From positions 2,566,001 to 2,630,000 of the forward strand of contig NZ_CP042467.1 in NCBI RefSeq assembly GCF_007993755.1: 64,000 nt of DNA. The letters run 5' to 3'. Made by a program: the position numbers and the translations under genes. Shown piece by piece: positions 1 to 64,000 of this stretch. Each line of letters begins with the position of its first letter. Positions within the stretch are counted from its first letter, which is position 1. This DNA comes from Microvenator marinus. GTDB lineage: Bacteria > Myxococcota_A > Bradymonadia > Bradymonadales > Bradymonadaceae. A model generated the notes under the pieces. It was not told where the DNA came from, made no database searches, and saw only the letters and a list, made by a program, of their open reading frames with translations.

Positions 1-891
1 TTTGACGCCGATATCTGTGTGGAAGCCCCCCTTTCGGGGACGCAGTGCAATCCTGTTCCCGACACTCCTGCAAACTCAGAACGCCTTTTTCATTACGACA
101 CTCGCATAGGCAGCGATGATTCGTTGCGCCGCGTCCTGAGCACCTATTCGCAATCAGACCCGCATGGGCTCGCACCAGGAGGTTGGGGAGGCTGGCTTCG
201 CGAGAACGCGTTCAAAGTCTTCATCGAGTTTACTGACGATGACTCCTCGATGAGCGCCCTGGCTTTCGACGAGGCGTTGCTGGCTCTGGCTGGCTCTCCT
301 TTTGGAACGGCGGGTTCTAGAAACTACGTCTTTCATTCTGTAGTCGGGCTCTCACCGAAGGAAACCGCGGCACCCTACGTGCCTGGGGAGCCCCTACAGC
401 CTTTTGTCTGTGGCACAGCTGAGAACAACGGCGAAGAGTATCAAAGGCTGAGTTTGGTGACGGGTGGACTTAGGTATCCGGTGTGTGACGCTGAGAGCTA
501 CAACGCCATTTTTAACGCAGCTGCACTAGAGATTGTTGAGGTCTCTTCCATCGCCTGCTCACTACCGTTCCTAAGCCCACCCGAGGGCTTTCGAATCGAC
601 GACTCTCGACTGGCCTTTGAGCTTCGTTTGCCGACCTCGGAGTTCACGATCAGCCGAGTCGACTCGGCCTCCTCATGTACCGAACACGCCTTCTACCTGA
701 GCGACTTCGGCATGGAACTCTGCCCCCAGACTTGCGCTTTGATAAAGGCCGCTCAATCAGGCGAGCTGCGGGCATTGGCAGAGTGTGACGTGCAAACCTG
801 CGATTCCCCAACCCCCGAAGTCTGCAACGACGGCATCGATAACGACTGCAACGGCTTCACGGACACCCAAGACCTCAACTGCTTCTTGTAG
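1..891 (+). CDS. VWA-fold surface protein with MopE-type metal-binding motif (5' truncated by window edge)
   Basis: The reading frame is open from base 1 (codons TTT GAC GCC...), so the gene begins before the window; 296 residues are visible. The segment around FIEFTDDDSSMSA followed by a NYVFHS strand is the C-terminal half of a von Willebrand A-like fold as found in myxobacterial secreted proteins. The end carries CNDGIDNDCNGFTD, the Cys/Asp-rich MopE-type 'putative metal-binding motif' that often ends surface proteins in this phylum. Many cysteines suggest a secreted, disulfide-bonded protein. A small lipoprotein gene follows after 62 nt. The GTG at 19 is an internal codon and not the start. 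Exact function is unknown. Confidence 0.72.
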   Translation, partial: FDADICVEAPLSGTQCNPVPDTPANSERLFHYDTRIGSDDSLRRVLSTYSQSDPHGLAPGGWGGWLRENAFKVFIEFTDDDSSMSALAFDEALLALAGSPFGTAGSRNYVFHSVVGLSPKETAAPYVPGEPLQPFVCGTAENNGEEYQRLSLVTGGLRYPVCDAESYNAIFNAAALEIVEVSSIACSLPFLSPPEGFRIDDSRLAFELRLPTSEFTISRVDSASSCTEHAFYLSDFGMELCPQTCALIKAAQSGELRALAECDVQTCDSPTPEVCNDGIDNDCNGFTDTQDLNCFL

Positions 892-953
892 GGGTTAGAT
901 TCTTCTTCGGAACCTCGTTAGTATCCTCGGCACGTTGCTTACACGGGATACCT

Positions 954-1328
954 ATGCGCCCAACTTTCATACTTATTTTTCAACTTTCAGCATCTGCCTT
1001 GCTTTTAGCTTGTGGGACATCGAACCAAGATTCATCCAGCAAGAATCCGGAGCAAGCTGACTGCTTCTCGCTCACACAAGCAGAATGCCATACCACCTGC
1101 ATGCCGTTTGTGGCGCATATCTACGATGAGGTAGAACAATGCTATGAGAGAGAACCAACATTCATCTCATGCGAACCCCCTCAAGGTACCCTAAACACCA
1201 CCACCTTGGCGCGACACGTTGACGGGAGGTGCGCAGAGTTTCCCAGCACCGAGCTACCGTCGAATGGCCAATGGACCGAGGACGAAGAATGCAACGAGTT
1301 GTTGACTGAGAAAGGCGTCTGCGAGTGA
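954..1328 (+). CDS. small Cys-rich lipoprotein
   Basis: The 124-residue product begins with a type II signal peptide: a hydrophobic stretch ending ALLLACG, with the lipidated Cys at about residue 20. The mature part has roughly nine further cysteines and no recognisable domain. It is probably anchored in the envelope and disulfide-bonded. It lies 62 nt after the VWA/MopE protein on the same strand and may be co-transcribed with it. It ends 3 nt before the stop of the convergent VWA lipoprotein. ATG at 954 is preceded by GGGA about 6 nt away. Function not recognised. Confidence 0.7.
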   Translation: MRPTFILIFQLSASALLLACGTSNQDSSSKNPEQADCFSLTQAECHTTCMPFVAHIYDEVEQCYEREPTFISCEPPQGTLNTTTLARHVDGRCAEFPSTELPSNGQWTEDEECNELLTEKGVCE

Positions 1329-1331
1329 TGA

Positions 1332-2687
1332 TCAATCACTGATTAGCTGGACAATCTCGGTGAATGGGTCTCCGAAATCCGCGTCGCAAATCAAACCCCG
1401 CAAGGGGGTCGAAGGATCGTTTTCTGGTGCTTGAGGATAGTGTTGGCCCACTGGAAAGGTGCGCAGAAAGGCCTCGTATCGGTCGCCGGATTTTGCGGAT
1501 CCATGTTGAGTAAGACAGGTAGGCGTGATTAGCGGTTCGTCTGTTGCTCCACAGTTTTCCGGAACTTCTCCGGTGTAGGGCCCATGAACGCCGTGAAACG
1601 ATGCCACAAAGATGTCCGCCGGCCCGAGGCTTCGTGCCTTTGATGCCGTCAGATTTGCCACGAATTGATCGCTGAGTGTTTGGACTGGAATCAACGGTGA
1701 AGTGGCTTCCGTACCCGGTTTGGCGGCGAAGGCGCATACTTGATCACCGCAGCCATTGACGATGAGTTGGGGGCGATTCGGGTCACTCACTTCGGTGACA
1801 TTTCGAGCCCCTTCGTGCGAACAGTCGTTCTCGTCGGACACGAAGATCACAGCAAACTCGGCGCCATGCCTGATGAATCCGTGATTCGGTGCCGACGTAT
1901 CCAAAGTAGTGCCCTCGGGCGCGTTCAAGGGTCCACCAGTGTTTGCGGGTGAAACAGCCTCAACGGCCGCGATTAAGCCCGTTTCAATTCGGACACCACG
2001 CGTACCCACCATGCTCATGCAAGCAAAATCGGCGGTGAGACGTTCGAAGTCGAGTCCAGATTCCCCTTGATAGTCTTGAGCCCTAAGAACCTTCGGAATG
2101 GACCTGTATTCGGACGGATCTGGAAAAATTGAAAACTCATTACATTCACCACTTTCACACACACCTGGGATGGCACAATCGGTAACCCCGCCTGGCAGTG
2201 CACACTTGATCTCATCGTCCGTGAAGTCGAACGCGTCTGGGTTTGGGTTCTCCATACATGCCACGGCGGCAGCAATGGCGTCGCGTACTGGCGAAAGGTC
2301 AAGCTGCCGGTCATCACCGCCATCTAAGAGCCCACCTTGTTCATCAATCGCGTACCAGCAGGTTGGGTCAAAGCCGACCACGGGCTGTGGGGTAGATTGA
2401 AGCAGACCTGGCGAGGCGACGGGCTCGAGTGGGTACGATGAATCCATATGGGTGGTGGTCACGGCGATGTGAAAGTCGAGATTGGCATCCAAGCCCTCGA
2501 TAATTCTACGAAAGTTAGCGCGGATGATCTTTTGTTCCTGACACATCGACTGCGAATTATCGATCACCCAGAGCAGGTCGAGACTTGGCCCGCACTCCCC
2601 CTCATTACAAGGTGTTTCAGTTCTTGTAGACGAATCCGAACATCCGAACGCTAGCAAGGCCGCGCATAACATAGTCCATGGCTTCAT
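1332..2687 (-). CDS. VWA-domain lipoprotein
   Basis: A secreted lipoprotein of 451 residues. The ATG at 2687 is chosen over an upstream in-frame start because it opens a signal peptide ending ALLAFGC and has GGGAG about 6 nt before it. The VWA fold starts near residue 35 with LLWVIDNSQSM, which supplies the DxSxS part of a MIDAS metal site. A later strand AVIFVSDENDC matches the second half of the fold. About 20 cysteines are spread through the protein. Family members are envelope proteins with proposed adhesion or ligand-binding roles; no ligand can be named from sequence. It is divergent from the next gene and shares the 2688-2861 intergenic region with it. Confidence 0.82.
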   Translation of the reverse strand: MKPWTMLCAALLAFGCSDSSTRTETPCNEGECGPSLDLLWVIDNSQSMCQEQKIIRANFRRIIEGLDANLDFHIAVTTTHMDSSYPLEPVASPGLLQSTPQPVVGFDPTCWYAIDEQGGLLDGGDDRQLDLSPVRDAIAAAVACMENPNPDAFDFTDDEIKCALPGGVTDCAIPGVCESGECNEFSIFPDPSEYRSIPKVLRAQDYQGESGLDFERLTADFACMSMVGTRGVRIETGLIAAVEAVSPANTGGPLNAPEGTTLDTSAPNHGFIRHGAEFAVIFVSDENDCSHEGARNVTEVSDPNRPQLIVNGCGDQVCAFAAKPGTEATSPLIPVQTLSDQFVANLTASKARSLGPADIFVASFHGVHGPYTGEVPENCGATDEPLITPTCLTQHGSAKSGDRYEAFLRTFPVGQHYPQAPENDPSTPLRGLICDADFGDPFTEIVQLISD

Positions 2688-2861
2688 ACTCAACTCCCTA
2701 GTTTTTGGTTTCTCAGCCACTATGGGAACAGATCGGGGCGAGTATTGCAACGGAGAATCCGTTTCCAAAGAAACTATCATTCGGAAACGCTTCGACTGAC
2801 TATGAGGGGTCCAATCACACAAAATTGGCGTATTTGTGCAGGTTTCGGGTATCATAGCCGC

Positions 2862-4082
2862 ATGGACGAACCGATTCAGCTAGATCTGACGACCTCCGTC
2901 ACCAATGTTCCTCAGGCCAACAACCTGGGGTTATTCATTCGGTTGATGGAAGATCTGAGCGAACACGCAACGCTCTCCGAGCTTGTGGAGAAGCTTGAAA
3001 TCGATGAGAGGACCGTTCAGTTCTACGCGGATTTTGGGCGATGGCTGGGGTTTGTAGAGGAGTGCTCGCAAGACCCGAGGCGCACAGGTGACGGGCGCGA
3101 ATGGTGTGTGACTCAGACGGGGCAAGCCTTTGCGGATAGCGTGCCGGCGAGGCCAAGGCTTTTCTCAAAGGCGATGTTCTCAAAGCCGCTGATCCAGATG
3201 GTTCAGTCCATCAAGAGGGATTCAGCGGACGCGTTTGGCGTGGAGCAAATCACCACTCGCGAAGCCTGTGAGCAGGCCATCCGAGCGATGACCAAGCTCG
3301 CCGAGAGCACCATAGAGCGCCGCGCATCGGCCACCGCGCATATGCTCGAAGTAGCCTACCAGCCGAGCCGTATCGACTGGTCCACGGGCGAGGTGAGAAA
3401 GGAGTATCGAAGTCTGGTCCTGGACTTTCCGGGGAGGACGTTCTTGACTTCGATGGCCGCACGCCAGTTCGCAACAGACCGCGAAATCCGCATCGGCTTT
3501 CCCAAACAAGTCCATCATTTTGTTTTGAACGAGGGTCACGGCCTCTCGCCACAATCCTGGGGTCGCGCCTCGTGGGAGAGCCAGGACAAGAACTCCACGT
3601 GGTTCGGACCGGTTCCGGTGACCACATCCACCATGGAGGCGGCGGAGCGTGGCGGAAGGGACCTGAGAAGGCTTCTGGTGGCTTGCGTGCCCTACGTGAC
3701 CTTACTGACCAGCCTCTTGGTGCCAAAAGAGCGTGGAGCCGCGCAGGCGGCCTTCAGAATGACACTGGACATGTACGGCTTGAAGGTCTGGCATTTCGAC
3801 CGCGAACTCGGTGGCCTGATTGACGTCGTGGAACATTTTGCACGCGAGGCGAAACTATCTCCAACCAAGGGTATCCCCAAGTCTTTGAGCCATGCCCCTG
3901 AACACCTGACTGAGCGCGGCGGGGACACCGAACTCCTAGGCGTGCTAATGGTCAGCGGCATCGTGCGCGAAAAAGGAACCACGTTCGAGCTAGCCCCCGG
4001 CTTCCTTGACGAGCTACGAGAAGGCTCCGAAGAGAACCCTCCCCTGATCACCAAAATCAGGGTCTTGCAGGCCTTCTTCTGA
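2862..4082 (+). CDS. unrecognised protein with N-terminal winged-helix-like domain
   Basis: The product is 406 residues, soluble, with no signal peptide or membrane segment. The first about 85 residues (LGLFIRLMEDL, then LSELVEKLEIDERTVQFYA, then GFVE and VTQTGQAFA) follow the helix-turn-helix and wing pattern of the DUF7226-like winged-helix domains found at the front of some restriction-type and AAA-associated proteins. The remaining about 300 residues are alpha/beta and not recognised; a second wing-like segment (DTELLGVLMVSGIVREKGTTFEL) occurs at the end. ATG 2862 was chosen because the product then begins just before the conserved part; an in-frame start at 2745 would overlap the divergent VWA promoter. 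Its 3' end overlaps the convergent PDZ gene by 26 nt. Confidence 0.65.
   Translation: MDEPIQLDLTTSVTNVPQANNLGLFIRLMEDLSEHATLSELVEKLEIDERTVQFYADFGRWLGFVEECSQDPRRTGDGREWCVTQTGQAFADSVPARPRLFSKAMFSKPLIQMVQSIKRDSADAFGVEQITTREACEQAIRAMTKLAESTIERRASATAHMLEVAYQPSRIDWSTGEVRKEYRSLVLDFPGRTFLTSMAARQFATDREIRIGFPKQVHHFVLNEGHGLSPQSWGRASWESQDKNSTWFGPVPVTTSTMEAAERGGRDLRRLLVACVPYVTLLTSLLVPKERGAAQAAFRMTLDMYGLKVWHFDRELGGLIDVVEHFAREAKLSPTKGIPKSLSHAPEHLTERGGDTELLGVLMVSGIVREKGTTFELAPGFLDELREGSEENPPLITKIRVLQAFF
4042..4062. terminator. hairpin inside the convergent gene overlap
   Basis: CCCTGAT (4042-4048) and ATCAGGG (4056-4062) form a perfect 7-bp stem with a 7-nt loop. It lies where the 3' ends of the two convergent genes overlap. 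There is no strong T tract on either side, so it would be an atypical, perhaps bidirectional, terminator. Termination is inferred from position only. Confidence 0.35.
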
Positions 4083-6072
4083 CCTCACGCTTCACTGAGA
4101 CCTTGCCGCGATTGATCTCAACCCGTTGGAGGCCTGAGTCCCGCATGACTTCAATGGTGACGGGCACACCTTCCTGACCTCGGATCAGCTCCACCACCGA
4201 GTCAAGGCGAAGGTCCTGCGCGGACTCACCGTCTACACTCAGGATTCTGTCGCCGGGTTTTAGTCCGGAAAGGGCAGCTGGGTGTCCATCCATAAGGCCT
4301 TGGACTACCACACCGTCATCGGTGTTTTGGAGCATGGCGCCGATTCCAGCAAACTGCAGTTGGGCGCCCGGTTCGTGGGGCTCCAACACAATCTTGGTGT
4401 TGACCGGCGCATCACCGCTCACCATGAGGCCCGCGGCGAGCGCGGCAGTGTACCCTTGAAGTGAGGCACGCACTGAGCGGCGACCTGCGGGTACACCTTT
4501 GAGCACAAACTCGCCCGACGCGTTAGTGAAGACAGGCTGTACGCGGAACTGTGAGGTGGGCTCAAAAAGGTCAATCCTCGCCTTAGCCAGTGGCTTTCCA
4601 TCGGCGGTATGTACCGTGCCGCGGATTTCACCTCCGGTCGCGATTTCGATTTCCACGCCTCCCACGGTGCGGCCAGCTTGCACCTCGATCAGCTTCGATT
4701 CTCCACGTCCAACCCCCTGAACCATAGCTCCCACGGTGTACTTTCCGGTACGCAACGGTCCGTACCGGAAAACACCATCCGAGTGATTAACTGGGTTTGT
4801 GGGAAAGACGGTGGCCGCATAGGGCGCGGGCTGTTCCACTTGATGGCCGGTAATCCCAACCATATACGCGGCGATTCCACGCCCGCGCTCATCCACCACT
4901 CGCCCCTCGATGTAGCCACCGTCCTCAAATTGTACTGTCGTCTCCTCGCCGGGAGACACCGAGGTTCGTAGAGGCGGGTGGAAGGGGCTGATAAACGTGA
5001 ATTCAGGATTGGCCGAGTCAGCGTTCAGTGGAAGCTCAAACCGGCCGGTTTGCTGGTTGGTCGCCACCTTCTCAAGCCCGTAGATCCAGACCGGACTCGT
5101 TGGCTTACCGAGGTGGTCAAGCACTACGCCTAAGTAGCCGGACGCGCGCTCAAGCACAACATCCAGATTTTGAAGGCCTTCCCCAATCTCAACATCCAGA
5201 TTTTGGGAGGCAAAACCAGGCGCACTGGCTCGGATCTGAAGGTTTCCGCGCGGCAAGGCTTCGGCACGAAACGCACCGTCTGGGCCTGACAAGAAGCGCC
5301 TGGGCCTGTCTAGGCCTCCGCCGCTCGCCACGAGCGTTGCTCCTGAGACAGGGCGGCCATCAGTGTCCAGCACGTCCCCGGCGAGCGCACCACCGGGGCT
5401 CAAGTCAATGAGGAGGTCGTCCAGACTTTGGCCGTCGTCGAGCTCCAGTTCGCGGCTTTCAGTATAGGAATACCCGTCGGCGCTTACGGAAACCCGCAGG
5501 CGACCGGGCGCGATTCTCGTCAGCTCAAAACGCCCCAATTCATCCGTTTGCGTCATATCGGCATAGGCAAATGGCCCAATTTGGCCGGCAAGACCATTGG
5601 CAGACGTGTAGGTCAATCCCACCGTTGCTCGGACAGCTTTGGAGCCTGCAACCACGCGCCCCTTGAGCTTCGCGGGTTGGCGAACCACCAACTCTAGATC
5701 GGAAACCGGCTCGCCAGTATGGGTGAGCGTCAACGCCCCCAGCCCACCTGGCCCCGGCACGATAAATGCCGGATGTTCAACATTCAAAACTAGAACTTGG
5801 GACTTCTCATCGCGTTCCGAACCCTCAAAACTCAACGAGAACCCACCAGTGTCATCCGTGACGGCTTTCTCCTCTCCACCGACGAGTATCTTTGCCCCAA
5901 CCACCGCCTCACCAAACGGGGTCTTCACCATACCTTGCACAGCCGGCGCGACCTGAACTTCTTCGGCCACCGGCTTTTCGTCTTCGGACGCGCCCCAAAA
6001 ATACGCGCCGAAACCAATCGCGAGGACCGCCAGAACCCCACCAAGGATTACCCAAACTTTTTTATCTGCCAT
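4057..6072 (-). CDS. membrane-anchored carboxypeptidase-regulatory-like repeat protein with C-terminal PDZ domain
   Basis: The product has 671 residues. Residues 6-28 form an N-terminal membrane anchor (VWVILGGVLAVLAIGFGAYF) with a short cytoplasmic head. Then come about six beta-sandwich units of the CarboxypepD_reg type, at roughly 47-85, 136-190, 232-280, 310-330, 385-410 and 485-535; the typical phrase is 'G.V...G.PV.GA....TD..G.F.L'. A PDZ domain follows at about 575-655 (HPAALSGLKPGDRILSVDG). The tail is basic. This architecture suggests a periplasmic scaffold or peptide binder. The ATG overlaps the end of malQ by 11 nt, so translation is probably coupled in the dinG-malQ-PDZ operon. 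No protease catalytic residues are seen. Confidence 0.82.
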   Translation of the reverse strand: MADKKVWVILGGVLAVLAIGFGAYFWGASEDEKPVAEEVQVAPAVQGMVKTPFGEAVVGAKILVGGEEKAVTDDTGGFSLSFEGSERDEKSQVLVLNVEHPAFIVPGPGGLGALTLTHTGEPVSDLELVVRQPAKLKGRVVAGSKAVRATVGLTYTSANGLAGQIGPFAYADMTQTDELGRFELTRIAPGRLRVSVSADGYSYTESRELELDDGQSLDDLLIDLSPGGALAGDVLDTDGRPVSGATLVASGGGLDRPRRFLSGPDGAFRAEALPRGNLQIRASAPGFASQNLDVEIGEGLQNLDVVLERASGYLGVVLDHLGKPTSPVWIYGLEKVATNQQTGRFELPLNADSANPEFTFISPFHPPLRTSVSPGEETTVQFEDGGYIEGRVVDERGRGIAAYMVGITGHQVEQPAPYAATVFPTNPVNHSDGVFRYGPLRTGKYTVGAMVQGVGRGESKLIEVQAGRTVGGVEIEIATGGEIRGTVHTADGKPLAKARIDLFEPTSQFRVQPVFTNASGEFVLKGVPAGRRSVRASLQGYTAALAAGLMVSGDAPVNTKIVLEPHEPGAQLQFAGIGAMLQNTDDGVVVQGLMDGHPAALSGLKPGDRILSVDGESAQDLRLDSVVELIRGQEGVPVTIEVMRDSGLQRVEINRGKVSVKREVRRRPARP

Positions 6073-7555
6073 GCTTTTCAGTCAGTTCCTTGAGCGCGTC
6101 CCAGGCGTCCTTTTGCTCCAAGACATCCGTCGTCACGCGCCAACCCCAGTTGTCTTCGCTGGTGCCTGGCGTGTTCATGCGAGCATCCGTACCCAATTCA
6201 AAAATGTCTTGGAGCGGAAAGACCACGAGGCTCGCCTTTGACGCACTCAAACTCTCCATCATCGCTTTCATAATCCCGTCATCCGGGTGCGAGAGATAAG
6301 AACGCACCTGATGCCGAGTATCTTCCCCCTCGCCCCAATACCAGCCCATGGTGGTGTCGTTGTCGTGAGTGCCTGTGTAGGCCACACAATGCTCGGGATA
6401 GGTGTGGGGAAGGAAAGGGTGGTCCGGATTGTGATCAAAGGCAAACTGAAGAATCTTCATGCCTGGCAGGTGATGGTTATCGCGCAGGGCCTCGACTTCT
6501 TCGGTAATGATACCGAGGTCTTCAGCGATGAACGGCACGTCGCCAAAGTGTGACTCAACCGCATCAAAGAACGCTGAACCGGGCCCCTTTCTCCACTCGC
6601 CAGTTTCTGCAGTGGGTGCCTCAGCGGGCGTGGCCCAAAAACTCTCAAACCCTCTGAAGTGGTCGATGCGCACCACATCAAACGCTGCAAGCGCCTGTGC
6701 AATGCGTGCCATCCACCACGAGTATCCGTCCTTTGCCAGCGCATCCCAGTCGTAGAGTGGATTACCCCACTTCTGTCCGGTCGCGCTGAAGTAGTCCGGA
6801 GGAACGCCAGCCACGTCTTTGGCCAGGCCATCAGCATCCACAAGGAAGTATTCGCGGTTGGCCCAGACATCCGCGCTATCAAACGCCACAAAGATAGGGA
6901 TATCGCCAATGAGTTTGACACCCTTTTGAGCCGCATAAGAACGCAAGTTCTGCCACGCTCGAGCACTCAAGAACTGAAGCACAGATTTGGCAAAGATGGC
7001 AGCCTGTAGACGGTCCTTAGCCTGGCTCAGCGCTTTGCCCTCGCGCCTGCGAAGGGCCTCGGGCCATTGAGTCCACGAGCCCCCACCGTGTTCGTCTTTG
7101 AGCGCCGAGAAGAGCGCAAAATCGTCAAGCCAGGATTGCTCGGCCTTGAAGGCTTCGTAGTCTTTGAAGAGCTCGTGTTCTTGGCCAAATCGGCCAGCCG
7201 CCCTTTCAAATAGAGCAATTCGATACGGCAAGACTTGGGACACTTCGTAGGTGTCGTCCGAGAAGCCCGCAGCAAAGTCTTCTAATTCAGCCAATTCCTC
7301 TGCGGTCAGCAATCCGAGTTGGTGCATTTCGTCGGCAGGAATGAGCGCGGTGTTCATGGCAAACGCGGAGCTCGACGCGTACGGCGAGCCGGAACCGTCG
7401 GTGGGGTTAAGAGGTAGGATCTGCCACCATGACTGGCGGCTCTGAGCTAGCTTGTCCACAAACGTGTAGGCCTCGGCTCCGAGCTCCCCTACCCCGTATG
7501 GGCCCGGCAAGGATGTGGGATGAAGCAAAATTCCGCTACTTCGTTCGATTTGCAT
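6062..7555 (-). CDS. malQ: 4-alpha-glucanotransferase (amylomaltase, GH77)
   Basis: This is a cytoplasmic disproportionating enzyme that transfers alpha-1,4-glucan chains between maltodextrins. It has 497 residues, the usual length for the short bacterial form. The N-terminus has the family signature GILLHPTSLPGPYGVGELG and GSPYASSSAFA. The three GH77 catalytic carboxylates sit in VRIDHFRGFE (nucleophile Asp), PFIAEDLG (acid/base Glu) and YTGTHDNDTT (transition-state Asp). Start: ATG 7555 has GAAGG 8 nt upstream; an in-frame ATG at 7576 would overlap the helicase gene. It begins 4 nt after the dinG-like gene and overlaps the PDZ gene by 11 nt. No other maltodextrin or glycogen genes are in the window. 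Confidence 0.95.
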   Translation of the reverse strand: MQIERSSGILLHPTSLPGPYGVGELGAEAYTFVDKLAQSRQSWWQILPLNPTDGSGSPYASSSAFAMNTALIPADEMHQLGLLTAEELAELEDFAAGFSDDTYEVSQVLPYRIALFERAAGRFGQEHELFKDYEAFKAEQSWLDDFALFSALKDEHGGGSWTQWPEALRRREGKALSQAKDRLQAAIFAKSVLQFLSARAWQNLRSYAAQKGVKLIGDIPIFVAFDSADVWANREYFLVDADGLAKDVAGVPPDYFSATGQKWGNPLYDWDALAKDGYSWWMARIAQALAAFDVVRIDHFRGFESFWATPAEAPTAETGEWRKGPGSAFFDAVESHFGDVPFIAEDLGIITEEVEALRDNHHLPGMKILQFAFDHNPDHPFLPHTYPEHCVAYTGTHDNDTTMGWYWGEGEDTRHQVRSYLSHPDDGIMKAMMESLSASKASLVVFPLQDIFELGTDARMNTPGTSEDNWGWRVTTDVLEQKDAWDALKELTEKHGR

Positions 7556-7559
7556 AATG

Positions 7560-9542
7560 CTAGCCTTCGGATTCAATCATGGTTTCTTCCCACCACGATT
7601 TGACTTGTGATGCGTTGTAGACGACCCGTGCCGGCGGCAGGGTTTTGAGGAAATACGAGCCGTATCTCTTGGAACAGATCCTAGAGTCCAAGATGGCTAC
7701 CACACCCTTGTCGGTAGACGAGCGAATGAGGCGACCAAAGCCCTGTTTCAGGGTCAGCGCAGCAGCCGGGACGGTGAACTCCATGAACGGAAATCCTCCG
7801 CGATCTTCAATAAACTTTTGACGCGCTGAGTTGAGCGGATCAGAGGGATTCCCGAATGGAAGTTTATCTATGATGACCAAGCTCAACGACTCCCCTTCTA
7901 CGTCCACACCCTCCCAGAACGAACTTGTGGCGAAAAGAACAGAGTCCTTGTCATTTCTGAACTCTTCCAGAATCTCTGACTTTGGAGCATCGCCCTGCTT
8001 CAAAGTCTTGAAAGGAAGCCCTGGTGCTATTTTTTCGTAAACTGCATTCATGTTTGCGTAACTCGTAAAGAGCACAAATGCGCGACCTTGACTTAAATTT
8101 AAAAGATAATCTGTGATCGTAATCACCCCCGCAAGCCAGGATGGTTCGTGGGGTTCTGGAAGGCGCCTTGGGATATAGACCAAGGCGTTTTGTTGGTAAT
8201 CAAAGACGGGTGGAAGTTGGACTTCGTCGCAGGGAATATCAGGCAGGATCCCGCCCTTTCCGGGTACCCCGCGCATCCCGATTCGGCGTTGGAAATAATC
8301 AAAGGACTCGCCAGTGGTCAAGGTGGCGGAGGTAAATACCACTCGATCATGGGTCTCGAGCAGCTTCTTGCGCAGCAGGTGTGCCAGATCAATCGGCGAG
8401 GCCTGGAGGTAACAGCCGTTGTCCCGGACCTCTACGAAATAGACGTAGCGGTCATCGGACTGGTCGAGGATTGCCGCTAGATTTGAACGTTGTTCGGCGC
8501 AGCGTCCGGTGAGTTTTGCCGCAATCTCGCCAAGTTTAGCCGTTCTTCTAAGCTGCGCCCCAAACTGTTCGAGCGCGTCCAGAAGCTGGCCTTTGACGGC
8601 CTCGATCATCGCCTTTTGCGGGCCGTCCAAAATCTCGTCGAGGTTGTAGCGACCGTCGTAGAGTCCAAACATGAACGTGGAGAAAAATGCGGCGATGGCT
8701 TTGTCCAAAACGTTGATGGATTCGGTGAGATCGACCGAATTGACGTCTTCGGCGTCCAAGGTCTTTTCAATATCCCTGACAAGCTCGCGGAGCTGCCAGT
8801 TCGAACTCTGCATGCCGAAATAGCTCGTGGCCACGGACTCAATCTGGTGCGCCTCATCGAACACAACAGCGTCGTACTCCGGCAAAATCTCGCCAAAACC
8901 CGAGTCTCTCAGCGCAAGGTCAGCAAAGAAGAGGTGGTGGTTCACCACGATAACGTCCGCGTCTGCGGCTTCGCGGCGCGCGATGGTCACAAAGCACGCG
9001 TCGTAGTGCGGGCAGGACTGCCCAAGGCAGCCTTCACTGCTGACGGAGAGGTCTTGCCATGTGGGGAAGTCGTCCGGCAGGCCTTTAATTTCTGCGCGGT
9101 CACCGGTCTTTGTGTACTTTGTCCAAGAGACTATTTTCGGCCACCATTTGGCGTCTTCGCGGCTCCGAAACGTGGGCGAGGTCTTGGTCTGATTGTAGCG
9201 CAACATGCAGAGATAGTTGCGTCGCCCTTTGAGGAGTGCGGCCTTGAACTTCTTGGGAAGGTGTTCGGACAAGAAGGGGATGTCTTTTTGGTAGAGTTGT
9301 TCTTGGAGGGCTTTGGTCCCGGTGGAGACCACCACGCGTTTTCCCGAGCCGATTGATGGAATGAGGTACGCGAGCGTCTTTCCGGTACCGGTGGCCGCCT
9401 CGATGATGGCCGCGCGCCGGCGCTCGAAGGCCCTGGCCACGGCCGTGGCCATTTCAAGCTGCTGAGGGCGGTACTCGTAGCGCGTGAGCGTTTTGCTCAG
9501 CAGCCCGTGTTCTCCCAATATTTCTTCGAGTTTTTGCGTCAT
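7560..9542 (-). CDS. dinG: DinG/XPD-family ATP-dependent DNA helicase
   Basis: A superfamily 2 helicase of 660 residues. Walker A is EAATGTGKTLAYLIPS near residue 55, and the DEAH box is in AVVFDEAHQIE. Four cysteines between them (NYLC, GCLGQ, CPHYDAC) match the Fe-S cluster of the DinG/XPD group, which unwinds DNA 5'-3' and resolves R-loops and G-quadruplexes. C-terminal motifs FVLFTSYANM, ATSSFWEGVDVEG and LKQGFGRLIRS correspond to motifs IV-VI. ATG 9542 was chosen because AAGGTGG lies 9 nt upstream and the product then begins at a normal N-terminus. It heads the operon with malQ and the PDZ protein and is divergent from the membrane protein at 9646. Confidence 0.93.
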   Translation of the reverse strand: MTQKLEEILGEHGLLSKTLTRYEYRPQQLEMATAVARAFERRRAAIIEAATGTGKTLAYLIPSIGSGKRVVVSTGTKALQEQLYQKDIPFLSEHLPKKFKAALLKGRRNYLCMLRYNQTKTSPTFRSREDAKWWPKIVSWTKYTKTGDRAEIKGLPDDFPTWQDLSVSSEGCLGQSCPHYDACFVTIARREAADADVIVVNHHLFFADLALRDSGFGEILPEYDAVVFDEAHQIESVATSYFGMQSSNWQLRELVRDIEKTLDAEDVNSVDLTESINVLDKAIAAFFSTFMFGLYDGRYNLDEILDGPQKAMIEAVKGQLLDALEQFGAQLRRTAKLGEIAAKLTGRCAEQRSNLAAILDQSDDRYVYFVEVRDNGCYLQASPIDLAHLLRKKLLETHDRVVFTSATLTTGESFDYFQRRIGMRGVPGKGGILPDIPCDEVQLPPVFDYQQNALVYIPRRLPEPHEPSWLAGVITITDYLLNLSQGRAFVLFTSYANMNAVYEKIAPGLPFKTLKQGDAPKSEILEEFRNDKDSVLFATSSFWEGVDVEGESLSLVIIDKLPFGNPSDPLNSARQKFIEDRGGFPFMEFTVPAAALTLKQGFGRLIRSSTDKGVVAILDSRICSKRYGSYFLKTLPPARVVYNASQVKSWWEETMIESEG

Positions 9543-9645
9543 TCGTTTTGCCCACCTTGGCCCGCGGGACGGTATCACAATTTCGAGCGCTTGCCAGATC
9601 GAGTCAGGTGTTCGATCATGTTGTGATCTTAGACCGAGTGAACGC

Positions 9646-10209
9646 ATGGGTCAGAACGCATTTAAAACACTGGAGTCGGCGGAACTCCTTGAGGTGAAGA
9701 CCGAAGAAAGCCTGGTGGCGAAGCTTCGGCCGGCGCTGACCGCGGCCGTTGGGTTCCTACCCTCGGTCAAGGATTCCCGCAAAGGCCGCTCCCATGCTCA
9801 GCAATGGAAGATTCTCTTTGTGGTCTTGGGGGTTGTTGTAGCGCTCGCCGCTGACCCAGCAGCTATCGCCATGGGTGTCTTTATTGCAACCTTAGTCTTC
9901 TGGCTTCCGTTGCCGGCGCTTGCAAAACGCTCGTTGCTGCTGAGAGTGCAGAAGATGGGGCGGCGCGAAGTACGCACCTGGACATCGGTGACCTTGGAGA
10001 TCCGCAAAGACGTGCTTCAGGCAAAGAGCGGCAAGACTCAGGTCTTTCGCGTGCCCCTCTCGGAACTAGTTGCCTCAACAGACGAGGTTCGCAGAAAGGC
10101 TGGGGATCTTGTGATTCGTGGACCCGGCTCTACGTCCGTCGGCCAAACAACCTTGCGCCTCGCCGAACTTGACTTCGAAGAACTACGTTTGAAGGTCTCG
10201 AACCCATAG
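9646..10209 (+). CDS. unrecognised membrane protein with cytoplasmic C-terminal domain
   Basis: The product has 187 residues. A hydrophobic stretch at about residues 54-95 is long enough for two membrane helices. It is followed by a basic, strand-rich domain (VRTWTSVTLEIRKDVLQAKS, then FRVPLSELVAS) resembling a PH-like fold, though this is only an impression. There is no signal peptide. ATG 9646 was chosen because the longer frame would read back into the divergent dinG-like gene. A weak GAGTGA lies ahead of it. It shares a 103-nt divergent intergenic region with the helicase gene. Function unknown. Confidence 0.7.
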   Translation: MGQNAFKTLESAELLEVKTEESLVAKLRPALTAAVGFLPSVKDSRKGRSHAQQWKILFVVLGVVVALAADPAAIAMGVFIATLVFWLPLPALAKRSLLLRVQKMGRREVRTWTSVTLEIRKDVLQAKSGKTQVFRVPLSELVASTDEVRRKAGDLVIRGPGSTSVGQTTLRLAELDFEELRLKVSNP

Positions 10210-10351
10210 TTCCTCAGATTTCTGTACACACACTCCAGAACCCACGTGTACTCGAATCCCTTTCTACCCCAAACAGGGTACGCGCAAATCCTTACTCTCC
10301 TTGATGATGAGCATTCCGGAGAACCCGGACTTTCATAACCAAGGAGAAATG

Positions 10352-10951
10352 ATGAAGTCATTAGGATTTACCCTATTGTTCATGTTCTGTTTATGGACGA
10401 CCCCGGCGTGGGCGAGTTGTCCTTCGGGCTACTACCCGTGCGGCTCAGAGCACTGTGTGCCGAACGATGGTGTATGTTGCGCGTCTGTCGGGCTACCTGA
10501 GTACTACTGTCCCGGAGGGACAGAATGCCGGTCCACTGGCGAGTGCGTTTCACCGGGTTACGACGACTACGACAACTACGATGACACCGATAACTACGAT
10601 GCCAACGACGACTACGACAATGGAGGAACATACAGCAGCGGAGACGAATATTGTTCATGGCAAGGCTCGGGCCAATGCACGATGGAGTATTGCCTCTCAG
10701 AGGACGACCCGTGCACAGGACGCTATATTGTCGATGGGAAATCGTTCTACTGCGATGCGTGCAGCTCAAACGGACTGGAGCTTTGCGCCGAGGAAGCGGC
10801 AAACTACTGTTATGAAGGTGGCGACGACTCCGCCGCCCTCGGTGGGTGCCAAGCCATCGAATCGAACGAATCTGAAGGATTGGTATTGGGGCTGCTAATT
10901 GGATGCACCCTACTCGTTTCGCGACGCCGAAGGCAGGAGGCTGCCGAATGA
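10352..10951 (+). CDS. secreted Cys-rich protein with Asp/Tyr-rich linker and MYXO-CTERM-like tail
   Basis: The product has 199 residues. A signal peptide ends at TTPAWA-SC near residue 20. It is followed by a Cys-rich knot (about 8 Cys in 45 residues), a highly acidic linker made almost only of Asp, Tyr and Asn, a second Cys-rich module, and then GGCQ, a hydrophobic helix and RRRR. That last arrangement matches the MYXO-CTERM sorting signal, which implies processing and surface display. The ATG at 10352 has AAGGAG 5 nt upstream (ATG 10349 is too close to it). Its stop overlaps the next gene in ATGA, so the two form an operon. Confidence 0.78.
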   Translation: MKSLGFTLLFMFCLWTTPAWASCPSGYYPCGSEHCVPNDGVCCASVGLPEYYCPGGTECRSTGECVSPGYDDYDNYDDTDNYDANDDYDNGGTYSSGDEYCSWQGSGQCTMEYCLSEDDPCTGRYIVDGKSFYCDACSSNGLELCAEEAANYCYEGGDDSAALGGCQAIESNESEGLVLGLLIGCTLLVSRRRRQEAAE

Positions 10952-11952
10952 AAACGTTTCGATTTGTCTGCTCGGCATTGGCACTCATGGTTCTGATGCC
11001 GAGCGCCCAAGCTCAAGACACATGCCGCACTGGCTACCTTGCTCCAGACGTAGAGATAGGCGCCTTGACACTGGATTTGGACGCCGTGGCGACATCCCTC
11101 GGGTTTACGCCTCAGAAACAAATTGAGGCGGCCAAAGACTTCATGGCTAAAGACCTCACGATGGCAAAACTCGATGACGAAGCCGATAGTCGCGAAGAAA
11201 TCTTGGACGCATTGGAGCTCGATCTTCTTTTCTGGATCGAAACGCAATCACGAGACAGTGGCGAAACCAATTTGAGAGTCGCAGCAGTTCATCGTGATGG
11301 GGCAATACGCTCGCACTTTGATCGATTCACCGACGCCGAGAAGGATTGGGATTCAGAGTCGATGATCGACTTTGTTCGGAACAACCACAAGGAATGTGAA
11401 CAAAGTCTAAATCCTACGCCTGAACCCGAGCCTGAACCAACACCCAGCGCAGAACAAACATACGAAGCGCCAGTTAGGGAGTATCGGCAAGAAACGCAAT
11501 ACGTCCCTGAAGAAACTTCCGCCGAAACTACTCAGACTTCAACAACCATCGAAGATGACTCAGACGACCCGTCTGAGCTGGTGCCCTTCACGTTGGTTCT
11601 TAGCGATGGTGTGAATGGTGGCATCGGATTTGGAATCAGCGGCTACAGCCTCTGGGACGTCGTCGGACTCAAGTATACAGGACTTGACCTCATCTTTTTT
11701 GACGACATCACCCTTTTAAGCTGGAACGCTGGATTGGTGTTGATCGGCGGCAAATCCGATGAAATGGCGCTCTGGTGGGAGCTTACGTTCGGATTCGAGG
11801 ACGTGACGTATGGAGACGGAAATTCCGAGTTCTTCTTCGAAGGCGCAAGTGCCGTTCACTTTGTCTACGAATGGATAGATATCGGTTTTGAGTGGCACGC
11901 GCGCAAGGAGACCTTTCACGTCAAGCTTGGCTTAGCGTTCGGGTACCTATGA
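10948..11952 (+). CDS. exported protein with predicted outer-membrane beta-barrel C-terminus
   Basis: The product has 334 residues, with a signal peptide cleaved after MPSAQA. Residues about 25-145 form a mixed domain with two cysteines, followed by a Pro/Glu linker at about 155-200. The last about 130 residues alternate hydrophobic and polar residues (GGIGFGISGYSLWDVVGL, FHVKLGLAFGYL) as in a short beta barrel. It overlaps the preceding surface protein by 4 nt (ATGA), which suggests that the two work together at the cell surface. It converges on hmuS, which ends 11 nt away. No family assigned. Confidence 0.7.
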   Translation: MKTFRFVCSALALMVLMPSAQAQDTCRTGYLAPDVEIGALTLDLDAVATSLGFTPQKQIEAAKDFMAKDLTMAKLDDEADSREEILDALELDLLFWIETQSRDSGETNLRVAAVHRDGAIRSHFDRFTDAEKDWDSESMIDFVRNNHKECEQSLNPTPEPEPEPTPSAEQTYEAPVREYRQETQYVPEETSAETTQTSTTIEDDSDDPSELVPFTLVLSDGVNGGIGFGISGYSLWDVVGLKYTGLDLIFFDDITLLSWNAGLVLIGGKSDEMALWWELTFGFEDVTYGDGNSEFFFEGASAVHFVYEWIDIGFEWHARKETFHVKLGLAFGYL

Positions 11953-11963
11953 AAGCAGCCTTA

Positions 11964-12974
11964 TCAAAGTGAGGACAGAACGTCTCGCCAGCCTTGAAGC
12001 TCGGGGTTACCGGGCTTTCGCGCACCGAAGACGGAAAGGACCAGGTTTTCATCGTGGTCAAAGACTTCCAGCGAAGTCACGATACCATCCACGGTTGGCT
12101 TTTGCACGACCCAGGCCTCTTTGAGTTTGGTTTGGTTGATGTGCAGGTTCATGCCCTTATCGAGCACATTCCACCAGGTATCTGAGTGGCGAGTCGTGTG
12201 AATCTGACCTGTGAAAATCTCGATCATTCCGCGGCTTCCCACGAAGAACATGATTTCCAGATCTCGAGTCGTAAGCTCGTCCAAGAGGGCCTGCAGAGTA
12301 CGCACGGGAACCTGCTCCACGTACTCTTCGGGCCCGCATCTTAGCGCCGCAAGCCGTGGTAGCTTGAATGTGCGAAGCATCGGGAAGAAATCATGCGTGT
12401 CCTTCAGCTCTCGCCACGCCTTTTGGAATTCATGTTGATCAAAGTCATCTGGGCCCTTTGATGCAGGCTTGTCGAGCTCTTTGACCTCAATCGGTGGTTC
12501 GTTAGTGGTGCCAAACTTCTCCACAATCAGGTCGTAGACCTCTACGGAGCTCGCCGAGCGCAACCAGATCTTGAAGACAGCCACCCCTGCGGCATCAAAG
12601 AATTGTAGGCTTCGCATACGGCCACGCGGCGAGTCTTTCTCCACCGCAAACCCGTACTTCCAGGCAAAGAGGAAGATTCGAAGATCAAACCCTGGCTCTA
12701 AGCCGAGGCCGATCATTCCGTCAAAACTCAAGTCGATGAACTGCCCGTCTATCTCGAGCACCACAGCCTCATTTCGCGTCAGGGCCATGACTTCACCAAG
12801 GTCTCTGCACGCAAATAGAATCTCTTTCCACTCTGGTCTGAGCCGTGTGGCGCTCTCCCCGATCTGAGCTTCTACGATCTCAGCCTCGCTCACACCCAAT
12901 TCATTGGCTGCATCACGCGCGCGGATACTGGGTTGTTGATTTTTCAAGTCTTCAAAATTAGCTTGCAACGACAT
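11964..12974 (-). CDS. hmuS: hemin-degrading/heme-transfer factor, HmuS/HemS family
   Basis: A cytoplasmic protein of 336 residues that handles heme after import (heme trafficking or oxidative ring opening). It has the two-repeat HemS layout. The C-terminal repeat shows the family phrases FVGSRGMIEIFTG, WWNVLDKGMNLHIN and KEAWVVQKPTVDGIVTSLE, ending in FGARKPG. Length matches full-length family members. The ATG at 12974 has GAGAGGAG 5-6 nt upstream. It overlaps hmuV by 17 nt and is the last gene of the Fur-box operon that starts at 18889. Enzymatic activity versus simple heme shuttling cannot be told from sequence. Confidence 0.92.
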   Translation of the reverse strand: MSLQANFEDLKNQQPSIRARDAANELGVSEAEIVEAQIGESATRLRPEWKEILFACRDLGEVMALTRNEAVVLEIDGQFIDLSFDGMIGLGLEPGFDLRIFLFAWKYGFAVEKDSPRGRMRSLQFFDAAGVAVFKIWLRSASSVEVYDLIVEKFGTTNEPPIEVKELDKPASKGPDDFDQHEFQKAWRELKDTHDFFPMLRTFKLPRLAALRCGPEEYVEQVPVRTLQALLDELTTRDLEIMFFVGSRGMIEIFTGQIHTTRHSDTWWNVLDKGMNLHINQTKLKEAWVVQKPTVDGIVTSLEVFDHDENLVLSVFGARKPGNPELQGWRDVLSSL

Positions 12975-13752
12975 CGTGACTCCTCTCTAAATTTCGAATG
13001 GGGAAAACTGCCGGAATTTGGTCCGGCCCGCGTAGAATCTGCGCGTGCACACCGAAGCCCATGTAGATGGCATCCGGCGTCAGCACGTCATTTGGCGAGC
13101 CTTCGAGCAAGAGGCGCCCGTGGCTCATCATCCATATAGAATCGGCGTATTGCGCCGCCAGATTAAGGTCGTGAAGTACAACAAGAGTGTGCAGGTCGAG
13201 GCTCTTTGTCGCCCTCGCCACCACATCCATAAGAAGCATAGAATTTGCGATATCGAGCGCTGAAGTAGGCTCGTCCAAGAGCAGCCAGCCTCCGCGCACA
13301 CCGTGCAGCTGCGCCAGCGCCCGCGCGACCATCACACGTGCCTTCTCGCCGCCAGAAAGTGTGGGGAAGAGCCGGTTGGCGAGCCCATTCATATCTAGTG
13401 AGGCCAAGATATCAGCTGCAAGGCGACGCGCACCAGGCTCGGCGTCATCATGTGGCAGACGCCCCATGGCCACCACATCCAGCGCCGTATAAGCAAAGGG
13501 AAGGTGTGTAGATTGAGGGACCCAAGCCCTTTGCAGCGCTTGTTCTTGGGGCGAGAGCTCTCTTAGGCTCCGGCCGAGGACGATATCGCCCTTGAAGTCC
13601 ATGACGCCGCCAATCGCCTTGAGCAACGTGGACTTACCGGCACCACTTGGGCCAACGAGAGCGGTGATTCCGGGCTCAAGCGTCGCACTGACACACTCCA
13701 CAAGACTCTTATCCCCAACGCAAACGCACACACCGGACAAAAACCCGCTCAT
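12958..13752 (-). CDS. hmuV: heme ABC transporter ATP-binding protein
   Basis: The 264-residue ATPase subunit of the inner-membrane heme importer. Walker A is GPSGAGKSTLLK, the ABC signature is LSGGEKARVMVARAL, and Walker B is WLLLDEPTSALD followed by the switch His in VVLHDLNLAAQ. The ATG at 13752 forms an ATGA junction with hmuU and has GGAG 7 nt upstream; ATG 13758 is possible, but its spacing to GGAG is only 1 nt. It pairs with the hmuU permease and hmuT binding protein next door. The FepC/BtuD family also handles siderophores and cobalamin, but HmuS and HmuY homologues in the same operon point to heme. Confidence 0.94.
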   Translation of the reverse strand: MSGFLSGVCVCVGDKSLVECVSATLEPGITALVGPSGAGKSTLLKAIGGVMDFKGDIVLGRSLRELSPQEQALQRAWVPQSTHLPFAYTALDVVAMGRLPHDDAEPGARRLAADILASLDMNGLANRLFPTLSGGEKARVMVARALAQLHGVRGGWLLLDEPTSALDIANSMLLMDVVARATKSLDLHTLVVLHDLNLAAQYADSIWMMSHGRLLLEGSPNDVLTPDAIYMGFGVHAQILRGPDQIPAVFPIRNLERSHDVVAS

Positions 13753-14750
13753 GCCCATGCTCCGTGAAGTCGCCGACGCAAAAGATAGAGGAAGAACGGC
13801 GCACCAATGGCCGAGGTGACGACGCCGATTGGGAGCTCCATAGGCACGGCTACGCTGCGCGAAAAGAGGTCAGAAAGCATCAGGAGCCCTGCCCCCATGA
13901 TGGCCGAGCCGATTAGAAGTCCGGAATGGCGCGGCCCGGAGAGTATGCGCACGAGGTGCGGCACCACCAAGCCTACAAAGCCGATGATTCCAGTGAAGCT
14001 TACGCCTACGGCCACCAAGACTGCGCTTAGCGCGATGACCCGTCTTCTCAGGTCGCGCACGTTGATACCGAGCGTGGCAGACTCTTCATCGCCGAGCACG
14101 TATGCGTCGATTAGCCGGGAGTGCCACCAGATTCCAAAGGCACAGACCAGCGTCACGGGAATCAATAGCGCAAGCTGGGCCCAGGTCAGGCCAGCCAACG
14201 ATCCCAGCATCCAGACCGTGAGGTTTCTCAATTGAGCTTCGTTCGAGACGAAGGTAAGTAATCCTATAGCAGCGCCGGCAAACGCATTGATCGCCACGCC
14301 TGCCAGAACCAAAGTAGCTGAATCACTCGCCCCACGAACGTGGGCGGCCCCCCAAACCGCCCACGTCGCGAGCAGCCCACCAAAAGCCGCGAGGGTCGAG
14401 AGTGTTGCCGGGTGGAGCAGACCCGGCAACACAATTATGGCAAGCACCGCCCCGAGCGCGGCACCGCTTGAGACCCCCACAAGCCCAGGATCGGCGAGTG
14501 AGTTTCGGAAAATAGCCTGCATGGCAGCGCCTGCTACTCCGAGTCCAGCACCGATGACGAGGCCACCGAGAATTCTCGGCAAACGCACGTGCATCAGAAC
14601 AGGGTGTAAAGAATTTTCTGGGTCCATGAGTGCGACCAACGCCGCGCTAAGACTTGACCCCATGGCACCCACACTCATGGAAACGAGTCCGATCAGGCCT
14701 AGCAAGACTAGACCCAACGACCACCACATGTGTCGGCGCATGGTCATCAT
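13749..14750 (-). CDS. hmuU: heme ABC transporter permease (FecCD family)
   Basis: The product has 333 residues and about ten membrane helices, the BtuC/FecCD fold. Typical signatures are LPRILGGLVIGAGLGVAGA near residue 58, a helix at 95-115 (GALGAVLAIIVLPGLL), and GFVGLVVPHLVRI, the cytoplasmic coupling loop for the ATPase. The start ATGATG at 14750 overlaps the hmuT stop by 4 nt. It forms the inner-membrane channel with HmuV and receives heme from HmuT. Length is standard for the family. Confidence 0.95.
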   Translation of the reverse strand: MMTMRRHMWWSLGLVLLGLIGLVSMSVGAMGSSLSAALVALMDPENSLHPVLMHVRLPRILGGLVIGAGLGVAGAAMQAIFRNSLADPGLVGVSSGAALGAVLAIIVLPGLLHPATLSTLAAFGGLLATWAVWGAAHVRGASDSATLVLAGVAINAFAGAAIGLLTFVSNEAQLRNLTVWMLGSLAGLTWAQLALLIPVTLVCAFGIWWHSRLIDAYVLGDEESATLGINVRDLRRRVIALSAVLVAVGVSFTGIIGFVGLVVPHLVRILSGPRHSGLLIGSAIMGAGLLMLSDLFSRSVAVPMELPIGVVTSAIGAPFFLYLLRRRLHGAWA

Positions 14751-15646
14751 TTTTTGAGCGCCTCGGCGATTTTGGTCTTGAGTTCGAACACGGCCTGACC
14801 CGAACGGGGCCCGAAGACCATAAGCTGGTCATTGACCAGCACGAGGCGCTTGGCCTTACCCGCTGGCGTCTGAGCCACGCCCGGAATCTCAAACACACTG
14901 TCCTCGCCGCCCATACTCTGGACGCCACTCTCACCCATGACGATAACGTCGGGCGCAGCAGCGATCACAGCTTCGGCGGTCAGGGGCTTAAACCCCTCAA
15001 AATCTTTGGGCACAACTTCAGCGCCGGTCAGCGCGATCAAGTCTCCGGCAGCCGTATCGGGACCGCCGGCCATGATGATCTTCTGACCCCGCGCGTAGAT
15101 GTGCAGAACCTTGGCCTCTACTTCTGGAGCGGCCTTTGCCTTCTCGATATCGGCATCCATCTTGGCCAAAAGCGGCTTCGGATCGGCACCTAAGCTGGCG
15201 GCAATCTTCGTCACTCTCTCTTTGGCGCTCTCTAGAGATGTCGCGTCTTCGAAGGTCAAGAACTCAACGCCCGTAGCCCTGAGCTGGTCCAGAGCCGGTG
15301 GCGGTCCAGCACCTGGGCCCGTCACGATTTGATCCGGCTTGAGCGCAAGCAAAGGCTCCACGGCGAGCTGCCTGAAATAGGGCAATGTCGCGACCTTTTC
15401 GGCATCGGCCGGATAGGTGCTCGACGCATCCGCCGCCACCACCTGTTCACCGAGCCCCAATGCGAAGACTGTCTCGGTCACGGCTGGGGTTAAGGTGACG
15501 AGCCTTGGAGCCTGCTCCGCCGGGGCTTGCTCTGCCTCTTCAGGAAGAGCGGCCGCCGGTGTGGATTCGGCCTGAGGCTTCTCGTCCTTGCACGCGCTCA
15601 AGCTCAAGCTCAACCCCATGATCAGAAGTAGAGGCCAGGTTCTCAT
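14747..15646 (-). CDS. hmuT: heme-binding lipoprotein of the ABC importer
   Basis: A periplasmic-binding-protein-like lipoprotein of 299 residues. The signal peptide ends LSLSLSAC, giving a lipidated Cys at about residue 19. The HmuT pattern is clear: VTLTPAVTETVFALGLG, then DASSTYPADA, then LPYFRQLAVEPLLALKPD; the Tyr in the last motif is at the position used as heme ligand in the family. A Glu/Ala/Pro-rich spacer follows the lipid anchor. ATG 15646 forms an ATGA junction with the HmuY-like gene and is preferred over an upstream in-frame start because it opens the signal peptide directly. Confidence 0.92.
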   Translation of the reverse strand: MRTWPLLLIMGLSLSLSACKDEKPQAESTPAAALPEEAEQAPAEQAPRLVTLTPAVTETVFALGLGEQVVAADASSTYPADAEKVATLPYFRQLAVEPLLALKPDQIVTGPGAGPPPALDQLRATGVEFLTFEDATSLESAKERVTKIAASLGADPKPLLAKMDADIEKAKAAPEVEAKVLHIYARGQKIIMAGGPDTAAGDLIALTGAEVVPKDFEGFKPLTAEAVIAAAPDVIVMGESGVQSMGGEDSVFEIPGVAQTPAGKAKRLVLVNDQLMVFGPRSGQAVFELKTKIAEALKK

Positions 15647-16500
15647 TGGGCGACCTCTTCCCACTTCACGGTGTAGACGCCGCTCGCCCAACCATCGATC
15701 GCAAACTTGAAGGTCTTGGTACCTTCGGCATTTTTGACGAAGTAAACATCGGGTTGAGTGGAGATGCCCATCTCATAGCTGTACCAGCTCTCACTTCCAC
15801 TTGGATTATCCAGGTTGAGCAGGTTGAATGCGGTGATCAGGTTGTTGATTGGGTCTGTGTCCGGGATGCAAGAGGCATCCATGGTGTCGTCGGTGGCCCA
15901 GGTGGTGACGCTTGCGAGCGACGCCTCCTCAAAGGTTGTGTCTGCCACTTTGCCGAGCTCCACCGCGCCGATCCCCGAGCTTGAGCTGTTGGTGCGGATC
16001 AGTACGCGTTTGAATGCAAGGTCCCACTCGGTGTTCTCATAGGCACCGAAGTCATCCACTTCCACCTTGGCACCCGTGTCCAAGTCCACGTAAAGGAAGG
16101 ATGATGAGGCTGCGGCCATCGATCCACCGGATGCGGCGTCAATCGTTCCACTGAAGACACCCTCTGCTTCAGTGATGGACACCGCGCCGGCGTTGACGCC
16201 CTCGTTGAGCGGCCAGCCTTCTTTGAGTTCGTCAAAACACGGCACATCGATCACGGGCGGATTGTTGACATTGTTCACCGTGACAACTGTCTCGTTGTTG
16301 TTGGTATTGTTGGTGTTGTTATCACCCGTCGTGCCAGAGTTGGTGTTGTTATCGTTGGTCCCAACATTGGTGTTGTTGCCGGTAGTGTTATTACCGGTGG
16401 TATTGTTTCCAGCGGTGTTGTTTTCGCCGCTATCACCTTCGTCTCCACAGCCGATCCACATAGCAGATAAAATTAAAACTAAAATGTACTTCTTACTCAT
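15643..16500 (-). CDS. hmuY: HmuY-family heme-binding lipoprotein with Asn-rich linker
   Basis: The product has 285 residues, with a lipoprotein signal ending MWIGC near residue 18. An Asn/Thr/Gly-rich linker of about 60 residues follows, then the HmuY domain from about residue 85. The domain shows FLYVDLDTGAKVEVDD, the family core WDLAFKRVLIRTNSSSSG, and the closing strand YTVKWEEV. In Porphyromonas, HmuY captures heme outside the cell and passes it to a TonB receptor. Its place between that receptor and hmuT supports the same role. It is 11 nt downstream of the second HmuY-like gene and overlaps hmuT by 4 nt. The linker probably projects the domain from the membrane. Confidence 0.85.
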   Translation of the reverse strand: MSKKYILVLILSAMWIGCGDEGDSGENNTAGNNTTGNNTTGNNTNVGTNDNNTNSGTTGDNNTNNTNNNETVVTVNNVNNPPVIDVPCFDELKEGWPLNEGVNAGAVSITEAEGVFSGTIDAASGGSMAAASSSFLYVDLDTGAKVEVDDFGAYENTEWDLAFKRVLIRTNSSSSGIGAVELGKVADTTFEEASLASVTTWATDDTMDASCIPDTDPINNLITAFNLLNLDNPSGSESWYSYEMGISTQPDVYFVKNAEGTKTFKFAIDGWASGVYTVKWEEVAQ

Positions 16501-16511
16501 GGGTTCTTCCT

Positions 16512-17030
16512 TCAGGTCGTTTCGATTTCTTCGAATGAAAACTGGATGATGGCAGAGGTTCCTGCCTCATCGTAATAAGATAAAATGCGGATTTTGAAGA
16601 CTCTCCCTTCGTCTGAATTGACTACGTAATCTCTCTCTTTTGGGGTCACGATATGACCCATCAAGTTGTAGTCAAACCAGCCTTCATTTTCGTCCTGGAA
16701 AACATAAAAAGGGTCTTCAGGATCGGAGTAATCATCAACCAGCCACATAAAGAATTCGGGATCAAAATCTTCGCCCGGATAGATACCTGCCTCCACCGAG
16801 GTATCGGGGTTAAGTCTGACGCGAAAACGTTGAAATCCGATATCCCAACCGTCCTCGCTTTGCTCACCGGAATCAAGGTCAAAACCGACCCAATCGTCTT
16901 CAGATGTGGCGTCAACAATCGCCTCTCCACTCTGGAGTTCCACGGCTGCTGAAGTCCCGCCTTCGGTCTCAAGTTCAGGGGCGCACGCCACGCTAAATGC
17001 GGCGACCAATATGATGAGTATTCTTACCAT
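16512..17030 (-). CDS. second, shorter HmuY-like lipoprotein
   Basis: The product has 172 residues. A signal peptide ends FSVAC near residue 16, followed directly by the domain without an Asn-rich linker. The fold markers match the neighbouring HmuY: WVGFDLDSG, WDIGFQRFRVRLN, and a final strand pair VFKIRILSYYDEAG / IIQFSFEEIE. The ATG at 17030 overlaps the receptor gene by 7 nt, and its ribosome site GAAGGA lies in the last codons of the receptor. Heme ligands cannot be assigned without alignment. The most likely reading is a diverged paralogue of the adjacent hmuY. Confidence 0.78.
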   Translation of the reverse strand: MVRILIILVAAFSVACAPELETEGGTSAAVELQSGEAIVDATSEDDWVGFDLDSGEQSEDGWDIGFQRFRVRLNPDTSVEAGIYPGEDFDPEFFMWLVDDYSDPEDPFYVFQDENEGWFDYNLMGHIVTPKERDYVVNSDEGRVFKIRILSYYDEAGTSAIIQFSFEEIETT

Positions 17031-18889
17031 TGTCCTTCAACTCCTGCGTAAAACGACCTTGGCTCGATGGGCAGTCGGTCCGCGGAGCCGGCATCAAACA
17101 CGTTGTTGACGCCAGCGTTCAGGGAAAAGCCCGCCCAGAGTTCCTGGTCTATCCTCAAGGCACCGAAGACCCACGGGTCGTCGAGATCTAAAGTTGTGCT
17201 CCCATCTTCTTGAGCGACGTAGAATGCGCGCCTACCGGTCACTCGGCCGCGCACGTCGAGTCGGGTGCTCGAGGTCAGGTCAACTTGTGCCCCGGCCGAG
17301 CCACGAAAAAGAGAGCGACCCTCGAGTGGAAGACCGAGCGCGCGGTCCTCGGTGTCTTCAAAGACCATGGTAACCCACGCGCGCCAGTCGCTCTGCCTAA
17401 GGTTCAGCCGAGTCTCAAGCCCCATGCTCCACGCCTCGGCGATATTGATGTACGAGAACTCGAGCGGCATCTCTGAGGTGGTCTCAAAGCCAATCATATT
17501 GGTGATCTCATTCCTGTAGAACGAGGTGCTTATGCTGAATGTCCGGTTAGGCGCCCATTCAAGCCCGGCATTGGCTCCCCAAGAGGACTCCGGCTCGAGG
17601 TCTGGATTTCCACGGATTACGTAGCCCACGGCGCGATTATCAAAGAGCAAGAGTAGCTCCCGGAAGTCCGGTGCTCGATACCCCATACCCACACTCGTGC
17701 GCGCTACGAGTTCCTCAAAAATGTCCCAACGCGCAGCGATCTTAGGCGTCACTTGCGGGCCGTATTGCGAGTCAAACTCGGCGCGTACGCCCGGCATGAT
17801 GGATACGAGGGGCTCGGTGCTCACGTACCACTCATCTTGAGCAAAAACCGCCACTCGCTGGCGCGACCCATCCGAATCAAGCCTTGGGCTTGAAAGGGTC
17901 TGATGCATAAAGTCCATGCCCACCACGAGCCTATGGGCACCGAGGAAGATATCCAGGTTTGCGCGTGCTTCGGCGAGGTTCTCGGTGGTGATTTCGACCT
18001 GGTCGAGGGCGTCGGAGCTTCGCTGGTCGTTCGCGAATTGGTCGCGCATGTAGCTGTAGTCCGCACCAGCGTTGAGCGTGATATCCTGAGTTAGCTTAAA
18101 GCTCGGGGCGAGCCCCGCCGCGACGTCTTCGGTACGGTTGGTGCGGTCGAGGATTGCTCCGGTCTCGAGGGTGTCGACGCGTTTCGAGTCGCGAACCTGG
18201 TAGCTCGAATGGATCATCCAGTCCTGGTTTGTACCTTTGAACTCGGTGCGCTGAGCCGCCTTGGCGATCATCAACTCCGGGATCCAACGATCTCCGTTTG
18301 ACTGGCCGAAGTCGGCGCTAACACGAGAGCTAAACCAGTCTTGATTGACGGCCCCTTGCGCTCCGAGGTCAAGCCGCGCACGTGAGCCTCCGGTGGCCTG
18401 CGCACTGAGTTCGGTACTCTTGGGTGATTTGGTGATGATGTTGATCACGCCAGCCAGTGCGTCAGCCCCGTAGAGGGCGGACTGAGGACCTTTGACGATC
18501 TCAATGCGCTCAACGTTCTCAAGCCTGATCGCATTGAGGTCGATGGTACCGTTGACGCGTCCGATGGCGCGGCGTCCATCGATCAGGATAAGTGCGTACT
18601 CAGGGTCGAGCCCCTGCATGAGGACACCGGACCTACCGAGACTTCTTTCGAGTTCAAGGCCGGCTTCGGTGACTAGGAGATCCGCGACGGTGTTTCCGCC
18701 GGTGGCGTCTATAGTCGCACGATCGATGATTTCTACCGACGTCGTCTCATCTTGGAGAGAGCGCGCACTTCTGGAGGCGGTTGTAACCACGGTGATTTCG
18801 TCGGCGGTTGATAGTTCTTCCTGCGCACTTGTTTGCGCGCTCATCAACACAAGAATCACTCCCACCAGAATCGGGTTCACTCGCTTCAT
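17024..18889 (-). CDS. TonB-dependent outer-membrane receptor, probably for heme
   Basis: The product has 621 residues, with a signal peptide cleaved after SAQTSA. A plug domain occupies about 30-160 (ITVVTTASRSARSLQD near the TonB box, then ILIDGRRAIGRVNG and IEIVKGPQSALYGADALAG), followed by a 22-strand-type barrel. The barrel carries YRAP and NPDL, the two boxes that mark heme receptors, but no His lies between them. ATG 18889 was chosen because it opens the signal peptide; ATG 18910 is an alternative, although it lies within the Fur box. It is the first gene of the heme operon, behind the Fur-type operator at 18904-18918. TonB and ExbBD are not in the window. Confidence 0.9.
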   Translation of the reverse strand: MKRVNPILVGVILVLMSAQTSAQEELSTADEITVVTTASRSARSLQDETTSVEIIDRATIDATGGNTVADLLVTEAGLELERSLGRSGVLMQGLDPEYALILIDGRRAIGRVNGTIDLNAIRLENVERIEIVKGPQSALYGADALAGVINIITKSPKSTELSAQATGGSRARLDLGAQGAVNQDWFSSRVSADFGQSNGDRWIPELMIAKAAQRTEFKGTNQDWMIHSSYQVRDSKRVDTLETGAILDRTNRTEDVAAGLAPSFKLTQDITLNAGADYSYMRDQFANDQRSSDALDQVEITTENLAEARANLDIFLGAHRLVVGMDFMHQTLSSPRLDSDGSRQRVAVFAQDEWYVSTEPLVSIMPGVRAEFDSQYGPQVTPKIAARWDIFEELVARTSVGMGYRAPDFRELLLLFDNRAVGYVIRGNPDLEPESSWGANAGLEWAPNRTFSISTSFYRNEITNMIGFETTSEMPLEFSYINIAEAWSMGLETRLNLRQSDWRAWVTMVFEDTEDRALGLPLEGRSLFRGSAGAQVDLTSSTRLDVRGRVTGRRAFYVAQEDGSTTLDLDDPWVFGALRIDQELWAGFSLNAGVNNVFDAGSADRLPIEPRSFYAGVEGQW

Positions 18890-18903
18890 GAGAATGGTGA
18901 TAT

Positions 18904-18918
18904 TGAAAATCATTCTCA
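18904..18918 (-). promoter_or_regulatory. Fur-box-like operator
   Basis: On the minus strand the sequence reads TGAGAAT-G-ATTTTCA, an almost perfect 7-1-7 inverted repeat of the Fur consensus TGATAATnATTATCA. It lies 15 nt before the receptor start and just downstream of a -10-like element, where bound Fur would block transcription. This predicts iron-repressed expression of the whole heme operon. Confidence 0.8.
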
Positions 18919-18924
18919 ATTTCA

Positions 18925-18952
18925 ATTAGAAAATTCGATTTTTTTTCACCAA
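18925..18952 (-). promoter_or_regulatory. sigma-70-like promoter of the heme operon
   Basis: On the minus strand TTGGTG (18952-18947) is followed after 16 nt by TCTAAT (18930-18925), which matches TATAAT at 5 of 6 positions. The predicted start site falls inside the Fur-box-like repeat. A run of eight A lies in the spacer. The -35 match is weak. Confidence 0.45.
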
Positions 18953-19046
18953 TCGATAGCCCAAGGCGAAAAGCATCCCCTAAGCACCTGTATTTTATGG
19001 CTCTTCTATTGCGAATGAGACGCGGAAATAATTTCGGCCACCCAAA

Positions 19047-20081
19047 CTAGAGATCATTGAGCGGCAAGAAGCCGATGCGATCGCCTGGCTTACACCTGAG
19101 CTTGTCGAGCCCGTTGGAGTAGAAACGCACACCGTCCTCTCCCAGTCGGTAGGCGCCCACAGTAGCGCGGAAACGCACAAGGTGAGAGTCGTACTCAAAG
19201 CCAATCATCGCCGTGCCATCGCCTGGATCGTCGGCATCCAAGGTCCCTGCGAACTTCTGCCACACTGTGCGTTTTACAGCCTCGCAAGAGCGTGTTCGGC
19301 ACCGAAACGTCGGACCACCATCGAATGGATCGATGCTTTGATCGTATTCAAACCCGATACCTCGGAGCATTTTCTCCACAGGTTTTGTAGGCGTACCTAC
19401 TTTGCCGATTTTCTCGGCCACGTGATCTGGCAGAAGCGCTGTGTACATGGGCTCAAACGGGAAGAGCGAGCGGATGAACTCGATATTCTCGCGGCTCATT
19501 TTATCGGCCGTCATATAGTCGAGACCGGTGAAGTTGTAGCCGAGATGGTGCCAGAGATCGCTTGTTCCATCCGCGTTCAGCTCGGGCAAAAGCTCCGCGA
19601 CAATCTCGTCTTGGAAGCGCTCGGGGTGCATGCCGATATATAGAAAGCGCACGTAGGCCAGCATTTTTCCGAGTTTCAGCTTATGGCCGCGGTAGTCGGG
19701 ATGGAGAATCAAGCCACCGATTTCAGTCGGACCGTGGAAGTCGAAACCGAGCTGCACGGTCTGATGACGAAAATGCTTATCGATGGAGCTCGAGTACTTC
19801 TGGACCTCACGCACGTGGAAATACACGGCAGGGCGCTCAAAGGTGCCGTGCTTCGCGATAATCATGCAGGTTCCCACGACACGGTCTTGTTCGATATCTC
19901 GGAGCACAAAAATATACTCGGCATCGTCCGGCTCGTACTTGCCGCCGAAGCTTGCGCGGCTATACTCAATGAGTCGCTTAAGGACGTCTCGGTCTGCAGG
20001 AAGATTGAGAGTATTCAAACGCGACGCAAGGACTTCGAGGTCATCAAGGTCACTTGGTCGAACTTCGCGGAGCAAAAACAT
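19047..20081 (-). CDS. astA: arginine N-succinyltransferase family protein
   Basis: The product has 344 residues, the usual AstA length. AstA transfers succinyl from succinyl-CoA to arginine in the ammonia-producing arginine catabolic pathway. Family features are the acyltransferase N-terminus (REVRPSDLDDLEVLA), IGGLILHPDYRGHKLKLGKML, HPERFQDEIVAELLP, WHHLGYNFTGLDYMTAD and PIYxxLLP-like MYTALLPDHVAEKIG. The C-terminal part is more diverged than in enterobacterial enzymes. No other ast genes are nearby, so the pathway role is uncertain; a different acyl acceptor is possible. It precedes the heme operon on the same strand but is separated by a promoter region. Confidence 0.85.
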   Translation of the reverse strand: MFLLREVRPSDLDDLEVLASRLNTLNLPADRDVLKRLIEYSRASFGGKYEPDDAEYIFVLRDIEQDRVVGTCMIIAKHGTFERPAVYFHVREVQKYSSSIDKHFRHQTVQLGFDFHGPTEIGGLILHPDYRGHKLKLGKMLAYVRFLYIGMHPERFQDEIVAELLPELNADGTSDLWHHLGYNFTGLDYMTADKMSRENIEFIRSLFPFEPMYTALLPDHVAEKIGKVGTPTKPVEKMLRGIGFEYDQSIDPFDGGPTFRCRTRSCEAVKRTVWQKFAGTLDADDPGDGTAMIGFEYDSHLVRFRATVGAYRLGEDGVRFYSNGLDKLRCKPGDRIGFLPLNDL

Positions 20082-20178
20082 AGGTGTCTACGGGAATCCG
20101 GAAAGCCAAAAGAGTGTTATTGAAGATAGCGCCAAAATAAGCGCCGGCACAAGTTGACACCGCAAAAGAGAGAAACGC

Positions 20179-20688
20179 ATGAAACTTCCATATACCCTCT
20201 TGAATCAGGCACTGAAGAGCTCGAGCCAGGCGGTGACCACTGCAAAGAACGCGAGCCTCGGGCAAATCGCGCGCAAGTCCGTGCAGTTTGGCCCGGCCAA
20301 AGACCTCGCGATGATCTGCGGAAGAGCAGGTGTCGCCGGTGCTGTGGTCGACGGCTCGATCGGTGCATTCAACGCGACTCGCGCAGTGGTAGACGGACGC
20401 CTCGATACGAAGGGCGCGATCAAGCACGTGGCCGCTGAAGCCGGTTGTGGTTTCGCCACGTCTTCGGCGGGTACGGCGGGTACGCTCGCCGCGTATATTG
20501 TCACGGGCACCATGGGGCCAGCCGCGTTGGTGGCTGGAATGGGAGCGTCCATGGGCACACGATGGGCGTATCGCAAAGTGGTCGGTGAAACCCTTGTTGA
20601 GGCTGTCAAAGCTGAGCAAGAGTCAAAACCTGCCACCACCGAAGAGAAGACGCCAGACGTCATGGAAGAGATCGGACCCGAAGAATGA
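20179..20688 (+). CDS. glycine-zipper-like membrane-associated protein, function unknown
   Basis: The product has 169 residues and no classical signal peptide. The middle (residues about 48-130) is rich in Gly and Ala with small-residue repeats (AGVAGAVVDGSIGAF, then TSSAGTAGTLAAYIVTG, then GPAALVAGMGASMG), as in glycine-zipper helical hairpins that insert in or pack on membranes. The tail is acidic (EEKTPDVMEEIGPEE). It is divergent from astA and overlaps the SAF-domain gene by 4 nt (ATGA), so the pair is co-translated. No family recognised. Confidence 0.62.
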   Translation: MKLPYTLLNQALKSSSQAVTTAKNASLGQIARKSVQFGPAKDLAMICGRAGVAGAVVDGSIGAFNATRAVVDGRLDTKGAIKHVAAEAGCGFATSSAGTAGTLAAYIVTGTMGPAALVAGMGASMGTRWAYRKVVGETLVEAVKAEQESKPATTEEKTPDVMEEIGPEE

Positions 20689-21023
20689 ACCAAGAAATGA
20701 AGGAGAGGCTCAAGCTCTTTGGGCTTGGAGCCGGCGTTGGAACGGGACTCTCCATCCTGCTTCTCATGGGGTGGTTTACATCCTACGAGCCGCCCGCCGA
20801 AGTCACCAAACGGGTGGTGGTCAGTAGTTGTGACCTTAAGTCTGGAGAAACTCTCACAGAAAAGTGCACTGAGATTCGGGACGTGGCCGAGCGCTTTGTG
20901 CCACCGGGTGGGCTCGAAGCCGAGCGGCTTCCCTACGCTCTAAATAAGAAGGTCAAAGTCGATGTCCCTAGCGGTCACGCCTTTCGCGGCGACGATATCG
21001 AAGGCCTACCACCAAGGCCATAA
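20685..21023 (+). CDS. single-span membrane protein with SAF-like domain
   Basis: The product has 112 residues. One N-terminal membrane helix spans residues about 11-31 (LFGLGAGVGTGLSILLLMGW). It is followed by a short SAF-type domain: VVVSSCDLKSGETLTEKC, a middle strand, and a closing KVDVPSGHAFRGDDIE. SAF domains occur in CpaB/RcpC pilus proteins and flagellar FlgA; here the domain is isolated. The start forms an ATGA junction with the preceding gene. Its 3' end overlaps the convergent surface protein by 56 nt. Confidence 0.62.
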   Translation: MNQEMKERLKLFGLGAGVGTGLSILLLMGWFTSYEPPAEVTKRVVVSSCDLKSGETLTEKCTEIRDVAERFVPPGGLEAERLPYALNKKVKVDVPSGHAFRGDDIEGLPPRP

Positions 21024-22263
21024 ACAACCAGATTGCGGGGCCGCCTGAAGCGGTAGCACAGCTCGAGTCTTCTCCTTTGTCATCTCTAGGCTCGGGCACT
21101 CCAGAACCCATATCCTCGGGAGGCGTTCCCATATCCACATCGGGCCCCATATCCGGCATCTCGGGCTGCAGAAGCCCAAGCTGGCGCGCGATCTCGGGCC
21201 AAACCGTAGGACACACGTCGGCCGCCTCGGAGCCTTCCGCGCATTGTCGCTCGCCGGTCAATGCCTTGAACTCCACGGCGTACTCAGGGTCTTGACCCTG
21301 CTCGATGTAGACGAGATCGGCGCCATCGAATCGGTTCAGTGTACAGACGAGGAACCCTTCTTCCCACGGGCGTACACACGCCGCGGTCATCTCGTCTGCG
21401 AATGCTTCCCAGTTGACTTGGCCGTCCACCAAATCTCCTGTCAGCGTACCCACACTCAAGCCCCGAGACTGGTTGAGTCCGGAGACCACAACACGAGCTT
21501 CGTCCACAAAACTCGCGTCCGTGGGCCAGGCTTCGATAGGCAAGGCTTGAGCTGCAGGTGACTCCAAGGTTCCCCAAAACAAATTCTGGGTCTCGGCTTT
21601 TCCGAGCCAAAGGACTTCTCCCTCGCGCGCATCGAGCACATAGGGATAGGTCATAGTCGGGGTGTCCAACACCGTTGTAGCGCCGCTGATTCTATTGACC
21701 GACATGATCACGCCGGCCCCCATGGCATCGCGATTGTAGCCCGAGACGATCAGAGTCTCCTCATTCGCAAATCGAACGGCGGTTAGATAGATGTTTTCGG
21801 CAATATCTGCCTCAATCTTTGCAACTGCCGCCGATCCCCCTGCCTCGCCAAGAGCCGAAACTGTGTAGAGTTCGGGTCCATTTTGGTTCTGAACCCATGC
21901 CGCGAGGCCGGCGTCCAAATTGCGCGCTACGTCGGTTGGAAGCCCTGGGAGCTCGCCTGCGCTCTGAAAAGAACAGCCGTCTGCCGTCTGCCAGATATTC
22001 GTGGCCGAAAAAGCAGTCCAGAGGTCCTGACCGAACGGGACGATAAAAAAGCGGTCGCCTCCCAAAAAAGCTTCTTCACACACGAAGCCGTCGAACGTGC
22101 TCCCCATCGCCCCAAAATTTGTCTGCAAAAGCCACGAGTTATCGGTAATCCAGACACGCTGCGAGACAGGTTCGCCCACGTGCGCATGTGCCGAGAATAC
22201 ACTTTGGAACACGAGAATTGTCCCAAAAAGGAATGAAAAAATAGAGCGCGAGGTTGGTTTCAC
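20968..22263 (-). CDS. secreted protein with MYXO-CTERM-like sorting tail
   Basis: The product has 431 residues. A signal peptide ends at FSAHAH around residue 27. The body (30-355) reads as repeated four-stranded segments with Trp and Asp, such as QRVWITDNSWLLQTNF and GEVLWLGKAETQNLFWG, suggesting a beta-propeller. A Pro/Asp/Met-rich spacer (about 370-395) leads to SSCATASGG, a membrane helix and RYRRRERR, the MYXO-CTERM arrangement. It is therefore probably displayed on the cell surface. It is divergent from the TPR protein at 22388 and convergent with the SAF gene. Confidence 0.75.
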   Translation of the reverse strand: MKPTSRSIFSFLFGTILVFQSVFSAHAHVGEPVSQRVWITDNSWLLQTNFGAMGSTFDGFVCEEAFLGGDRFFIVPFGQDLWTAFSATNIWQTADGCSFQSAGELPGLPTDVARNLDAGLAAWVQNQNGPELYTVSALGEAGGSAAVAKIEADIAENIYLTAVRFANEETLIVSGYNRDAMGAGVIMSVNRISGATTVLDTPTMTYPYVLDAREGEVLWLGKAETQNLFWGTLESPAAQALPIEAWPTDASFVDEARVVVSGLNQSRGLSVGTLTGDLVDGQVNWEAFADEMTAACVRPWEEGFLVCTLNRFDGADLVYIEQGQDPEYAVEFKALTGERQCAEGSEAADVCPTVWPEIARQLGLLQPEMPDMGPDVDMGTPPEDMGSGVPEPRDDKGEDSSCATASGGPAIWLFMALVVGLRYRRRERRDR

Positions 22264-22387
22264 AAGAGTTTACTCCCACAAGTTCGCGCATACGCTAGCA
22301 AAGAGAGCAAATGAGTTCCACGCTCCAAAACACTCGCGTCAAAAGTTCGACGCTGGTACAATGGCCCTCGGAAAACACAAACAGTAC

Positions 22388-24193
22388 ATGATGAAAAAAG
22401 AAAAGCTGATTCAGATCGCGGCGTTAGCGTTAAGCCTGAGTTTGTCGGGCTCAGCCTTCGCAGAAGAAGACGAAAATTTCTCGCTCGAGTCCGCGCGCGA
22501 AATGTACGCGTCAGGTGCCTGGGAAACCGCTAAAGAGGCATTCGAAGAAGCCTATAACGGTGCCGATAAGAAGAGTGTAATGCGATCTGAGGCAGCGCTG
22601 GAGCTCGCGACCTTACATTGGGAGCAAGGCGAGTATGGTGCCGCGGAGAGGTACATCACGGAGTCGATCGCCACCGCCAAGGCGCTCAAGCTCAATAGTA
22701 CGCTCGGTAGGCTCATGCTTATTCAGGGTCATATCGAGGCTAGCCTCGGAAAGCTACGCAAGGCCGAGACTACGCTCAAAGTCTGCAACAAGATGGCCGA
22801 AGACTATAAGGACATCTACACCGCAGCACTCTGCCGAATCCAGATTCAGTTTGTTCAGAAGTTGCGTGGCCTTCCCATGAATGAAGGTCAGTATCAAAAA
22901 GACCTGGCCTTGCTCCGCAACAGCGATCGAGACCTGATGATCGGCACCGCGTTGGCCAAGGGAAGCGACGCGTTTATCCGTAGCGGCGAGTATGATCAGG
23001 CGTTGAATTTGCTCAATCAGGCGCAGGCACGCTACGAAGCGGCCGGCAGCACGCCGGCGCAGGCACGAAACAAATTGCGGCGCGCCCAGCTCTACCAAAC
23101 CATGGGGCGCTGGGCCGATTCGGCAAAGGATCTCTCAGGACTCGAGGCCCAGTTTAGGTCCATGAAGAATCGCCCTAGCCTCGTCACCTACTATGCGCTC
23201 GCTGGCAGAATCGCTGCGAATGGTGGGAACAAGGGTGACGCCCTCAAACTCTTTGAAGCCTCTTTAAAGACCGCCAAATCGGTCAATTCACCCCAAATGG
23301 TCGCGAACTCGCAACTCGCCCTCTGTGAGTTTCATGCCGAGGCGAGCCACGCGCAGGCACTCGGTGCATGTGCTGAAGCCGAGAAAGGATTCCGAAAAGC
23401 GGGCATTCCAGATCTTGCGACGAGGTCAAAGCTGATTCACGCGCGCATGCTCCACAATGACGGGCAGCATGTGAAGGCGCGCGAAGGCTATATGGCTGTG
23501 GCAGACGATCTCAAAAAACGGATCTACACGGACCACGACCGACGCAATTTGGCTACGGTTCAGGCAAACCTCTGTCAGGTGGAACTCTTGGTGAAGTCCA
23601 AAGGGACTCTGCAGGTATGTCGTGATGCCCTCAAGACCGCTGACGCCTTGAAGTCCGAGGATAAAGAGATCACCAGCATCAAGGCTTCCACACATTATGC
23701 CGCGGGAATCGGGGCCAATAATCTGGACGAACTCAAACAAGCGAAGATGCATTTCAAAGCAGCAAGCGAGGGATTTGAGAAGGTCAACGATGAGCTGCGT
23801 GCGGCTGACGCCTACTTATGGCTCGGACGAGTTCAAGCTCGGACCAATGATGATGCGGCGCAGGCCTCTTTCCAGCGTTTAATGCAGTTGAGCGCGGGTA
23901 AACCAGCACTCAAAGACACGCGACTCCAGGGCTACATTCAGCTTTCTCAATGGATGATGGAGAAGGAGAACTGGAGTGGCGCCGAGGAACACCTCAAGGC
24001 TCTCGTGGCTGAAACCAGTAGCTCCCAAGACAAAGCGTGGGGCCATCACGCGTTGGCCCGAGTCCTGCTTAAAAAGGGGGACCGTCAAGGTGCGATCACT
24101 GAATTGGAGTCTGGCTTGAAAGAAGCGAAAGCAGCTGGCGACAAGGAACTGGCTCGTTCAATCGAAGAAAGCCTTAAGAAATTTAGAAACTGA
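22388..24193 (+). CDS. exported TPR-repeat protein
   Basis: The product has 601 residues. The signal peptide is basic (MMKKEK) and ends SGSAFA-EE at about residue 25. The rest is helical tetratricopeptide repeats, with hallmark positions in YASGAWETAKEAFEEAYNG, LHWEQGEYGAAERYITES, SGEYDQALNLLNQAQARYE and LLKKGDRQGAITELESGL. It has ten or more repeats, making a long superhelix for protein-protein contacts in the periplasm. ATG 22388 or 22391 was chosen because the frame upstream runs into the divergent gene and lacks a signal peptide. Binding partner unknown. Confidence 0.85.
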   Translation: MMKKEKLIQIAALALSLSLSGSAFAEEDENFSLESAREMYASGAWETAKEAFEEAYNGADKKSVMRSEAALELATLHWEQGEYGAAERYITESIATAKALKLNSTLGRLMLIQGHIEASLGKLRKAETTLKVCNKMAEDYKDIYTAALCRIQIQFVQKLRGLPMNEGQYQKDLALLRNSDRDLMIGTALAKGSDAFIRSGEYDQALNLLNQAQARYEAAGSTPAQARNKLRRAQLYQTMGRWADSAKDLSGLEAQFRSMKNRPSLVTYYALAGRIAANGGNKGDALKLFEASLKTAKSVNSPQMVANSQLALCEFHAEASHAQALGACAEAEKGFRKAGIPDLATRSKLIHARMLHNDGQHVKAREGYMAVADDLKKRIYTDHDRRNLATVQANLCQVELLVKSKGTLQVCRDALKTADALKSEDKEITSIKASTHYAAGIGANNLDELKQAKMHFKAASEGFEKVNDELRAADAYLWLGRVQARTNDDAAQASFQRLMQLSAGKPALKDTRLQGYIQLSQWMMEKENWSGAEEHLKALVAETSSSQDKAWGHHALARVLLKKGDRQGAITELESGLKEAKAAGDKELARSIEESLKKFRN

Positions 24194-24508
24194 CAATTGA
24201 CTTTTTATCCTACATTACCCTACATTGGAGCGAGCAAATACGGAGAACAACTGAGACGAAAAACCTGATGCGTTACGGGTTGGGGGAGAATTCGCCCAAA
24301 CTACAACCTTCCTCCCATTCATGGAAGTTGGCTTCCGGGAGGCATGTCAAATTATCAAGCGCGGCGTCCGCGTCGCGCCTTCTTGTCAATTTGTAGTTGC
24401 CTACTTTACGCCAGACATTGTGCGACCTGGTGTCCTACCATTAACGAACTACCCACCCAAGACGATTTCTTCCTCAACCCCTAACGCATCAGAAACTCAG
24501 ACCGCTTC
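24194..24508. other. 315-nt intergenic stretch without a recognised gene
   Basis: This stretch lies between the convergent TPR and DUF4241 genes. It contains a short direct repeat (CCTACATT twice, near 24210-24230) and GC-rich segments that could fold (CTTCCTCCCATTCATGGAAG region, 24307-24330). No convincing terminator, RNA gene or coding frame was found. Confidence 0.4.
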
Positions 24509-25129
24509 TCAATACCGCAATCCAAAAGGCGTAAAGAGAATATCCAGCACTCCGAAATCCACCACAAGAAGGGCCAACTCCGCGGAATCATCTCGGCCAG
24601 CCCAGACCTGATACTGTCCTGCAGGGACCTCAACGGCCACGAGGTTCTTCTCTGCCGCCGCCGGCGCTCCGAGTTGTTGCACCGGAATATTTGTCCAACC
24701 TAGCTTTTGCTGTCTGCGATTCTTCGAGCACTCGCGCCAGAGAACCCGCTCAAACTCGTCTTCGTCAAGGTTGTGCGCATCCATTGCCAGGGACGCAACG
24801 TCAGCATCCATAAGCGCCAAGAGGCCAGACGAGGTATCGAGCGGCTCGAGCTCCTCCCAACGAAGCGCCTCGGCCCCTGAAATCTCGATGATGAGATAGG
24901 CGAGTTTCCGCTCATCTCTGAGGTCCGCACTCAAGAGCACTACGGAATAGGCTCCGGCCTCTAGCTCAAGCTCGATCGGGTCCGCGTAGAGCGCGTCCAT
25001 GGGGTCCAATGCACAAACTTGGCCTGAGCTCAAATTGACCGCACCAAGACGGCGGCGCTCAAGGGAAATATCGTAGCCCTGCCCTTGCCAATCGAGGAGG
25101 GCATCATCGCGAAACGGGTCAGTACTCAT
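24509..25129 (-). CDS. DUF4241-family protein
   Basis: The product has 206 residues and is soluble. The DUF4241 pattern is visible: an N-terminal ICALDP-like phrase (VCALDPMDALYADPIELEL), EAGAYSVVLLSADLRDER, a central segment with LLALMDADVASLAMD, and the closing NLVAVEVPAGQYQVWAGRD followed by VVDFGVLD. The family has no established biochemical role. It follows tpiA after 18 nt on the same strand and is probably co-transcribed with it. The C-terminus is slightly extended by LFTPFGLRY. Confidence 0.72.
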   Translation of the reverse strand: MSTDPFRDDALLDWQGQGYDISLERRRLGAVNLSSGQVCALDPMDALYADPIELELEAGAYSVVLLSADLRDERKLAYLIIEISGAEALRWEELEPLDTSSGLLALMDADVASLAMDAHNLDEDEFERVLWRECSKNRRQQKLGWTNIPVQQLGAPAAAEKNLVAVEVPAGQYQVWAGRDDSAELALLVVDFGVLDILFTPFGLRY

Positions 25130-25147
25130 AAGAAGGGTGTTTTGTTT

Positions 25148-25903
25148 TTAGCGTGCGGCCTGAATGATGGCTTCAAAGTCCGCGGGTTTTAGGCTGGCAC
25201 CACCAACCAGTGCGCCGTCGATATCAGGCTGACTGATCAACTCAGCAGCATTATCGGCTTTTACACTGCCACCGTAGAGAATCCTAATCTTGGAGGAAAC
25301 ATCCGTCCCAAACATATTGCTGAGCAATGATCGAATGAACTGATGGACCTCTTGCGCCTGCTCTGGCGTAGCCGTGCGGCCAGTACCGATGGCCCATACA
25401 GGCTCATAAGCGAAGATGATCCGGGTCAAGTCATCCGATGAAACGCCTTCTAGACCACCACGAATCTGCTTTTCCACCGTGGACTGTGTTCGCCCGGCCT
25501 CGCGCTCCGCGAGAGTCTCACCGAAGCAGAAGATCGGAGTCAAATCGTGAGCGAGAGCGGTGCGTACCTTCTGGCTGATGAGGGCGTCGTCTTCGCCAAA
25601 GTACTCGCGGCGCTCCGAGTGCCCCAGAATCACGTGGCTGCAGCCGATCTCTTTGAGCATGGTCGGCCCAACTTCGCCGGTGTAGGCGCCATTTTCTGCC
25701 CAGTGCATGTTTTGTGCACTGAGCTTGAGCTTGGAGCCACGGATGGTATCTGCGACTGCACCCAGGTAAATATTGACCGGGCTGATCACAACTTCAACGC
25801 TCGGGGAAGCATCGGCCGCTCTGGCCACAGCCTGTGCGAGTTCCCTCGATCCCGAGAGGTCCTTGTTCATCTTCCAGTTACCGGCAACTACTCGGGTTCT
25901 CAT
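25148..25903 (-). CDS. tpiA: triosephosphate isomerase
   Basis: A cytoplasmic glycolytic enzyme that interconverts dihydroxyacetone phosphate and glyceraldehyde 3-phosphate; 251 residues, standard length. Catalytic residues are all present: Lys in AGNWKMNK near residue 11, His in VILGHSERREYFG, and Glu in FAYEPVWAIGTG (loop 6 follows as IGTGRTAT). The phosphate-binding ILYGGSVKADN and VGGASLK are also present. The ATG at 25903 has AGGAG 7 nt upstream, so an in-frame ATG at 25936 is rejected. No gap, pgk or secG is adjacent; it is followed by a DUF4241 gene. Confidence 0.97.
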   Translation of the reverse strand: MRTRVVAGNWKMNKDLSGSRELAQAVARAADASPSVEVVISPVNIYLGAVADTIRGSKLKLSAQNMHWAENGAYTGEVGPTMLKEIGCSHVILGHSERREYFGEDDALISQKVRTALAHDLTPIFCFGETLAEREAGRTQSTVEKQIRGGLEGVSSDDLTRIIFAYEPVWAIGTGRTATPEQAQEVHQFIRSLLSNMFGTDVSSKIRILYGGSVKADNAAELISQPDIDGALVGGASLKPADFEAIIQAAR

Positions 25904-26056
25904 GGCATTTCTCCTAGCTTCGTCGTTTGGGTCCATAGCGTTTTACCGCGTTGATCTGACTTGGCAAGGGTAGAAAGTCCAAGAGACGAGGTGTACATTG
26001 CAGTCTCGGGGCAGATTGTGCTAGTTTCCGCGCCCCTCTCAGCGGGATTAATAATT

Positions 26057-26989
26057 ATGAGCGAAATCATTCATTTAGTGGCACGTTTGAAAGTCGCCAT
26101 CGACGCCATTGACTGGCTTGGTCGCGATGTTTACCCAAAGCTCCGAGGTCCAGCGAGCGCTGACGAACTCAAAGCATTTGAGGCGCGACTTGGACGCAAG
26201 ATTCCGCCCTCGTACCGCGAGTTTCTCCGGATGCATAACGGCATGGACGGGCTCGAACAATACGACTGGGGTATTGCCGGGATCTCTGAGGTAGACCGCG
26301 GCGAGACTTTTGAGGACGTGCTCTCGGGCCATCAATATGTCTACAAGGCTAAGGATGCCCGTCATCCGGCGCTGGCTGACCTCAAGTCGGCGCATGTGGT
26401 CGGCTCGGACTTCGACTACCAAATCGCCTATTTTGCGCCTGAGACGATGGAGGAGCTTGAGCCCGCGATTCGCCGTCTCTCGACGGACCAGGAATACGAC
26501 GAGCTCCCGCTCTTCGAGCACTTCGAGCAGTTCCTTGAGTTTGTGGTCTCCATCTACGAAGACCTCGTGGATCTGCAGGGTGGCTCGTTTGACGATATGG
26601 GTGACGTGGGGGTTGGCGGCGGTGATGAAGATTTGCTCAAGGAATTGGCGAATCTTTTGAAGGCTGAACGTCAACCTGAGCCCGAGCCAGAACCCGCAAA
26701 ACCCGCGCCGAAACTCTCTCCAGAAATGGAGCTCGCCTCGAAACTCTGCAGGCGCGTTCTGGAGCTCCTGGTGAAAGCTGAGCTGATCGAAGTGGTTGAA
26801 GGCCCCGGCATGATCGACTCGCTCGAAGACCTCATGCTTCGCAAGCTCCTTCGCTCGAAGAGCCAGCCTGAGACGGTCAAGAACTGGATCGACGCTCTCT
26901 CCAAGGCGCGCGAAGTTGAAGAGCTCTACGGCACTGATGAAGAACTCGCAAAGCTTATGAACAAAGCGTTTGACGAAGTGAGTCAATGA
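26057..26989 (+). CDS. SUKH (SMI1/KNR4)-domain protein with helical C-terminal extension
   Basis: The product has 310 residues. The SUKH domain lies at about 25-165, with the phrases PASADELKAFEARLGRKIPP, SYREFLRMHNGMDG and VVGSDFDYQIAYF. A Pro/Glu linker at about 205-220 leads to a charged helical region of about 90 residues. SUKH proteins are often immunity proteins for secreted toxins, but house-keeping versions exist; no toxin gene is adjacent. ATG 26057 was chosen because the conserved domain begins soon after; its ribosome site is weak. It overlaps the MBL-fold gene by 4 nt. Confidence 0.82.
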   Translation: MSEIIHLVARLKVAIDAIDWLGRDVYPKLRGPASADELKAFEARLGRKIPPSYREFLRMHNGMDGLEQYDWGIAGISEVDRGETFEDVLSGHQYVYKAKDARHPALADLKSAHVVGSDFDYQIAYFAPETMEELEPAIRRLSTDQEYDELPLFEHFEQFLEFVVSIYEDLVDLQGGSFDDMGDVGVGGGDEDLLKELANLLKAERQPEPEPEPAKPAPKLSPEMELASKLCRRVLELLVKAELIEVVEGPGMIDSLEDLMLRKLLRSKSQPETVKNWIDALSKAREVEELYGTDEELAKLMNKAFDEVSQ

Positions 26990-27819
26990 ATATCGAGCAG
27001 TTCTGGGTTTTCCATTGTGGGTATTCGAAGATCCCGCGTTGGATGATCGTAGAAGGTGGTGGTCGGCAGGAGATTAAACTCCCCTTCCTCGCCGCGCTCG
27101 CTGTGCATCCTGAACACGGTCCGATCTTGATCGACGCGCCTTTTGGGACCGAGGGTCCTTCAAACGTCGGCGAGTTCTTGGGCGGCGTCTTGAGAAAGAT
27201 TGGGGTGGTTTTCAAGGACGAATGGGCCGTTATTCCTAGAATTGAGCGGCTCGGCTTTAGGGCTTCCGAGGTCAACCATGTGCTTATGACGCATATGCAT
27301 TTTGACCATACCGGAGGCATGAAAAGCCTTGGCCACGCCTCATTCCATATCAATCGTGATGAGTGGGTGGCTGCGACCAGCATGAGTGCGTTTGCGGCTC
27401 GGACAAAGGGCTATGTGGTGGAGGATTACCGCGCCTTGACATCAAGGGTAGAGAAGCTCGACCTCAGCGGGGCAACCATTGAGAAGGGCGTAGACGTGTT
27501 TGGCGATGGTTCCATCGAGGCTGTGCCCCTTCCAGGACATAGCGCGGGACATACCGGTTGGCGCATTCGCCTCGCTGACCGTGAGATCTTCTACGTCGGT
27601 GACGCTGCATTCTCGGTAGGTCACATCACGCAGAACCAGGAACTGGGAATCTTTCCCAAAATCGCTGCAGACTCAAAGAAGATCGCAGGCCAGACACTGG
27701 AAAAATTGCGTTGGTGGCATCGAGACCATCCAGACGTGGAAATCCTCACTTCTCACGACGTCGACCTCGGTCAGGCATGTATGAATGGCCCGCTAGGTGT
27801 CCACGTAGACGCGGGCTAA
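26986..27819 (+). CDS. metallo-beta-lactamase-fold hydrolase
   Basis: The product has 277 residues and no signal peptide. Zinc ligands are present: THMHFDHTGG (HxHxDH), PGHSAGH (third His), YVGDAAF (bridging Asp) and LTSHD (last His). The layout resembles quorum-quenching lactonase-like (AttM/AiiA-type) members of the family, with a substrate of unknown identity. The start overlaps the SUKH gene by 4 nt, so the two are translated together. It converges on polA across a 77-nt gap that contains two hairpins. Confidence 0.85.
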   Translation: MNIEQFWVFHCGYSKIPRWMIVEGGGRQEIKLPFLAALAVHPEHGPILIDAPFGTEGPSNVGEFLGGVLRKIGVVFKDEWAVIPRIERLGFRASEVNHVLMTHMHFDHTGGMKSLGHASFHINRDEWVAATSMSAFAARTKGYVVEDYRALTSRVEKLDLSGATIEKGVDVFGDGSIEAVPLPGHSAGHTGWRIRLADREIFYVGDAAFSVGHITQNQELGIFPKIAADSKKIAGQTLEKLRWWHRDHPDVEILTSHDVDLGQACMNGPLGVHVDAG

Positions 27820-27825
27820 GTTAAA

Positions 27826-27884
27826 TGCGATACGAGACGTGCCGTACCGCATAAGATTCGGGTACAGAACGTTTCGTACCGAAT
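27826..27884. terminator. two tandem hairpins between convergent genes
   Basis: The first stem pairs TGCGATACG (27826-27834) with CGTACCGCA (27843-27851), with one mismatch. The second pairs ATTCGGGTAC (27856-27865) with GTACCGAAT (27876-27884), with one bulged G. Both share the core GTACCG. They lie between the stops of the MBL-fold gene and polA and are probably a bidirectional terminator, although no T tract is present. Confidence 0.4.
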
Positions 27885-27896
27885 TGAGTGAGCGAA

Positions 27897-30755
27897 CTAC
27901 TTGGCGTCCATCCAGTTGTCGCCAATGCCAAGCTCGACCGTAAGCGGCACGTCCAGCTCAACCACGCCTTCCATCTCATGACGAATAAGGCTCGCCGCAC
28001 TTTCCACGTGCGCCTCATCCACCTCAAACACGAGTTCATCGTGGACCTGAAGTAGCATGGAGAGCGGGAGCCCCTCTGCTTCAATGCGGTCTTGGATGTT
28101 GAGCATGGCCTTCTTGATGATGTCTGCAGCACTTCCCTGGATGGGCATGTTCACAGCCACACGTTCAGCAAAGGCGCGCTGTGCTCCAAACCCCTCAATG
28201 GCAGACAAGATTCGACGGCGGCCAAACATGGTCTCGGCATACCCGATGTCGCGCGCGTGGTCTTGAAGTCGCTCAAAGAACGCCTTCACGCCGCTAAAAC
28301 GAGCAAAGTACTGGTCGATATAGGTCTTGGCTTCTTTGCGTGGAATCTTCAAATCCCTGGCGAGCCGGTTGGCACCCATGCCGTACATGACGCCGAAGTT
28401 GATGGTTTTTGCCGCTCGGCGTTGATCGGAGGTCACCTCAGAGAGCTCCACACCAAAAATTCCTGCGGCCGTGGCGGAGTGGATATCATCACCGCGTCGG
28501 TAGGCTTCCAGCAGCGCACTATCACCGGACATATGCGCCATGATGCGCAGCTCGATCTGCGAATAATCCGCGCAGATGAGCTTCTTGCCGCGCGCGGGAA
28601 TGAAGGCGCGTCTTATCTCGCGTCCATAGTCGCTGCGGACCGGGATATTCTGAAGGTTGGGGTTCGAAGAGCTCAGACGCCCGGTGGCTGTCACAGCCTG
28701 ATTAAAGTCGGTGTGAATCCTGCCAGTATCCTCTCGGATCAAAAGAGGCAGCGCGTCAATATAGGTCCCTTTGAGCTTAGAAAAACTGCGGTATTCCAGA
28801 ATCAAAGATGGCAAAGGGTGTAGTTCTGCCAGTTGTTCGAGAACCGATTGGTCGGTCGAGGGGCCAGATTGAGTCCTCTTTTTAATGGGCAGACCGAGTT
28901 TGCCAAAGAGAATCTCTCGAAGCTGTGTAGGGCTGTTCGCGTTGAGGGGCTGACCCGCAGCTTCGTCGATAGATTCCTGAAGATTGTTGAGGTAGCCCTC
29001 AAACTCTTTTCCGAGCTCCTTGAGCATCCCTGTATCCACGCTGATGCCTTTGGCCTCCATTTTGGCGAGCACGACAGAGAGTGGAATTTCCATCTCGTCG
29101 TGGATTTGGCGAAGCCCGGCTTCATCGATGACAGGCGCCATTTTATCGCAAGCAAGCAAAGTGATATCGGCGTCTTCAGCCGCGTATTTGGTTGCGCTTT
29201 CGATATCAACCATCTCAAAAGAAAGCTGGTTTTTGCCGCTACCGGCTACGTCCTTGAAAGTAATGTTCTCGTGACTCAGATAGTCCTTTGCGATGGCATC
29301 GAGGCCGTGGCTGAGCTTTCCCGGGTCGATGAGATAGCTCATCAACATGGTGTCCCACTGAACGCCTTTGAGGATCACGGGAGTGGACCCAAAATCTGGT
29401 TTTCCGAGGTCCGGCTGAGCCGTACCAAACAAGAGCCCCTGATCAGACTCTGGCGGCTTCTTCGCCGCGCCACTCTTTGGGCTCGCCCACTTCCCTTGCG
29501 CCAAAACCATCCATTCGTATTTGTAGTTCTGCGCGATTTTTGGAAAGTCTTCATCCTCCAGAATTGGCCGAAGCTTCTCGATCACAAACCCGGTACTGAG
29601 CTGGTCCGGCGCTCCTAAGTAGCGATGGGCTGTGGGGATATAGACCCCTTGATGGGGCTCCCATGCCAGCGCAAAGCCTACGATTTCGGCGTCCAGAGGA
29701 TCGATGCTCGTCGTCTCAAGATCGAAGGACACCCTTCCTGCTTCGAGGATTTCCACAATAACGCTATCGAGTTCCTTTTCGGTAGTGATAGTGCGGTAAT
29801 TCTTCTTCGCCTTTTTATCGGTCCGCTCGGGCTTTGGCATGATAGGTGCCGGGCTTTTTCCCTCAAGAAACCCCTTCTTTTTGGCCCACGTGGTCATGTC
29901 CCGGAGCGGCGTGCGCATCTCGAGCTCGGTCATGAGCTCGGTCAGAGTGTCAATATCCGGGGCCGAAAGCCGCAAGGCATCCAAATCCAGGTCCACGGGA
30001 CAATCTTCTTTGAGCGTAACCAGGTCCAGCGAAAGCCGCGCCTGATCGGCAAACTCGGTCAGGTTTTCTTTTCGTTTTTTGCCGGAGACTTTGTCGATAT
30101 TGGCGAGGAGATTTTCGAGGTCGCCAAACTCTTGGATGAGCTGTCCGCCTGTCTTTTCGCCGATTCCAGGCACGCCCGGTATATTGTCACTGGTATCACC
30201 GCTCAACGCCATCACGTACTTGACCTGATGGGGCGGCACTCCAAATCTCGCGATCACGTCTTCCTCTTTGAAGACTTTGTCGCGCATGGTGTCGATCATC
30301 CGCACTCGCTCGTCCCCAAGGAGCTGCATCAAGTCTTTGTCGGCACTGCAAATGCAGACGTGGAGGTCTTGATCGAGGGCCTTGTGGGTCAGAGTTGCGA
30401 TGAGGTCATCGGCCTCGATTCCGGGCACAACGAGTACCGGAATATTCATGGCTTCGACGAGCTGCTGGAAGAACGGGAGTTGTACCCGCAGGTCGTCCGG
30501 CATGGCGTCGCGATTGGCCTTGTATTCGGGGTACATCTCGAATCTGAACGACGGTACATCATGACCAAATGGATCGAAGGTCATCGCCAGAAAATCAGGA
30601 TCTTCTTGCTCGAGAAGTTTGCGCAACATCTGCATGAACCCAAAGAGAGCGTTCGTCGGAAAGCCCTTTGAGTTTGATAGGTTACGAATGGCAAAGAAGG
30701 CTCGGTAGATATAGGCCGAACCGTCAACGATATAGAGCGTAGGATTGAGTGTCAT
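27897..30755 (-). CDS. polA: DNA polymerase I
   Basis: The product has 952 residues in three domains. The 5'-nuclease (1 to about 290) shows VDGSAYIYRAF, GIEADDLIATL and SGDTSDNIPGVPGIG. The 3'-5' exonuclease (about 320-510) has motif I FDLETTS and motif III YAAEDAD, but motif II reads NYKYEW where E. coli has NLKYDR, so the metal-ligand Asp is Glu. The polymerase domain has motif A ADYSQIELRIMAHMSGD, motif B TINFGVMYGMG and motif C LLQVHDELVFEV. It fills gaps in Okazaki-fragment processing and repair. It lies 6 nt after the CDP-alcohol phosphatidyltransferase gene, at the end of a long operon. Confidence 0.97.
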   Translation of the reverse strand: MTLNPTLYIVDGSAYIYRAFFAIRNLSNSKGFPTNALFGFMQMLRKLLEQEDPDFLAMTFDPFGHDVPSFRFEMYPEYKANRDAMPDDLRVQLPFFQQLVEAMNIPVLVVPGIEADDLIATLTHKALDQDLHVCICSADKDLMQLLGDERVRMIDTMRDKVFKEEDVIARFGVPPHQVKYVMALSGDTSDNIPGVPGIGEKTGGQLIQEFGDLENLLANIDKVSGKKRKENLTEFADQARLSLDLVTLKEDCPVDLDLDALRLSAPDIDTLTELMTELEMRTPLRDMTTWAKKKGFLEGKSPAPIMPKPERTDKKAKKNYRTITTEKELDSVIVEILEAGRVSFDLETTSIDPLDAEIVGFALAWEPHQGVYIPTAHRYLGAPDQLSTGFVIEKLRPILEDEDFPKIAQNYKYEWMVLAQGKWASPKSGAAKKPPESDQGLLFGTAQPDLGKPDFGSTPVILKGVQWDTMLMSYLIDPGKLSHGLDAIAKDYLSHENITFKDVAGSGKNQLSFEMVDIESATKYAAEDADITLLACDKMAPVIDEAGLRQIHDEMEIPLSVVLAKMEAKGISVDTGMLKELGKEFEGYLNNLQESIDEAAGQPLNANSPTQLREILFGKLGLPIKKRTQSGPSTDQSVLEQLAELHPLPSLILEYRSFSKLKGTYIDALPLLIREDTGRIHTDFNQAVTATGRLSSSNPNLQNIPVRSDYGREIRRAFIPARGKKLICADYSQIELRIMAHMSGDSALLEAYRRGDDIHSATAAGIFGVELSEVTSDQRRAAKTINFGVMYGMGANRLARDLKIPRKEAKTYIDQYFARFSGVKAFFERLQDHARDIGYAETMFGRRRILSAIEGFGAQRAFAERVAVNMPIQGSAADIIKKAMLNIQDRIEAEGLPLSMLLQVHDELVFEVDEAHVESAASLIRHEMEGVVELDVPLTVELGIGDNWMDAK

Positions 30756-30761
30756 GATTTC

Positions 30762-31673
30762 TTAGGGCGCTTGGTTCATCACCTTGATTCTGGATATGAC
30801 CAGAAACATCGGGATGAAAAGGGTCACGAAGACAACTTGCGTGGCTACGGTACCCCATTGGCTCCATCCTAATAAGAGGACTCCGCCATAAATGAAGAAC
30901 ATATGTGTTCCGAGCCCGAGAATCGAGGCGAGCCGCATGGTGGGACGGAACCGAGCTCGGTAGGCTTGAGCGCTCTCTTCGGTCACTTCGCGAAGGTTTA
31001 GCGCACCGCTACCGGAGAATTTTTCGGAGAGTTTGAGCTGACCGTTGATATAGGTGTGCATCATGAATCGCTCGAAAAGCGTTCCACTGCGCTTAATCTC
31101 CTCGTATTCGGCCAGGACTTCTTCCATGGTCTCAACGCCGTCTGCGTGCGCTCCAGGCCTTGTATTGGCCAAATAGACGCTCTTGGCGCGGTCGTAGACC
31201 ATGATTTGAATCCACGCGCCAAAGCCGGCTACCGCCGCGAGTGCGAAATAGGGCCACCCATGCCGCAAGAGTATGTCAATTCCCATAAAGACATAGAAGG
31301 GAACGAGGACCGCGGAGTCGACGAGTCCGTCGAGAATGCGTCCCATTCGTGTGCCTCCGCCGCGAGCGCGAGCGAGCTGCCCATCGGCGCAGTCGAGAAC
31401 CACAGAGATGAGCAAGAGCGCGGCAGCCGCGATATAACCATAATCCCCAACCACATCGAAGACCGTCAGAGCCATCACGGCGCTGGCCACCCAGCCGATG
31501 AACAAACTCATCCACGTGATGTGATCGGGTCGAAGTGGCGTAGGATGGACCGCAGCCGTCACCAGCGCAGCAAGTCGCCTGTGAAAGTATGCATCGATAG
31601 GCTCCTCAACGTCCGGAGACTTGAGGACGATGGAATCTCTGACGCGCTGAACGAAGCTCACTCGAGCTCCCAT
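30762..31673 (-). CDS. CDP-alcohol phosphatidyltransferase family membrane protein
   Basis: The product has 303 residues with about six membrane helices. The family motif is complete: DCADGQLARARGGGTRMGRI, followed by LDGLVDS. This is DGx2ARx8Gx3Dx3D with its metal-binding Asp residues and catalytic Asp. Such enzymes join a CDP-activated lipid to an alcohol (inositol, glycerol phosphate, serine or choline); the acceptor cannot be told here. An N-terminal cytoplasmic segment of about 45 residues and a long loop at about 170-210 are unusual additions. The start overlaps the preceding small gene by 16 nt. Confidence 0.88.
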   Translation of the reverse strand: MGARVSFVQRVRDSIVLKSPDVEEPIDAYFHRRLAALVTAAVHPTPLRPDHITWMSLFIGWVASAVMALTVFDVVGDYGYIAAAALLLISVVLDCADGQLARARGGGTRMGRILDGLVDSAVLVPFYVFMGIDILLRHGWPYFALAAVAGFGAWIQIMVYDRAKSVYLANTRPGAHADGVETMEEVLAEYEEIKRSGTLFERFMMHTYINGQLKLSEKFSGSGALNLREVTEESAQAYRARFRPTMRLASILGLGTHMFFIYGGVLLLGWSQWGTVATQVVFVTLFIPMFLVISRIKVMNQAP

Positions 31674-31939
31674 CCGTCAAAATACTCGTGCACCCGAATC
31701 ATGAGTTGAGCGGGCTGTTCCACGTCGTCCCAATGACCGAGCGTGACAACGGAGTGTTTGCGATCGTGGACCTCGGCTTCGAAGCCACGGCCGTTGAGCA
31801 CGACTACCACGTCGTCAGTGGCGCTCAGGTCGATGGAATCATTGGACTTAAACTCTATCCGAGCCGTGCCTTCGTCCACGATGAACGTGATCTCGAGACC
31901 ATCCTGATTGTGCAGGACTTTGAGCAAGTTCTCACTCAT
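31658..31939 (-). CDS. small conserved-looking protein of unknown function
   Basis: The product has 93 residues, is acidic and strand-rich (LEITFIVDEGTARIEFKSND, DVVVVLNGRGFEAEVHD, QLMIRVHEYFDGWELE), with no signal or membrane segment. It is sandwiched in an operon: 14 nt after the TPR gene and overlapping the CDP-alcohol phosphatidyltransferase gene by 16 nt. That tight packing supports it as a real gene. No family recognised. Confidence 0.65.
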   Translation of the reverse strand: MSENLLKVLHNQDGLEITFIVDEGTARIEFKSNDSIDLSATDDVVVVLNGRGFEAEVHDRKHSVVTLGHWDDVEQPAQLMIRVHEYFDGWELE

Positions 31940-31953
31940 GGGTATTGCCTGGT

Positions 31954-33207
31954 TTACGCCTGAGCAGGCCGGTTAGCCTGATTCTGGTTGACTTGAATCA
32001 TGAGCTGCCGCTTGCCGCCGACCATACCCGGAGCCTCTGGGAGCTCGATGGCGAGCTGGCCCACATTGGGGTGTTCTTTGATGATCTCTGGAATCCTATC
32101 GACCACCTGCCGCAGGAGTTCCTCATAACCTTTAGGAGCGAGCTTGGCCTCGCCGAAGAGGTCATCGAGAAGCGCACGCACATCGATCGGACGGTTCGGG
32201 TTGATCGGGATATTTCCGGCGGGGTTGACCCAGCCGTAGATATAGCCGGGAAGTCGTGCGGTTCCCTCGGCTGCGTCCAGAGTTTCTTTGGCCTTTTCGG
32301 GCTTTCCGAGCTGGTCGTAGGCCGATGCTCGAAGCGGGAAAATGTCTGGGATATCGTAGGCCGATTCTACGGTTTCTTCGGCTTTCTTAAGAAGCTCGAT
32401 GGCGCGTCCTGGTTCGGCTCCGGCGCTGAGTACACATGCGGCCGCCTGGAGATAACCCCATGGTTCTTTTGGGAACAACTCGATGGCGCGCTCCGCGTCT
32501 TCGATACCGGCTTCCCAGCTTCCGAGTGCGAGTTCGAGCTGACTTCGCAGCAACAAGCCTGGCGCCAGATAGTCTGGGTCTTCGCCGATATCGATGAGGC
32601 GCCCGGTCAATTCCATGGCACGTGGATTGTCGTTCTTGAGGGCCGAAAGACGTGCGAGATTGAGGAGAACTTCCTCATCGTCAGGGTCCGACTCGTGAGC
32701 GTATTCCAGGTCCTTCATGGCAGCGTCCATGCGCCCAAAACGCAGGTGGATCGTGCCTCGGATGGCCCATGGTTGCGACTCTTGGTCGTCGATCTCGATC
32801 GCGCGATCACAGTCGATGAGCGCTGCGTTGTAGAACTTCATGTGCTCATGAACCATGGCTCGGCCGATGATGGCCGCATTGAGCTCAGGGTCAGATTTGA
32901 CGGCCTGATTGAAGGTTTGCCGCGCTTCGTCCACCCGGTCGAGGTAAAAGAGCGCGTAGGCGCGTGCGGTCAAGAGGCTCGCGCGCTCTTCCGGGTCGTC
33001 GACCTCGGTCACGGACGTATCCGTTTCGTTGACCAATCCGGCGTAATCTTCGAGTTCGAGAAGGAGTTGCGCCTGGGTCACAAGGAGCGCACTCTGGCGG
33101 CCATGCTCGGCGAGCGCGGCGTCGAGTTTCTCTTGAGCGTCTTCGAGCTCACCCTCGGCGATCAGGTCGTCGAGTTCATCAATTAGGGCATTCAAGGCGT
33201 CCGACAT
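31954..33207 (-). CDS. cytoplasmic TPR-repeat protein
   Basis: The product has 417 residues and no signal peptide. Tetratricopeptide repeats run from about residue 15 to 310, with clear units in GELEDAQEKLDAALAEHG, LDRVDEARQTFNQAVKSDPE, HMKFYNAALIDCDRAIEIDD, FGRMDAAMKDLEYAHESDPD and LGKPEKAKETLDAAEG. The last about 100 residues form a different domain (RALLDDLFGEAKLAP onward). The ATG at 33207 has GGAG 7 nt upstream; a TTG one codon earlier is less likely. It probably shares an operon with RidA upstream (50-nt gap) and the lipid and polA genes downstream. Confidence 0.82.
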   Translation of the reverse strand: MSDALNALIDELDDLIAEGELEDAQEKLDAALAEHGRQSALLVTQAQLLLELEDYAGLVNETDTSVTEVDDPEERASLLTARAYALFYLDRVDEARQTFNQAVKSDPELNAAIIGRAMVHEHMKFYNAALIDCDRAIEIDDQESQPWAIRGTIHLRFGRMDAAMKDLEYAHESDPDDEEVLLNLARLSALKNDNPRAMELTGRLIDIGEDPDYLAPGLLLRSQLELALGSWEAGIEDAERAIELFPKEPWGYLQAAACVLSAGAEPGRAIELLKKAEETVESAYDIPDIFPLRASAYDQLGKPEKAKETLDAAEGTARLPGYIYGWVNPAGNIPINPNRPIDVRALLDDLFGEAKLAPKGYEELLRQVVDRIPEIIKEHPNVGQLAIELPEAPGMVGGKRQLMIQVNQNQANRPAQA

Positions 33208-33257
33208 CAAGCATCTCCATCGTATCGTAATCTAGAGTCTGCCCTCGTTTACTAGAG

Positions 33258-33677
33258 CTAGGGCAAATGAGCAATTGCTTTGATCTCGATCAGCAGATTT
33301 GGATGCGGGAGTTCGCTGACGGCAACCGTGGTGCGGGTGGGCCCGGTTTCGGCGTCAAAATAGGTGTTGTAGACCTTGTTATAGCCTTTGAAGTCGTCCA
33401 TGGAGACCAGGAATGTCGTGATATCGACGAGGTCTTTGAGGCTCGCGCCGACTTCGGCGAGGTAGGTCTCGATATTCTTAATAACCGCGTGTGTCTGGGC
33501 CTCAATATCGAGCGTGACACTGCCATCGGCGTGGATTTCCACGCCCTCATAGGTGTTATCAGGCCGGCGCGACGAGGTGCCGCATACGAAGACCAAATTC
33601 CCGACTACTTTGAGGTGCGGGTAGGCTCCAAGGGCCTGAGCGCGCCCTCCCACGATGATAGACTTTGAATCAGCCAT
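33258..33677 (-). CDS. RidA (YjgF/YER057c/UK114) family protein
   Basis: The product has 139 residues, typical of the trimeric RidA fold. RidA proteins hydrolyse reactive enamine/imine intermediates from PLP enzymes. Visible features are YPHLKVVGNLVFVCGTSSRRP, the central AVIKNIETYLAEVGASLKDLVDITTFLV, and PTRTTVAVSELPHPNLLIEIKAIA; the RTTV Arg is the position that binds substrate carboxylate in the family. The GTSSRRPDN and GVE segments resemble 2-aminomuconate deaminase-type members. The ATG at 33677 overlaps the polyprenyl synthase stop by 8 nt. Confidence 0.92.
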   Translation of the reverse strand: MADSKSIIVGGRAQALGAYPHLKVVGNLVFVCGTSSRRPDNTYEGVEIHADGSVTLDIEAQTHAVIKNIETYLAEVGASLKDLVDITTFLVSMDDFKGYNKVYNTYFDAETGPTRTTVAVSELPHPNLLIEIKAIAHLP

Positions 33678-34737
33678 TTTCTCTTGAGTGTTTGAGTTCT
33701 GCGATCGGTGCCAGAAAGAGATCGACGATTGCGCTGACGAGCGCTTTGAGTTGTGGAGCCTCGTCAAGCGCAGGCTCGCTGAGCGCGAGGGCCGCGCGCC
33801 TGTCGATCTCGGCTAGCGTGAAATCAAGCGCTCCCGTGGTCAGGAATAGCTGCGTCGCGCGCTGAATATCCGCGTCTGTGACCAGTTCGCGTTCTCGCCG
33901 GAGCAGGTCTCGAAGCCACGCCGAATCCTCAGGAGAAGCGTTCTCCAGGGTATGAATGACCAGCGCGGAGATCTTTCCTTCCGCGATATCACTTCCAGGG
34001 CGCTCACGGCCCTTCTGACCAAAGATATCGAGGACGTCATCTTGAATCTGGAAGATGACCCCAAGGTGACCTGCGGCACGCGTCATGCCGTCAACAAGTT
34101 GGCTCGAAGCTCCTGCGATCTCCGCAGCTCCTGCTAGTGGGAGAGCAAAAAGACCGCTCGTCTTGCCTTCGACCATTTTGACGTAATCCGCCCAAGTTGG
34201 GACATCATCTTGTTGAAGCAGGAATTCGCGCTCTTGGCCGTCAATGACACGAACGGTTTCCTTGAGAACTCGGTCGCTGAGGCTTTCGCGCAAGTCCGCG
34301 GAGCCGGGTACTTTTCTGACGAGCATGAGCGTGTAGTAAAGCATCGCGTCGCCCAGGTTGATCGCGCGGGCTTCGCCGTACTTCACCCAAATGGTTTCTG
34401 CTCCTCGGCGTATGCGGTCCCCGTCCTGCAGATCATCATGAACAAGCGTCGCGTTGTGCAAAATCTCGCAAGCCGCGCCGAACGCGACCACGTTCTTTGG
34501 GTCTGAGCCGAGCGCGTCGGCCACAGCTAATGGGAGCACCGCCCTTAACCTCTTCCCGCCTGTTTCAAGGTGATACCTCGTCATCTCGACGAGCGATGAG
34601 CCGTCCGGCGAGCCGCTAAGCACGGTGCTATCCAACACGTCCATGATCTGCGGAAGGTGTTGTTGGCGAAGCTCGTCAATGCGCTCCGCCCATGAAAATT
34701 CAGCCATTGGTGCAACCCAGTTCAAACTCGCGCTCAT
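33670..34737 (-). CDS. polyprenyl diphosphate synthase (trans, long chain)
   Basis: The product has 355 residues and condenses isopentenyl diphosphate onto allylic diphosphates to build quinone side chains. The two Asp-rich motifs are LVHDDLQDGDRIRRG (first) and FQIQDDVLDIFG (second), with GGKRLRA for substrate binding. The residues before the first motif (ACEILHNATLVHDD) are small to medium, which favours a longer product (hepta- or octaprenyl), but chain length cannot be fixed from sequence. ATG 34737 has AGAGG 4-5 nt upstream; ATG 34707 is an alternative with no good ribosome site. It is probably the first gene of the operon that ends in polA. Confidence 0.92.
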   Translation of the reverse strand: MSASLNWVAPMAEFSWAERIDELRQQHLPQIMDVLDSTVLSGSPDGSSLVEMTRYHLETGGKRLRAVLPLAVADALGSDPKNVVAFGAACEILHNATLVHDDLQDGDRIRRGAETIWVKYGEARAINLGDAMLYYTLMLVRKVPGSADLRESLSDRVLKETVRVIDGQEREFLLQQDDVPTWADYVKMVEGKTSGLFALPLAGAAEIAGASSQLVDGMTRAAGHLGVIFQIQDDVLDIFGQKGRERPGSDIAEGKISALVIHTLENASPEDSAWLRDLLRRERELVTDADIQRATQLFLTTGALDFTLAEIDRRAALALSEPALDEAPQLKALVSAIVDLFLAPIAELKHSRENG

Positions 34738-34804
34738 GATGCCTCTTTGTTCATGGTTGTCCAGCTAAGATGCACACCCCTGAATTTTGGTGCCCAATGT
34801 GTGT

Positions 34805-35506
34805 TTAGTACTCGGCCGATAGCGTCACGCGAAACCCAAAGCTCGCGCCAAACGAACGCACACCAAGCCGGAAGGTGTTTTCGGAAAGCACCCCGTCAGA
34901 ATAGAGCAACCGAACTCGGTAACCGAACTCGTTGGAAGTGCACGAGACGAACTCAGACTCACAAGACCAATCTTCCCCTACGACGTCCCAGCCTTGCAAA
35001 CCACACGCGCTCAAAGGGGTGATATCAGCGTTCAGGATGAACGAGCGCCCGCGGCATCCGGTGAGCTCTAGGGCGAACCAGTCCGTGTCGTCTTCACAGA
35101 GCGTAGCGTCTTGAGTTAGCGGGCCAGTCACCAAATCACCGCCGCGAACACATCCAAGCTCCTCGCTGATCAACGTCGCCGTAGACGGACGGTCGTTGAT
35201 TCTACCATCGTCGTCGCAACGCCTATCGCAAACAGGAAGCGTCCCACCATCGGGTCCATCCACATTGTTGATTACGATATCTGGAGGAGTGTCCTCCGGA
35301 TCATCTGGACCCGGCATATCAGGTTCATCCACAGGATCGGGACCCGGGTCTGGGTCGGGTTCATCCTCCCCAACACAACGCAAGACTTCCGAGCGAAACT
35401 CACAGGTTTGGTCGTCTGGGCAGTCGGCGTCCAAAGCACATTGGTCCGGCGAAAAGGCACACCCCAAGGAGTGGATGATGGCCCAAAGCCCGACCCACTT
35501 CCTCAT
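34805..35506 (-). CDS. tandem lipoprotein array, copy 4 (acidic-linker variant)
   Basis: The product has 233 residues. A signal peptide ends IHSLGC. The first 40 mature residues are a Cys knot of the array type (CALDADCPDDQTC). The linker is Asp/Pro/Glu-rich, unlike the Asn-rich linkers of the other copies. The C-terminal domain carries array landmarks: a Cys cluster near RRCDDDG, LGCVRGGDLVTGPL, CEDDTDWFALELTGC, and a final FRVTLSAEY strand. The DDTDWF...C pattern resembles PPC (pre-peptidase C-terminal) beta-sandwiches. The ATG makes an ATGA junction with copy 3; it is the last gene of the operon. Confidence 0.78.
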   Translation of the reverse strand: MRKWVGLWAIIHSLGCAFSPDQCALDADCPDDQTCEFRSEVLRCVGEDEPDPDPGPDPVDEPDMPGPDDPEDTPPDIVINNVDGPDGGTLPVCDRRCDDDGRINDRPSTATLISEELGCVRGGDLVTGPLTQDATLCEDDTDWFALELTGCRGRSFILNADITPLSACGLQGWDVVGEDWSCESEFVSCTSNEFGYRVRLLYSDGVLSENTFRLGVRSFGASFGFRVTLSAEY

Positions 35507-36342
35507 CGAATATCCAACACGGCAGTGTACTCAAACTCAGAGACATCGGCATTTACCACGCCAAAGTACCACGATTCAATGGAGCCAGACGGTGATACAA
35601 GCCAACGGGCGACTTTTGCGTCGCCATCATCGAAACACTCTACGCGTTCGCTTTCGCAGCCGATATTTGCGCCACCTCGGTTGATGCCGATGCTCCATTC
35701 CTCGACGAGGCAAATCGGGGCCGTAGTGACTCTTACTTCGACGATCACATCACGTTCGTCACACGGCACGATGATCTGATTGAACCAATCTCCTGGATCG
35801 CGCGGACAGACCTTACCCGAGACGGTATGGGTCCTTGGCGTTATCACGTTGCCACTCAGACAGCCTCCGGAGCTCCCCATGAGCGTGGCATCAAACCAGG
35901 AATCATCGGGCTCATTTGGAGAAAGGTCCTCGCAATTGGCAAAGATATCTCCCGCACACACGCCCGGATCTACGTTGTTTGTAGGATTGTTGGTGCCTTG
36001 GTTGGTGCCGTTAGTATTGTTCGTACCGTTGGTATTATTTACGTTATTTGTGCCGGACGTATTCTGACCATTGGTTGGATTATTCGCAGGTAGTGTAGCG
36101 TTATTTGTGCCAGCAATAGTCTCATTGTTATTTGAGTTGTTTTGCACATTATTTGAGACATTATTGGTGCCGCTATTATTGTTACCTACTGGCCTCTCTC
36201 CGGCAGTACATGTTCCACTATTGCACCATTCCCCGGCAAAACACTCGGAATCTTGCGCACATTGCGGGTCATCACCACACGCTTGCATTAGCCCAAGGGT
36301 CGCAACGCCAACCAAAATAAAGGGTGAAATCCTAATCTTCAT
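35503..36342 (-). CDS. tandem lipoprotein array, copy 3
   Basis: The product has 279 residues, with a lipobox ending LGLMQAC. The Cys knot reads CAQDSECFAGEWCNSGTC. A linker of about 80 residues is made mostly of Asn, Thr and Gly. The C-terminal domain begins CEDLSPNEPDDSWFDAT, which is a good match to the start of a PPC-type domain, and continues with CPRDPGDWFNQIIVPC, ICLVEEWSIG and VLDIR at the end. The start follows copy 2 with a 1-nt gap, and the stop overlaps copy 4 by 4 nt. Outer-membrane or periplasmic lipoprotein; ligand unknown. Confidence 0.8.
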   Translation of the reverse strand: MKIRISPFILVGVATLGLMQACGDDPQCAQDSECFAGEWCNSGTCTAGERPVGNNNSGTNNVSNNVQNNSNNNETIAGTNNATLPANNPTNGQNTSGTNNVNNTNGTNNTNGTNQGTNNPTNNVDPGVCAGDIFANCEDLSPNEPDDSWFDATLMGSSGGCLSGNVITPRTHTVSGKVCPRDPGDWFNQIIVPCDERDVIVEVRVTTAPICLVEEWSIGINRGGANIGCESERVECFDDGDAKVARWLVSPSGSIESWYFGVVNADVSEFEYTAVLDIR

Positions 36343-36343
36343 T

Positions 36344-37081
36344 TCATTCTCTCATGACCCATCGAAGGTCGTATTCAAACTGAATGGCATTGGTAAATAG
36401 TGCTTCAACGGTAAAGGAGGCGCTTGATACCGAGTTGTTTGGGTTAACGATTGCCGTGATCTTCATACCGCCGTTAGGCAGTTGTTCGCATCGGATCTCG
36501 TCCGAAGGGGTCTCGCAGTCTTTGCCATCGATATAGGCGTTGACCTTAAACACGCTCGGGTCGCATTCGACCTTTGGCTCGAACGTTAGCTCCATGACAT
36601 AGGATTTGGAGTCGCACCCGACGTAGAGCTGTGTAAACCGGTCTTTGACCTCGCGGGCACAAAGCACCTCGCTTCGCGTTTCATCCATTGGAGAGAACTC
36701 ATCTCGGACCCGGCAGCCGTTGGTCGAGTTCGTAAAGCTCGTCGGAAAGGCATCGTCGATATCGTCTGGGTCTGAGCAAGAGGTGGTGAGTGGATCTACC
36801 ACACACGCAAGGTCTGGAAGGGTCGGGGTTGTGTTGTTGACCCCTGGTTGCGTTGGTCCATTATTGCCACCCGTTGGATTGTTGGGGTTTGGATCGTCAG
36901 GGTTGTTGGTAGGATCTGGATTGTTCGGATTATTCGAGAGGTCAGACTCTTCAAGGCAAACACCCTGTGCGCATACCTCGCCCTTAAAGCAGTCCGACGC
37001 TCGAGAGCATTCGTTGGAATCTCCTCCACAGCTGAGAAGACCAATCGCCAAAAAGGGCAACAATCGGGGAAAAATATTCAT
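36344..37081 (-). CDS. tandem lipoprotein array, copy 2
   Basis: The product has 245 residues, with a lipobox ending AIGLLSC. The Cys knot reads CSRASDCFKGEVCAQGVC, nearly the same as copies 1 and 3. An Asn/Pro linker of about 45 residues follows. The C-terminal domain has CSDPDDIDDAFPTSF, NGCRVRDEFSPMDETRSEVLC, DRFTQLYVGC and the final strand FEYDLRWVM. The EVKDRF segment stands where the others have the DW(F/Y) box, so this copy is more diverged there. The start overlaps copy 1 by 4 nt. Confidence 0.8.
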   Translation of the reverse strand: MNIFPRLLPFLAIGLLSCGGDSNECSRASDCFKGEVCAQGVCLEESDLSNNPNNPDPTNNPDDPNPNNPTGGNNGPTQPGVNNTTPTLPDLACVVDPLTTSCSDPDDIDDAFPTSFTNSTNGCRVRDEFSPMDETRSEVLCAREVKDRFTQLYVGCDSKSYVMELTFEPKVECDPSVFKVNAYIDGKDCETPSDEIRCEQLPNGGMKITAIVNPNNSVSSASFTVEALFTNAIQFEYDLRWVMRE

Positions 37082-37881
37082 CTCTGCTCCACCACCACTC
37101 GGAGGTCATACTCGGATTGTACACCCTCAAGACTCGTTACGGCTACGTAAGAGAGCAGCGATTGAGGACTCTGAGTGGGAGGCACATCGATCACGATTTT
37201 GTGCTCGGTGTCCGTGGAGGTGCATGTGGCTTCTTCTGGACAATCAAAGGAGAGTGATTCCAACGCGATGAGGTCGGCACTGCACTCGGCCTTCGGGGTC
37301 ATGGTCCAGGTGACGCGAAGGTATGTCTCGCGGCAAGGATTGAAGTCGATATAGTACCAGTCCGCCTGATCGCGCGTACATTTGGTCGCGGTGAGCGTCA
37401 GGTCGAGAGGATTAAATTGTGACGTGGTAATGCACCCGGGCCGAGGGTCATTATGCAACCTCACGCCGTCGATCCAAGTATTGTTCTGTTCGTACTCGTC
37501 GTCCGAACACGAAGACTCGAGATGGTCCACCTCGCACTCAAGCCCGGTGCTCGAGTCCGGCTCCATGTCTTGTTCACCACCCATGTCTGGCTCGGAATTA
37601 TTGGGGTTCACGATGGTATTGTTCGTGTTGTTGGGGTCCACGTTATTCGAGTTCGTGGGGTTGTTCTCGCCGTTCGTATTTGGGTTATTCTGGGTGCTTT
37701 GATTCGTCGGATTATTGTCCGAAGAATCCGAATTGTTTGGGTTCATTCCCTGAGGACCACACACACCTTCCATACAGACTTCGCCCGCAAAACAATCGTT
37801 ATTGCTATTGCATTGGGCGGAATCAGAGCACGCCGACAAGAGAGCGAGCGACGAGAGCGCAAGGAGGAGTAGTTTTGACAT
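37078..37881 (-). CDS. tandem lipoprotein array, copy 1 (operon head)
   Basis: The product has 267 residues. A signal peptide ends LALLSAC; ATG 37881 is chosen because it starts the signal directly, although ATG 37896 is in frame. The Cys knot reads CNSNNDCFAGEVCMEGVC. A long Asn/Asp/Thr linker follows, and then the domain: CEVDHLESSC, YEQNNTWIDGVRL, GCITTSQFNPLDLT, CTRDQADWYYIDFNPC, and the last strand SEYDLRVVVE. A perfect TATAAT lies about 60 nt upstream. It is the first of four consecutive paralogues. Confidence 0.8.
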   Translation of the reverse strand: MSKLLLLALSSLALLSACSDSAQCNSNNDCFAGEVCMEGVCGPQGMNPNNSDSSDNNPTNQSTQNNPNTNGENNPTNSNNVDPNNTNNTIVNPNNSEPDMGGEQDMEPDSSTGLECEVDHLESSCSDDEYEQNNTWIDGVRLHNDPRPGCITTSQFNPLDLTLTATKCTRDQADWYYIDFNPCRETYLRVTWTMTPKAECSADLIALESLSFDCPEEATCTSTDTEHKIVIDVPPTQSPQSLLSYVAVTSLEGVQSEYDLRVVVEQR

Positions 37882-37939
37882 TTGAGGTCCGAGCATCAGT
37901 AAACTTCTATTGAACTTCTATCCGCGTTTCATTGAAGTC

Positions 37940-37970
37940 ATTATACATCCAAAGTTCAACACCTTGTCCC
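37940..37970 (-). promoter_or_regulatory. promoter candidate for the lipoprotein array
   Basis: On the minus strand a perfect TATAAT (37945-37940) lies 19 nt after GGGACA (37970-37965), a 4-of-6 match to TTGACA. It stands about 60 nt before the first lipoprotein start. The spacing is slightly long. Confidence 0.4.
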
Positions 37971-38001
37971 TGAAAAAGTCTGAAGAATAGGTATTGGGCG
38001 T

Positions 38002-38031
38002 CTGTCACAGATGGTCACAAGCGGTTATAGT
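38002..38031 (+). promoter_or_regulatory. promoter candidate for the PEGA gene
   Basis: CTGTCA (38002-38007) and TATAGT (38026-38031) are separated by 18 nt and lie 30 nt before the ATG at 38061. TATAGT matches TATAAT at 5 of 6 positions; the -35 match is 4 of 6. Confidence 0.35.
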
Positions 38032-38060
38032 ACGCGCGTTGAACCGACTCTGGATAAGTT

Positions 38061-39011
38061 ATGAAATGGATTGCGTGTGTTTTGAGTCTTTCGTTGATGC
38101 TTGGGAGCAGCAGCGTTTTAGCCCAGCCCAAGTTTGAGGATTTGAGCGAGGAAAATAAGGCGGAGCTCACGCGAGTTATCGAAGAAGGAAAGGCCACGTA
38201 CAACCGCGGAGAGTTCCAACGCTCGCTCAAACTATTCCAAGAGGCCTATGATATCTTGCCTCATCCGGACATTTTGTATCGTTTGGGACTTTGCCACGAG
38301 CGCCTCGGAGACGACGCGGAGGCAGTCAGATACTACCGGCGATTCCTGAGCGAGGTCCCGGAAGCGCCCGAGCGCCCCAGGATCGAGAAGACCATCGCGC
38401 TTATAGAAGACCGTATATCCCGCTCGACGATTAGCATTTCAACCATTCCCGAGGGAGCCGTAGTCTATATTGACGATCGAGCGAATGGCCCCGCAGGCCT
38501 TACGCCCACACAGCTTCCGGTCAAACCTGGGAACTATCGTGTGATAGTGAGAAAGGAAGGATTCCAGCTCACTGAGGAATTGGTGACGGTTAAGGCCGGC
38601 GCTACGGTTCAGCTTCGGTATCAGCTGATTCCGGAGGAGAACGTAGCCAAGGAAGAGGTGGTCACGTATCCGAATATTCTGCCGGTTGTGGGCCTGACGG
38701 CGATCGGAATCGGCTCTGGAATTGCCGGTATGGTCTTCTTTTCGAGCTATATGGACGATGCGGACCAGCTCCAACGTTTGGACGATATTCGACGTGTGGA
38801 TCCGGAGCAGGTCACGCGAGTTCAGTACGAAAACACCGAGTCCTCGAAGAACACGAACCTCGCGCTCGGCATCGGATTTACTGGGCTCGCCGTAGGCGCG
38901 CTCGTGGGTGCATACTTGGTTTGGGAGCTTTCCGAGCCAGTGGTTCAAACCTCGCAGGTCGGCTTCTCTTGGGATAATGGCCCACAGGTCGGCTTTACGC
39001 AGCAGTTCTAG
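38061..39011 (+). CDS. exported TPR and PEGA-domain protein
   Basis: The product has 316 residues, with a signal peptide cleaved after GSSSVLA. TPR units run at about 40-120 (ATYNRGEFQRSLKLFQEAYD, LGLCHERLGDDAEAVRYYRR). A PEGA domain follows at about 128-195 (STISISTIPEGAVVYIDD, LPVKPGNYRVIVRKEGF). Two hydrophobic segments at about 212-232 and 272-293 are predicted membrane helices. PEGA proteins of this type are common in Myxococcota envelopes, with a structural or sugar-binding role that is not established. It shares the divergent region 37882-38060 with the lipoprotein array. Its TAG stop overlaps that of the P450 gene in the palindrome CTAG. Confidence 0.85.
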   Translation: MKWIACVLSLSLMLGSSSVLAQPKFEDLSEENKAELTRVIEEGKATYNRGEFQRSLKLFQEAYDILPHPDILYRLGLCHERLGDDAEAVRYYRRFLSEVPEAPERPRIEKTIALIEDRISRSTISISTIPEGAVVYIDDRANGPAGLTPTQLPVKPGNYRVIVRKEGFQLTEELVTVKAGATVQLRYQLIPEENVAKEEVVTYPNILPVVGLTAIGIGSGIAGMVFFSSYMDDADQLQRLDDIRRVDPEQVTRVQYENTESSKNTNLALGIGFTGLAVGALVGAYLVWELSEPVVQTSQVGFSWDNGPQVGFTQQF

Positions 39012-40339
39012 CGCCGATGGACTCGGACCGTGACGGGCACCACTGGTCGCATGGTCACGGCTGGCGAAACCTGCATATCGGTGGTCATTCGAAGCTCGAA
39101 GTCGATGTGCTGAGCCATAGACGCCACGATCAGAATGGCTTCCATCATGGCAAAATGATTGCCGATGCAGATGCGAGCACCGCCCCCAAAGGGCAAGTAG
39201 GCATGCCGAGGCAGAGACTTCTCGAAACCAGGCTCCAACCAACGCTGAGGCCTAAACTCGTCGGGGTTTTCAAACACGTCTGGCTTACGGTGTAGGACCA
39301 TCTGCGAAATCAAAATCTGCATACCCTTTTTGACTTCGTAATCCCCTAGAGTGGTGTCCCGAATCGCCTGGCGCCCGATGATCCACGCTGGCGGATAGAG
39401 GCGCATGGACTCCTTGATCACGGCGTTGAGATAGCTCAACGATTGAAGGTCATCAAAGCCAGCCTGTCGCTTCTGAAGTACGCGGTCAACCTCTTCAAAG
39501 ACCTTGTCGAGCACATCTCGGTGTTGCACGAGCAGAAACCAGGTATAGGTGGCGACGAGGGCCGTGGTCTCGTGGCCGGCGAGGAACATCGTGATGACTT
39601 CATCGCGTAGCTGCTTGTCATCCATGCCCTCGCCTTCATCGTCCTTGGCCTGAATGAGGCGCCACAAAAGGTCGTGCCCCTCCTCGCCTCCACGCCGCTT
39701 CTCGATTAGGCCGTAGACCACTTCATCGAGCCTCTCAATGGAATGCTTGAAGTCCTTTCGGGCTGGCATTGGAAAGACTTCTGGCACCCAACGCCACGGC
39801 GTGTGGGTCATCAGGTGGAAGTAGTGCATCGCCACGTCGACGTGATGGGACACCTCGTCGAGCTCAGGTCCTGAATCCAGGTTGAAGAGTGTCTTGACCA
39901 CGATCTCCATGGTCAGATGCATCATATCCTGATGCAGGTCTCGTTCTTCGCCGTGTTTCCAGCGACCCACGGCGTCGGTGCTGAGCTGACTCATGATGTC
40001 TGCGTAGACGCTGACTTGGGTGCGCTGGAGGTTCGGCGAGGCGAGCTTTCGATTACGCTTCCATTGGTCGCCCTCGGCCGTCAGGAGGCCCTCACCAAGG
40101 AGTTCCTTGAGGTCGTGGGTGATCTCGTCTTTGTGAAAGTCCTGCGCTTTGGACACCAAAACTTCGTGAATAATGGCCGGATCTGAAACCAGTAGATTGT
40201 CCAAATTTCCAAGTCGGAAGCGCACCACATCCCCGTATTCTCTAGCCATACGCTGGATATAGGGAATCTGCTCCCGGATGAAATCAAGGGTATGTGGAAT
40301 GGTTTGAAGGCCGTGTGGCCCGGGTGGTTTCTTGGACAT
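39008..40339 (-). CDS. cytochrome P450
   Basis: The product has 443 residues and is a soluble bacterial-type heme monooxygenase. The I-helix oxygen-binding box is FLAGHETTA, the K-helix ExxR is in KESMRLYPPAW, and the heme loop is FGGGARICIGNHFAMMEA with the axial Cys. A Pro-rich N-terminus (KKPPGPHG) follows the start and there is no membrane anchor. The Trp/Arg-rich PERF region (FRPQRWL) is present. The start forms a TAATG junction with the lipoprotein gene. Substrate unknown; sequence style is close to fatty-acid or sterol-type P450s. No ferredoxin or reductase gene is nearby. Confidence 0.95.
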   Translation of the reverse strand: MSKKPPGPHGLQTIPHTLDFIREQIPYIQRMAREYGDVVRFRLGNLDNLLVSDPAIIHEVLVSKAQDFHKDEITHDLKELLGEGLLTAEGDQWKRNRKLASPNLQRTQVSVYADIMSQLSTDAVGRWKHGEERDLHQDMMHLTMEIVVKTLFNLDSGPELDEVSHHVDVAMHYFHLMTHTPWRWVPEVFPMPARKDFKHSIERLDEVVYGLIEKRRGGEEGHDLLWRLIQAKDDEGEGMDDKQLRDEVITMFLAGHETTALVATYTWFLLVQHRDVLDKVFEEVDRVLQKRQAGFDDLQSLSYLNAVIKESMRLYPPAWIIGRQAIRDTTLGDYEVKKGMQILISQMVLHRKPDVFENPDEFRPQRWLEPGFEKSLPRHAYLPFGGGARICIGNHFAMMEAILIVASMAQHIDFELRMTTDMQVSPAVTMRPVVPVTVRVHRR

Positions 40340-40812
40340 TATCTAACCATCTCGAAGCTTCCGGAGGACACACAGCCAGATGGCCCCGTTCCTTTGAAGG
40401 TTCCCTGGATGGTGGTGTCGCTGATCGCGTTGCCTGTCCAACGGTACTGAATGGTTTGTGACCCCACGACCTCTTCGGTCACGAAGCTCACGCAAACTCC
40501 GTCTACTGCGCCATCTCGAAAGGTGAACGACTCGGGCAGATTGGTGTCGTTGAGCGCTAGAGACTCCGCCATCGGGTCGTGTTCGAGGCTAAGCGCGACC
40601 GAGCCCAGCTCGAATTTGTCCGTGTTCAGGAACTCTTGACGGCAGTCCTTTCGGTTGCCTTCCCCAACGATTTCCCAAGTACCGGTAAGCATCGCTTCGC
40701 CCGCACAGGGGTCGTCGGGCTCAAAATAGTCTTGATAGTCCTCGAGTGGAACACAACCGAAGAGTGCAAGAGAGGCGAGAGCCACGAGTGAAATACTAAT
40801 GATTCGTTTCAT
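40339..40812 (-). CDS. lipoprotein, function unknown
   Basis: The product has 157 residues, with a signal peptide ending LASLALFGC. The mature part is strand-rich with about five cysteines (LTGTWEIVGEGNRKDC, ISDTTIQGTFKGTG), like a small beta-barrel or lipocalin-type fold; this is only a resemblance. ATG 40812 is supported by AAGGAG 7 nt upstream. It sits between the outer-membrane protein gene (11 nt gap) and the P450 gene (1-nt overlap), so it belongs to their operon. Confidence 0.75.
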   Translation of the reverse strand: MKRIISISLVALASLALFGCVPLEDYQDYFEPDDPCAGEAMLTGTWEIVGEGNRKDCRQEFLNTDKFELGSVALSLEHDPMAESLALNDTNLPESFTFRDGAVDGVCVSFVTEEVVGSQTIQYRWTGNAISDTTIQGTFKGTGPSGCVSSGSFEMVR

Positions 40813-40823
40813 CTTTGGTCTCC

Positions 40824-41807
40824 TTAGAAGTGCACGTTCAGCATGGTCGTAAAGGACTGCGGAAGCGACTCGCCGTGCAGTTCTGCGAAGGTCATATTGT
40901 AGTCCACGGAGAGCGAGACGCGAACGGTGTAGGTTCTGAAGAGGAGCACACCACCGCGAACGTACGTGCCGAGCGCCCATGCCTGCTCGTCAAAATCGCC
41001 TTCGTGAGTCGTGGTGATGACGCTACCAGTGACCACAACGTCTCTTCGTGTGTCCGAGATAAATCGCAGGCCAGCTCCTCCGCCGATAAATGGAGCGATA
41101 TTTCCCTGACCGAAGACAAAATAGGCACCGAGGTCAAACGGAACCTCGATGAAATGGTCTTCGGCTGATGGGTCTGCCTGAAAACGCACGCCGATTCTGG
41201 GGCCGATAGCAAAGTGCGGCGTCTCGTACCAATAGGCGAGGTCCATCGCCACGCCGAATGGGACCTCAGCGTAACCGCGCGCAGGAATGAGCGCTCCGAC
41301 GCCGAGAGCCAGCCCACCGAAGCCTTGTTTTCGCTTGGGCGGTGCAACTTCGTCGGTGGTGATGGTTCCGAGCTCGGCGGTATCCGACACGGGTTTGTTG
41401 GAGGCGAGTGCCTCGGCAAGGCGGGCCGCCACCGTCTCGAGCTCCTCGATCTGAGTCACACTCATTCGCTCGGACCGGCGAAGATCACCAGACTTGTTTA
41501 CGAGTTCGACCGTCACGATGATCTTTTCTCCGAGACGTCCAATCGACCCGTAGACACCATCGGTGGCCCCTGTCTGGTTAACCACGGCCGTTGCGCATTG
41601 TGCATCTGCACAGACGGTCTCCGAGCGCACAAATTGGACGCCCATCGCCTTGGTAATCTCTGTTTGGAGCAGGTCTCTGAAAGTCTCCGCGTCGTCAGGC
41701 GAGACCTGCCGAGTCTGAAAACTCATCATTACCCAAGGGTTCGCAGAAGCCGTCAGCGGCACTGCGAGCGAAGCGAAAACCATCACCAAAAACATCATCC
41801 ATTTCAT
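40824..41807 (-). CDS. exported protein with C-terminal outer-membrane beta-barrel
   Basis: The product has 327 residues, with a signal peptide cleaved after PLTASA. The N-terminal half (about 25-145) has an alpha/beta pattern, FRDLLQTEITKAMGVQFV then VYGSIGRLGEKIIVTVEL, resembling the periplasmic domain that precedes some myxobacterial barrels. A two-Cys segment CADAQC lies within it. The second half has repeated amphipathic strands (GVRFQADPSAED, VPFDLGAYFVFG, FIGGGAGLRFIS) and ends in FTTMLNVHF, an aromatic C-terminal residue as used for barrel assembly. AGGAAG precedes the ATG. First gene of the operon with the lipoprotein and P450. Confidence 0.78.
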   Translation of the reverse strand: MKWMMFLVMVFASLAVPLTASANPWVMMSFQTRQVSPDDAETFRDLLQTEITKAMGVQFVRSETVCADAQCATAVVNQTGATDGVYGSIGRLGEKIIVTVELVNKSGDLRRSERMSVTQIEELETVAARLAEALASNKPVSDTAELGTITTDEVAPPKRKQGFGGLALGVGALIPARGYAEVPFGVAMDLAYWYETPHFAIGPRIGVRFQADPSAEDHFIEVPFDLGAYFVFGQGNIAPFIGGGAGLRFISDTRRDVVVTGSVITTTHEGDFDEQAWALGTYVRGGVLLFRTYTVRVSLSVDYNMTFAELHGESLPQSFTTMLNVHF

Positions 41808-41937
41808 TTGGTCTTCCTAAGTGTACACGCGGGCTCTTTCCGCGTTGCGATTCCTGCGATTTCTTCAGTTCGTGCGGTAGTCTTGCAGAGGGCGCAACAT
41901 ACTTCAACACCTGGGCAGCCCGGTGATGCAAAGACTG

Positions 41938-43299
41938 CTAGAGGCTAAGCCACGCGACCAAGGCGAGCACCAGCACGATAATCACACCGGTGATTATCTT
42001 GGCGGCGGTCGAGCCATGGGCTTTCTCATCGCGCGGGTCGACGACGGATGGGTCGCTCAAGGCAAGAGGCTTCGACTCTTTTGGCGTCTCTCGTTCCGGC
42101 GCCGGCGAGATGGTGGAGACATGAGGCGTAGGCTGGTGGCGGCGCCTCGGTCTGGAGAAAATCTGCACCGGAGGGGCTTCGGAAGATTCGGACGGCTCGG
42201 AGAGCCCGGGGCTCGGCACGCCATGCATAGGAGTTTGTTTGGCGTGATGCGGTGTATCCTGGCGAAAACGGCCGTGATGGGCTGAATCGGCCATAAAATC
42301 GTCTCGCCTAAAATCCAGCCATTTGCGCAAATCATCTTGGAAATCAGAAGCGCTTTGATAGCGTTCTTCGGGCCGCTTTTCGAGCGCCTTCATCACAATC
42401 TTCGTCAACTTGGCGTCAACGCTCGACCCCATGGCCGGCGGCGCCTGACTTTGATGCGCGAGGATGATCGCATAGGCGCTATCACCGTCAAACGGAAGCC
42501 GACCAGCGAGCAACTCATAGAGGATCACTCCCACGCTGTAGAGGTCTGAGCGCTCATCCACGTCCGGATTCAGGCCCTGTTCCGGCGATATGTACTCAGG
42601 CGTTCCGTAAATCTTTCCAACCACACTCAAGAACGGGTCCGAGCGTTGGTCCTTGACCTTCGCGATCCCGAAGTCGAGGAGTTTGACCATCTCGAGGCCG
42701 TCTCTCTGATTGAAATAGACGTTCTCGGGTTTGATATCACGGTGGACGAATCCAGCGTCATGCACGGCCTTGAGCCCCGCGAGGATCTCGAGCACCACCT
42801 CGACGGACTCCTCCTGACTCATTCGGCGTGTGTACATGCGGTCGAAAAGCTCCTCCCCTTTGAGCATCTCCATCGCAAGAAACGCGTGGCCTTCCTGAGT
42901 CTGCCCAAATTCGTAGACGCGCGTCACATGAGGGGAGCGAATCGCGCGGGAGATCTGAGCTTCTCGTTTGAAACGCTCGGAAATTGCCCAATCGTCCATA
43001 TACTCAGGCGAAATGACCTTAAGCGCTACGGGCCCGAGCCGCCTGCCATCCTGCATTTGGCGCTCGGCCGCATAGACTTCTCCCATGCCACCCGCTGCCA
43101 CAAATTTGAGAATTTTATAGGGACCAAACGGCGCGCCGGGCATCAGCAGGCGCTTGATGACCTTTTCGTCGTTGATATCGTGAAATTCAACGAGCTCATC
43201 GACCGAAGAAATATCTTCGATGACGTCGGAGTCCTCGATCAGCTCGATGAGCTCCGGAGGTAGTTCTACGAGGGTACTTTTCACGTGCGTTTTCGACAT
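41938..43299 (-). CDS. membrane-anchored Ser/Thr protein kinase
   Basis: The product has 453 residues. The kinase domain spans about 58-330: glycine loop AAGGMGEVYAAER, VAIK-type Lys in VALKVISPEYM, catalytic loop VHRDIKPENVYFN, metal DFGIAKV, and the APE equivalent GTPEYISPEQG. A Pro/Ser-rich juxtamembrane region follows. Residues about 430-452 form a C-terminal membrane helix (IITGVIIVLVLALVAWL) with almost nothing beyond it, so no external sensor is present. It is divergent from the App1-like gene, with start codons almost touching. It likely phosphorylates regulators from the inner-membrane face. Confidence 0.93.
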   Translation of the reverse strand: MSKTHVKSTLVELPPELIELIEDSDVIEDISSVDELVEFHDINDEKVIKRLLMPGAPFGPYKILKFVAAGGMGEVYAAERQMQDGRRLGPVALKVISPEYMDDWAISERFKREAQISRAIRSPHVTRVYEFGQTQEGHAFLAMEMLKGEELFDRMYTRRMSQEESVEVVLEILAGLKAVHDAGFVHRDIKPENVYFNQRDGLEMVKLLDFGIAKVKDQRSDPFLSVVGKIYGTPEYISPEQGLNPDVDERSDLYSVGVILYELLAGRLPFDGDSAYAIILAHQSQAPPAMGSSVDAKLTKIVMKALEKRPEERYQSASDFQDDLRKWLDFRRDDFMADSAHHGRFRQDTPHHAKQTPMHGVPSPGLSEPSESSEAPPVQIFSRPRRRHQPTPHVSTISPAPERETPKESKPLALSDPSVVDPRDEKAHGSTAAKIITGVIIVLVLALVAWLSL

Positions 43300-43325
43300 T
43301 GGGAGAAATTCTCAAGAACAGTATA

Positions 43326-44471
43326 GTGCGAAAACTCTTTCGGGGCCAAGAACTCGTGTTCCTTGATGAAGCTCACATAAATGCAACTCGCCGCAAAGTC
43401 TACGTTGACCGCATAAAACGTGCACTTGAGCGCATTCGCGTCATTGACGGACGCGACGCGCTACAGCTTGCAACCGACCTCGTAGAGAGTTTTGACTTCG
43501 CGCTCGAGAACCATCTTGCGGAATGGAGCCGCGTGGAACTGAAGCCGCATCTTGGCGTAGGTACACGGGAATTCCTCAGAGTGCGAGGAAGAATCGCCGA
43601 GCGCTCGAACGTCGCTCTGCCCTCTCCGGAGGATGAGGCCTTCGATATTTTGGTCTCGTGCTGGTACAGATTTCGTATTCACGCTCAAGCTCCGACGCCA
43701 ATACTCGTCAAGCGAGGTCAGGCCGAAGTCCTGACGTCCACGGATGAAGAGGGGTTCTTCGATACCATGATCAGCGCGCAACCTGAGCTCGGCGACCCCG
43801 ACTACGTGGTGGACGTGGTCATTGGTGACCAGGCTACGATTCGCGCGGAAGGCGTCACGAGCAGGAGCCTCGTGCCACACTCTAAGTCACCTCGGTGCGC
43901 CATCGTGGACCTCGACGGCCTGCTCCTTAATCATCCGGTGTCTCGCTACACTCAGGTTTTGGGGGAGCTTGTCCTCGGAGAATTTCAGCGGCGCCGACGC
44001 CCCGTGGATGGTCTAGGCACGTATCTGCACCGGCTAGCCGAGGGGAATCCGTATCCCTGCCCAATTTTCTACGTGAGCCACGCGCCTCGACACCTCTACA
44101 AACACCTTGAAGCTGCCATTCAATACGCCGGCCTTCCTGAGGGCTATCTTCACCTGAGGGATTACGATATGCGGCTGAGGTCGATGCCGACGCCGCCGGC
44201 GAATATCCTCGAGATGCTGATGGCTCATGAGCTCTTAGAGATGTTCCCGGAGCAGAGGTTCGTTGCCGTGGGGTCGAGACGCCGCGCGGACTCGTACAGT
44301 CCGCTGATCAAGGCCATGGCTCATCGTCTCGACTGCTTGATGCTGGTGGGATCCGAAGGCCCGCCGGAAGATTTGACAAGTCTTTGCAGAGAGCTTGATC
44401 TGGACATGATTTGCGACCTTCCACCCGCGCTTCAGCGGTATCTGGTCAATTTGGAGTGGGCGCGTGAGTAG
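43326..44471 (+). CDS. App1-type (DUF2183) phosphatase-like protein with altered active-site residues
   Basis: The product has 381 residues from GTG 43326; a TTG at 43299 would overlap the kinase start, so the start is uncertain. A C-terminal domain (about 195-380) follows the App1/DUF2183 order: CAIVDLDGLLLN (family: SDIDDT), IFYVSHAPRHLY, GLPEGYLHLRDY, and FPEQRFVAVGSRRRADSYS (family: FvLiGDSGq.D). The DD pair reads DG and GDSG reads GSRR, so catalysis looks impaired. The N-terminal half (about 1-185) is unrecognised. It overlaps the following lipoprotein by 8 nt. Confidence 0.7.
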   Translation: MRKLFRGQELVFLDEAHINATRRKVYVDRIKRALERIRVIDGRDALQLATDLVESFDFALENHLAEWSRVELKPHLGVGTREFLRVRGRIAERSNVALPSPEDEAFDILVSCWYRFRIHAQAPTPILVKRGQAEVLTSTDEEGFFDTMISAQPELGDPDYVVDVVIGDQATIRAEGVTSRSLVPHSKSPRCAIVDLDGLLLNHPVSRYTQVLGELVLGEFQRRRRPVDGLGTYLHRLAEGNPYPCPIFYVSHAPRHLYKHLEAAIQYAGLPEGYLHLRDYDMRLRSMPTPPANILEMLMAHELLEMFPEQRFVAVGSRRRADSYSPLIKAMAHRLDCLMLVGSEGPPEDLTSLCRELDLDMICDLPPALQRYLVNLEWARE

Positions 44472-46080
44472 GTACGCGGCCATACTTCTAGCGGCCTTGC
44501 TTTTGGTGGCTGGCTGCAAGAAGGAATCTTCCACGCCGGTTCCCGCGACTTCGGACCTTGTACTCTATGCTCAAACCCTGGGGAGTTTGGTCCGAAGCGC
44601 GGATGCATTGGCCACGCGGACAGACTCGCGCTGGCGCCTCGTCTCATTCAAAGAGGCGGTCTTTCGCAATGTTGGACTCGACATCTACAGCAAGGAATTT
44701 TGGGACCTCATCGATATTGACTTTGAGAAGCCATCCACGCTCTTTTCAGACGAAGGGATCTGGGTGATTCGCGGCACAAGAGACAAAGAGAAATCGTTCG
44801 ACGCGTGGCTGGAGCCTAAAGCCAAAGCCGGGACGTATAAGGTCGAGGTATTAAAGGCGGGCGATTTTGACGTGCAGATCATCTCGACGCCTCAAGACCC
44901 TTCTGCGATTTTCGCACGCGCCGTCTCGGGGGACCAAGTCTCATGGATTCCAGGGCCTCGGCTCGCGCCCGGCGCCGAGTGGACAAGCGCATCGCTAGCC
45001 AAGTCGTTTGAGGCGTGGAGCGCGCTAGAATCAGCCGGTTCGTGGCGCTCCAAACCGTGGACCACTGATTTTCAAACACCCGATGACACTTGGCCTATCG
45101 TTGGTGGGTTTCGCACGAAGAGCTTCATCGAAGATAAGACTGGCACGGACCATGCCGAAGGACTCTGGAGCCGGATGCGGAATCAGTTCGGTCCGATGGG
45201 CGTAAAGATCGGATGGCGAAGTCCGGCACAGGTCGAAATCTTGGTCCGAACGCATGTGGATTTAAGTGAGCCATCATTCGTCAAAGAGATTCAAGGCGCG
45301 TCCAATTTGAATCCGGAGATCGGCGGGCTCGTCGTGCCTGGCGTACTCGGCGTGGCGCGTTTGTCGGTCAATCCAAAAAAGACTTTTGACCTGGTGCGTA
45401 GCGGACTCCCGCCGGAACAACGCGTGGAGCTCGACCGCTTTCTGGCGCAGCTCGATGAGACACTCGCGATCGACCTTGTGAAGGATGTTTTGGACAATCT
45501 TCCGGGGCATTTTATCGCAATCATCTACGGCTTTGATGTCAAGCAGTTACAGGCCGAAGGGGCGAGTCTTTACTCCAACCTCTTCTTTCTTCGAGCGACC
45601 CGTGAGGCACTTTACGTGCCGCTAAAGCAGTCGAGTGTGATGGAGAATGTTCTGGACGCGTGGACCCAGATCAGTCCGCACCTCAGCCGGCAGCGTGTTG
45701 AGAACTCGGTGCAATACGCGTGGGTCAAAGACAACATTCTGAGCTGGGCAATCTTGTTGAACCAAGACCATATGATCGTGGTGGACTCAACGGCCGCTTT
45801 CGACCGCGCGCTCGCCTACCAACGAAACCCTCGCGCCATTCCGGTCGCTGACCCACTGATCGCCGAGCTCTTGGAAACCCCAAACCGGACGGGAATGGTT
45901 TTGGACGCTCGCGGTCTTGCGAATCTGGTGGCCACGGGAGATGAGCCCGTTGAGTGGATAGAAGAGTACCTGGGTCCATTTCGGCAAATGCAGATTATTG
46001 GGGACTCTCTTGGAGGGGCCAAAGGAGAGATCCGGTTAAAGCTGGAGCTTGACGAAGCGGCCAAGGCGGCTAGTAAATAG
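44464..46080 (+). CDS. large lipoprotein of unknown function
   Basis: The product has 538 residues, with a lipobox ending LLLVAGC at about residue 18. The body is mixed alpha/beta with repeated phrases like VSWIPGPRLAPG, GVARLSVNPKKTF and DHMIVVDSTAAFDRAL. Such layouts occur in DUF3352-type proteins, but I cannot confirm the family. The GTG at 44464 has GGAG 7 nt upstream and overlaps the App1-like gene, so the two are co-translated. It converges on recB with an 11-nt overlap. Confidence 0.72.
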   Translation: MSRYAAILLAALLLVAGCKKESSTPVPATSDLVLYAQTLGSLVRSADALATRTDSRWRLVSFKEAVFRNVGLDIYSKEFWDLIDIDFEKPSTLFSDEGIWVIRGTRDKEKSFDAWLEPKAKAGTYKVEVLKAGDFDVQIISTPQDPSAIFARAVSGDQVSWIPGPRLAPGAEWTSASLAKSFEAWSALESAGSWRSKPWTTDFQTPDDTWPIVGGFRTKSFIEDKTGTDHAEGLWSRMRNQFGPMGVKIGWRSPAQVEILVRTHVDLSEPSFVKEIQGASNLNPEIGGLVVPGVLGVARLSVNPKKTFDLVRSGLPPEQRVELDRFLAQLDETLAIDLVKDVLDNLPGHFIAIIYGFDVKQLQAEGASLYSNLFFLRATREALYVPLKQSSVMENVLDAWTQISPHLSRQRVENSVQYAWVKDNILSWAILLNQDHMIVVDSTAAFDRALAYQRNPRAIPVADPLIAELLETPNRTGMVLDARGLANLVATGDEPVEWIEEYLGPFRQMQIIGDSLGGAKGEIRLKLELDEAAKAASK

Positions 46081-49000
46081 GCGCGGCCACGAGGTCAGAC
46101 TCGTAGTTTAGCAAATCCTCGAACTCCGGCCTGGCTGACCAGACTCCCTCGGTCGCATTCATTCCGCGCAGGAAGAAGTAGAGATATCCCCCAAAACGCG
46201 CGTCGTATTCTTCTTTGGTGTGAAGCCGCAACATGCGCGCGACCGCAAGCCCGTAGAGAGATGCCTGAGTCCCGTAATTCTTGGCCACATGGTGCTCGAG
46301 CAAGTCCTTTGAGTAGTTCTCAAGGGTGTCCGACTTCCAGTCCGCGAAATAGATCTTGGAGTCGTATTCGAAGAGTAAGTCGATAAACCCTTTGATCCAC
46401 CCGCGCTCAATCCGAAAAGGCCCATCCGGCCGAATATCCAACCCGAATTCACCTTCGGGGATGGGGAACATGAACTCCACCTCTTTGAGTACACGCGACG
46501 CCTGGCCGAGCCGAGGCATTGTCTTTGAGTCCGGGAGTTCAATCTGAGCCGACAACGTGGCATGTACAATCGACTCACAATAATTTCGGTAGGTTGGGTC
46601 AATGGCGTAGCGCTTGAAGTTCGTGTCAAAAACCTTGGTTGTAGCGGGCAGTGAACGCCAGTCATCAAGACCAAGAGGCTCCGAGAAATACTCGAGGTCC
46701 TCTAGAATTTGGTGGAGAAAGACCCCCTGTAAGGCGCCGCCTGGCAGCTCCTCTTCCTTTCTCCATGCCGAGGGAATCTGTGCGGGCTCGGCCTCAAATG
46801 GCTCGGCTGTGCCATCAAGGTCATCCGCGGCAGTCGCCTTATAACCACCGGTAAAACGCTTCATCCGACTATAAGAGCTGATGACGAAGCTCTTTGGTCT
46901 CAAGTCTTCGTTAAACGCTCTCAGAGTCTCTAGCTGGATCTCCTGTCGAACAATCCGCGGCGGGAGAACGCGGGGCGCATTTTCATCCCATGGAAAGATT
47001 GTGATTTCTTCGAAGAGCAATTCGTTAAGTGTGCGACTTCGCTGCATTGAAATGAGGCGGTCATTGAGCATCCTCATCATGCCGTCGAATTTATGGATGT
47101 CTTTTGCGCGACTTGCAAAAGGCACCACGATTCGCGCGCGAGCGCGCGTGATGCCAACGTAGAGGAGGCGGCGGTCTTCTTCGGCGATTTCGTGGCGCGC
47201 AAGCTCGATGGCTTTTGGGGCGTAGGGCTTGCCGATATGAAGGATTCTGCGGTGGCCCCAGTGCAAGGTTGTGAACTCGTCGAAGGAGTTTCTCGATATC
47301 CCTCCGAAGAGAAAGACCACGTCCGCCTCGAGTCCCTTTGATTTGTGGAACGTCATAATCTGAACGGCGTCGCGTTCACTCTCAAGGCGCTGAATATCTC
47401 GGTCGTCATCACCGGCATGTTTCGTGCCGGAAACCCACGACGAGAGAGTCTCAATGAGGTCCTTGAAAGCCGTATTGGAGCCGTGTGAGGCTTCGAGTAA
47501 CAGCTCGAAGATGTGCTGATAGTTTGTGAGTTCGCGCTCCGAATGACGGTCAAAAATCTCGCGGCGCACGATACCACTTCGGTCCAAGATATCGATGAAG
47601 AGGCGCTCAAAATCTCGCGCTTGGGCAAGTTCGCTCCACCGGATGAGCCGATCGAAAATCGGGTGTGTTTCGGGCAGGTCTCGACATCGTCCGAGGTCCT
47701 CGATATCCACCTCGAAAAAGTGCGTCATCCATGCCTTGATCCGACGATCCTCAAGGTGAGGCTCGTCAATGGCTCTGAGCACGTCCAAGACTTCAGCCGC
47801 TTCAGGCGTGGCGAAGAGGCCCTCGAGTTTGTAAAACGCAAAGGGCACCCCACGATCACGGAACACCTCTCCGATCCTGTGTTCTTCTCGCCTCGTCCTC
47901 GCCAGCACAAAGATATCGCTTGGTCCTACCCGCCTGAGCTCGCCTTCGTCCTGAAGAAAGATCGGTTCGTCACCCAAGATTTTCAGGATCTCATCAGCGA
48001 TATAATGACCATAGGAATCGAAGAGATCATCACCATAAATTTTCTCTCCCCCTTTATCGAGACGCACCATAGAGAACGGAACGATATCGTTGCCGTGCTT
48101 ATCCAGCGCGCGCAAAAACTCCTTTCCGGGCTCTACAGGCTCATCATAAGAAATTTTCTGGGCATCAAAAAAAGGATTACGGTCATTCTGATTAAAGACC
48201 GCGTTGTAGGCTTGAATGACCCTGGGTGTAGACCTGAAGTTCTGTTTGAGCGGAACAACCGGACTGCGTTTGGCCATCTGCTCCTTGGCCTGCAGGTAGG
48301 TATGAACGTCAGCTCCACGAAACCCGTAGATGGCCTGCTTCGGGTCGCCGATCACGAAAAGTCTATTGGTTGGGGATTCGAAGAAAAGGGTCTTGAAAAT
48401 GTTCCACTGGACCTCGTCGGTGTCTTGAAACTCGTCCACGAGGGCGTACTTGTAACGCATTCTCAAAAACTGGATGAGGGCCGCGGCAGTGGGGTCTGAC
48501 GGGTCCTTCATACGCTCCCAGACCGTGGTGAGCATATCATCGAAATCGTAGAAACCTCGCTCCTTTTCCCGAATATGTGCAGCCATCACGCGGGGCGCAA
48601 AGGCCTGCAAAACGGCTGCCTTTAAGGGTGGGAACTCAAGGAGCATGGTGTCGAGCGCGGGGCATCGATTCCTAAGTCCGTTGACCTTCTTGAGCCGTTG
48701 CCACCCCTCGACCCGATGGTCCACGGAGACGAGAAGGTCCGGGATGGGCCGACCTTTGACAAAGTCTTCAGCCACCTTGAACATCTCCATGGCAATCTCT
48801 TGCGCTTCCATGAAATCAGTGGGCACCGAATTGGACGCCAAACTCTCCAAGCCCTGCCATTCGGCGTCCCGACGCTCATGAAGCTGGGTGAGAGCACGCT
48901 CAAGATCATAAAGATTGAACTTCGGACGGATATCGGCGGGTGTGGTGCAAACCACGTAGAGTCCACGCTGAAGCTCTTCAAAGGAGTGCCTCGAGAGCCA

Positions 49001-49528
49001 ATGCTCCAAAAGTTCTTTGAGGGGCGATTCCACGGCAATTTCAGTGCGCAATGCCTTATGGAACGCGCGCTCAAAGAGATGAGAGGAATCCTCGTGTGTC
49101 TGGTCAAAAAGCTTTCTCAGATAGAAGGCGTTTTCGCTCAAAATACGGCGGCAAAACCCGTGGATGGTGTGAATTGGCGCGCGATCAAACGCGTAGACCT
49201 GACTCTCAAGATAGAGTCTCGTGGATTCGTCGATCTCCCAGAACGCATCACCGGGTTTGAGCTCCACGTCTTCGGGGCGCGTGGTCAAAATGCGTTCAAG
49301 AAGGGCGCGGACTCGGCTTCGAAGCTCACTCGTGGCGCGTTCGGTATACGTAACCACTAAAATTTCCTCAACGCCAACGCGTGCCTCTGGCTTGAGCATG
49401 ATTTCGATGATCAAGTGCTCGAGCGTGTAGGTCTTTCCGGTGCCAGCAGAAGCCTCGATCACCGCGTGGTGCTTCAGGGGGATCTGGGCCAGAATTTGGG
49501 GCTTGGGATAGCGCAAGGTCTGTGTCAT
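46070..49528 (-). CDS. recB: RecB-type helicase-nuclease subunit
   Basis: The product has 1152 residues. An N-terminal UvrD-like helicase has Walker A EASAGTGKTYTLEHL, YALVDEFQDTDEVQW (motif II), VFLFGGISRN onward, and VGITRARARIVVPF (motif VI). A C-terminal nuclease carries GFIDLLFEYDSKIYFADWKS with the Asp and Lys of the D...DxK site, plus YGTQASLYGLAV. Nuclease and helicase match RecB of the RecBCD recombination and end-resection complex. ATG 49528 is chosen because it starts near the P-loop, although no strong ribosome site is visible. It is divergent from recC (63-nt gap). Confidence 0.93.
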   Translation of the reverse strand: MTQTLRYPKPQILAQIPLKHHAVIEASAGTGKTYTLEHLIIEIMLKPEARVGVEEILVVTYTERATSELRSRVRALLERILTTRPEDVELKPGDAFWEIDESTRLYLESQVYAFDRAPIHTIHGFCRRILSENAFYLRKLFDQTHEDSSHLFERAFHKALRTEIAVESPLKELLEHWLSRHSFEELQRGLYVVCTTPADIRPKFNLYDLERALTQLHERRDAEWQGLESLASNSVPTDFMEAQEIAMEMFKVAEDFVKGRPIPDLLVSVDHRVEGWQRLKKVNGLRNRCPALDTMLLEFPPLKAAVLQAFAPRVMAAHIREKERGFYDFDDMLTTVWERMKDPSDPTAAALIQFLRMRYKYALVDEFQDTDEVQWNIFKTLFFESPTNRLFVIGDPKQAIYGFRGADVHTYLQAKEQMAKRSPVVPLKQNFRSTPRVIQAYNAVFNQNDRNPFFDAQKISYDEPVEPGKEFLRALDKHGNDIVPFSMVRLDKGGEKIYGDDLFDSYGHYIADEILKILGDEPIFLQDEGELRRVGPSDIFVLARTRREEHRIGEVFRDRGVPFAFYKLEGLFATPEAAEVLDVLRAIDEPHLEDRRIKAWMTHFFEVDIEDLGRCRDLPETHPIFDRLIRWSELAQARDFERLFIDILDRSGIVRREIFDRHSERELTNYQHIFELLLEASHGSNTAFKDLIETLSSWVSGTKHAGDDDRDIQRLESERDAVQIMTFHKSKGLEADVVFLFGGISRNSFDEFTTLHWGHRRILHIGKPYAPKAIELARHEIAEEDRRLLYVGITRARARIVVPFASRAKDIHKFDGMMRMLNDRLISMQRSRTLNELLFEEITIFPWDENAPRVLPPRIVRQEIQLETLRAFNEDLRPKSFVISSYSRMKRFTGGYKATAADDLDGTAEPFEAEPAQIPSAWRKEEELPGGALQGVFLHQILEDLEYFSEPLGLDDWRSLPATTKVFDTNFKRYAIDPTYRNYCESIVHATLSAQIELPDSKTMPRLGQASRVLKEVEFMFPIPEGEFGLDIRPDGPFRIERGWIKGFIDLLFEYDSKIYFADWKSDTLENYSKDLLEHHVAKNYGTQASLYGLAVARMLRLHTKEEYDARFGGYLYFFLRGMNATEGVWSARPEFEDLLNYESDLVAAPIY

Positions 49529-49591
49529 ACCGAGGACGATAGGCGGTCTTATACCTTGGGGGCAAGCCCCTTTACGTGTAGTGTTCGAGAC

Positions 49592-52500
49592 ATGATTCAA
49601 CTCTGGTATTCAAACTACTTGGAGCGACTCGTCGACGCATTTGTGGCGTGTGCTTTTGCGCGGGATTCAGATCCGCTCGATACCCGTTTGGTGGTCGTGC
49701 CGAACCGCAATATCGAGACCTATCTGAAGCTCGAAGTTGCGCGACGAGAGGGGATTTCCGCCAACGTGGAGTACATGTTCCTGAATCGGTTTTTGACTCG
49801 ATTATTAGGAGCGGAGATCAAGTTTTTGGACCGCGAGATGGTCCGTGGATTGCTCCTCGACGAGATCCTCTCAACCGAGCGCCCCCTGCCAGAGCTCGAC
49901 TTCTATCTGGATGCCGCCCGCGACCACGATGACCGCGATCGAAGGGCGTTTCAGGTGGCGGACAGACTCGCGAGGTTTTTTGAGGAGTACGAGCTTAGCC
50001 GGCCACAAATGATCGAGGCGTGGGCGACTCATACAATTTTGGAGGAAGAGCCGTTCAAGAGCACCGAAGCGTGGCAAAGAGAGCTCTGGCTTCGGATCTT
50101 TGGACCCGAAGGAAAAGTTGAAGAGATTCGCCAATCGCATTCCTCGGTTCAAGTGATGCGTTTGGGCGAGTTCTTGAGCAAGGTGGCTAACGGCGCGCCG
50201 CCATTGGGACAGCCGATTCATTTCTTTGGCCTCTCCTACCTCGCAAAGCAGTACTACCGGGTCATCGAAGGTCTTTCGAGCGAGAACCTGGTCTATCTCT
50301 ACACGCTAAATCCCTGCATGGAGTTTTGGGAGGACCTGCCGAGTGAGTGGAAATTACGCCGTGCTCAACGCTTTCAGAAGCGGGCACGCTCCATGCCGAT
50401 GCTCAATCTCAGAAACGAGGCGAATATCCGCGTGGGAGAGGAAGAGGACCCGATACCCCTTAGGCTTTGGGGCGAGCCTGGGCGCGACCATATTCGATTT
50501 TTGAATCAGTTGACGGAGTGTGATTTCGAGCCACTTTTTGAGGACCCGATGGATTCGGGTGACTCACTTCTCCACCAAATCCAACACGATATTTATGCAC
50601 GAAACGCAGTCCAGACCATTCAGCGGCGACCATGGGATCCGAGCTTTGTAGTGCTCGAATGCCCGACCCTCGAGCGCGAAGTCGAGATCGTGGCGAGCGA
50701 GATTTGGCGAGTGATTCAGGAAGAAGAGGAGAATGGAAATACACTTAATTTTAATGATTTCGCTGTGGTGGTTAACCCTGAAGACAGAGAGGCATACCAG
50801 GCTCATATCCGCGCCATATTTAGGGACACATGGAATATTCCACATAATATCATCGATATCAGCGCCTCAAAAAACCGCCGATTTTTGGAAGGTGTTGATC
50901 TACTACTGAAGTTACCTTTTGGGGAGTTCAGACGCGACGAGTTACTGCGTCTTCTGACTCACCCTAATGTTATGGCGCGGGCCCCTGAGGCGCGGCCACA
51001 GGACTGGAAACGTTGGGTTGACGACCTCCATATTCTCTATGGTGGCGACCAGTCCGACCTTGAGCATACCTACATCAAAAAGGCGCTCTATCATTGGGAT
51101 CAGGGGCTACGCAGGCTCAGTCTTGGCGTCCTGATGCACAACGATACCGAGGATTTGCGGGTCTTTTCGGGCGAACAAGAGTGGGTGCCGTATTCGACGA
51201 GTCCGTCCGAGATGAAGAGCGTGGCGAGTTTTGTGCGCGCGGCGCGGGAGTTGATTTCCAAGTCCCGCGAGTTTGCTGAAGCTGAGCACCCTCTGAAGGT
51301 TTGGTACACGCTCGTCGCCGAGTGGATTCGAGCCTCGCTACATTGCGTAGATGAGGACGACGAGATGGATATGAGTCGTGTGCTTCGCACCATCGACGAC
51401 CTCGAGGACCGTGAACTTTCAACGCGGCCTGTCTCGTACCGTGTGGCGTTGGACTCAATCGACGCAGCGCTCGAAAACCTGGAAATCTCGCGGGGCCAGT
51501 ACCTGGCCGAAGGTGTGGTCGTCTCGTCCTTTGTTCCTATGCGGCCAATTCCTTTCAAAGTGGTCTTCATCTTAGGGCTCGGTGAGCGCAATTTTCCCCG
51601 CATGGATACGCGTTCTCCGCTTGATTTGCGTTGGGCTCGTAGCGAGGAATTCGACCATTTTTCCAGTCGGCGAAATGACGAGTACATGTTCCTTGAGACC
51701 ATGATTTCCACGCGCGAAAGGCTCTACCTGAGCTACGTTTCGCGCAATTCGCATACCGGTGAAGAGATGATGCCTTCATCGGTGGTCCGCGAGCTCGACT
51801 TCATGTTGAAGCGTTATTATCTGGACGAGGACGAGTTCGAGAAGGTGCACCGGAAGCACCCGCTTAGACGGTTTGACCCCGCGTATTTCCGTGGCGATCC
51901 GAAGTTTATCAACGTGCATCCCGAGGCGTTGAGAGAGGCTAAAACGCTGGCTCTGCGATCCGCAGGTGCGGCACGTAACGCGCCAGAGGTTGCTGAGCTC
52001 TTGGGCTTTGTGGATCTCCCCGAGCGACCCGAATGGCATGAGGAGGTCACGATTTCGATTCGGCAGATCCGGAGATTTTTGGAAAATCCTCTGCAAGGTA
52101 CGGCTGAGTTTTTCCTCGGCCTTCGAACCGGAAGCGATGAAGATATTTTTGCGGTTGAGACCGAATATTTCTCGACCCCGGGAGCTTGGGTTCGACGAGA
52201 GTTGAGCGCGATTTTGCTCGAGGCCTGGACAAAACAAGGTGCAGATCTCAAGGAAGCAGACCTCGAAAGGCTTTTTGATGAACATGCTCGGGTCCAGGAA
52301 CTCTGCGGACAAATCCCGACCGGGATCTTTCTCAAGGCCAATCGCCAAAAGCATCTGCATAAGATGCAGCAATGGCTCAACAACCTCGAACTCCTCGAAA
52401 TCTCAACGGCTGAAAAGCCCGAAGTCTGGCATTTTGGGCGAGACCGCGAACGGCGGGTGCAGGTCAACTTCTCGGACCCGATCGAGTTCCAAGTTCCGGG

Positions 52501-53050
52501 CGAACCCCCACTCAAGGTGATTCTTAGCGGCAAGACGGGCCCCGTGCTGTCCAAGAGCGGGGTCAGCCTGACCCTCAATAACGCGAGTGGGCTTGGGAGT
52601 TGGAATAGCGAGTACCAGTTTCTAAGCGGGTTTTTGGACTATATGGTGCTGCTCGCCACAGGGCGCGTGGAGGCGGAGCGTTGGCGAGTGGTGGTCAACG
52701 GGAACGATATTGCCACCAATTCAAACGTGCGTGAGTTTGTGTTCAAGGATTCCGACGAGGCGCGCGAAGCGGCGCTCAATTGGTTGCATGGGATTTTCAG
52801 GAGCATGGTTTCTGGAGTTCATACCTATCAGTTCCCCGCGGACGCTGCGCTTGACCAGGGCTTAAGGAGCGAGAAATGGGCCAAGCCGTTTGACCGAATC
52901 GTGCGTAATTCGAAGCTCAACTGGGGACCGATCAAGGACCCAAAAGACCAACGGCTTTATCGGATCCCGAGCGACGACGAAGTTGCAGATCTCATCGAGG
53001 CGCGCCTCGGCCCCTACTTCAAGAGTCGACAGGATCCCGATGCGTGGTGA
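49592..53050 (+). CDS. recC: RecC-type subunit
   Basis: The product has 1152 residues, close to E. coli RecC. It begins MIQLWYSNYLERLVDAF, the usual RecC N-terminus that grips the RecB linker, and shows LVVVPNRNIETYLKLEVAR, PIHFFGLSYLAKQYY, FKVVFILGLGERNFPRMD and YMFLETMISTRERLYLSYV. RecC has degenerate helicase and nuclease folds and recognises Chi. A long frame before ATG 49592 reads into recB, so 49592 is chosen. Divergent placement opposite recB is unlike E. coli. No recD follows; the next gene is an ArsA-type ATPase 39 nt downstream. Confidence 0.94.
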   Translation: MIQLWYSNYLERLVDAFVACAFARDSDPLDTRLVVVPNRNIETYLKLEVARREGISANVEYMFLNRFLTRLLGAEIKFLDREMVRGLLLDEILSTERPLPELDFYLDAARDHDDRDRRAFQVADRLARFFEEYELSRPQMIEAWATHTILEEEPFKSTEAWQRELWLRIFGPEGKVEEIRQSHSSVQVMRLGEFLSKVANGAPPLGQPIHFFGLSYLAKQYYRVIEGLSSENLVYLYTLNPCMEFWEDLPSEWKLRRAQRFQKRARSMPMLNLRNEANIRVGEEEDPIPLRLWGEPGRDHIRFLNQLTECDFEPLFEDPMDSGDSLLHQIQHDIYARNAVQTIQRRPWDPSFVVLECPTLEREVEIVASEIWRVIQEEEENGNTLNFNDFAVVVNPEDREAYQAHIRAIFRDTWNIPHNIIDISASKNRRFLEGVDLLLKLPFGEFRRDELLRLLTHPNVMARAPEARPQDWKRWVDDLHILYGGDQSDLEHTYIKKALYHWDQGLRRLSLGVLMHNDTEDLRVFSGEQEWVPYSTSPSEMKSVASFVRAARELISKSREFAEAEHPLKVWYTLVAEWIRASLHCVDEDDEMDMSRVLRTIDDLEDRELSTRPVSYRVALDSIDAALENLEISRGQYLAEGVVVSSFVPMRPIPFKVVFILGLGERNFPRMDTRSPLDLRWARSEEFDHFSSRRNDEYMFLETMISTRERLYLSYVSRNSHTGEEMMPSSVVRELDFMLKRYYLDEDEFEKVHRKHPLRRFDPAYFRGDPKFINVHPEALREAKTLALRSAGAARNAPEVAELLGFVDLPERPEWHEEVTISIRQIRRFLENPLQGTAEFFLGLRTGSDEDIFAVETEYFSTPGAWVRRELSAILLEAWTKQGADLKEADLERLFDEHARVQELCGQIPTGIFLKANRQKHLHKMQQWLNNLELLEISTAEKPEVWHFGRDRERRVQVNFSDPIEFQVPGEPPLKVILSGKTGPVLSKSGVSLTLNNASGLGSWNSEYQFLSGFLDYMVLLATGRVEAERWRVVVNGNDIATNSNVREFVFKDSDEAREAALNWLHGIFRSMVSGVHTYQFPADAALDQGLRSEKWAKPFDRIVRNSKLNWGPIKDPKDQRLYRIPSDDEVADLIEARLGPYFKSRQDPDAW

Positions 53051-53089
53051 GATTCTGGGATCGTTGCTTCGGGTCTGGACATCCAAGGT

Positions 53090-54082
53090 GTGCATGGCGT
53101 ACATTTCAGCGCCTGTTTTTGGGCGGCGAAACCCTTGAAATCAACGAACCTCTATAAAAAACGGCTTTTACTCTTTTCCGGGAAAGGAGGCGTTGGGAAG
53201 ACCACCGTTTCCTCAGCTTTTGCGCTAAGTTGCGCGAGGCGTGGCGAGAAGACCCTCCTCATTGAGCTCAACGTTCACGATAAGGTGAGCTCTATGTTCG
53301 GGGCCGGGCGAGTGGGCACTGAGATCACCGAGGTCGAGGACAACCTCTGGGCGGTCAACATCACGCCTGAAGCGGCCCTCGAAGAGTACGCGGTGATGAT
53401 GCTCAAGGTGCGTATCGTCTACAAGGCGGTGTTTGAAAACCGCATCATGAAGTCATTTTTGCGCGCGATCCCTGGCCTCAATGAGCTGGTCATGCTCGGA
53501 AAGGCTTATTACCACGTGGTCGAGAAAGAGAATGGCAAGCACGTCTGGGACAAGATCGTGGTGGATGCGCCGGCAACGGGTCACGGGCTCTTTCTACTGA
53601 AGATCCCAATGGTCATCACCTCGATCCTGAGCTCTGGCCATATGTTTGAAGAGGCGGAGCGCATCATCGAGGTCTTGCGGGACCCGGAGATTACGGCCTT
53701 GAATCTGGTGACTTTGGCAGAAGAGATGCCGGTCAATGAGACGATCATGCTCCACAACCAAACTCGCGACGAGCTCAAGATCCCGATGGGGGCTGTGATT
53801 GCGAACGGCGTTTACGAGCCACTCTTCAGCGAGTCGGAACATGAAATCCTCAACGCTGCTGCAAAACACGTCAAAGAGCCGTCAGTACTGGCGATGATTG
53901 ATGCGGCGAACTTTCGAGTGATGCGCACGCGATTGCAGGCCGGGTATCTGAAAGAGATCGATCGTGAGATTCCGCTACCCCGACATACACTTCCGTTCGT
54001 ATTTACGCCGCGTATGGACTTTCAATCCCTTCTGACACTCGCCGAAAAGCTCGAGTCCGAAATTGAAGGGGGGCAATCATGA
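53090..54082 (+). CDS. ArsA/Get3-type ATPase, subunit A
   Basis: The product has 330 residues from GTG 53090; a TTG at 53135 would place the P-loop about 16 residues from the N-terminus, as usual in this family, and may be the true start. The deviant Walker A is GKGGVGKTT with the signature Lys. Where ArsA and Get3 have DPA after strand 2 this protein reads ELNVHDK. Switch II is VVDAPATGHGLFLL. Residues 160-250 contain a hydrophobic segment. It forms an ATGA junction with a second ArsA-type gene, and the pair probably makes a heterodimer. The client or substrate is unknown. Confidence 0.88.
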   Translation: MHGVHFSACFWAAKPLKSTNLYKKRLLLFSGKGGVGKTTVSSAFALSCARRGEKTLLIELNVHDKVSSMFGAGRVGTEITEVEDNLWAVNITPEAALEEYAVMMLKVRIVYKAVFENRIMKSFLRAIPGLNELVMLGKAYYHVVEKENGKHVWDKIVVDAPATGHGLFLLKIPMVITSILSSGHMFEEAERIIEVLRDPEITALNLVTLAEEMPVNETIMLHNQTRDELKIPMGAVIANGVYEPLFSESEHEILNAAAKHVKEPSVLAMIDAANFRVMRTRLQAGYLKEIDREIPLPRHTLPFVFTPRMDFQSLLTLAEKLESEIEGGQS

Positions 54083-55266
54083 ACGCGCAAAGCAAACTCG
54101 CTGAATTGGTGGCTAGTAAGAGAGTCGTGGTTTGTGTGGGCAGCGGTGGTGTTGGAAAGACGACTACAAGTGCGGTCATCGCGCTTCACGCTGCGATGCA
54201 GGGGCGTCGGGTACTCGTACTTACGATCGACCCAGCGAAACGCCTTGCGAACTCCCTGGGTATCGACGCCTTGAGCAACGACGTCACCCGCATTCCGATC
54301 GAGAAGTTTCGAGATATCGGGCTTGAGCCAAAAGGCGAGCTTTGGGCCATGATGCTCGACATGAAAGAGAGCTTTGACCATGTGGTTCGGCGTTATGCGC
54401 CAGCCAAGGAGCGCAAGGCGATTCTCGAGAACAGGATTTATCAGTATTTCTCCACAAGCCTGGCCGGCACGCAGGAGTACGCGGCCGCCGAGCGACTCTA
54501 TGAGCTCTACGAAGAAGGGAACTTCGACCTGATTGTGCTGGACACGCCCCCTACCACTCACGCGCTGGACTTCCTTGAGGCTCCTAAGCGACTCGAGGAT
54601 GCGGTAGACAACAAGGCGCTCTACTGGCTCTTCAAGCCCGGGATGCTCGCCGGTCGCACAGGCTTGGGCGTGTTTTCAACGGGTACAGCCTATGTTTTCA
54701 AGACGCTGAGTAAGTTTACAGGGGCGGAGCTCTTGGAGGAATTCTCGACGTTCCTAAAGAACTTTGCGGTGCTTTTTGAGGGTTTGAAGGAGCGAAGTCG
54801 CCGAGTCAGAAAGCTATTGACCGGCCCTGAATCAACTTTTGTGGTGGTTACGGCGCCAGAAGCATCGTCGTTGGAGGAAGCCCTCTACTTCCACAAAAAG
54901 TTGGGCGATGAAGAAGTTCAGGTGGGTGGTTTTGTAATCAATCGCGTCCGAACCGCATGGGTGGACGCGGAGGATGCTCGAATGCCGGCGGTTTCTGTGG
55001 TCCATCATCTTGCGGAAAGCGGGCATGCCGTAGACCACTTGAGCCCTGAGGACCTGCGCGATCTTGCTGGGAAGCTCTTGAAAAATGCTCAGGAATCCGC
55101 CGTACTTGCTGAGGTGGACAATAACTCAATAGAGGTCTTGAGGCGGGCAATAAGCCGCAACACACCGATTCAAAGAGTGCCTTTTTTCAGTACGGATATC
55201 CACAGCTTGCGCGGACTCAACTTGGTTCGAACGTCGCTCTTTGCTGAGCACACGCGGACTCCGTAG
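54079..55266 (+). CDS. ArsA/Get3-type ATPase, subunit B
   Basis: The product has 395 residues. The P-loop is GSGGVGKTTTS: the signature Lys of the deviant Walker A (GKGG) is replaced by Ser. The DPA motif is kept in LTIDPAKRLANSLG, and switch II is VLDTPPTTHALDFL. A hydrophobic groove region is at about 175-225. It overlaps subunit A by 4 nt. Complementary loss of the signature Lys here and the DPA Asp in subunit A suggests that the two share active sites across a dimer. Not an arsenite pump: no arsB or arsC, and no Cys triad. Confidence 0.9.
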   Translation: MNAQSKLAELVASKRVVVCVGSGGVGKTTTSAVIALHAAMQGRRVLVLTIDPAKRLANSLGIDALSNDVTRIPIEKFRDIGLEPKGELWAMMLDMKESFDHVVRRYAPAKERKAILENRIYQYFSTSLAGTQEYAAAERLYELYEEGNFDLIVLDTPPTTHALDFLEAPKRLEDAVDNKALYWLFKPGMLAGRTGLGVFSTGTAYVFKTLSKFTGAELLEEFSTFLKNFAVLFEGLKERSRRVRKLLTGPESTFVVVTAPEASSLEEALYFHKKLGDEEVQVGGFVINRVRTAWVDAEDARMPAVSVVHHLAESGHAVDHLSPEDLRDLAGKLLKNAQESAVLAEVDNNSIEVLRRAISRNTPIQRVPFFSTDIHSLRGLNLVRTSLFAEHTRTP

Positions 55267-55277
55267 CCCTTATGCCC

Positions 55278-56627
55278 TCAGTTTAGCGGATAGGACGTCC
55301 AGCCCTCGGTCCAAGGCGTGTTTGAGCTAGGCGAGAACGCACCGCGGTAGACGGCTGTGGGGTCAAATGGAGCTGGAGGGGCATCTACTCCGGTCGTCCC
55401 TGAGGATGAGGGAATCCATGAAGGATCTGAGAGATTGAATGGATCCGGAAGACCTGGGTCTACGCCAAAGACGTTGCCCAACGCCGCGTCTTCAAAGACG
55501 GAATAGTCGGTGAATCCGCCCTCGTTCTGGTCGACCAACTCGAAGTACCCGGTTCCTCTTTCACCAACATTGTAAAAGAGAGTGTTTCTCAAGTTGATGT
55601 TTCCATCGGTTGCATGCTGTGCGGACTCTGGACCTTCTACGTGAAAGCCAGTCGTCTTGTAGCCAGTCACAAGGCCGTGTGAAACCGTGCCCAACCCGCC
55701 CAACTTATAGTAGATGCCGAGCTGTCTATCGCCTTCGCGGTTCGCTCCGATGAGCGTGAAATTGTAGATTTGTGCGTTCGTTTGTGGCTCGGCTGTGGGC
55801 TCCTCGGAGAGGTTTTCGATTTCGATCGCTTCAATTCCTAAGATATCTTGCTGCACGGCCAGAAACTGCGCGGTTCCCCGCCAACCTGTATCGAAATCGA
55901 AGGCGTCGTCTCGTGCGCGTGTACTCACGATATAGCGAAGGTCTACGGTGCCTCCAAAGACGCCCACACCGTCATCATCACTGAAGTGCGTCTGAACGTA
56001 CTCAACCTTCGTCTCTGAGCCGCAGCCGGCCAATGTGAGTCCCTTGAGCGCCTTCTGACCGTCAACCTCAGCGCCACCGAACTCAATCCGTACGTACTTG
56101 AGAGTGCCGCAGTTCCAGGTGTCATCCTCTCCGCCCACTGCTGTGTCGAAGACATCGGTCACAATGCGCAGGTTGAAGGGATCGCGATTCACTCGCGCCC
56201 GCCCTACCATGGCCATCCCCGCCCAGTCCCCGGCGAGTCTCTGGCCCTTTGGCTTATCGCTGGTGAAGACGATAGGCCTGTCTCGTTCGCCTTCCGCGAC
56301 GAGTTTGGCGCCAGCAAGAGAGACAAGGCCGGTTCTTCGACGTCCGAGGATGGTGGTGCCGGGCTCGATGGTAAGGGTGGCCGGGGGCACGATGAAGGTC
56401 ATATTTTCGAGAACGTAGACGCGGTTAGCAGTCCACGTTGTGTCTTCCACAATATGGTCTGTGATATTTACTCTGGGTGCCTCTTGGCAGATGGCATCTA
56501 TGCAGGCGCCGGTGGCAGAACAATCGGCGTCAGATTCGCACTCATTGAAGTCCACGAGCAGAGTACATGCACTTTGTGAAAGAACGAGTAGGCTGATCGA
56601 TACGAACAGATTATGTCTCACGTTCAT
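55278..56627 (-). CDS. lipoprotein with right-handed beta-helix
   Basis: The product has 449 residues, with a lipobox ending LLVLSQSAC. A Cys knot (CESDADCSATGACIDAIC) like the one in the lipoprotein array follows. The body has beta-helix coils: MTFIVPPATLTIEPGTTILG, then repeated VSLAGAKLVAEG, KYVRIEFGGAEVDG, LKGLTLAGCGSETKVEYVQ and HGLVTGYKTTGFHVEG. Proteins of this layout are surface-exposed in Myxococcota and Bacteroidota; enzymatic activity is not obvious. It converges on the ArsA pair (11-nt gap). The long flat helix suggests adhesion or polysaccharide binding. Confidence 0.82.
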   Translation of the reverse strand: MNVRHNLFVSISLLVLSQSACTLLVDFNECESDADCSATGACIDAICQEAPRVNITDHIVEDTTWTANRVYVLENMTFIVPPATLTIEPGTTILGRRRTGLVSLAGAKLVAEGERDRPIVFTSDKPKGQRLAGDWAGMAMVGRARVNRDPFNLRIVTDVFDTAVGGEDDTWNCGTLKYVRIEFGGAEVDGQKALKGLTLAGCGSETKVEYVQTHFSDDDGVGVFGGTVDLRYIVSTRARDDAFDFDTGWRGTAQFLAVQQDILGIEAIEIENLSEEPTAEPQTNAQIYNFTLIGANREGDRQLGIYYKLGGLGTVSHGLVTGYKTTGFHVEGPESAQHATDGNINLRNTLFYNVGERGTGYFELVDQNEGGFTDYSVFEDAALGNVFGVDPGLPDPFNLSDPSWIPSSSGTTGVDAPPAPFDPTAVYRGAFSPSSNTPWTEGWTSYPLN

Positions 56628-56700
56628 ACTCTTTAGGTGGGTATCACGGTAATCGCATACGTTAAGGCTGTGGCAAACCTAGCTTTATAGGCGCTAGCTT

Positions 56701-59700
56701 TCAACCACGTTCACGCTGAGCCGCAACTCTCTGGGCGTCATCGGTTCGGCCCAGACCAATCCAGATAGCCTCGGAGAGGCTCAGAGCGTCTTCACGCAGG
56801 TCAGTATGACCGCGCCTTTGGTAGAGCCCAGCAAAGTGTTCGAGCAACCACGCGAGGTCAAATTCGTAGCGACTTCGGTGTCTGATGTCGCGCGTCACCC
56901 CGACCCAACGCTCATGGAAGTCCGGACTTTCGACCCCAAGTGAGAACTCCACAGCGAGGCGACCGAGTGTGAGGTGATTGTGTAGGTTGGCAGTTCGGAC
57001 AGCTGGATCCTCCTGCAAGAAGTCCAGAATGATAAGAGCCTCGCGGTCTTGCCCCAGCGCGATACGACAGAGCGACTGGTTCAACATCGCGATCTTGCCG
57101 TTCAAATTATCCATACCGAGGAGTGCGACCACATCCGAGTAGTGGTCGAGCGCGGCCTCTTGATTACCCTTCAAACGCTCAAACTCTCCGAGATAGGCAT
57201 GACCCGCGGCGAGCATCGCTCTATCACCCAATGCGCGGGCGGCATGGATAAGTGCGTCGATCCTCTGCCGAGCAGTCTCGTGGTCGCCGCGTTGCAAGTA
57301 GAGGAATGACGCAGCCTGATCCACTTTTCCAACCCAATGTAGGTCACCTTCGGCACGGAAAATCGACTGAGCCTGATTGAGCCTTTGAAAGGCAAACTCG
57401 TATTGGCCCTGAAGCCCAAAATTCCAGCCCTGCGAGAGCATTAGCGTGCCAGCCTCAACCAACTCACCGGCGCGCTCCAGAATCTCAATGGCTTCTTCAA
57501 TGGCTTCGTTTGCGGCTTCAAAGGACTTTTTGCGCAATATTTTGACGCGGAGCCTGGCCGCTGAGCCGGCGGCACGAAACGCGCCATCTCTTTCAGCGTC
57601 TGAAAGGGCTCGGACTACGGTCTTTAAGTCGAACACGCCATCATCAAACTCAAGCCAGAGCCTTGCCACATCGGCTGTTCTTGCCGCGACGGGAAAGCGG
57701 GCATCAGGGAAACGCGACTTCAAGTTGTCAAATGAATCGAGCGCCCTCTTTGCAGGCTCGTTACCTTCGCTGTGGTGGTAGCGAAGGGCAGCCGCCGTAT
57801 AGAGTTCGGCTGCACGCTCTACTTCACCTGCCTGCTCAAGGTGATACGCGACGCGCTCAAGGACTCTGGCGTCCGTCATCGGATGAATTTTCGCCAAGGT
57901 TTCTGCAACCACGCTATGAGCAGACCCGAACGTATCGGCCGAGAGCTTAATCACCGCGCGCCGGACATCTTCGGCGACAAAGCGGTAGAGACCGTTGGGC
58001 TCACGCACCACAAGACCGACTTGAACGATCTGGTCGATGAGGGCATCTGGACCCGGCAGAATGGCCGTTTTGAGCACAGCTTCCCACTCTTGACGACGGA
58101 TTTCTGAGCCAAGCACAGCCGCATATAGAGCGGCCTCGCGGGCACTTGCATCGATCTTTCCGAGGAGCGCATCCGCGGCAGCAAACGCGAGTTCGTGAGA
58201 CGACTCTTGTGAGATGGAGTCGCGAGGCATGACCAATTCGTAGCCATCCACACCTGGTACCAACATTTCTCGCTCAACCCAGCTCATCACGTAGCGCAGT
58301 GCGTCGGCGGGCGAGCCATCTGCGCGCTCAAGAACCATCTCCAAGAGGTGTGGTTCAAGCTGGAGCATGCGCTGTAAAATGGCCGCAAGTTCAGGGTCTC
58401 GAAGTGGCTCGAGGTCAATCAAATGGGCGCGCTCAGAGCGCGTCAAACTCTCAAGTCCCGCGCGAGCCAGGCTGTCTGAACTGGACACGCTCAAGACCAC
58501 CAGCACGTTCGCGTTTGAATTCATCAACTTGTCGGTGAACCGCCATGCATCCGGTTCGCGATGGGCATCGTCAAACACGATGACCATTGGGATTCGCTCG
58601 GCCATCCGCGTGATCAGACGGTAGAGCAGATCTTGGCGCTCAGCCCTTGTAACGCTGGTTGCGCCTGGGGATACGGCGTCGCAAAAGGCGACCGCGTCCA
58701 AGAAATCTCCTTCGTCGACCGGCCGAATACTGCCCATGAAATTGCGAAATCGAGCTATGGCGCGCTCGGGCTTAAGATGGAGAATGCGTGCGCAGCGCCC
58801 AATTTCTTCTTCGAGGGGGCCGAGGCCGAGCCTCGAGTGGTGAAAGCGCGCAATCAGCGGGACCGCGAGGCCTAACTCGTCGGCAATTCTCGCGCCCCAC
58901 TCGGCAAGGCGCGTCTTGCCCGTGCCGGCGGCTCCCCGGATTATCACTGCTTGTGGCCCGCTCTGCGCGAGTTCAAGCGCCTGCCAGACTTGATCGCGCT
59001 CAGTCTCTCGCCCAAGGAACGGTGGAACGCGGTGCCGTACCATGCCGAGCCCCACATAGCGCGGCCTAGAAGGCATGTGTGATTCTTCGTGCTCCCGCCA
59101 ATCAAGGGGCAATGGGGGGCGTGGACCGAGGAGCGGCACAACTTCCATGGTGGTCATCTCCACGGGAGAGGTGATGACGGTAGGCTCCATCTTAGGATCG
59201 ATAATATCCGGTGAGGTATCAGCCTGCGCCTCTATCCAGTCTTCCATTGGGGCAAGGTCCGCCTTCTGAAGCAGCCATGCGGCCTGCGCGGCACTCGCGG
59301 GACGATCGTTCGGGTCTTTGGCGAGGAGTGAATGCAGCCATTCTTTGACGCCCGGAGGAACCGAGATGATGGGACGAAACTCAGGGATCGCATGACGGAC
59401 GTGCGCTCTTAGCGTCTCCGTCGCGTTCTCGCCGTCAAAAGGCACGCGGCCACAAATCAGTTTATGGGCGAGGCAGCCAAGCGAGTAGAGGTCGGTCCAG
59501 GGGCCGAGGTCGTCGGGCTCTCCAGTGACTTGTTCTGGCGCCATGTATCGTGGGGTACCGGTCACGCGCGAGTCGTAGCTCGCGTTTTCGCCTTCGAGCA
59601 CGCGCGAAATACCAAAATCGGTCAGGATCGGCTCAAGCGGGAGCTCGGAATGACGCAGGAGAATGTTGCCCGGCTTGATGTCCAGGTGAAGAACACCGTG

Positions 59701-60084
59701 CGCGTGCGCGTGCGCAAGCGCATCGAGCATGGCCTTGAGGAGGTCGCGAACCGCACGCCAATTCAGCCCGGGCTTAAACTCCTCGAGCGTTCCACCTGCC
59801 ACGTACTCAGTGACCACGTATGGGTTTCCAGCATGCAGGCCTAATTCGTCATTGCTTTCGTCAACCAGGCCAGCGTCCAAAATCTGGGTGATATTGGCGT
59901 GATTGAGCCTTGCTACCGCACGAACTTCGTTCGCAAAAAACTCGCGATAGCGGGCATTCTGAGCACGTTCCGTGGTTAGCACCTTAATGGCCACACTTTG
60001 GCCACTCAACGTATGGTCCCCTCGCCACACCACGGAGGTTCCGCCGCGGCCGAGAACGTGCAAAAGTTTGTATGGACCTACCAT
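56701..60084 (-). CDS. kinase-AAA-TPR signalling protein (STAND-like)
   Basis: The product has 1127 residues. An N-terminal Ser/Thr kinase (about 1-265) has GRGGTSVVWRG, VAIKVLTTERAQ, catalytic loop VLHLDIKPGNILL (the usual HRD Arg is Leu), TDFGISRVLEG and TPRYMAPEQVTG. An ATPase follows (about 340-600), with Walker A IIRGAAGTGKTRLAEWG and Walker B MVIVFDDAHREPD. The C-terminal half (about 720-1127) is TPR-like. This is the layout of PknK-type kinases with LuxR/MalT-like ATPase modules. The start at 60084 is chosen because it begins just before the glycine loop; it has no strong ribosome site. Divergent from a GNAT gene. Confidence 0.9.
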   Translation of the reverse strand: MVGPYKLLHVLGRGGTSVVWRGDHTLSGQSVAIKVLTTERAQNARYREFFANEVRAVARLNHANITQILDAGLVDESNDELGLHAGNPYVVTEYVAGGTLEEFKPGLNWRAVRDLLKAMLDALAHAHAHGVLHLDIKPGNILLRHSELPLEPILTDFGISRVLEGENASYDSRVTGTPRYMAPEQVTGEPDDLGPWTDLYSLGCLAHKLICGRVPFDGENATETLRAHVRHAIPEFRPIISVPPGVKEWLHSLLAKDPNDRPASAAQAAWLLQKADLAPMEDWIEAQADTSPDIIDPKMEPTVITSPVEMTTMEVVPLLGPRPPLPLDWREHEESHMPSRPRYVGLGMVRHRVPPFLGRETERDQVWQALELAQSGPQAVIIRGAAGTGKTRLAEWGARIADELGLAVPLIARFHHSRLGLGPLEEEIGRCARILHLKPERAIARFRNFMGSIRPVDEGDFLDAVAFCDAVSPGATSVTRAERQDLLYRLITRMAERIPMVIVFDDAHREPDAWRFTDKLMNSNANVLVVLSVSSSDSLARAGLESLTRSERAHLIDLEPLRDPELAAILQRMLQLEPHLLEMVLERADGSPADALRYVMSWVEREMLVPGVDGYELVMPRDSISQESSHELAFAAADALLGKIDASAREAALYAAVLGSEIRRQEWEAVLKTAILPGPDALIDQIVQVGLVVREPNGLYRFVAEDVRRAVIKLSADTFGSAHSVVAETLAKIHPMTDARVLERVAYHLEQAGEVERAAELYTAAALRYHHSEGNEPAKRALDSFDNLKSRFPDARFPVAARTADVARLWLEFDDGVFDLKTVVRALSDAERDGAFRAAGSAARLRVKILRKKSFEAANEAIEEAIEILERAGELVEAGTLMLSQGWNFGLQGQYEFAFQRLNQAQSIFRAEGDLHWVGKVDQAASFLYLQRGDHETARQRIDALIHAARALGDRAMLAAGHAYLGEFERLKGNQEAALDHYSDVVALLGMDNLNGKIAMLNQSLCRIALGQDREALIILDFLQEDPAVRTANLHNHLTLGRLAVEFSLGVESPDFHERWVGVTRDIRHRSRYEFDLAWLLEHFAGLYQRRGHTDLREDALSLSEAIWIGLGRTDDAQRVAAQRERG

Positions 60085-60142
60085 GGAAATGAGTTTAGCC
60101 AATAGTTGGTCCAGTGAATACCCTAAGTGACGAGGAGTTTTG

Positions 60143-60622
60143 GTGACAATCGAAGTCTCAATCGCAGAAATGGCACATCTGCCTGATTTAATGCGCATTC
60201 AAGCCAAGGCATACGGTCCGGGATTAGTGGAGTCAGAAGCCGTACTTGAGTCTCGGGTCAGGGCAGGAAAGGGCTATTCTTTTGTGGCAACCGGTGACGG
60301 CGAGGTCTTGGGGTATGTGCTGGCGCATCCGTGGCCTCGGCACGCGAGCCCTGGACTTGAGAACGTGTTCAGTGAATCCCCACCTGGCTCAGACGCACTT
60401 CATATCCATGACATGGCTTTGGATGAGCGCGCCAAGGGACAAGGGATTTCGAGGCTACTTCTCGCCGCCGTGGAGGGGGCCGCCTCTGGAAGGTTTCAAG
60501 CGTCAACGCTTGTGGCTGTTCAGGGAGCTCAAACCTTTTGGACGCATGTGGGCTTTGAAGACGAAGGCCCCGCAGAAGGTTATGATGAAGGTGCGCGATT
60601 TATGAGCAAACGGCTTAGGTAG
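60143..60622 (+). CDS. GNAT-family N-acetyltransferase
   Basis: The product has 159 residues. The acetyl-CoA-binding motif A is HDMALDERAKGQGISRLLL (Q/RxxGxG/A), followed by AVEGAASG and the C-terminal strand QGAQTFWTHVGFEDEG. Acceptor is unknown. GTG 60143 is chosen because GAGGAG lies 5 nt upstream; a TTG one codon earlier is also possible. It is divergent from the giant kinase (58-nt gap) and its 3' end overlaps the diguanylate cyclase gene by 8 nt. Confidence 0.88.
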   Translation: MTIEVSIAEMAHLPDLMRIQAKAYGPGLVESEAVLESRVRAGKGYSFVATGDGEVLGYVLAHPWPRHASPGLENVFSESPPGSDALHIHDMALDERAKGQGISRLLLAAVEGAASGRFQASTLVAVQGAQTFWTHVGFEDEGPAEGYDEGARFMSKRLR

Positions 60623-61550
60623 CCATTTCCACGCGATTTCTACCGGAGCGCTTTGCGGCGTACAAGGCACCGTCTGCCGCTGCAATCAGTTCATCCGGTG
60701 TTTGCACGTCGATTTCAGGGAAACTCGCGACGCCCATACTGATCGTGACGGGAACATGCTGACCGTCGTACTCGAATCTAAATCTAGCGATACCTGCCCG
60801 GATACGCTCCGCAAGCTGGTATCCTTGATACATCGTAATCCCGCGCAAAATCACGGCGAACTCTTCGCCTCCATAGCGCGCAAATACATCTTCGGCACGC
60901 AGCATGCCATGAGCCAATCGCCCAAGGTTTGCCAAGATATAGTCACCAGCGAGGTGCCCAAAGGTGTCGTTGGTGTTCTTGAAGTGGTCGATATCGAACA
61001 TGACCAGGCACAGGTGCGTAGAATGCCGCTTTGCGTAGGAAAATTCGCTGTAAATATTATCGCTGAAGTACTTCTTATTGAACGCACCGGTCAGGGCGTC
61101 CTTTAGAGCGGCTTCAGTGATTCGTAGCTGGTAGTCTTCGTCAATACCGTCTTGGAGCGAGAACTTAATGATGGTTGAGGCTCCGATGGCGATTTTATCA
61201 CCCTCTTGGAGCTCATGCCTGATACTAAGCCGTTGGCCGTTGACGTAGGTGCCGTTTGCGCTTTGGAGGTCTTCTACAAAGACTTGGTCTCCGACTCTTG
61301 AGACGCGCACATGGGAGCGCGAGATACCCACATCTTGTAGGGTGAGGTCTGACTTATCCGAGCGGCCGAGAATAGTCTCGTTCCTATCGACTTTGAGCAT
61401 GGCCCCAGAATGAGGTCCTGCAATCACCATCAAATAAGCCTGAGAACGCTGAGTAATCTGTTCCCGGACGCGTTTAAGCGCCGCAGAATCTACGATTTGC
61501 GTGGCCTCAGACGACTCTGATTGGTCGTGCGGGAATTCGCTATCATCCAT
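60615..61550 (-). CDS. FHA-GGDEF diguanylate cyclase
   Basis: The product has 311 residues. An FHA domain at about 40-115 shows ILGRSDKSDLTLQDVGISRS, HVRV and SANGTYVNGQRL, so it binds phosphothreonine. A GGDEF domain at about 145-305 has the active-site FARYGGEEFAVIL and an upstream RAED that fits the inhibitory I-site (RxxD, five residues before GGEEF). It makes c-di-GMP from two GTP, with FHA input likely reading a Ser/Thr kinase, and the neighbouring large kinase is an obvious candidate. It is a soluble protein. No membrane sensor is attached. Confidence 0.93.
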   Translation of the reverse strand: MDDSEFPHDQSESSEATQIVDSAALKRVREQITQRSQAYLMVIAGPHSGAMLKVDRNETILGRSDKSDLTLQDVGISRSHVRVSRVGDQVFVEDLQSANGTYVNGQRLSIRHELQEGDKIAIGASTIIKFSLQDGIDEDYQLRITEAALKDALTGAFNKKYFSDNIYSEFSYAKRHSTHLCLVMFDIDHFKNTNDTFGHLAGDYILANLGRLAHGMLRAEDVFARYGGEEFAVILRGITMYQGYQLAERIRAGIARFRFEYDGQHVPVTISMGVASFPEIDVQTPDELIAAADGALYAAKRSGRNRVEMAT

Positions 61551-61613
61551 TGGGCAACCGACCTTACTAGAACTTAGACTAAACGATACTCAAGTGAACG
61601 CGGGGTGGCAACG

Positions 61614-62270
61614 CTAGAATTTCACGTATTTTCGGAATTCACGTTTGACCGCGGGCAATTCAGCTTTGGGTGCGGCTTTTTCTAGTGTCTCAAGTCCCGG
61701 CTGGCCGCCATGTTTTCCGAGCGCTGAAATCGCCGTCATTTGCACTTGAATGTCGTTGTGTGAAAGAAGTTTTTCGAGTGAGGGAACGGAATCTTTCTTC
61801 TTGAGCTTGGCAAAGGTCATGATGGCGTGATGCTGCATAAGCTGCTCGGTGCGGAGCAATTCTTCGGGCGCCGCCGGGTCATTCAACGCGATATGTTCCA
61901 CGTAAACGAGGGTCGCGGCATCGTTGAAATACATCAGGGCATCGAGTGCCTTCATACGCATGGTTGGACGCTCATCGATATCTTGAGCGATCGTGCGAAG
62001 CATACCCGCCACCTCGTCAGCTTCGGCGACCTTAAGAAGGTCCTCTTGCGTCGGGAAATAGTGGTAACCACTCAGAAGAAAACGCAGGCGCTCAGCGGGG
62101 GAAACATCCTTGGAAGGCTCGTCGACCTGATGATCGTGGTCGTGATCGTGCGTCTGAGTCGGGGCAGGACCGATGGCACCGACCGGGAGGCGCGGCGTCA
62201 ACGTCGGTGCCTCTTGCGCGGCAAGGGTGGCACTCGAAGCAAAGATAAGGGCAAAAATGAGGTTTCTCAT
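61614..62270 (-). CDS. exported HEAT-repeat-like protein with His/Asp-rich segment
   Basis: The product has 218 residues, with a signal peptide cleaved after ATLAA-QEA. A His-Asp alternating stretch (THDHDHDH) near residue 42 could bind metal. The rest (70-218) is helical, with HEAT-like pairs such as RPTMRMKALDALMYFND and DIQVQMTAISALGKHGG. The ATG at 62270 has GGAG 7 nt upstream. It is 12 nt after the metalloprotease gene on the same strand, so it may modulate or accompany that enzyme. Family not recognised. Confidence 0.75.
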   Translation of the reverse strand: MRNLIFALIFASSATLAAQEAPTLTPRLPVGAIGPAPTQTHDHDHDHQVDEPSKDVSPAERLRFLLSGYHYFPTQEDLLKVAEADEVAGMLRTIAQDIDERPTMRMKALDALMYFNDAATLVYVEHIALNDPAAPEELLRTEQLMQHHAIMTFAKLKKKDSVPSLEKLLSHNDIQVQMTAISALGKHGGQPGLETLEKAAPKAELPAVKREFRKYVKF

Positions 62271-62282
62271 ACGAAGTCTCCG

Positions 62283-64000
62283 TTATTTGACGAGTGCGCT
62301 TCTTCGGACAACAAAGGCCTGGCCTTGTGTGGCGCGTGTTTGGCCACTTCCGAGCGAGAAGGCGAACATGAAATTGGTTGAATCACCGCAAAGCGACGCA
62401 AGATCTGGAATCAGGCATTCTGGGGTGTCTGTGATCGGGTCGTGAGCTGAGCCGCCGTGCTCGGTGGTGTGGCGAAGCCCGAGGAAGTGCCCAATCTCGT
62501 GGGCCATAGTTTGACCGAGCTGCGGGTTATCACGCCCGAGCGATTTAGCGCTGAACACAAGGCCGGACCCAGAGCTTCCGTGAATTCCAGAGACTCCGGG
62601 GATTCCCGTGGACACACCCAGGAGTCCTGGGGCCTCCGAGATATTGAAATCTTCGATGAGGAAGACGTTAACACTGAGCTTTTCGTCAACGGTGTCGCCG
62701 GGATCCGTGCTCGTCGCAACGAGGTCGAAGACGTCGTAAAAATCTCTCAAGATCCTGTATTGTTGAGTCACAGTCGCGTTGGCATCGAAGTAGTTTGCGA
62801 CGCGTGCGGTCACGCCCATGGACGAATAGATGTTTTGAACGACCCGCATCACGGCCGCTACGTCTTGTGAGTTTCGTGCCGCCGCTGCATCCACCTGAGT
62901 TCCCACGAAGTAGAAGTTCACGTCGAGCGTACGCCCTTCTTCGGTTTTGGGAATCACGTAGTAGCAGACTTCTGGGGCGGAGGTGCTCACGGTCAAACTA
63001 TAATCACCACCGCCAAAAGCGTTCGCAAATCGAGAGGCGTCACTCGCCGGGAAGAGAAGCGGCGCCATGCTACCGAGGATTTCGGGATTGACGGCCAAGA
63101 ACTCGTAGTCGTTCGGAATGTTTAGGGTGGACCCGTCAGGTTTGGTGAGGGTTTGCGGCGTCACCTTGGCCCCGGTCTGGGTAAACGGCGTGATGTAGAA
63201 GCCGAGTGCGCCATCAGGGATGGTGAAATCCAAGGTCTTGTTCGACTGACAGACGACTTGGAAGTCGTTGTCATCTGCGGTTGGCGCGATGTACTCGACG
63301 GCGGAGTCACACACGCTACCTTCGGGGGTTTCGCGGCATTCGTAGCCCTGCCGGCAATCCGAGTTGGATTCGCACGCTTCGAGGCATGTGGTTGAACGGG
63401 CGCGAGAGACGCAGATTCCGCCGTTGCAATCGTCATTGGTTGAGCAGTCTCTTGTGGTGCAATAGCCGCCAGGGTAGGCCACATCACCGCCCTCTTGCTC
63501 TTGCTCACGAATGCACGTACCCCCTTTGCAGTTCAGGCTCGCCACGCACTCTGCACCGTCATTGGCGCCGTCCGGATTTCGGACCACCGTGGTTTCGCCT
63601 TCGAGGCAAACATCCTCGCCGTTAAAGGACTGGCATCCGAAACCAAAACGGCAATCGTCGCCGTCAGCGCACGCCTGAAGGCAAGCGCTTCTCTGCTCTT
63701 CCGGCGCGGCGTCGGGGTTGAGGACTACACAGGGGTTGGACCCGAGGCAGTCTTCGTTCGACGTACAGTCGTAGCGTGTGCAATAGCCGCCGAAGAATGA
63801 TGAGTCGCAGACAGCATCGTCGCCGTTGCATTGAGAGTTGGTGCTACAGGCTGAGCCGATGGCACCTTGGACCGGCGCGTTTGACGCGGTTGGCGGAAGG
63901 CAGACCGGTGAATCATTGAGTTGAACGCAACGATAGCCTTCGTCCGCGCGGTCGCAGGTTCCGTCATAATTGCAGAGTTGGTAGCAGGCCGTGACGTCCG
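62283..64000 (-). CDS. secreted Cys-rich zinc metalloprotease (5' truncated by window edge)
   Basis: The gene is open to base 64000 on the minus strand, so its N-terminus lies outside the window; at least 571 residues are visible. The first about 200 visible residues are Cys-rich repeats with N-D-C-x2-G signatures (CNGDDAVC, CTSNEDC, CRFGFGCQSF), like those in the lipoprotein array. A metalloprotease domain near the end has MAHEIGHFLGLRHTTEHGG, the HExxHxxGxxH zinc site, followed by FMFAFSL as in the Met-turn region. It is probably a secreted M12/M43-like enzyme for extracellular protein degradation. A GTG at 63587 is internal, since the frame continues upstream. Confidence 0.85.
   Translation of the reverse strand, partial: DVTACYQLCNYDGTCDRADEGYRCVQLNDSPVCLPPTASNAPVQGAIGSACSTNSQCNGDDAVCDSSFFGGYCTRYDCTSNEDCLGSNPCVVLNPDAAPEEQRSACLQACADGDDCRFGFGCQSFNGEDVCLEGETTVVRNPDGANDGAECVASLNCKGGTCIREQEQEGGDVAYPGGYCTTRDCSTNDDCNGGICVSRARSTTCLEACESNSDCRQGYECRETPEGSVCDSAVEYIAPTADDNDFQVVCQSNKTLDFTIPDGALGFYITPFTQTGAKVTPQTLTKPDGSTLNIPNDYEFLAVNPEILGSMAPLLFPASDASRFANAFGGGDYSLTVSTSAPEVCYYVIPKTEEGRTLDVNFYFVGTQVDAAAARNSQDVAAVMRVVQNIYSSMGVTARVANYFDANATVTQQYRILRDFYDVFDLVATSTDPGDTVDEKLSVNVFLIEDFNISEAPGLLGVSTGIPGVSGIHGSSGSGLVFSAKSLGRDNPQLGQTMAHEIGHFLGLRHTTEHGGSAHDPITDTPECLIPDLASLCGDSTNFMFAFSLGSGQTRATQGQAFVVRRSALVK

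Follow-up and report, generated by a model that had tools for sequence, protein, structure and literature searches.

Two adjacent genes on the forward strand of the 64,000-nucleotide stretch of Microvenator marinus DNA analysed here (the window) encode Get3/ArsA-fold ATPases in which each subunit lacks the catalytic motif that its partner keeps. Very probably, subunits A and B would be obligate partners in a Get3-like heterodimer of the BagA/BagB kind, in which a single competent ATP site sits on B and is completed by a lysine from A. The same two losses recur throughout the A and B homologues examined, whether their genes are adjacent or unlinked, so the motif pattern is not due to chance. 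The asymmetry of two Mycobacterium tuberculosis proteins is an exceptionless rule in our sample, which covers at least two bacterial phyla, and not a mycobacterial oddity.

Subunit A (53090..54082, + strand) is BagA-like, of the Rv3679 type. Its start is uncertain, with either the listed GTG at 53090 or a TTG at 53135 as the first codon, and the TTG is the better match to the N-termini of its relatives. The deviant Walker A of A (GKGGVGKT, 53180..53203; GKGGVGKTT for the P-loop in full) keeps the signature Lys (53183-53185), and its switch I is degenerate (ELNVHDK, 53264..53284), with an Asn (AAC, 53270-53272) at the position of the catalytic Asp. Subunit B (54079..55266, + strand) is BagB-like, of the Rv3680 type, and shows the reverse. 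Its P-loop (GSGGVGKT, 54139..54162; GSGGVGKTT in full) has a Ser in place of the signature Lys (54142-54144) and keeps the Walker A Lys, and its switch I is intact (TIDPAKR, 54223..54243). The sequence bears out what the first-pass annotation had said of both proteins, namely that A keeps the signature Lys and has lost DPA, and that B keeps DPA (IDPAK) and has lost the signature Lys. The two genes are read in different frames, and the stop codon of A and the start codon of B share four bases (ATGA, 54079..54082), which suggests that the two are translationally coupled.

That annotation had also proposed checking whether homologous pairs conserve both losses, and we found no exception. The aligned set held 144 A and 157 B homologues after rows for fused ArsA were removed. 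Named loci with the pair were from Myxococcota, Actinomycetota, and Desulfobacteraceae, and from single MAGs labelled Schekmanbacteria, Gemmatimonadetes, and Pseudomonadales. The signature Lys is found in 143/143 A proteins with an aligned P-loop and in 0/157 B proteins. Conversely, DP at switch I is found in 157/157 B and 0/144 A, a count in which DPA retention was partly preselected at the named loci, where the DNA-pattern scan included the DPA stretch. The scan left the signature position free, and the profile searches of genomes used whole-protein profiles. In B, the signature Lys is replaced by Ser (102), Ala (20), Pro (16), Thr (9), Cys (6), Val (3), or Gly (1). A tree built with both motif stretches masked still kept A and B apart, with a main A clade of 103 sequences (support 0.998) and a B group of 111/111 (support 0.698). 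In it, two of the sequences classed as A grouped with fused ArsA, probably because fused ArsA rows were still in the tree set.

For both subunits, the nearest relatives with a solved structure come from one complex. A sequence search against solved structures returned 6bs3_A (Rv3679) for A (E 4e-25) and 6bs3_B (Rv3680) for B (E 3.5e-67), and the title of entry 6bs3 describes bacterial Get3-like A and B of M. tuberculosis, with both chains in one complex. We also built single-chain AF2 models, each on an alignment of the subunit's own relatives (pLDDT 90.7 for A and 86.2 for B, with low confidence around residues 180-210 of B). Foldseek gave the same top matches, 6bs3_A for the model of A and 6bs3_B for that of B. 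When aligned with A, Rv3679 shows GKGGTGKS and EVEGRQG, and Rv3680 aligned with B shows GAGGVGKT and IDPAK; judged by these alignments, the mycobacterial proteins carry the same reciprocal losses as the window pair. The comparable mycobacterial heterodimer of ArsA-like ATPases that the first-pass annotation had mentioned is thus real: it is BagA/BagB (Rv3679/Rv3680, PDB 6bs3-6bs5), in which each subunit has its nearest relative. The best NCBIfam models are likewise BagA (NF053622) for A and BagB (NF053621) for B. Scores fell below the equivalog cut-offs in both cases (139.2 against 400 bits for A and 323.9 against 521 bits for B), so we use the label BagAB-type and make no claim of orthology. 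None of the 188 sampled genomes of the phylum reached the BagB cut-off of 521 bits, and both models appear to be tuned to the mycobacterial proteins.

The deviant Walker A of Get3-type ATPases has a second Lys that crosses the dimer interface, in agreement with what had been claimed for the signature Lys, and D57 is the catalytic Asp, which primes the attacking water (PMC10248533). A yeast Get3 mutant, D57N, traps ATP (PMC12506534). If A and B dimerise as Get3 does, which we infer from the M. tuberculosis complex, the site on B would have its P-loop Lys, its Asp, and the Lys of A, while the site on A would lack both the Asp and a Lys in trans, leaving one competent site. ATP held in the P-loop of B would be hydrolysed with the switch I Asp of B (DPA) and the signature Lys of A acting in trans. 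The mirror site on A, with its natural Asn like that of the yeast D57N trap, would at most bind nucleotide, and a single hydrolysis per dimer would open and close the pair. The exceptionless conservation of the losses supports the strict heterodimer with one composite site that had been proposed from the window, in which both the dimerisation and the single site would follow the mycobacterial model.

The site on A could instead work as a second ATPase that is slow or regulated, or could bind a structural nucleotide needed for closure, still within a heterodimer. The Walker A Lys is present in 137/143 A proteins, the switch II Asp is invariant among A homologues, and the G-H/R is conserved, so selection probably maintains nucleotide binding at A. 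Against a second ATPase, the catalytic-Asp position drifts freely in A (Asn 47, Glu 31, Gly 26, Asp 22, Ala 8, and others including Ser), and B never supplies a Lys in trans. An Asp does persist there in 22/144 A proteins (~15%), never followed by Pro, and the position looks like one under relaxed constraint. The Walker A Lys itself is gone in six A proteins, where it is replaced by Arg and the signature Lys is kept. We regard this alternative as rather unlikely, and prefer the heterodimer in which only the B site is competent.

The subunits also differ in their helical regions. In Get3, the helices that bind the tail anchor sit in the stretch that runs from switch II to the next core strand. 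The corresponding segment of A is only 29 aa long (53588..53674; AF2 pLDDT 90.7), as in its homologues (median 29 aa, both quartiles 29), whereas B has a subdomain of 84 aa (54565..54816) at the position of the Get3 client-binding helices (homologue median 84 aa, quartiles 82-84). A is therefore short of ~55 residues of the helical, client-binding region, and the alignments of Rv3679 and Rv3680 show the same contrast. With this region long in B and short in A, the catalytic and client-binding asymmetries coincide in B. Because the client-binding subdomain is full-length in B only, B would both hold the client and catalyse hydrolysis, and A would be its activating, regulatory partner. The client may be a hydrophobic or membrane protein. 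The literature we found establishes no client for BagAB; in mycobacteria, bagAB reportedly confers protection from the toxicity of glycerol and nitric oxide, and mutants are reported to have effects on citrate killing and streptomycin survival (PMC10597346; PMC12216072).

A and B also occur together across genomes. Among 188 genomes of the phylum, 183 gave BagB-family matches at a loose threshold and 174 gave matches better than 1e-10. A was absent (E above 1e-10) in fourteen genomes, and the same fourteen had no BagB match better than 1e-6; these belong to seven genera in four families and do not represent fourteen independent events. Five other genomes (G087, G130, G144, G150, G194) were ambiguous, with weak matches on one or both sides. 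Across 120 linked pairs, the distances among A proteins and among B proteins were strongly correlated (Mantel r 0.90, permutation maximum 0.08), a correlation to which shared species history contributes.

In several Myxococcota families, no A gene lies within 1.5 kb of B, which could be taken to mean that A and B form independent homodimers with divergent functions. However, each genome with an unlinked B that we tested has an A-like gene elsewhere, and the reciprocal losses are intact in these unlinked A and B. All of the unlinked genes compared (20/20 B and 20/20 A) are nearer to the window pair than to the second pair described below. The pairing of unlinked B with A is inferred from this genome content. 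A homodimer of A would lack the switch I Asp and one of B would lack the Lys in trans, and BagA and BagB were deposited as one complex (6bs3). Given the shared absence from the same genomes and the co-varying distances, we rejected independent homodimers as highly improbable.

The M. marinus genome encodes a second A/B pair at about 1.2354-1.2375 Mb (G000:C1; 6382-7362 and 7363-8472 of locus L009). Its motifs (GKGGVGKS and ETDAYS in A, GPGGVGKT and IDPAK in B) show the same reciprocal losses, and it shares 28% (A) and 38% (B) identity with the window pair. Among class-level relatives, thirty-nine of forty linked pairs were concordant in type (twenty-nine type 1, ten type 2) and one was discordant, which makes it plausible, from sequence typing, that a cell holds two separate heterodimers. 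Three loci in order-level relatives (L187, L190, L191) carry extra ArsA-like pairs, with GKGGVGR[ST] in A, where Arg replaces the Walker A Lys, and TIDPSKR in B.

The new element here is modest and lies in the breadth across lineages, the unlinking of A and B, and the paralogous pairs. A wider generalisation, which we offer only tentatively and hold a little less likely to be right than wrong, is that half-site ATPases of the BagAB type may be an ancient bacterial system, often with several insulated paralogous pairs per genome. In such a system, A would serve purely as a trans-activator, a Lys-finger subunit that has no ATPase activity and in some cases lacks the Walker A Lys too, and B alone would carry the client. 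The non-mycobacterial lineages with such pairs identified here are places where the half-site idea and the client become testable.

Directly upstream of A in the window are a divergent recB-like gene (46070-49600, - strand; UvrD helicase and PD-(D/E)XK domains) and a recC-like gene (49415-53050, + strand). Elsewhere in the window are a Ser/Thr kinase fused to an AAA domain and a TPR region (56701-60198, - strand), a further kinase (41938-43299, - strand), and an FHA-GGDEF protein (60615-61550, - strand). At L100, L101, L103, and L139 (Desulfobacteraceae, Myxococcaceae), a gene with a PHB_acc_N domain (polyhydroxyalkanoate regulator) lies upstream of A. Two arrangements absent from the window are a GcvT/YgfZ-like gene just upstream of A (L230, L235, L242) and a TPR gene after B (L230, L235; the L235 copy is lipoprotein-like). 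Many actinobacterial relatives have a class A PBP as a neighbour. Among the neighbours called automatically are shadow open frames in high-GC loci; we relied on a call only if Pfam or the sequence itself confirmed it. We rejected a function read from the operon, as neighbours differ between lineages and indicate no single pathway. With surroundings that change from one lineage to the next, the pair acts as a stand-alone module.

Both proteins match Pfam ArsA_ATPase, which would fit a split arsenite pump ATPase, and like ArsA the pair has two ArsA-fold ATPase modules encoded together. ArsA differs in being one fused chain in ars operons with both motifs in both halves. In the tree, the fused ArsA of relatives lies outside both the A clade and the B clade, and each of its halves retains the Lys and DPA. 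In the window, neither module has both Lys and DPA, and no ars operon surrounds them. Across the A and B homologues, the median is 1-2 Cys per protein. A scan of the genes flanking A and B found no Ars domains, in line with the earlier statement that no arsenic gene lies nearby; the sole ArsB-family match in the genome scores a weak 24.8 bits and lies about 1.2 Mb from the pair. We therefore rejected ArsA or a role in arsenic from the motifs, context, and tree, and leave that reading only the slightest chance. The Pfam label of anion-transporting ATPase is not supported as the function of the pair.

Get3 (TRC40, eukaryotic/archaeal) shares with A and B the fold, the deviant Walker A, and the layout of switches I and II. 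Unlike the window pair, it is a homodimer in which each subunit has both motifs; neither A nor B of the window carries both in one chain. Any CxxC, the motif of Get3/TRC40, occurs in only 1/144 A and 9/157 B. BagA/BagB is closest: its genes are neighbours, it has the same reciprocal losses and the same short helical segment in A and long one in B, and, for each subunit, it is the top match in both sequence and fold. Identity in the fold alignments is ~27% (A) and ~36% (B), and the gene neighbourhood differs: recB/recC lie beside the window pair, and many actinobacterial relatives have a downstream class A PBP. By these comparisons of sequence and fold, the window pair is of the BagAB type, a distant relative of BagA/BagB with an arrangement that is already known.
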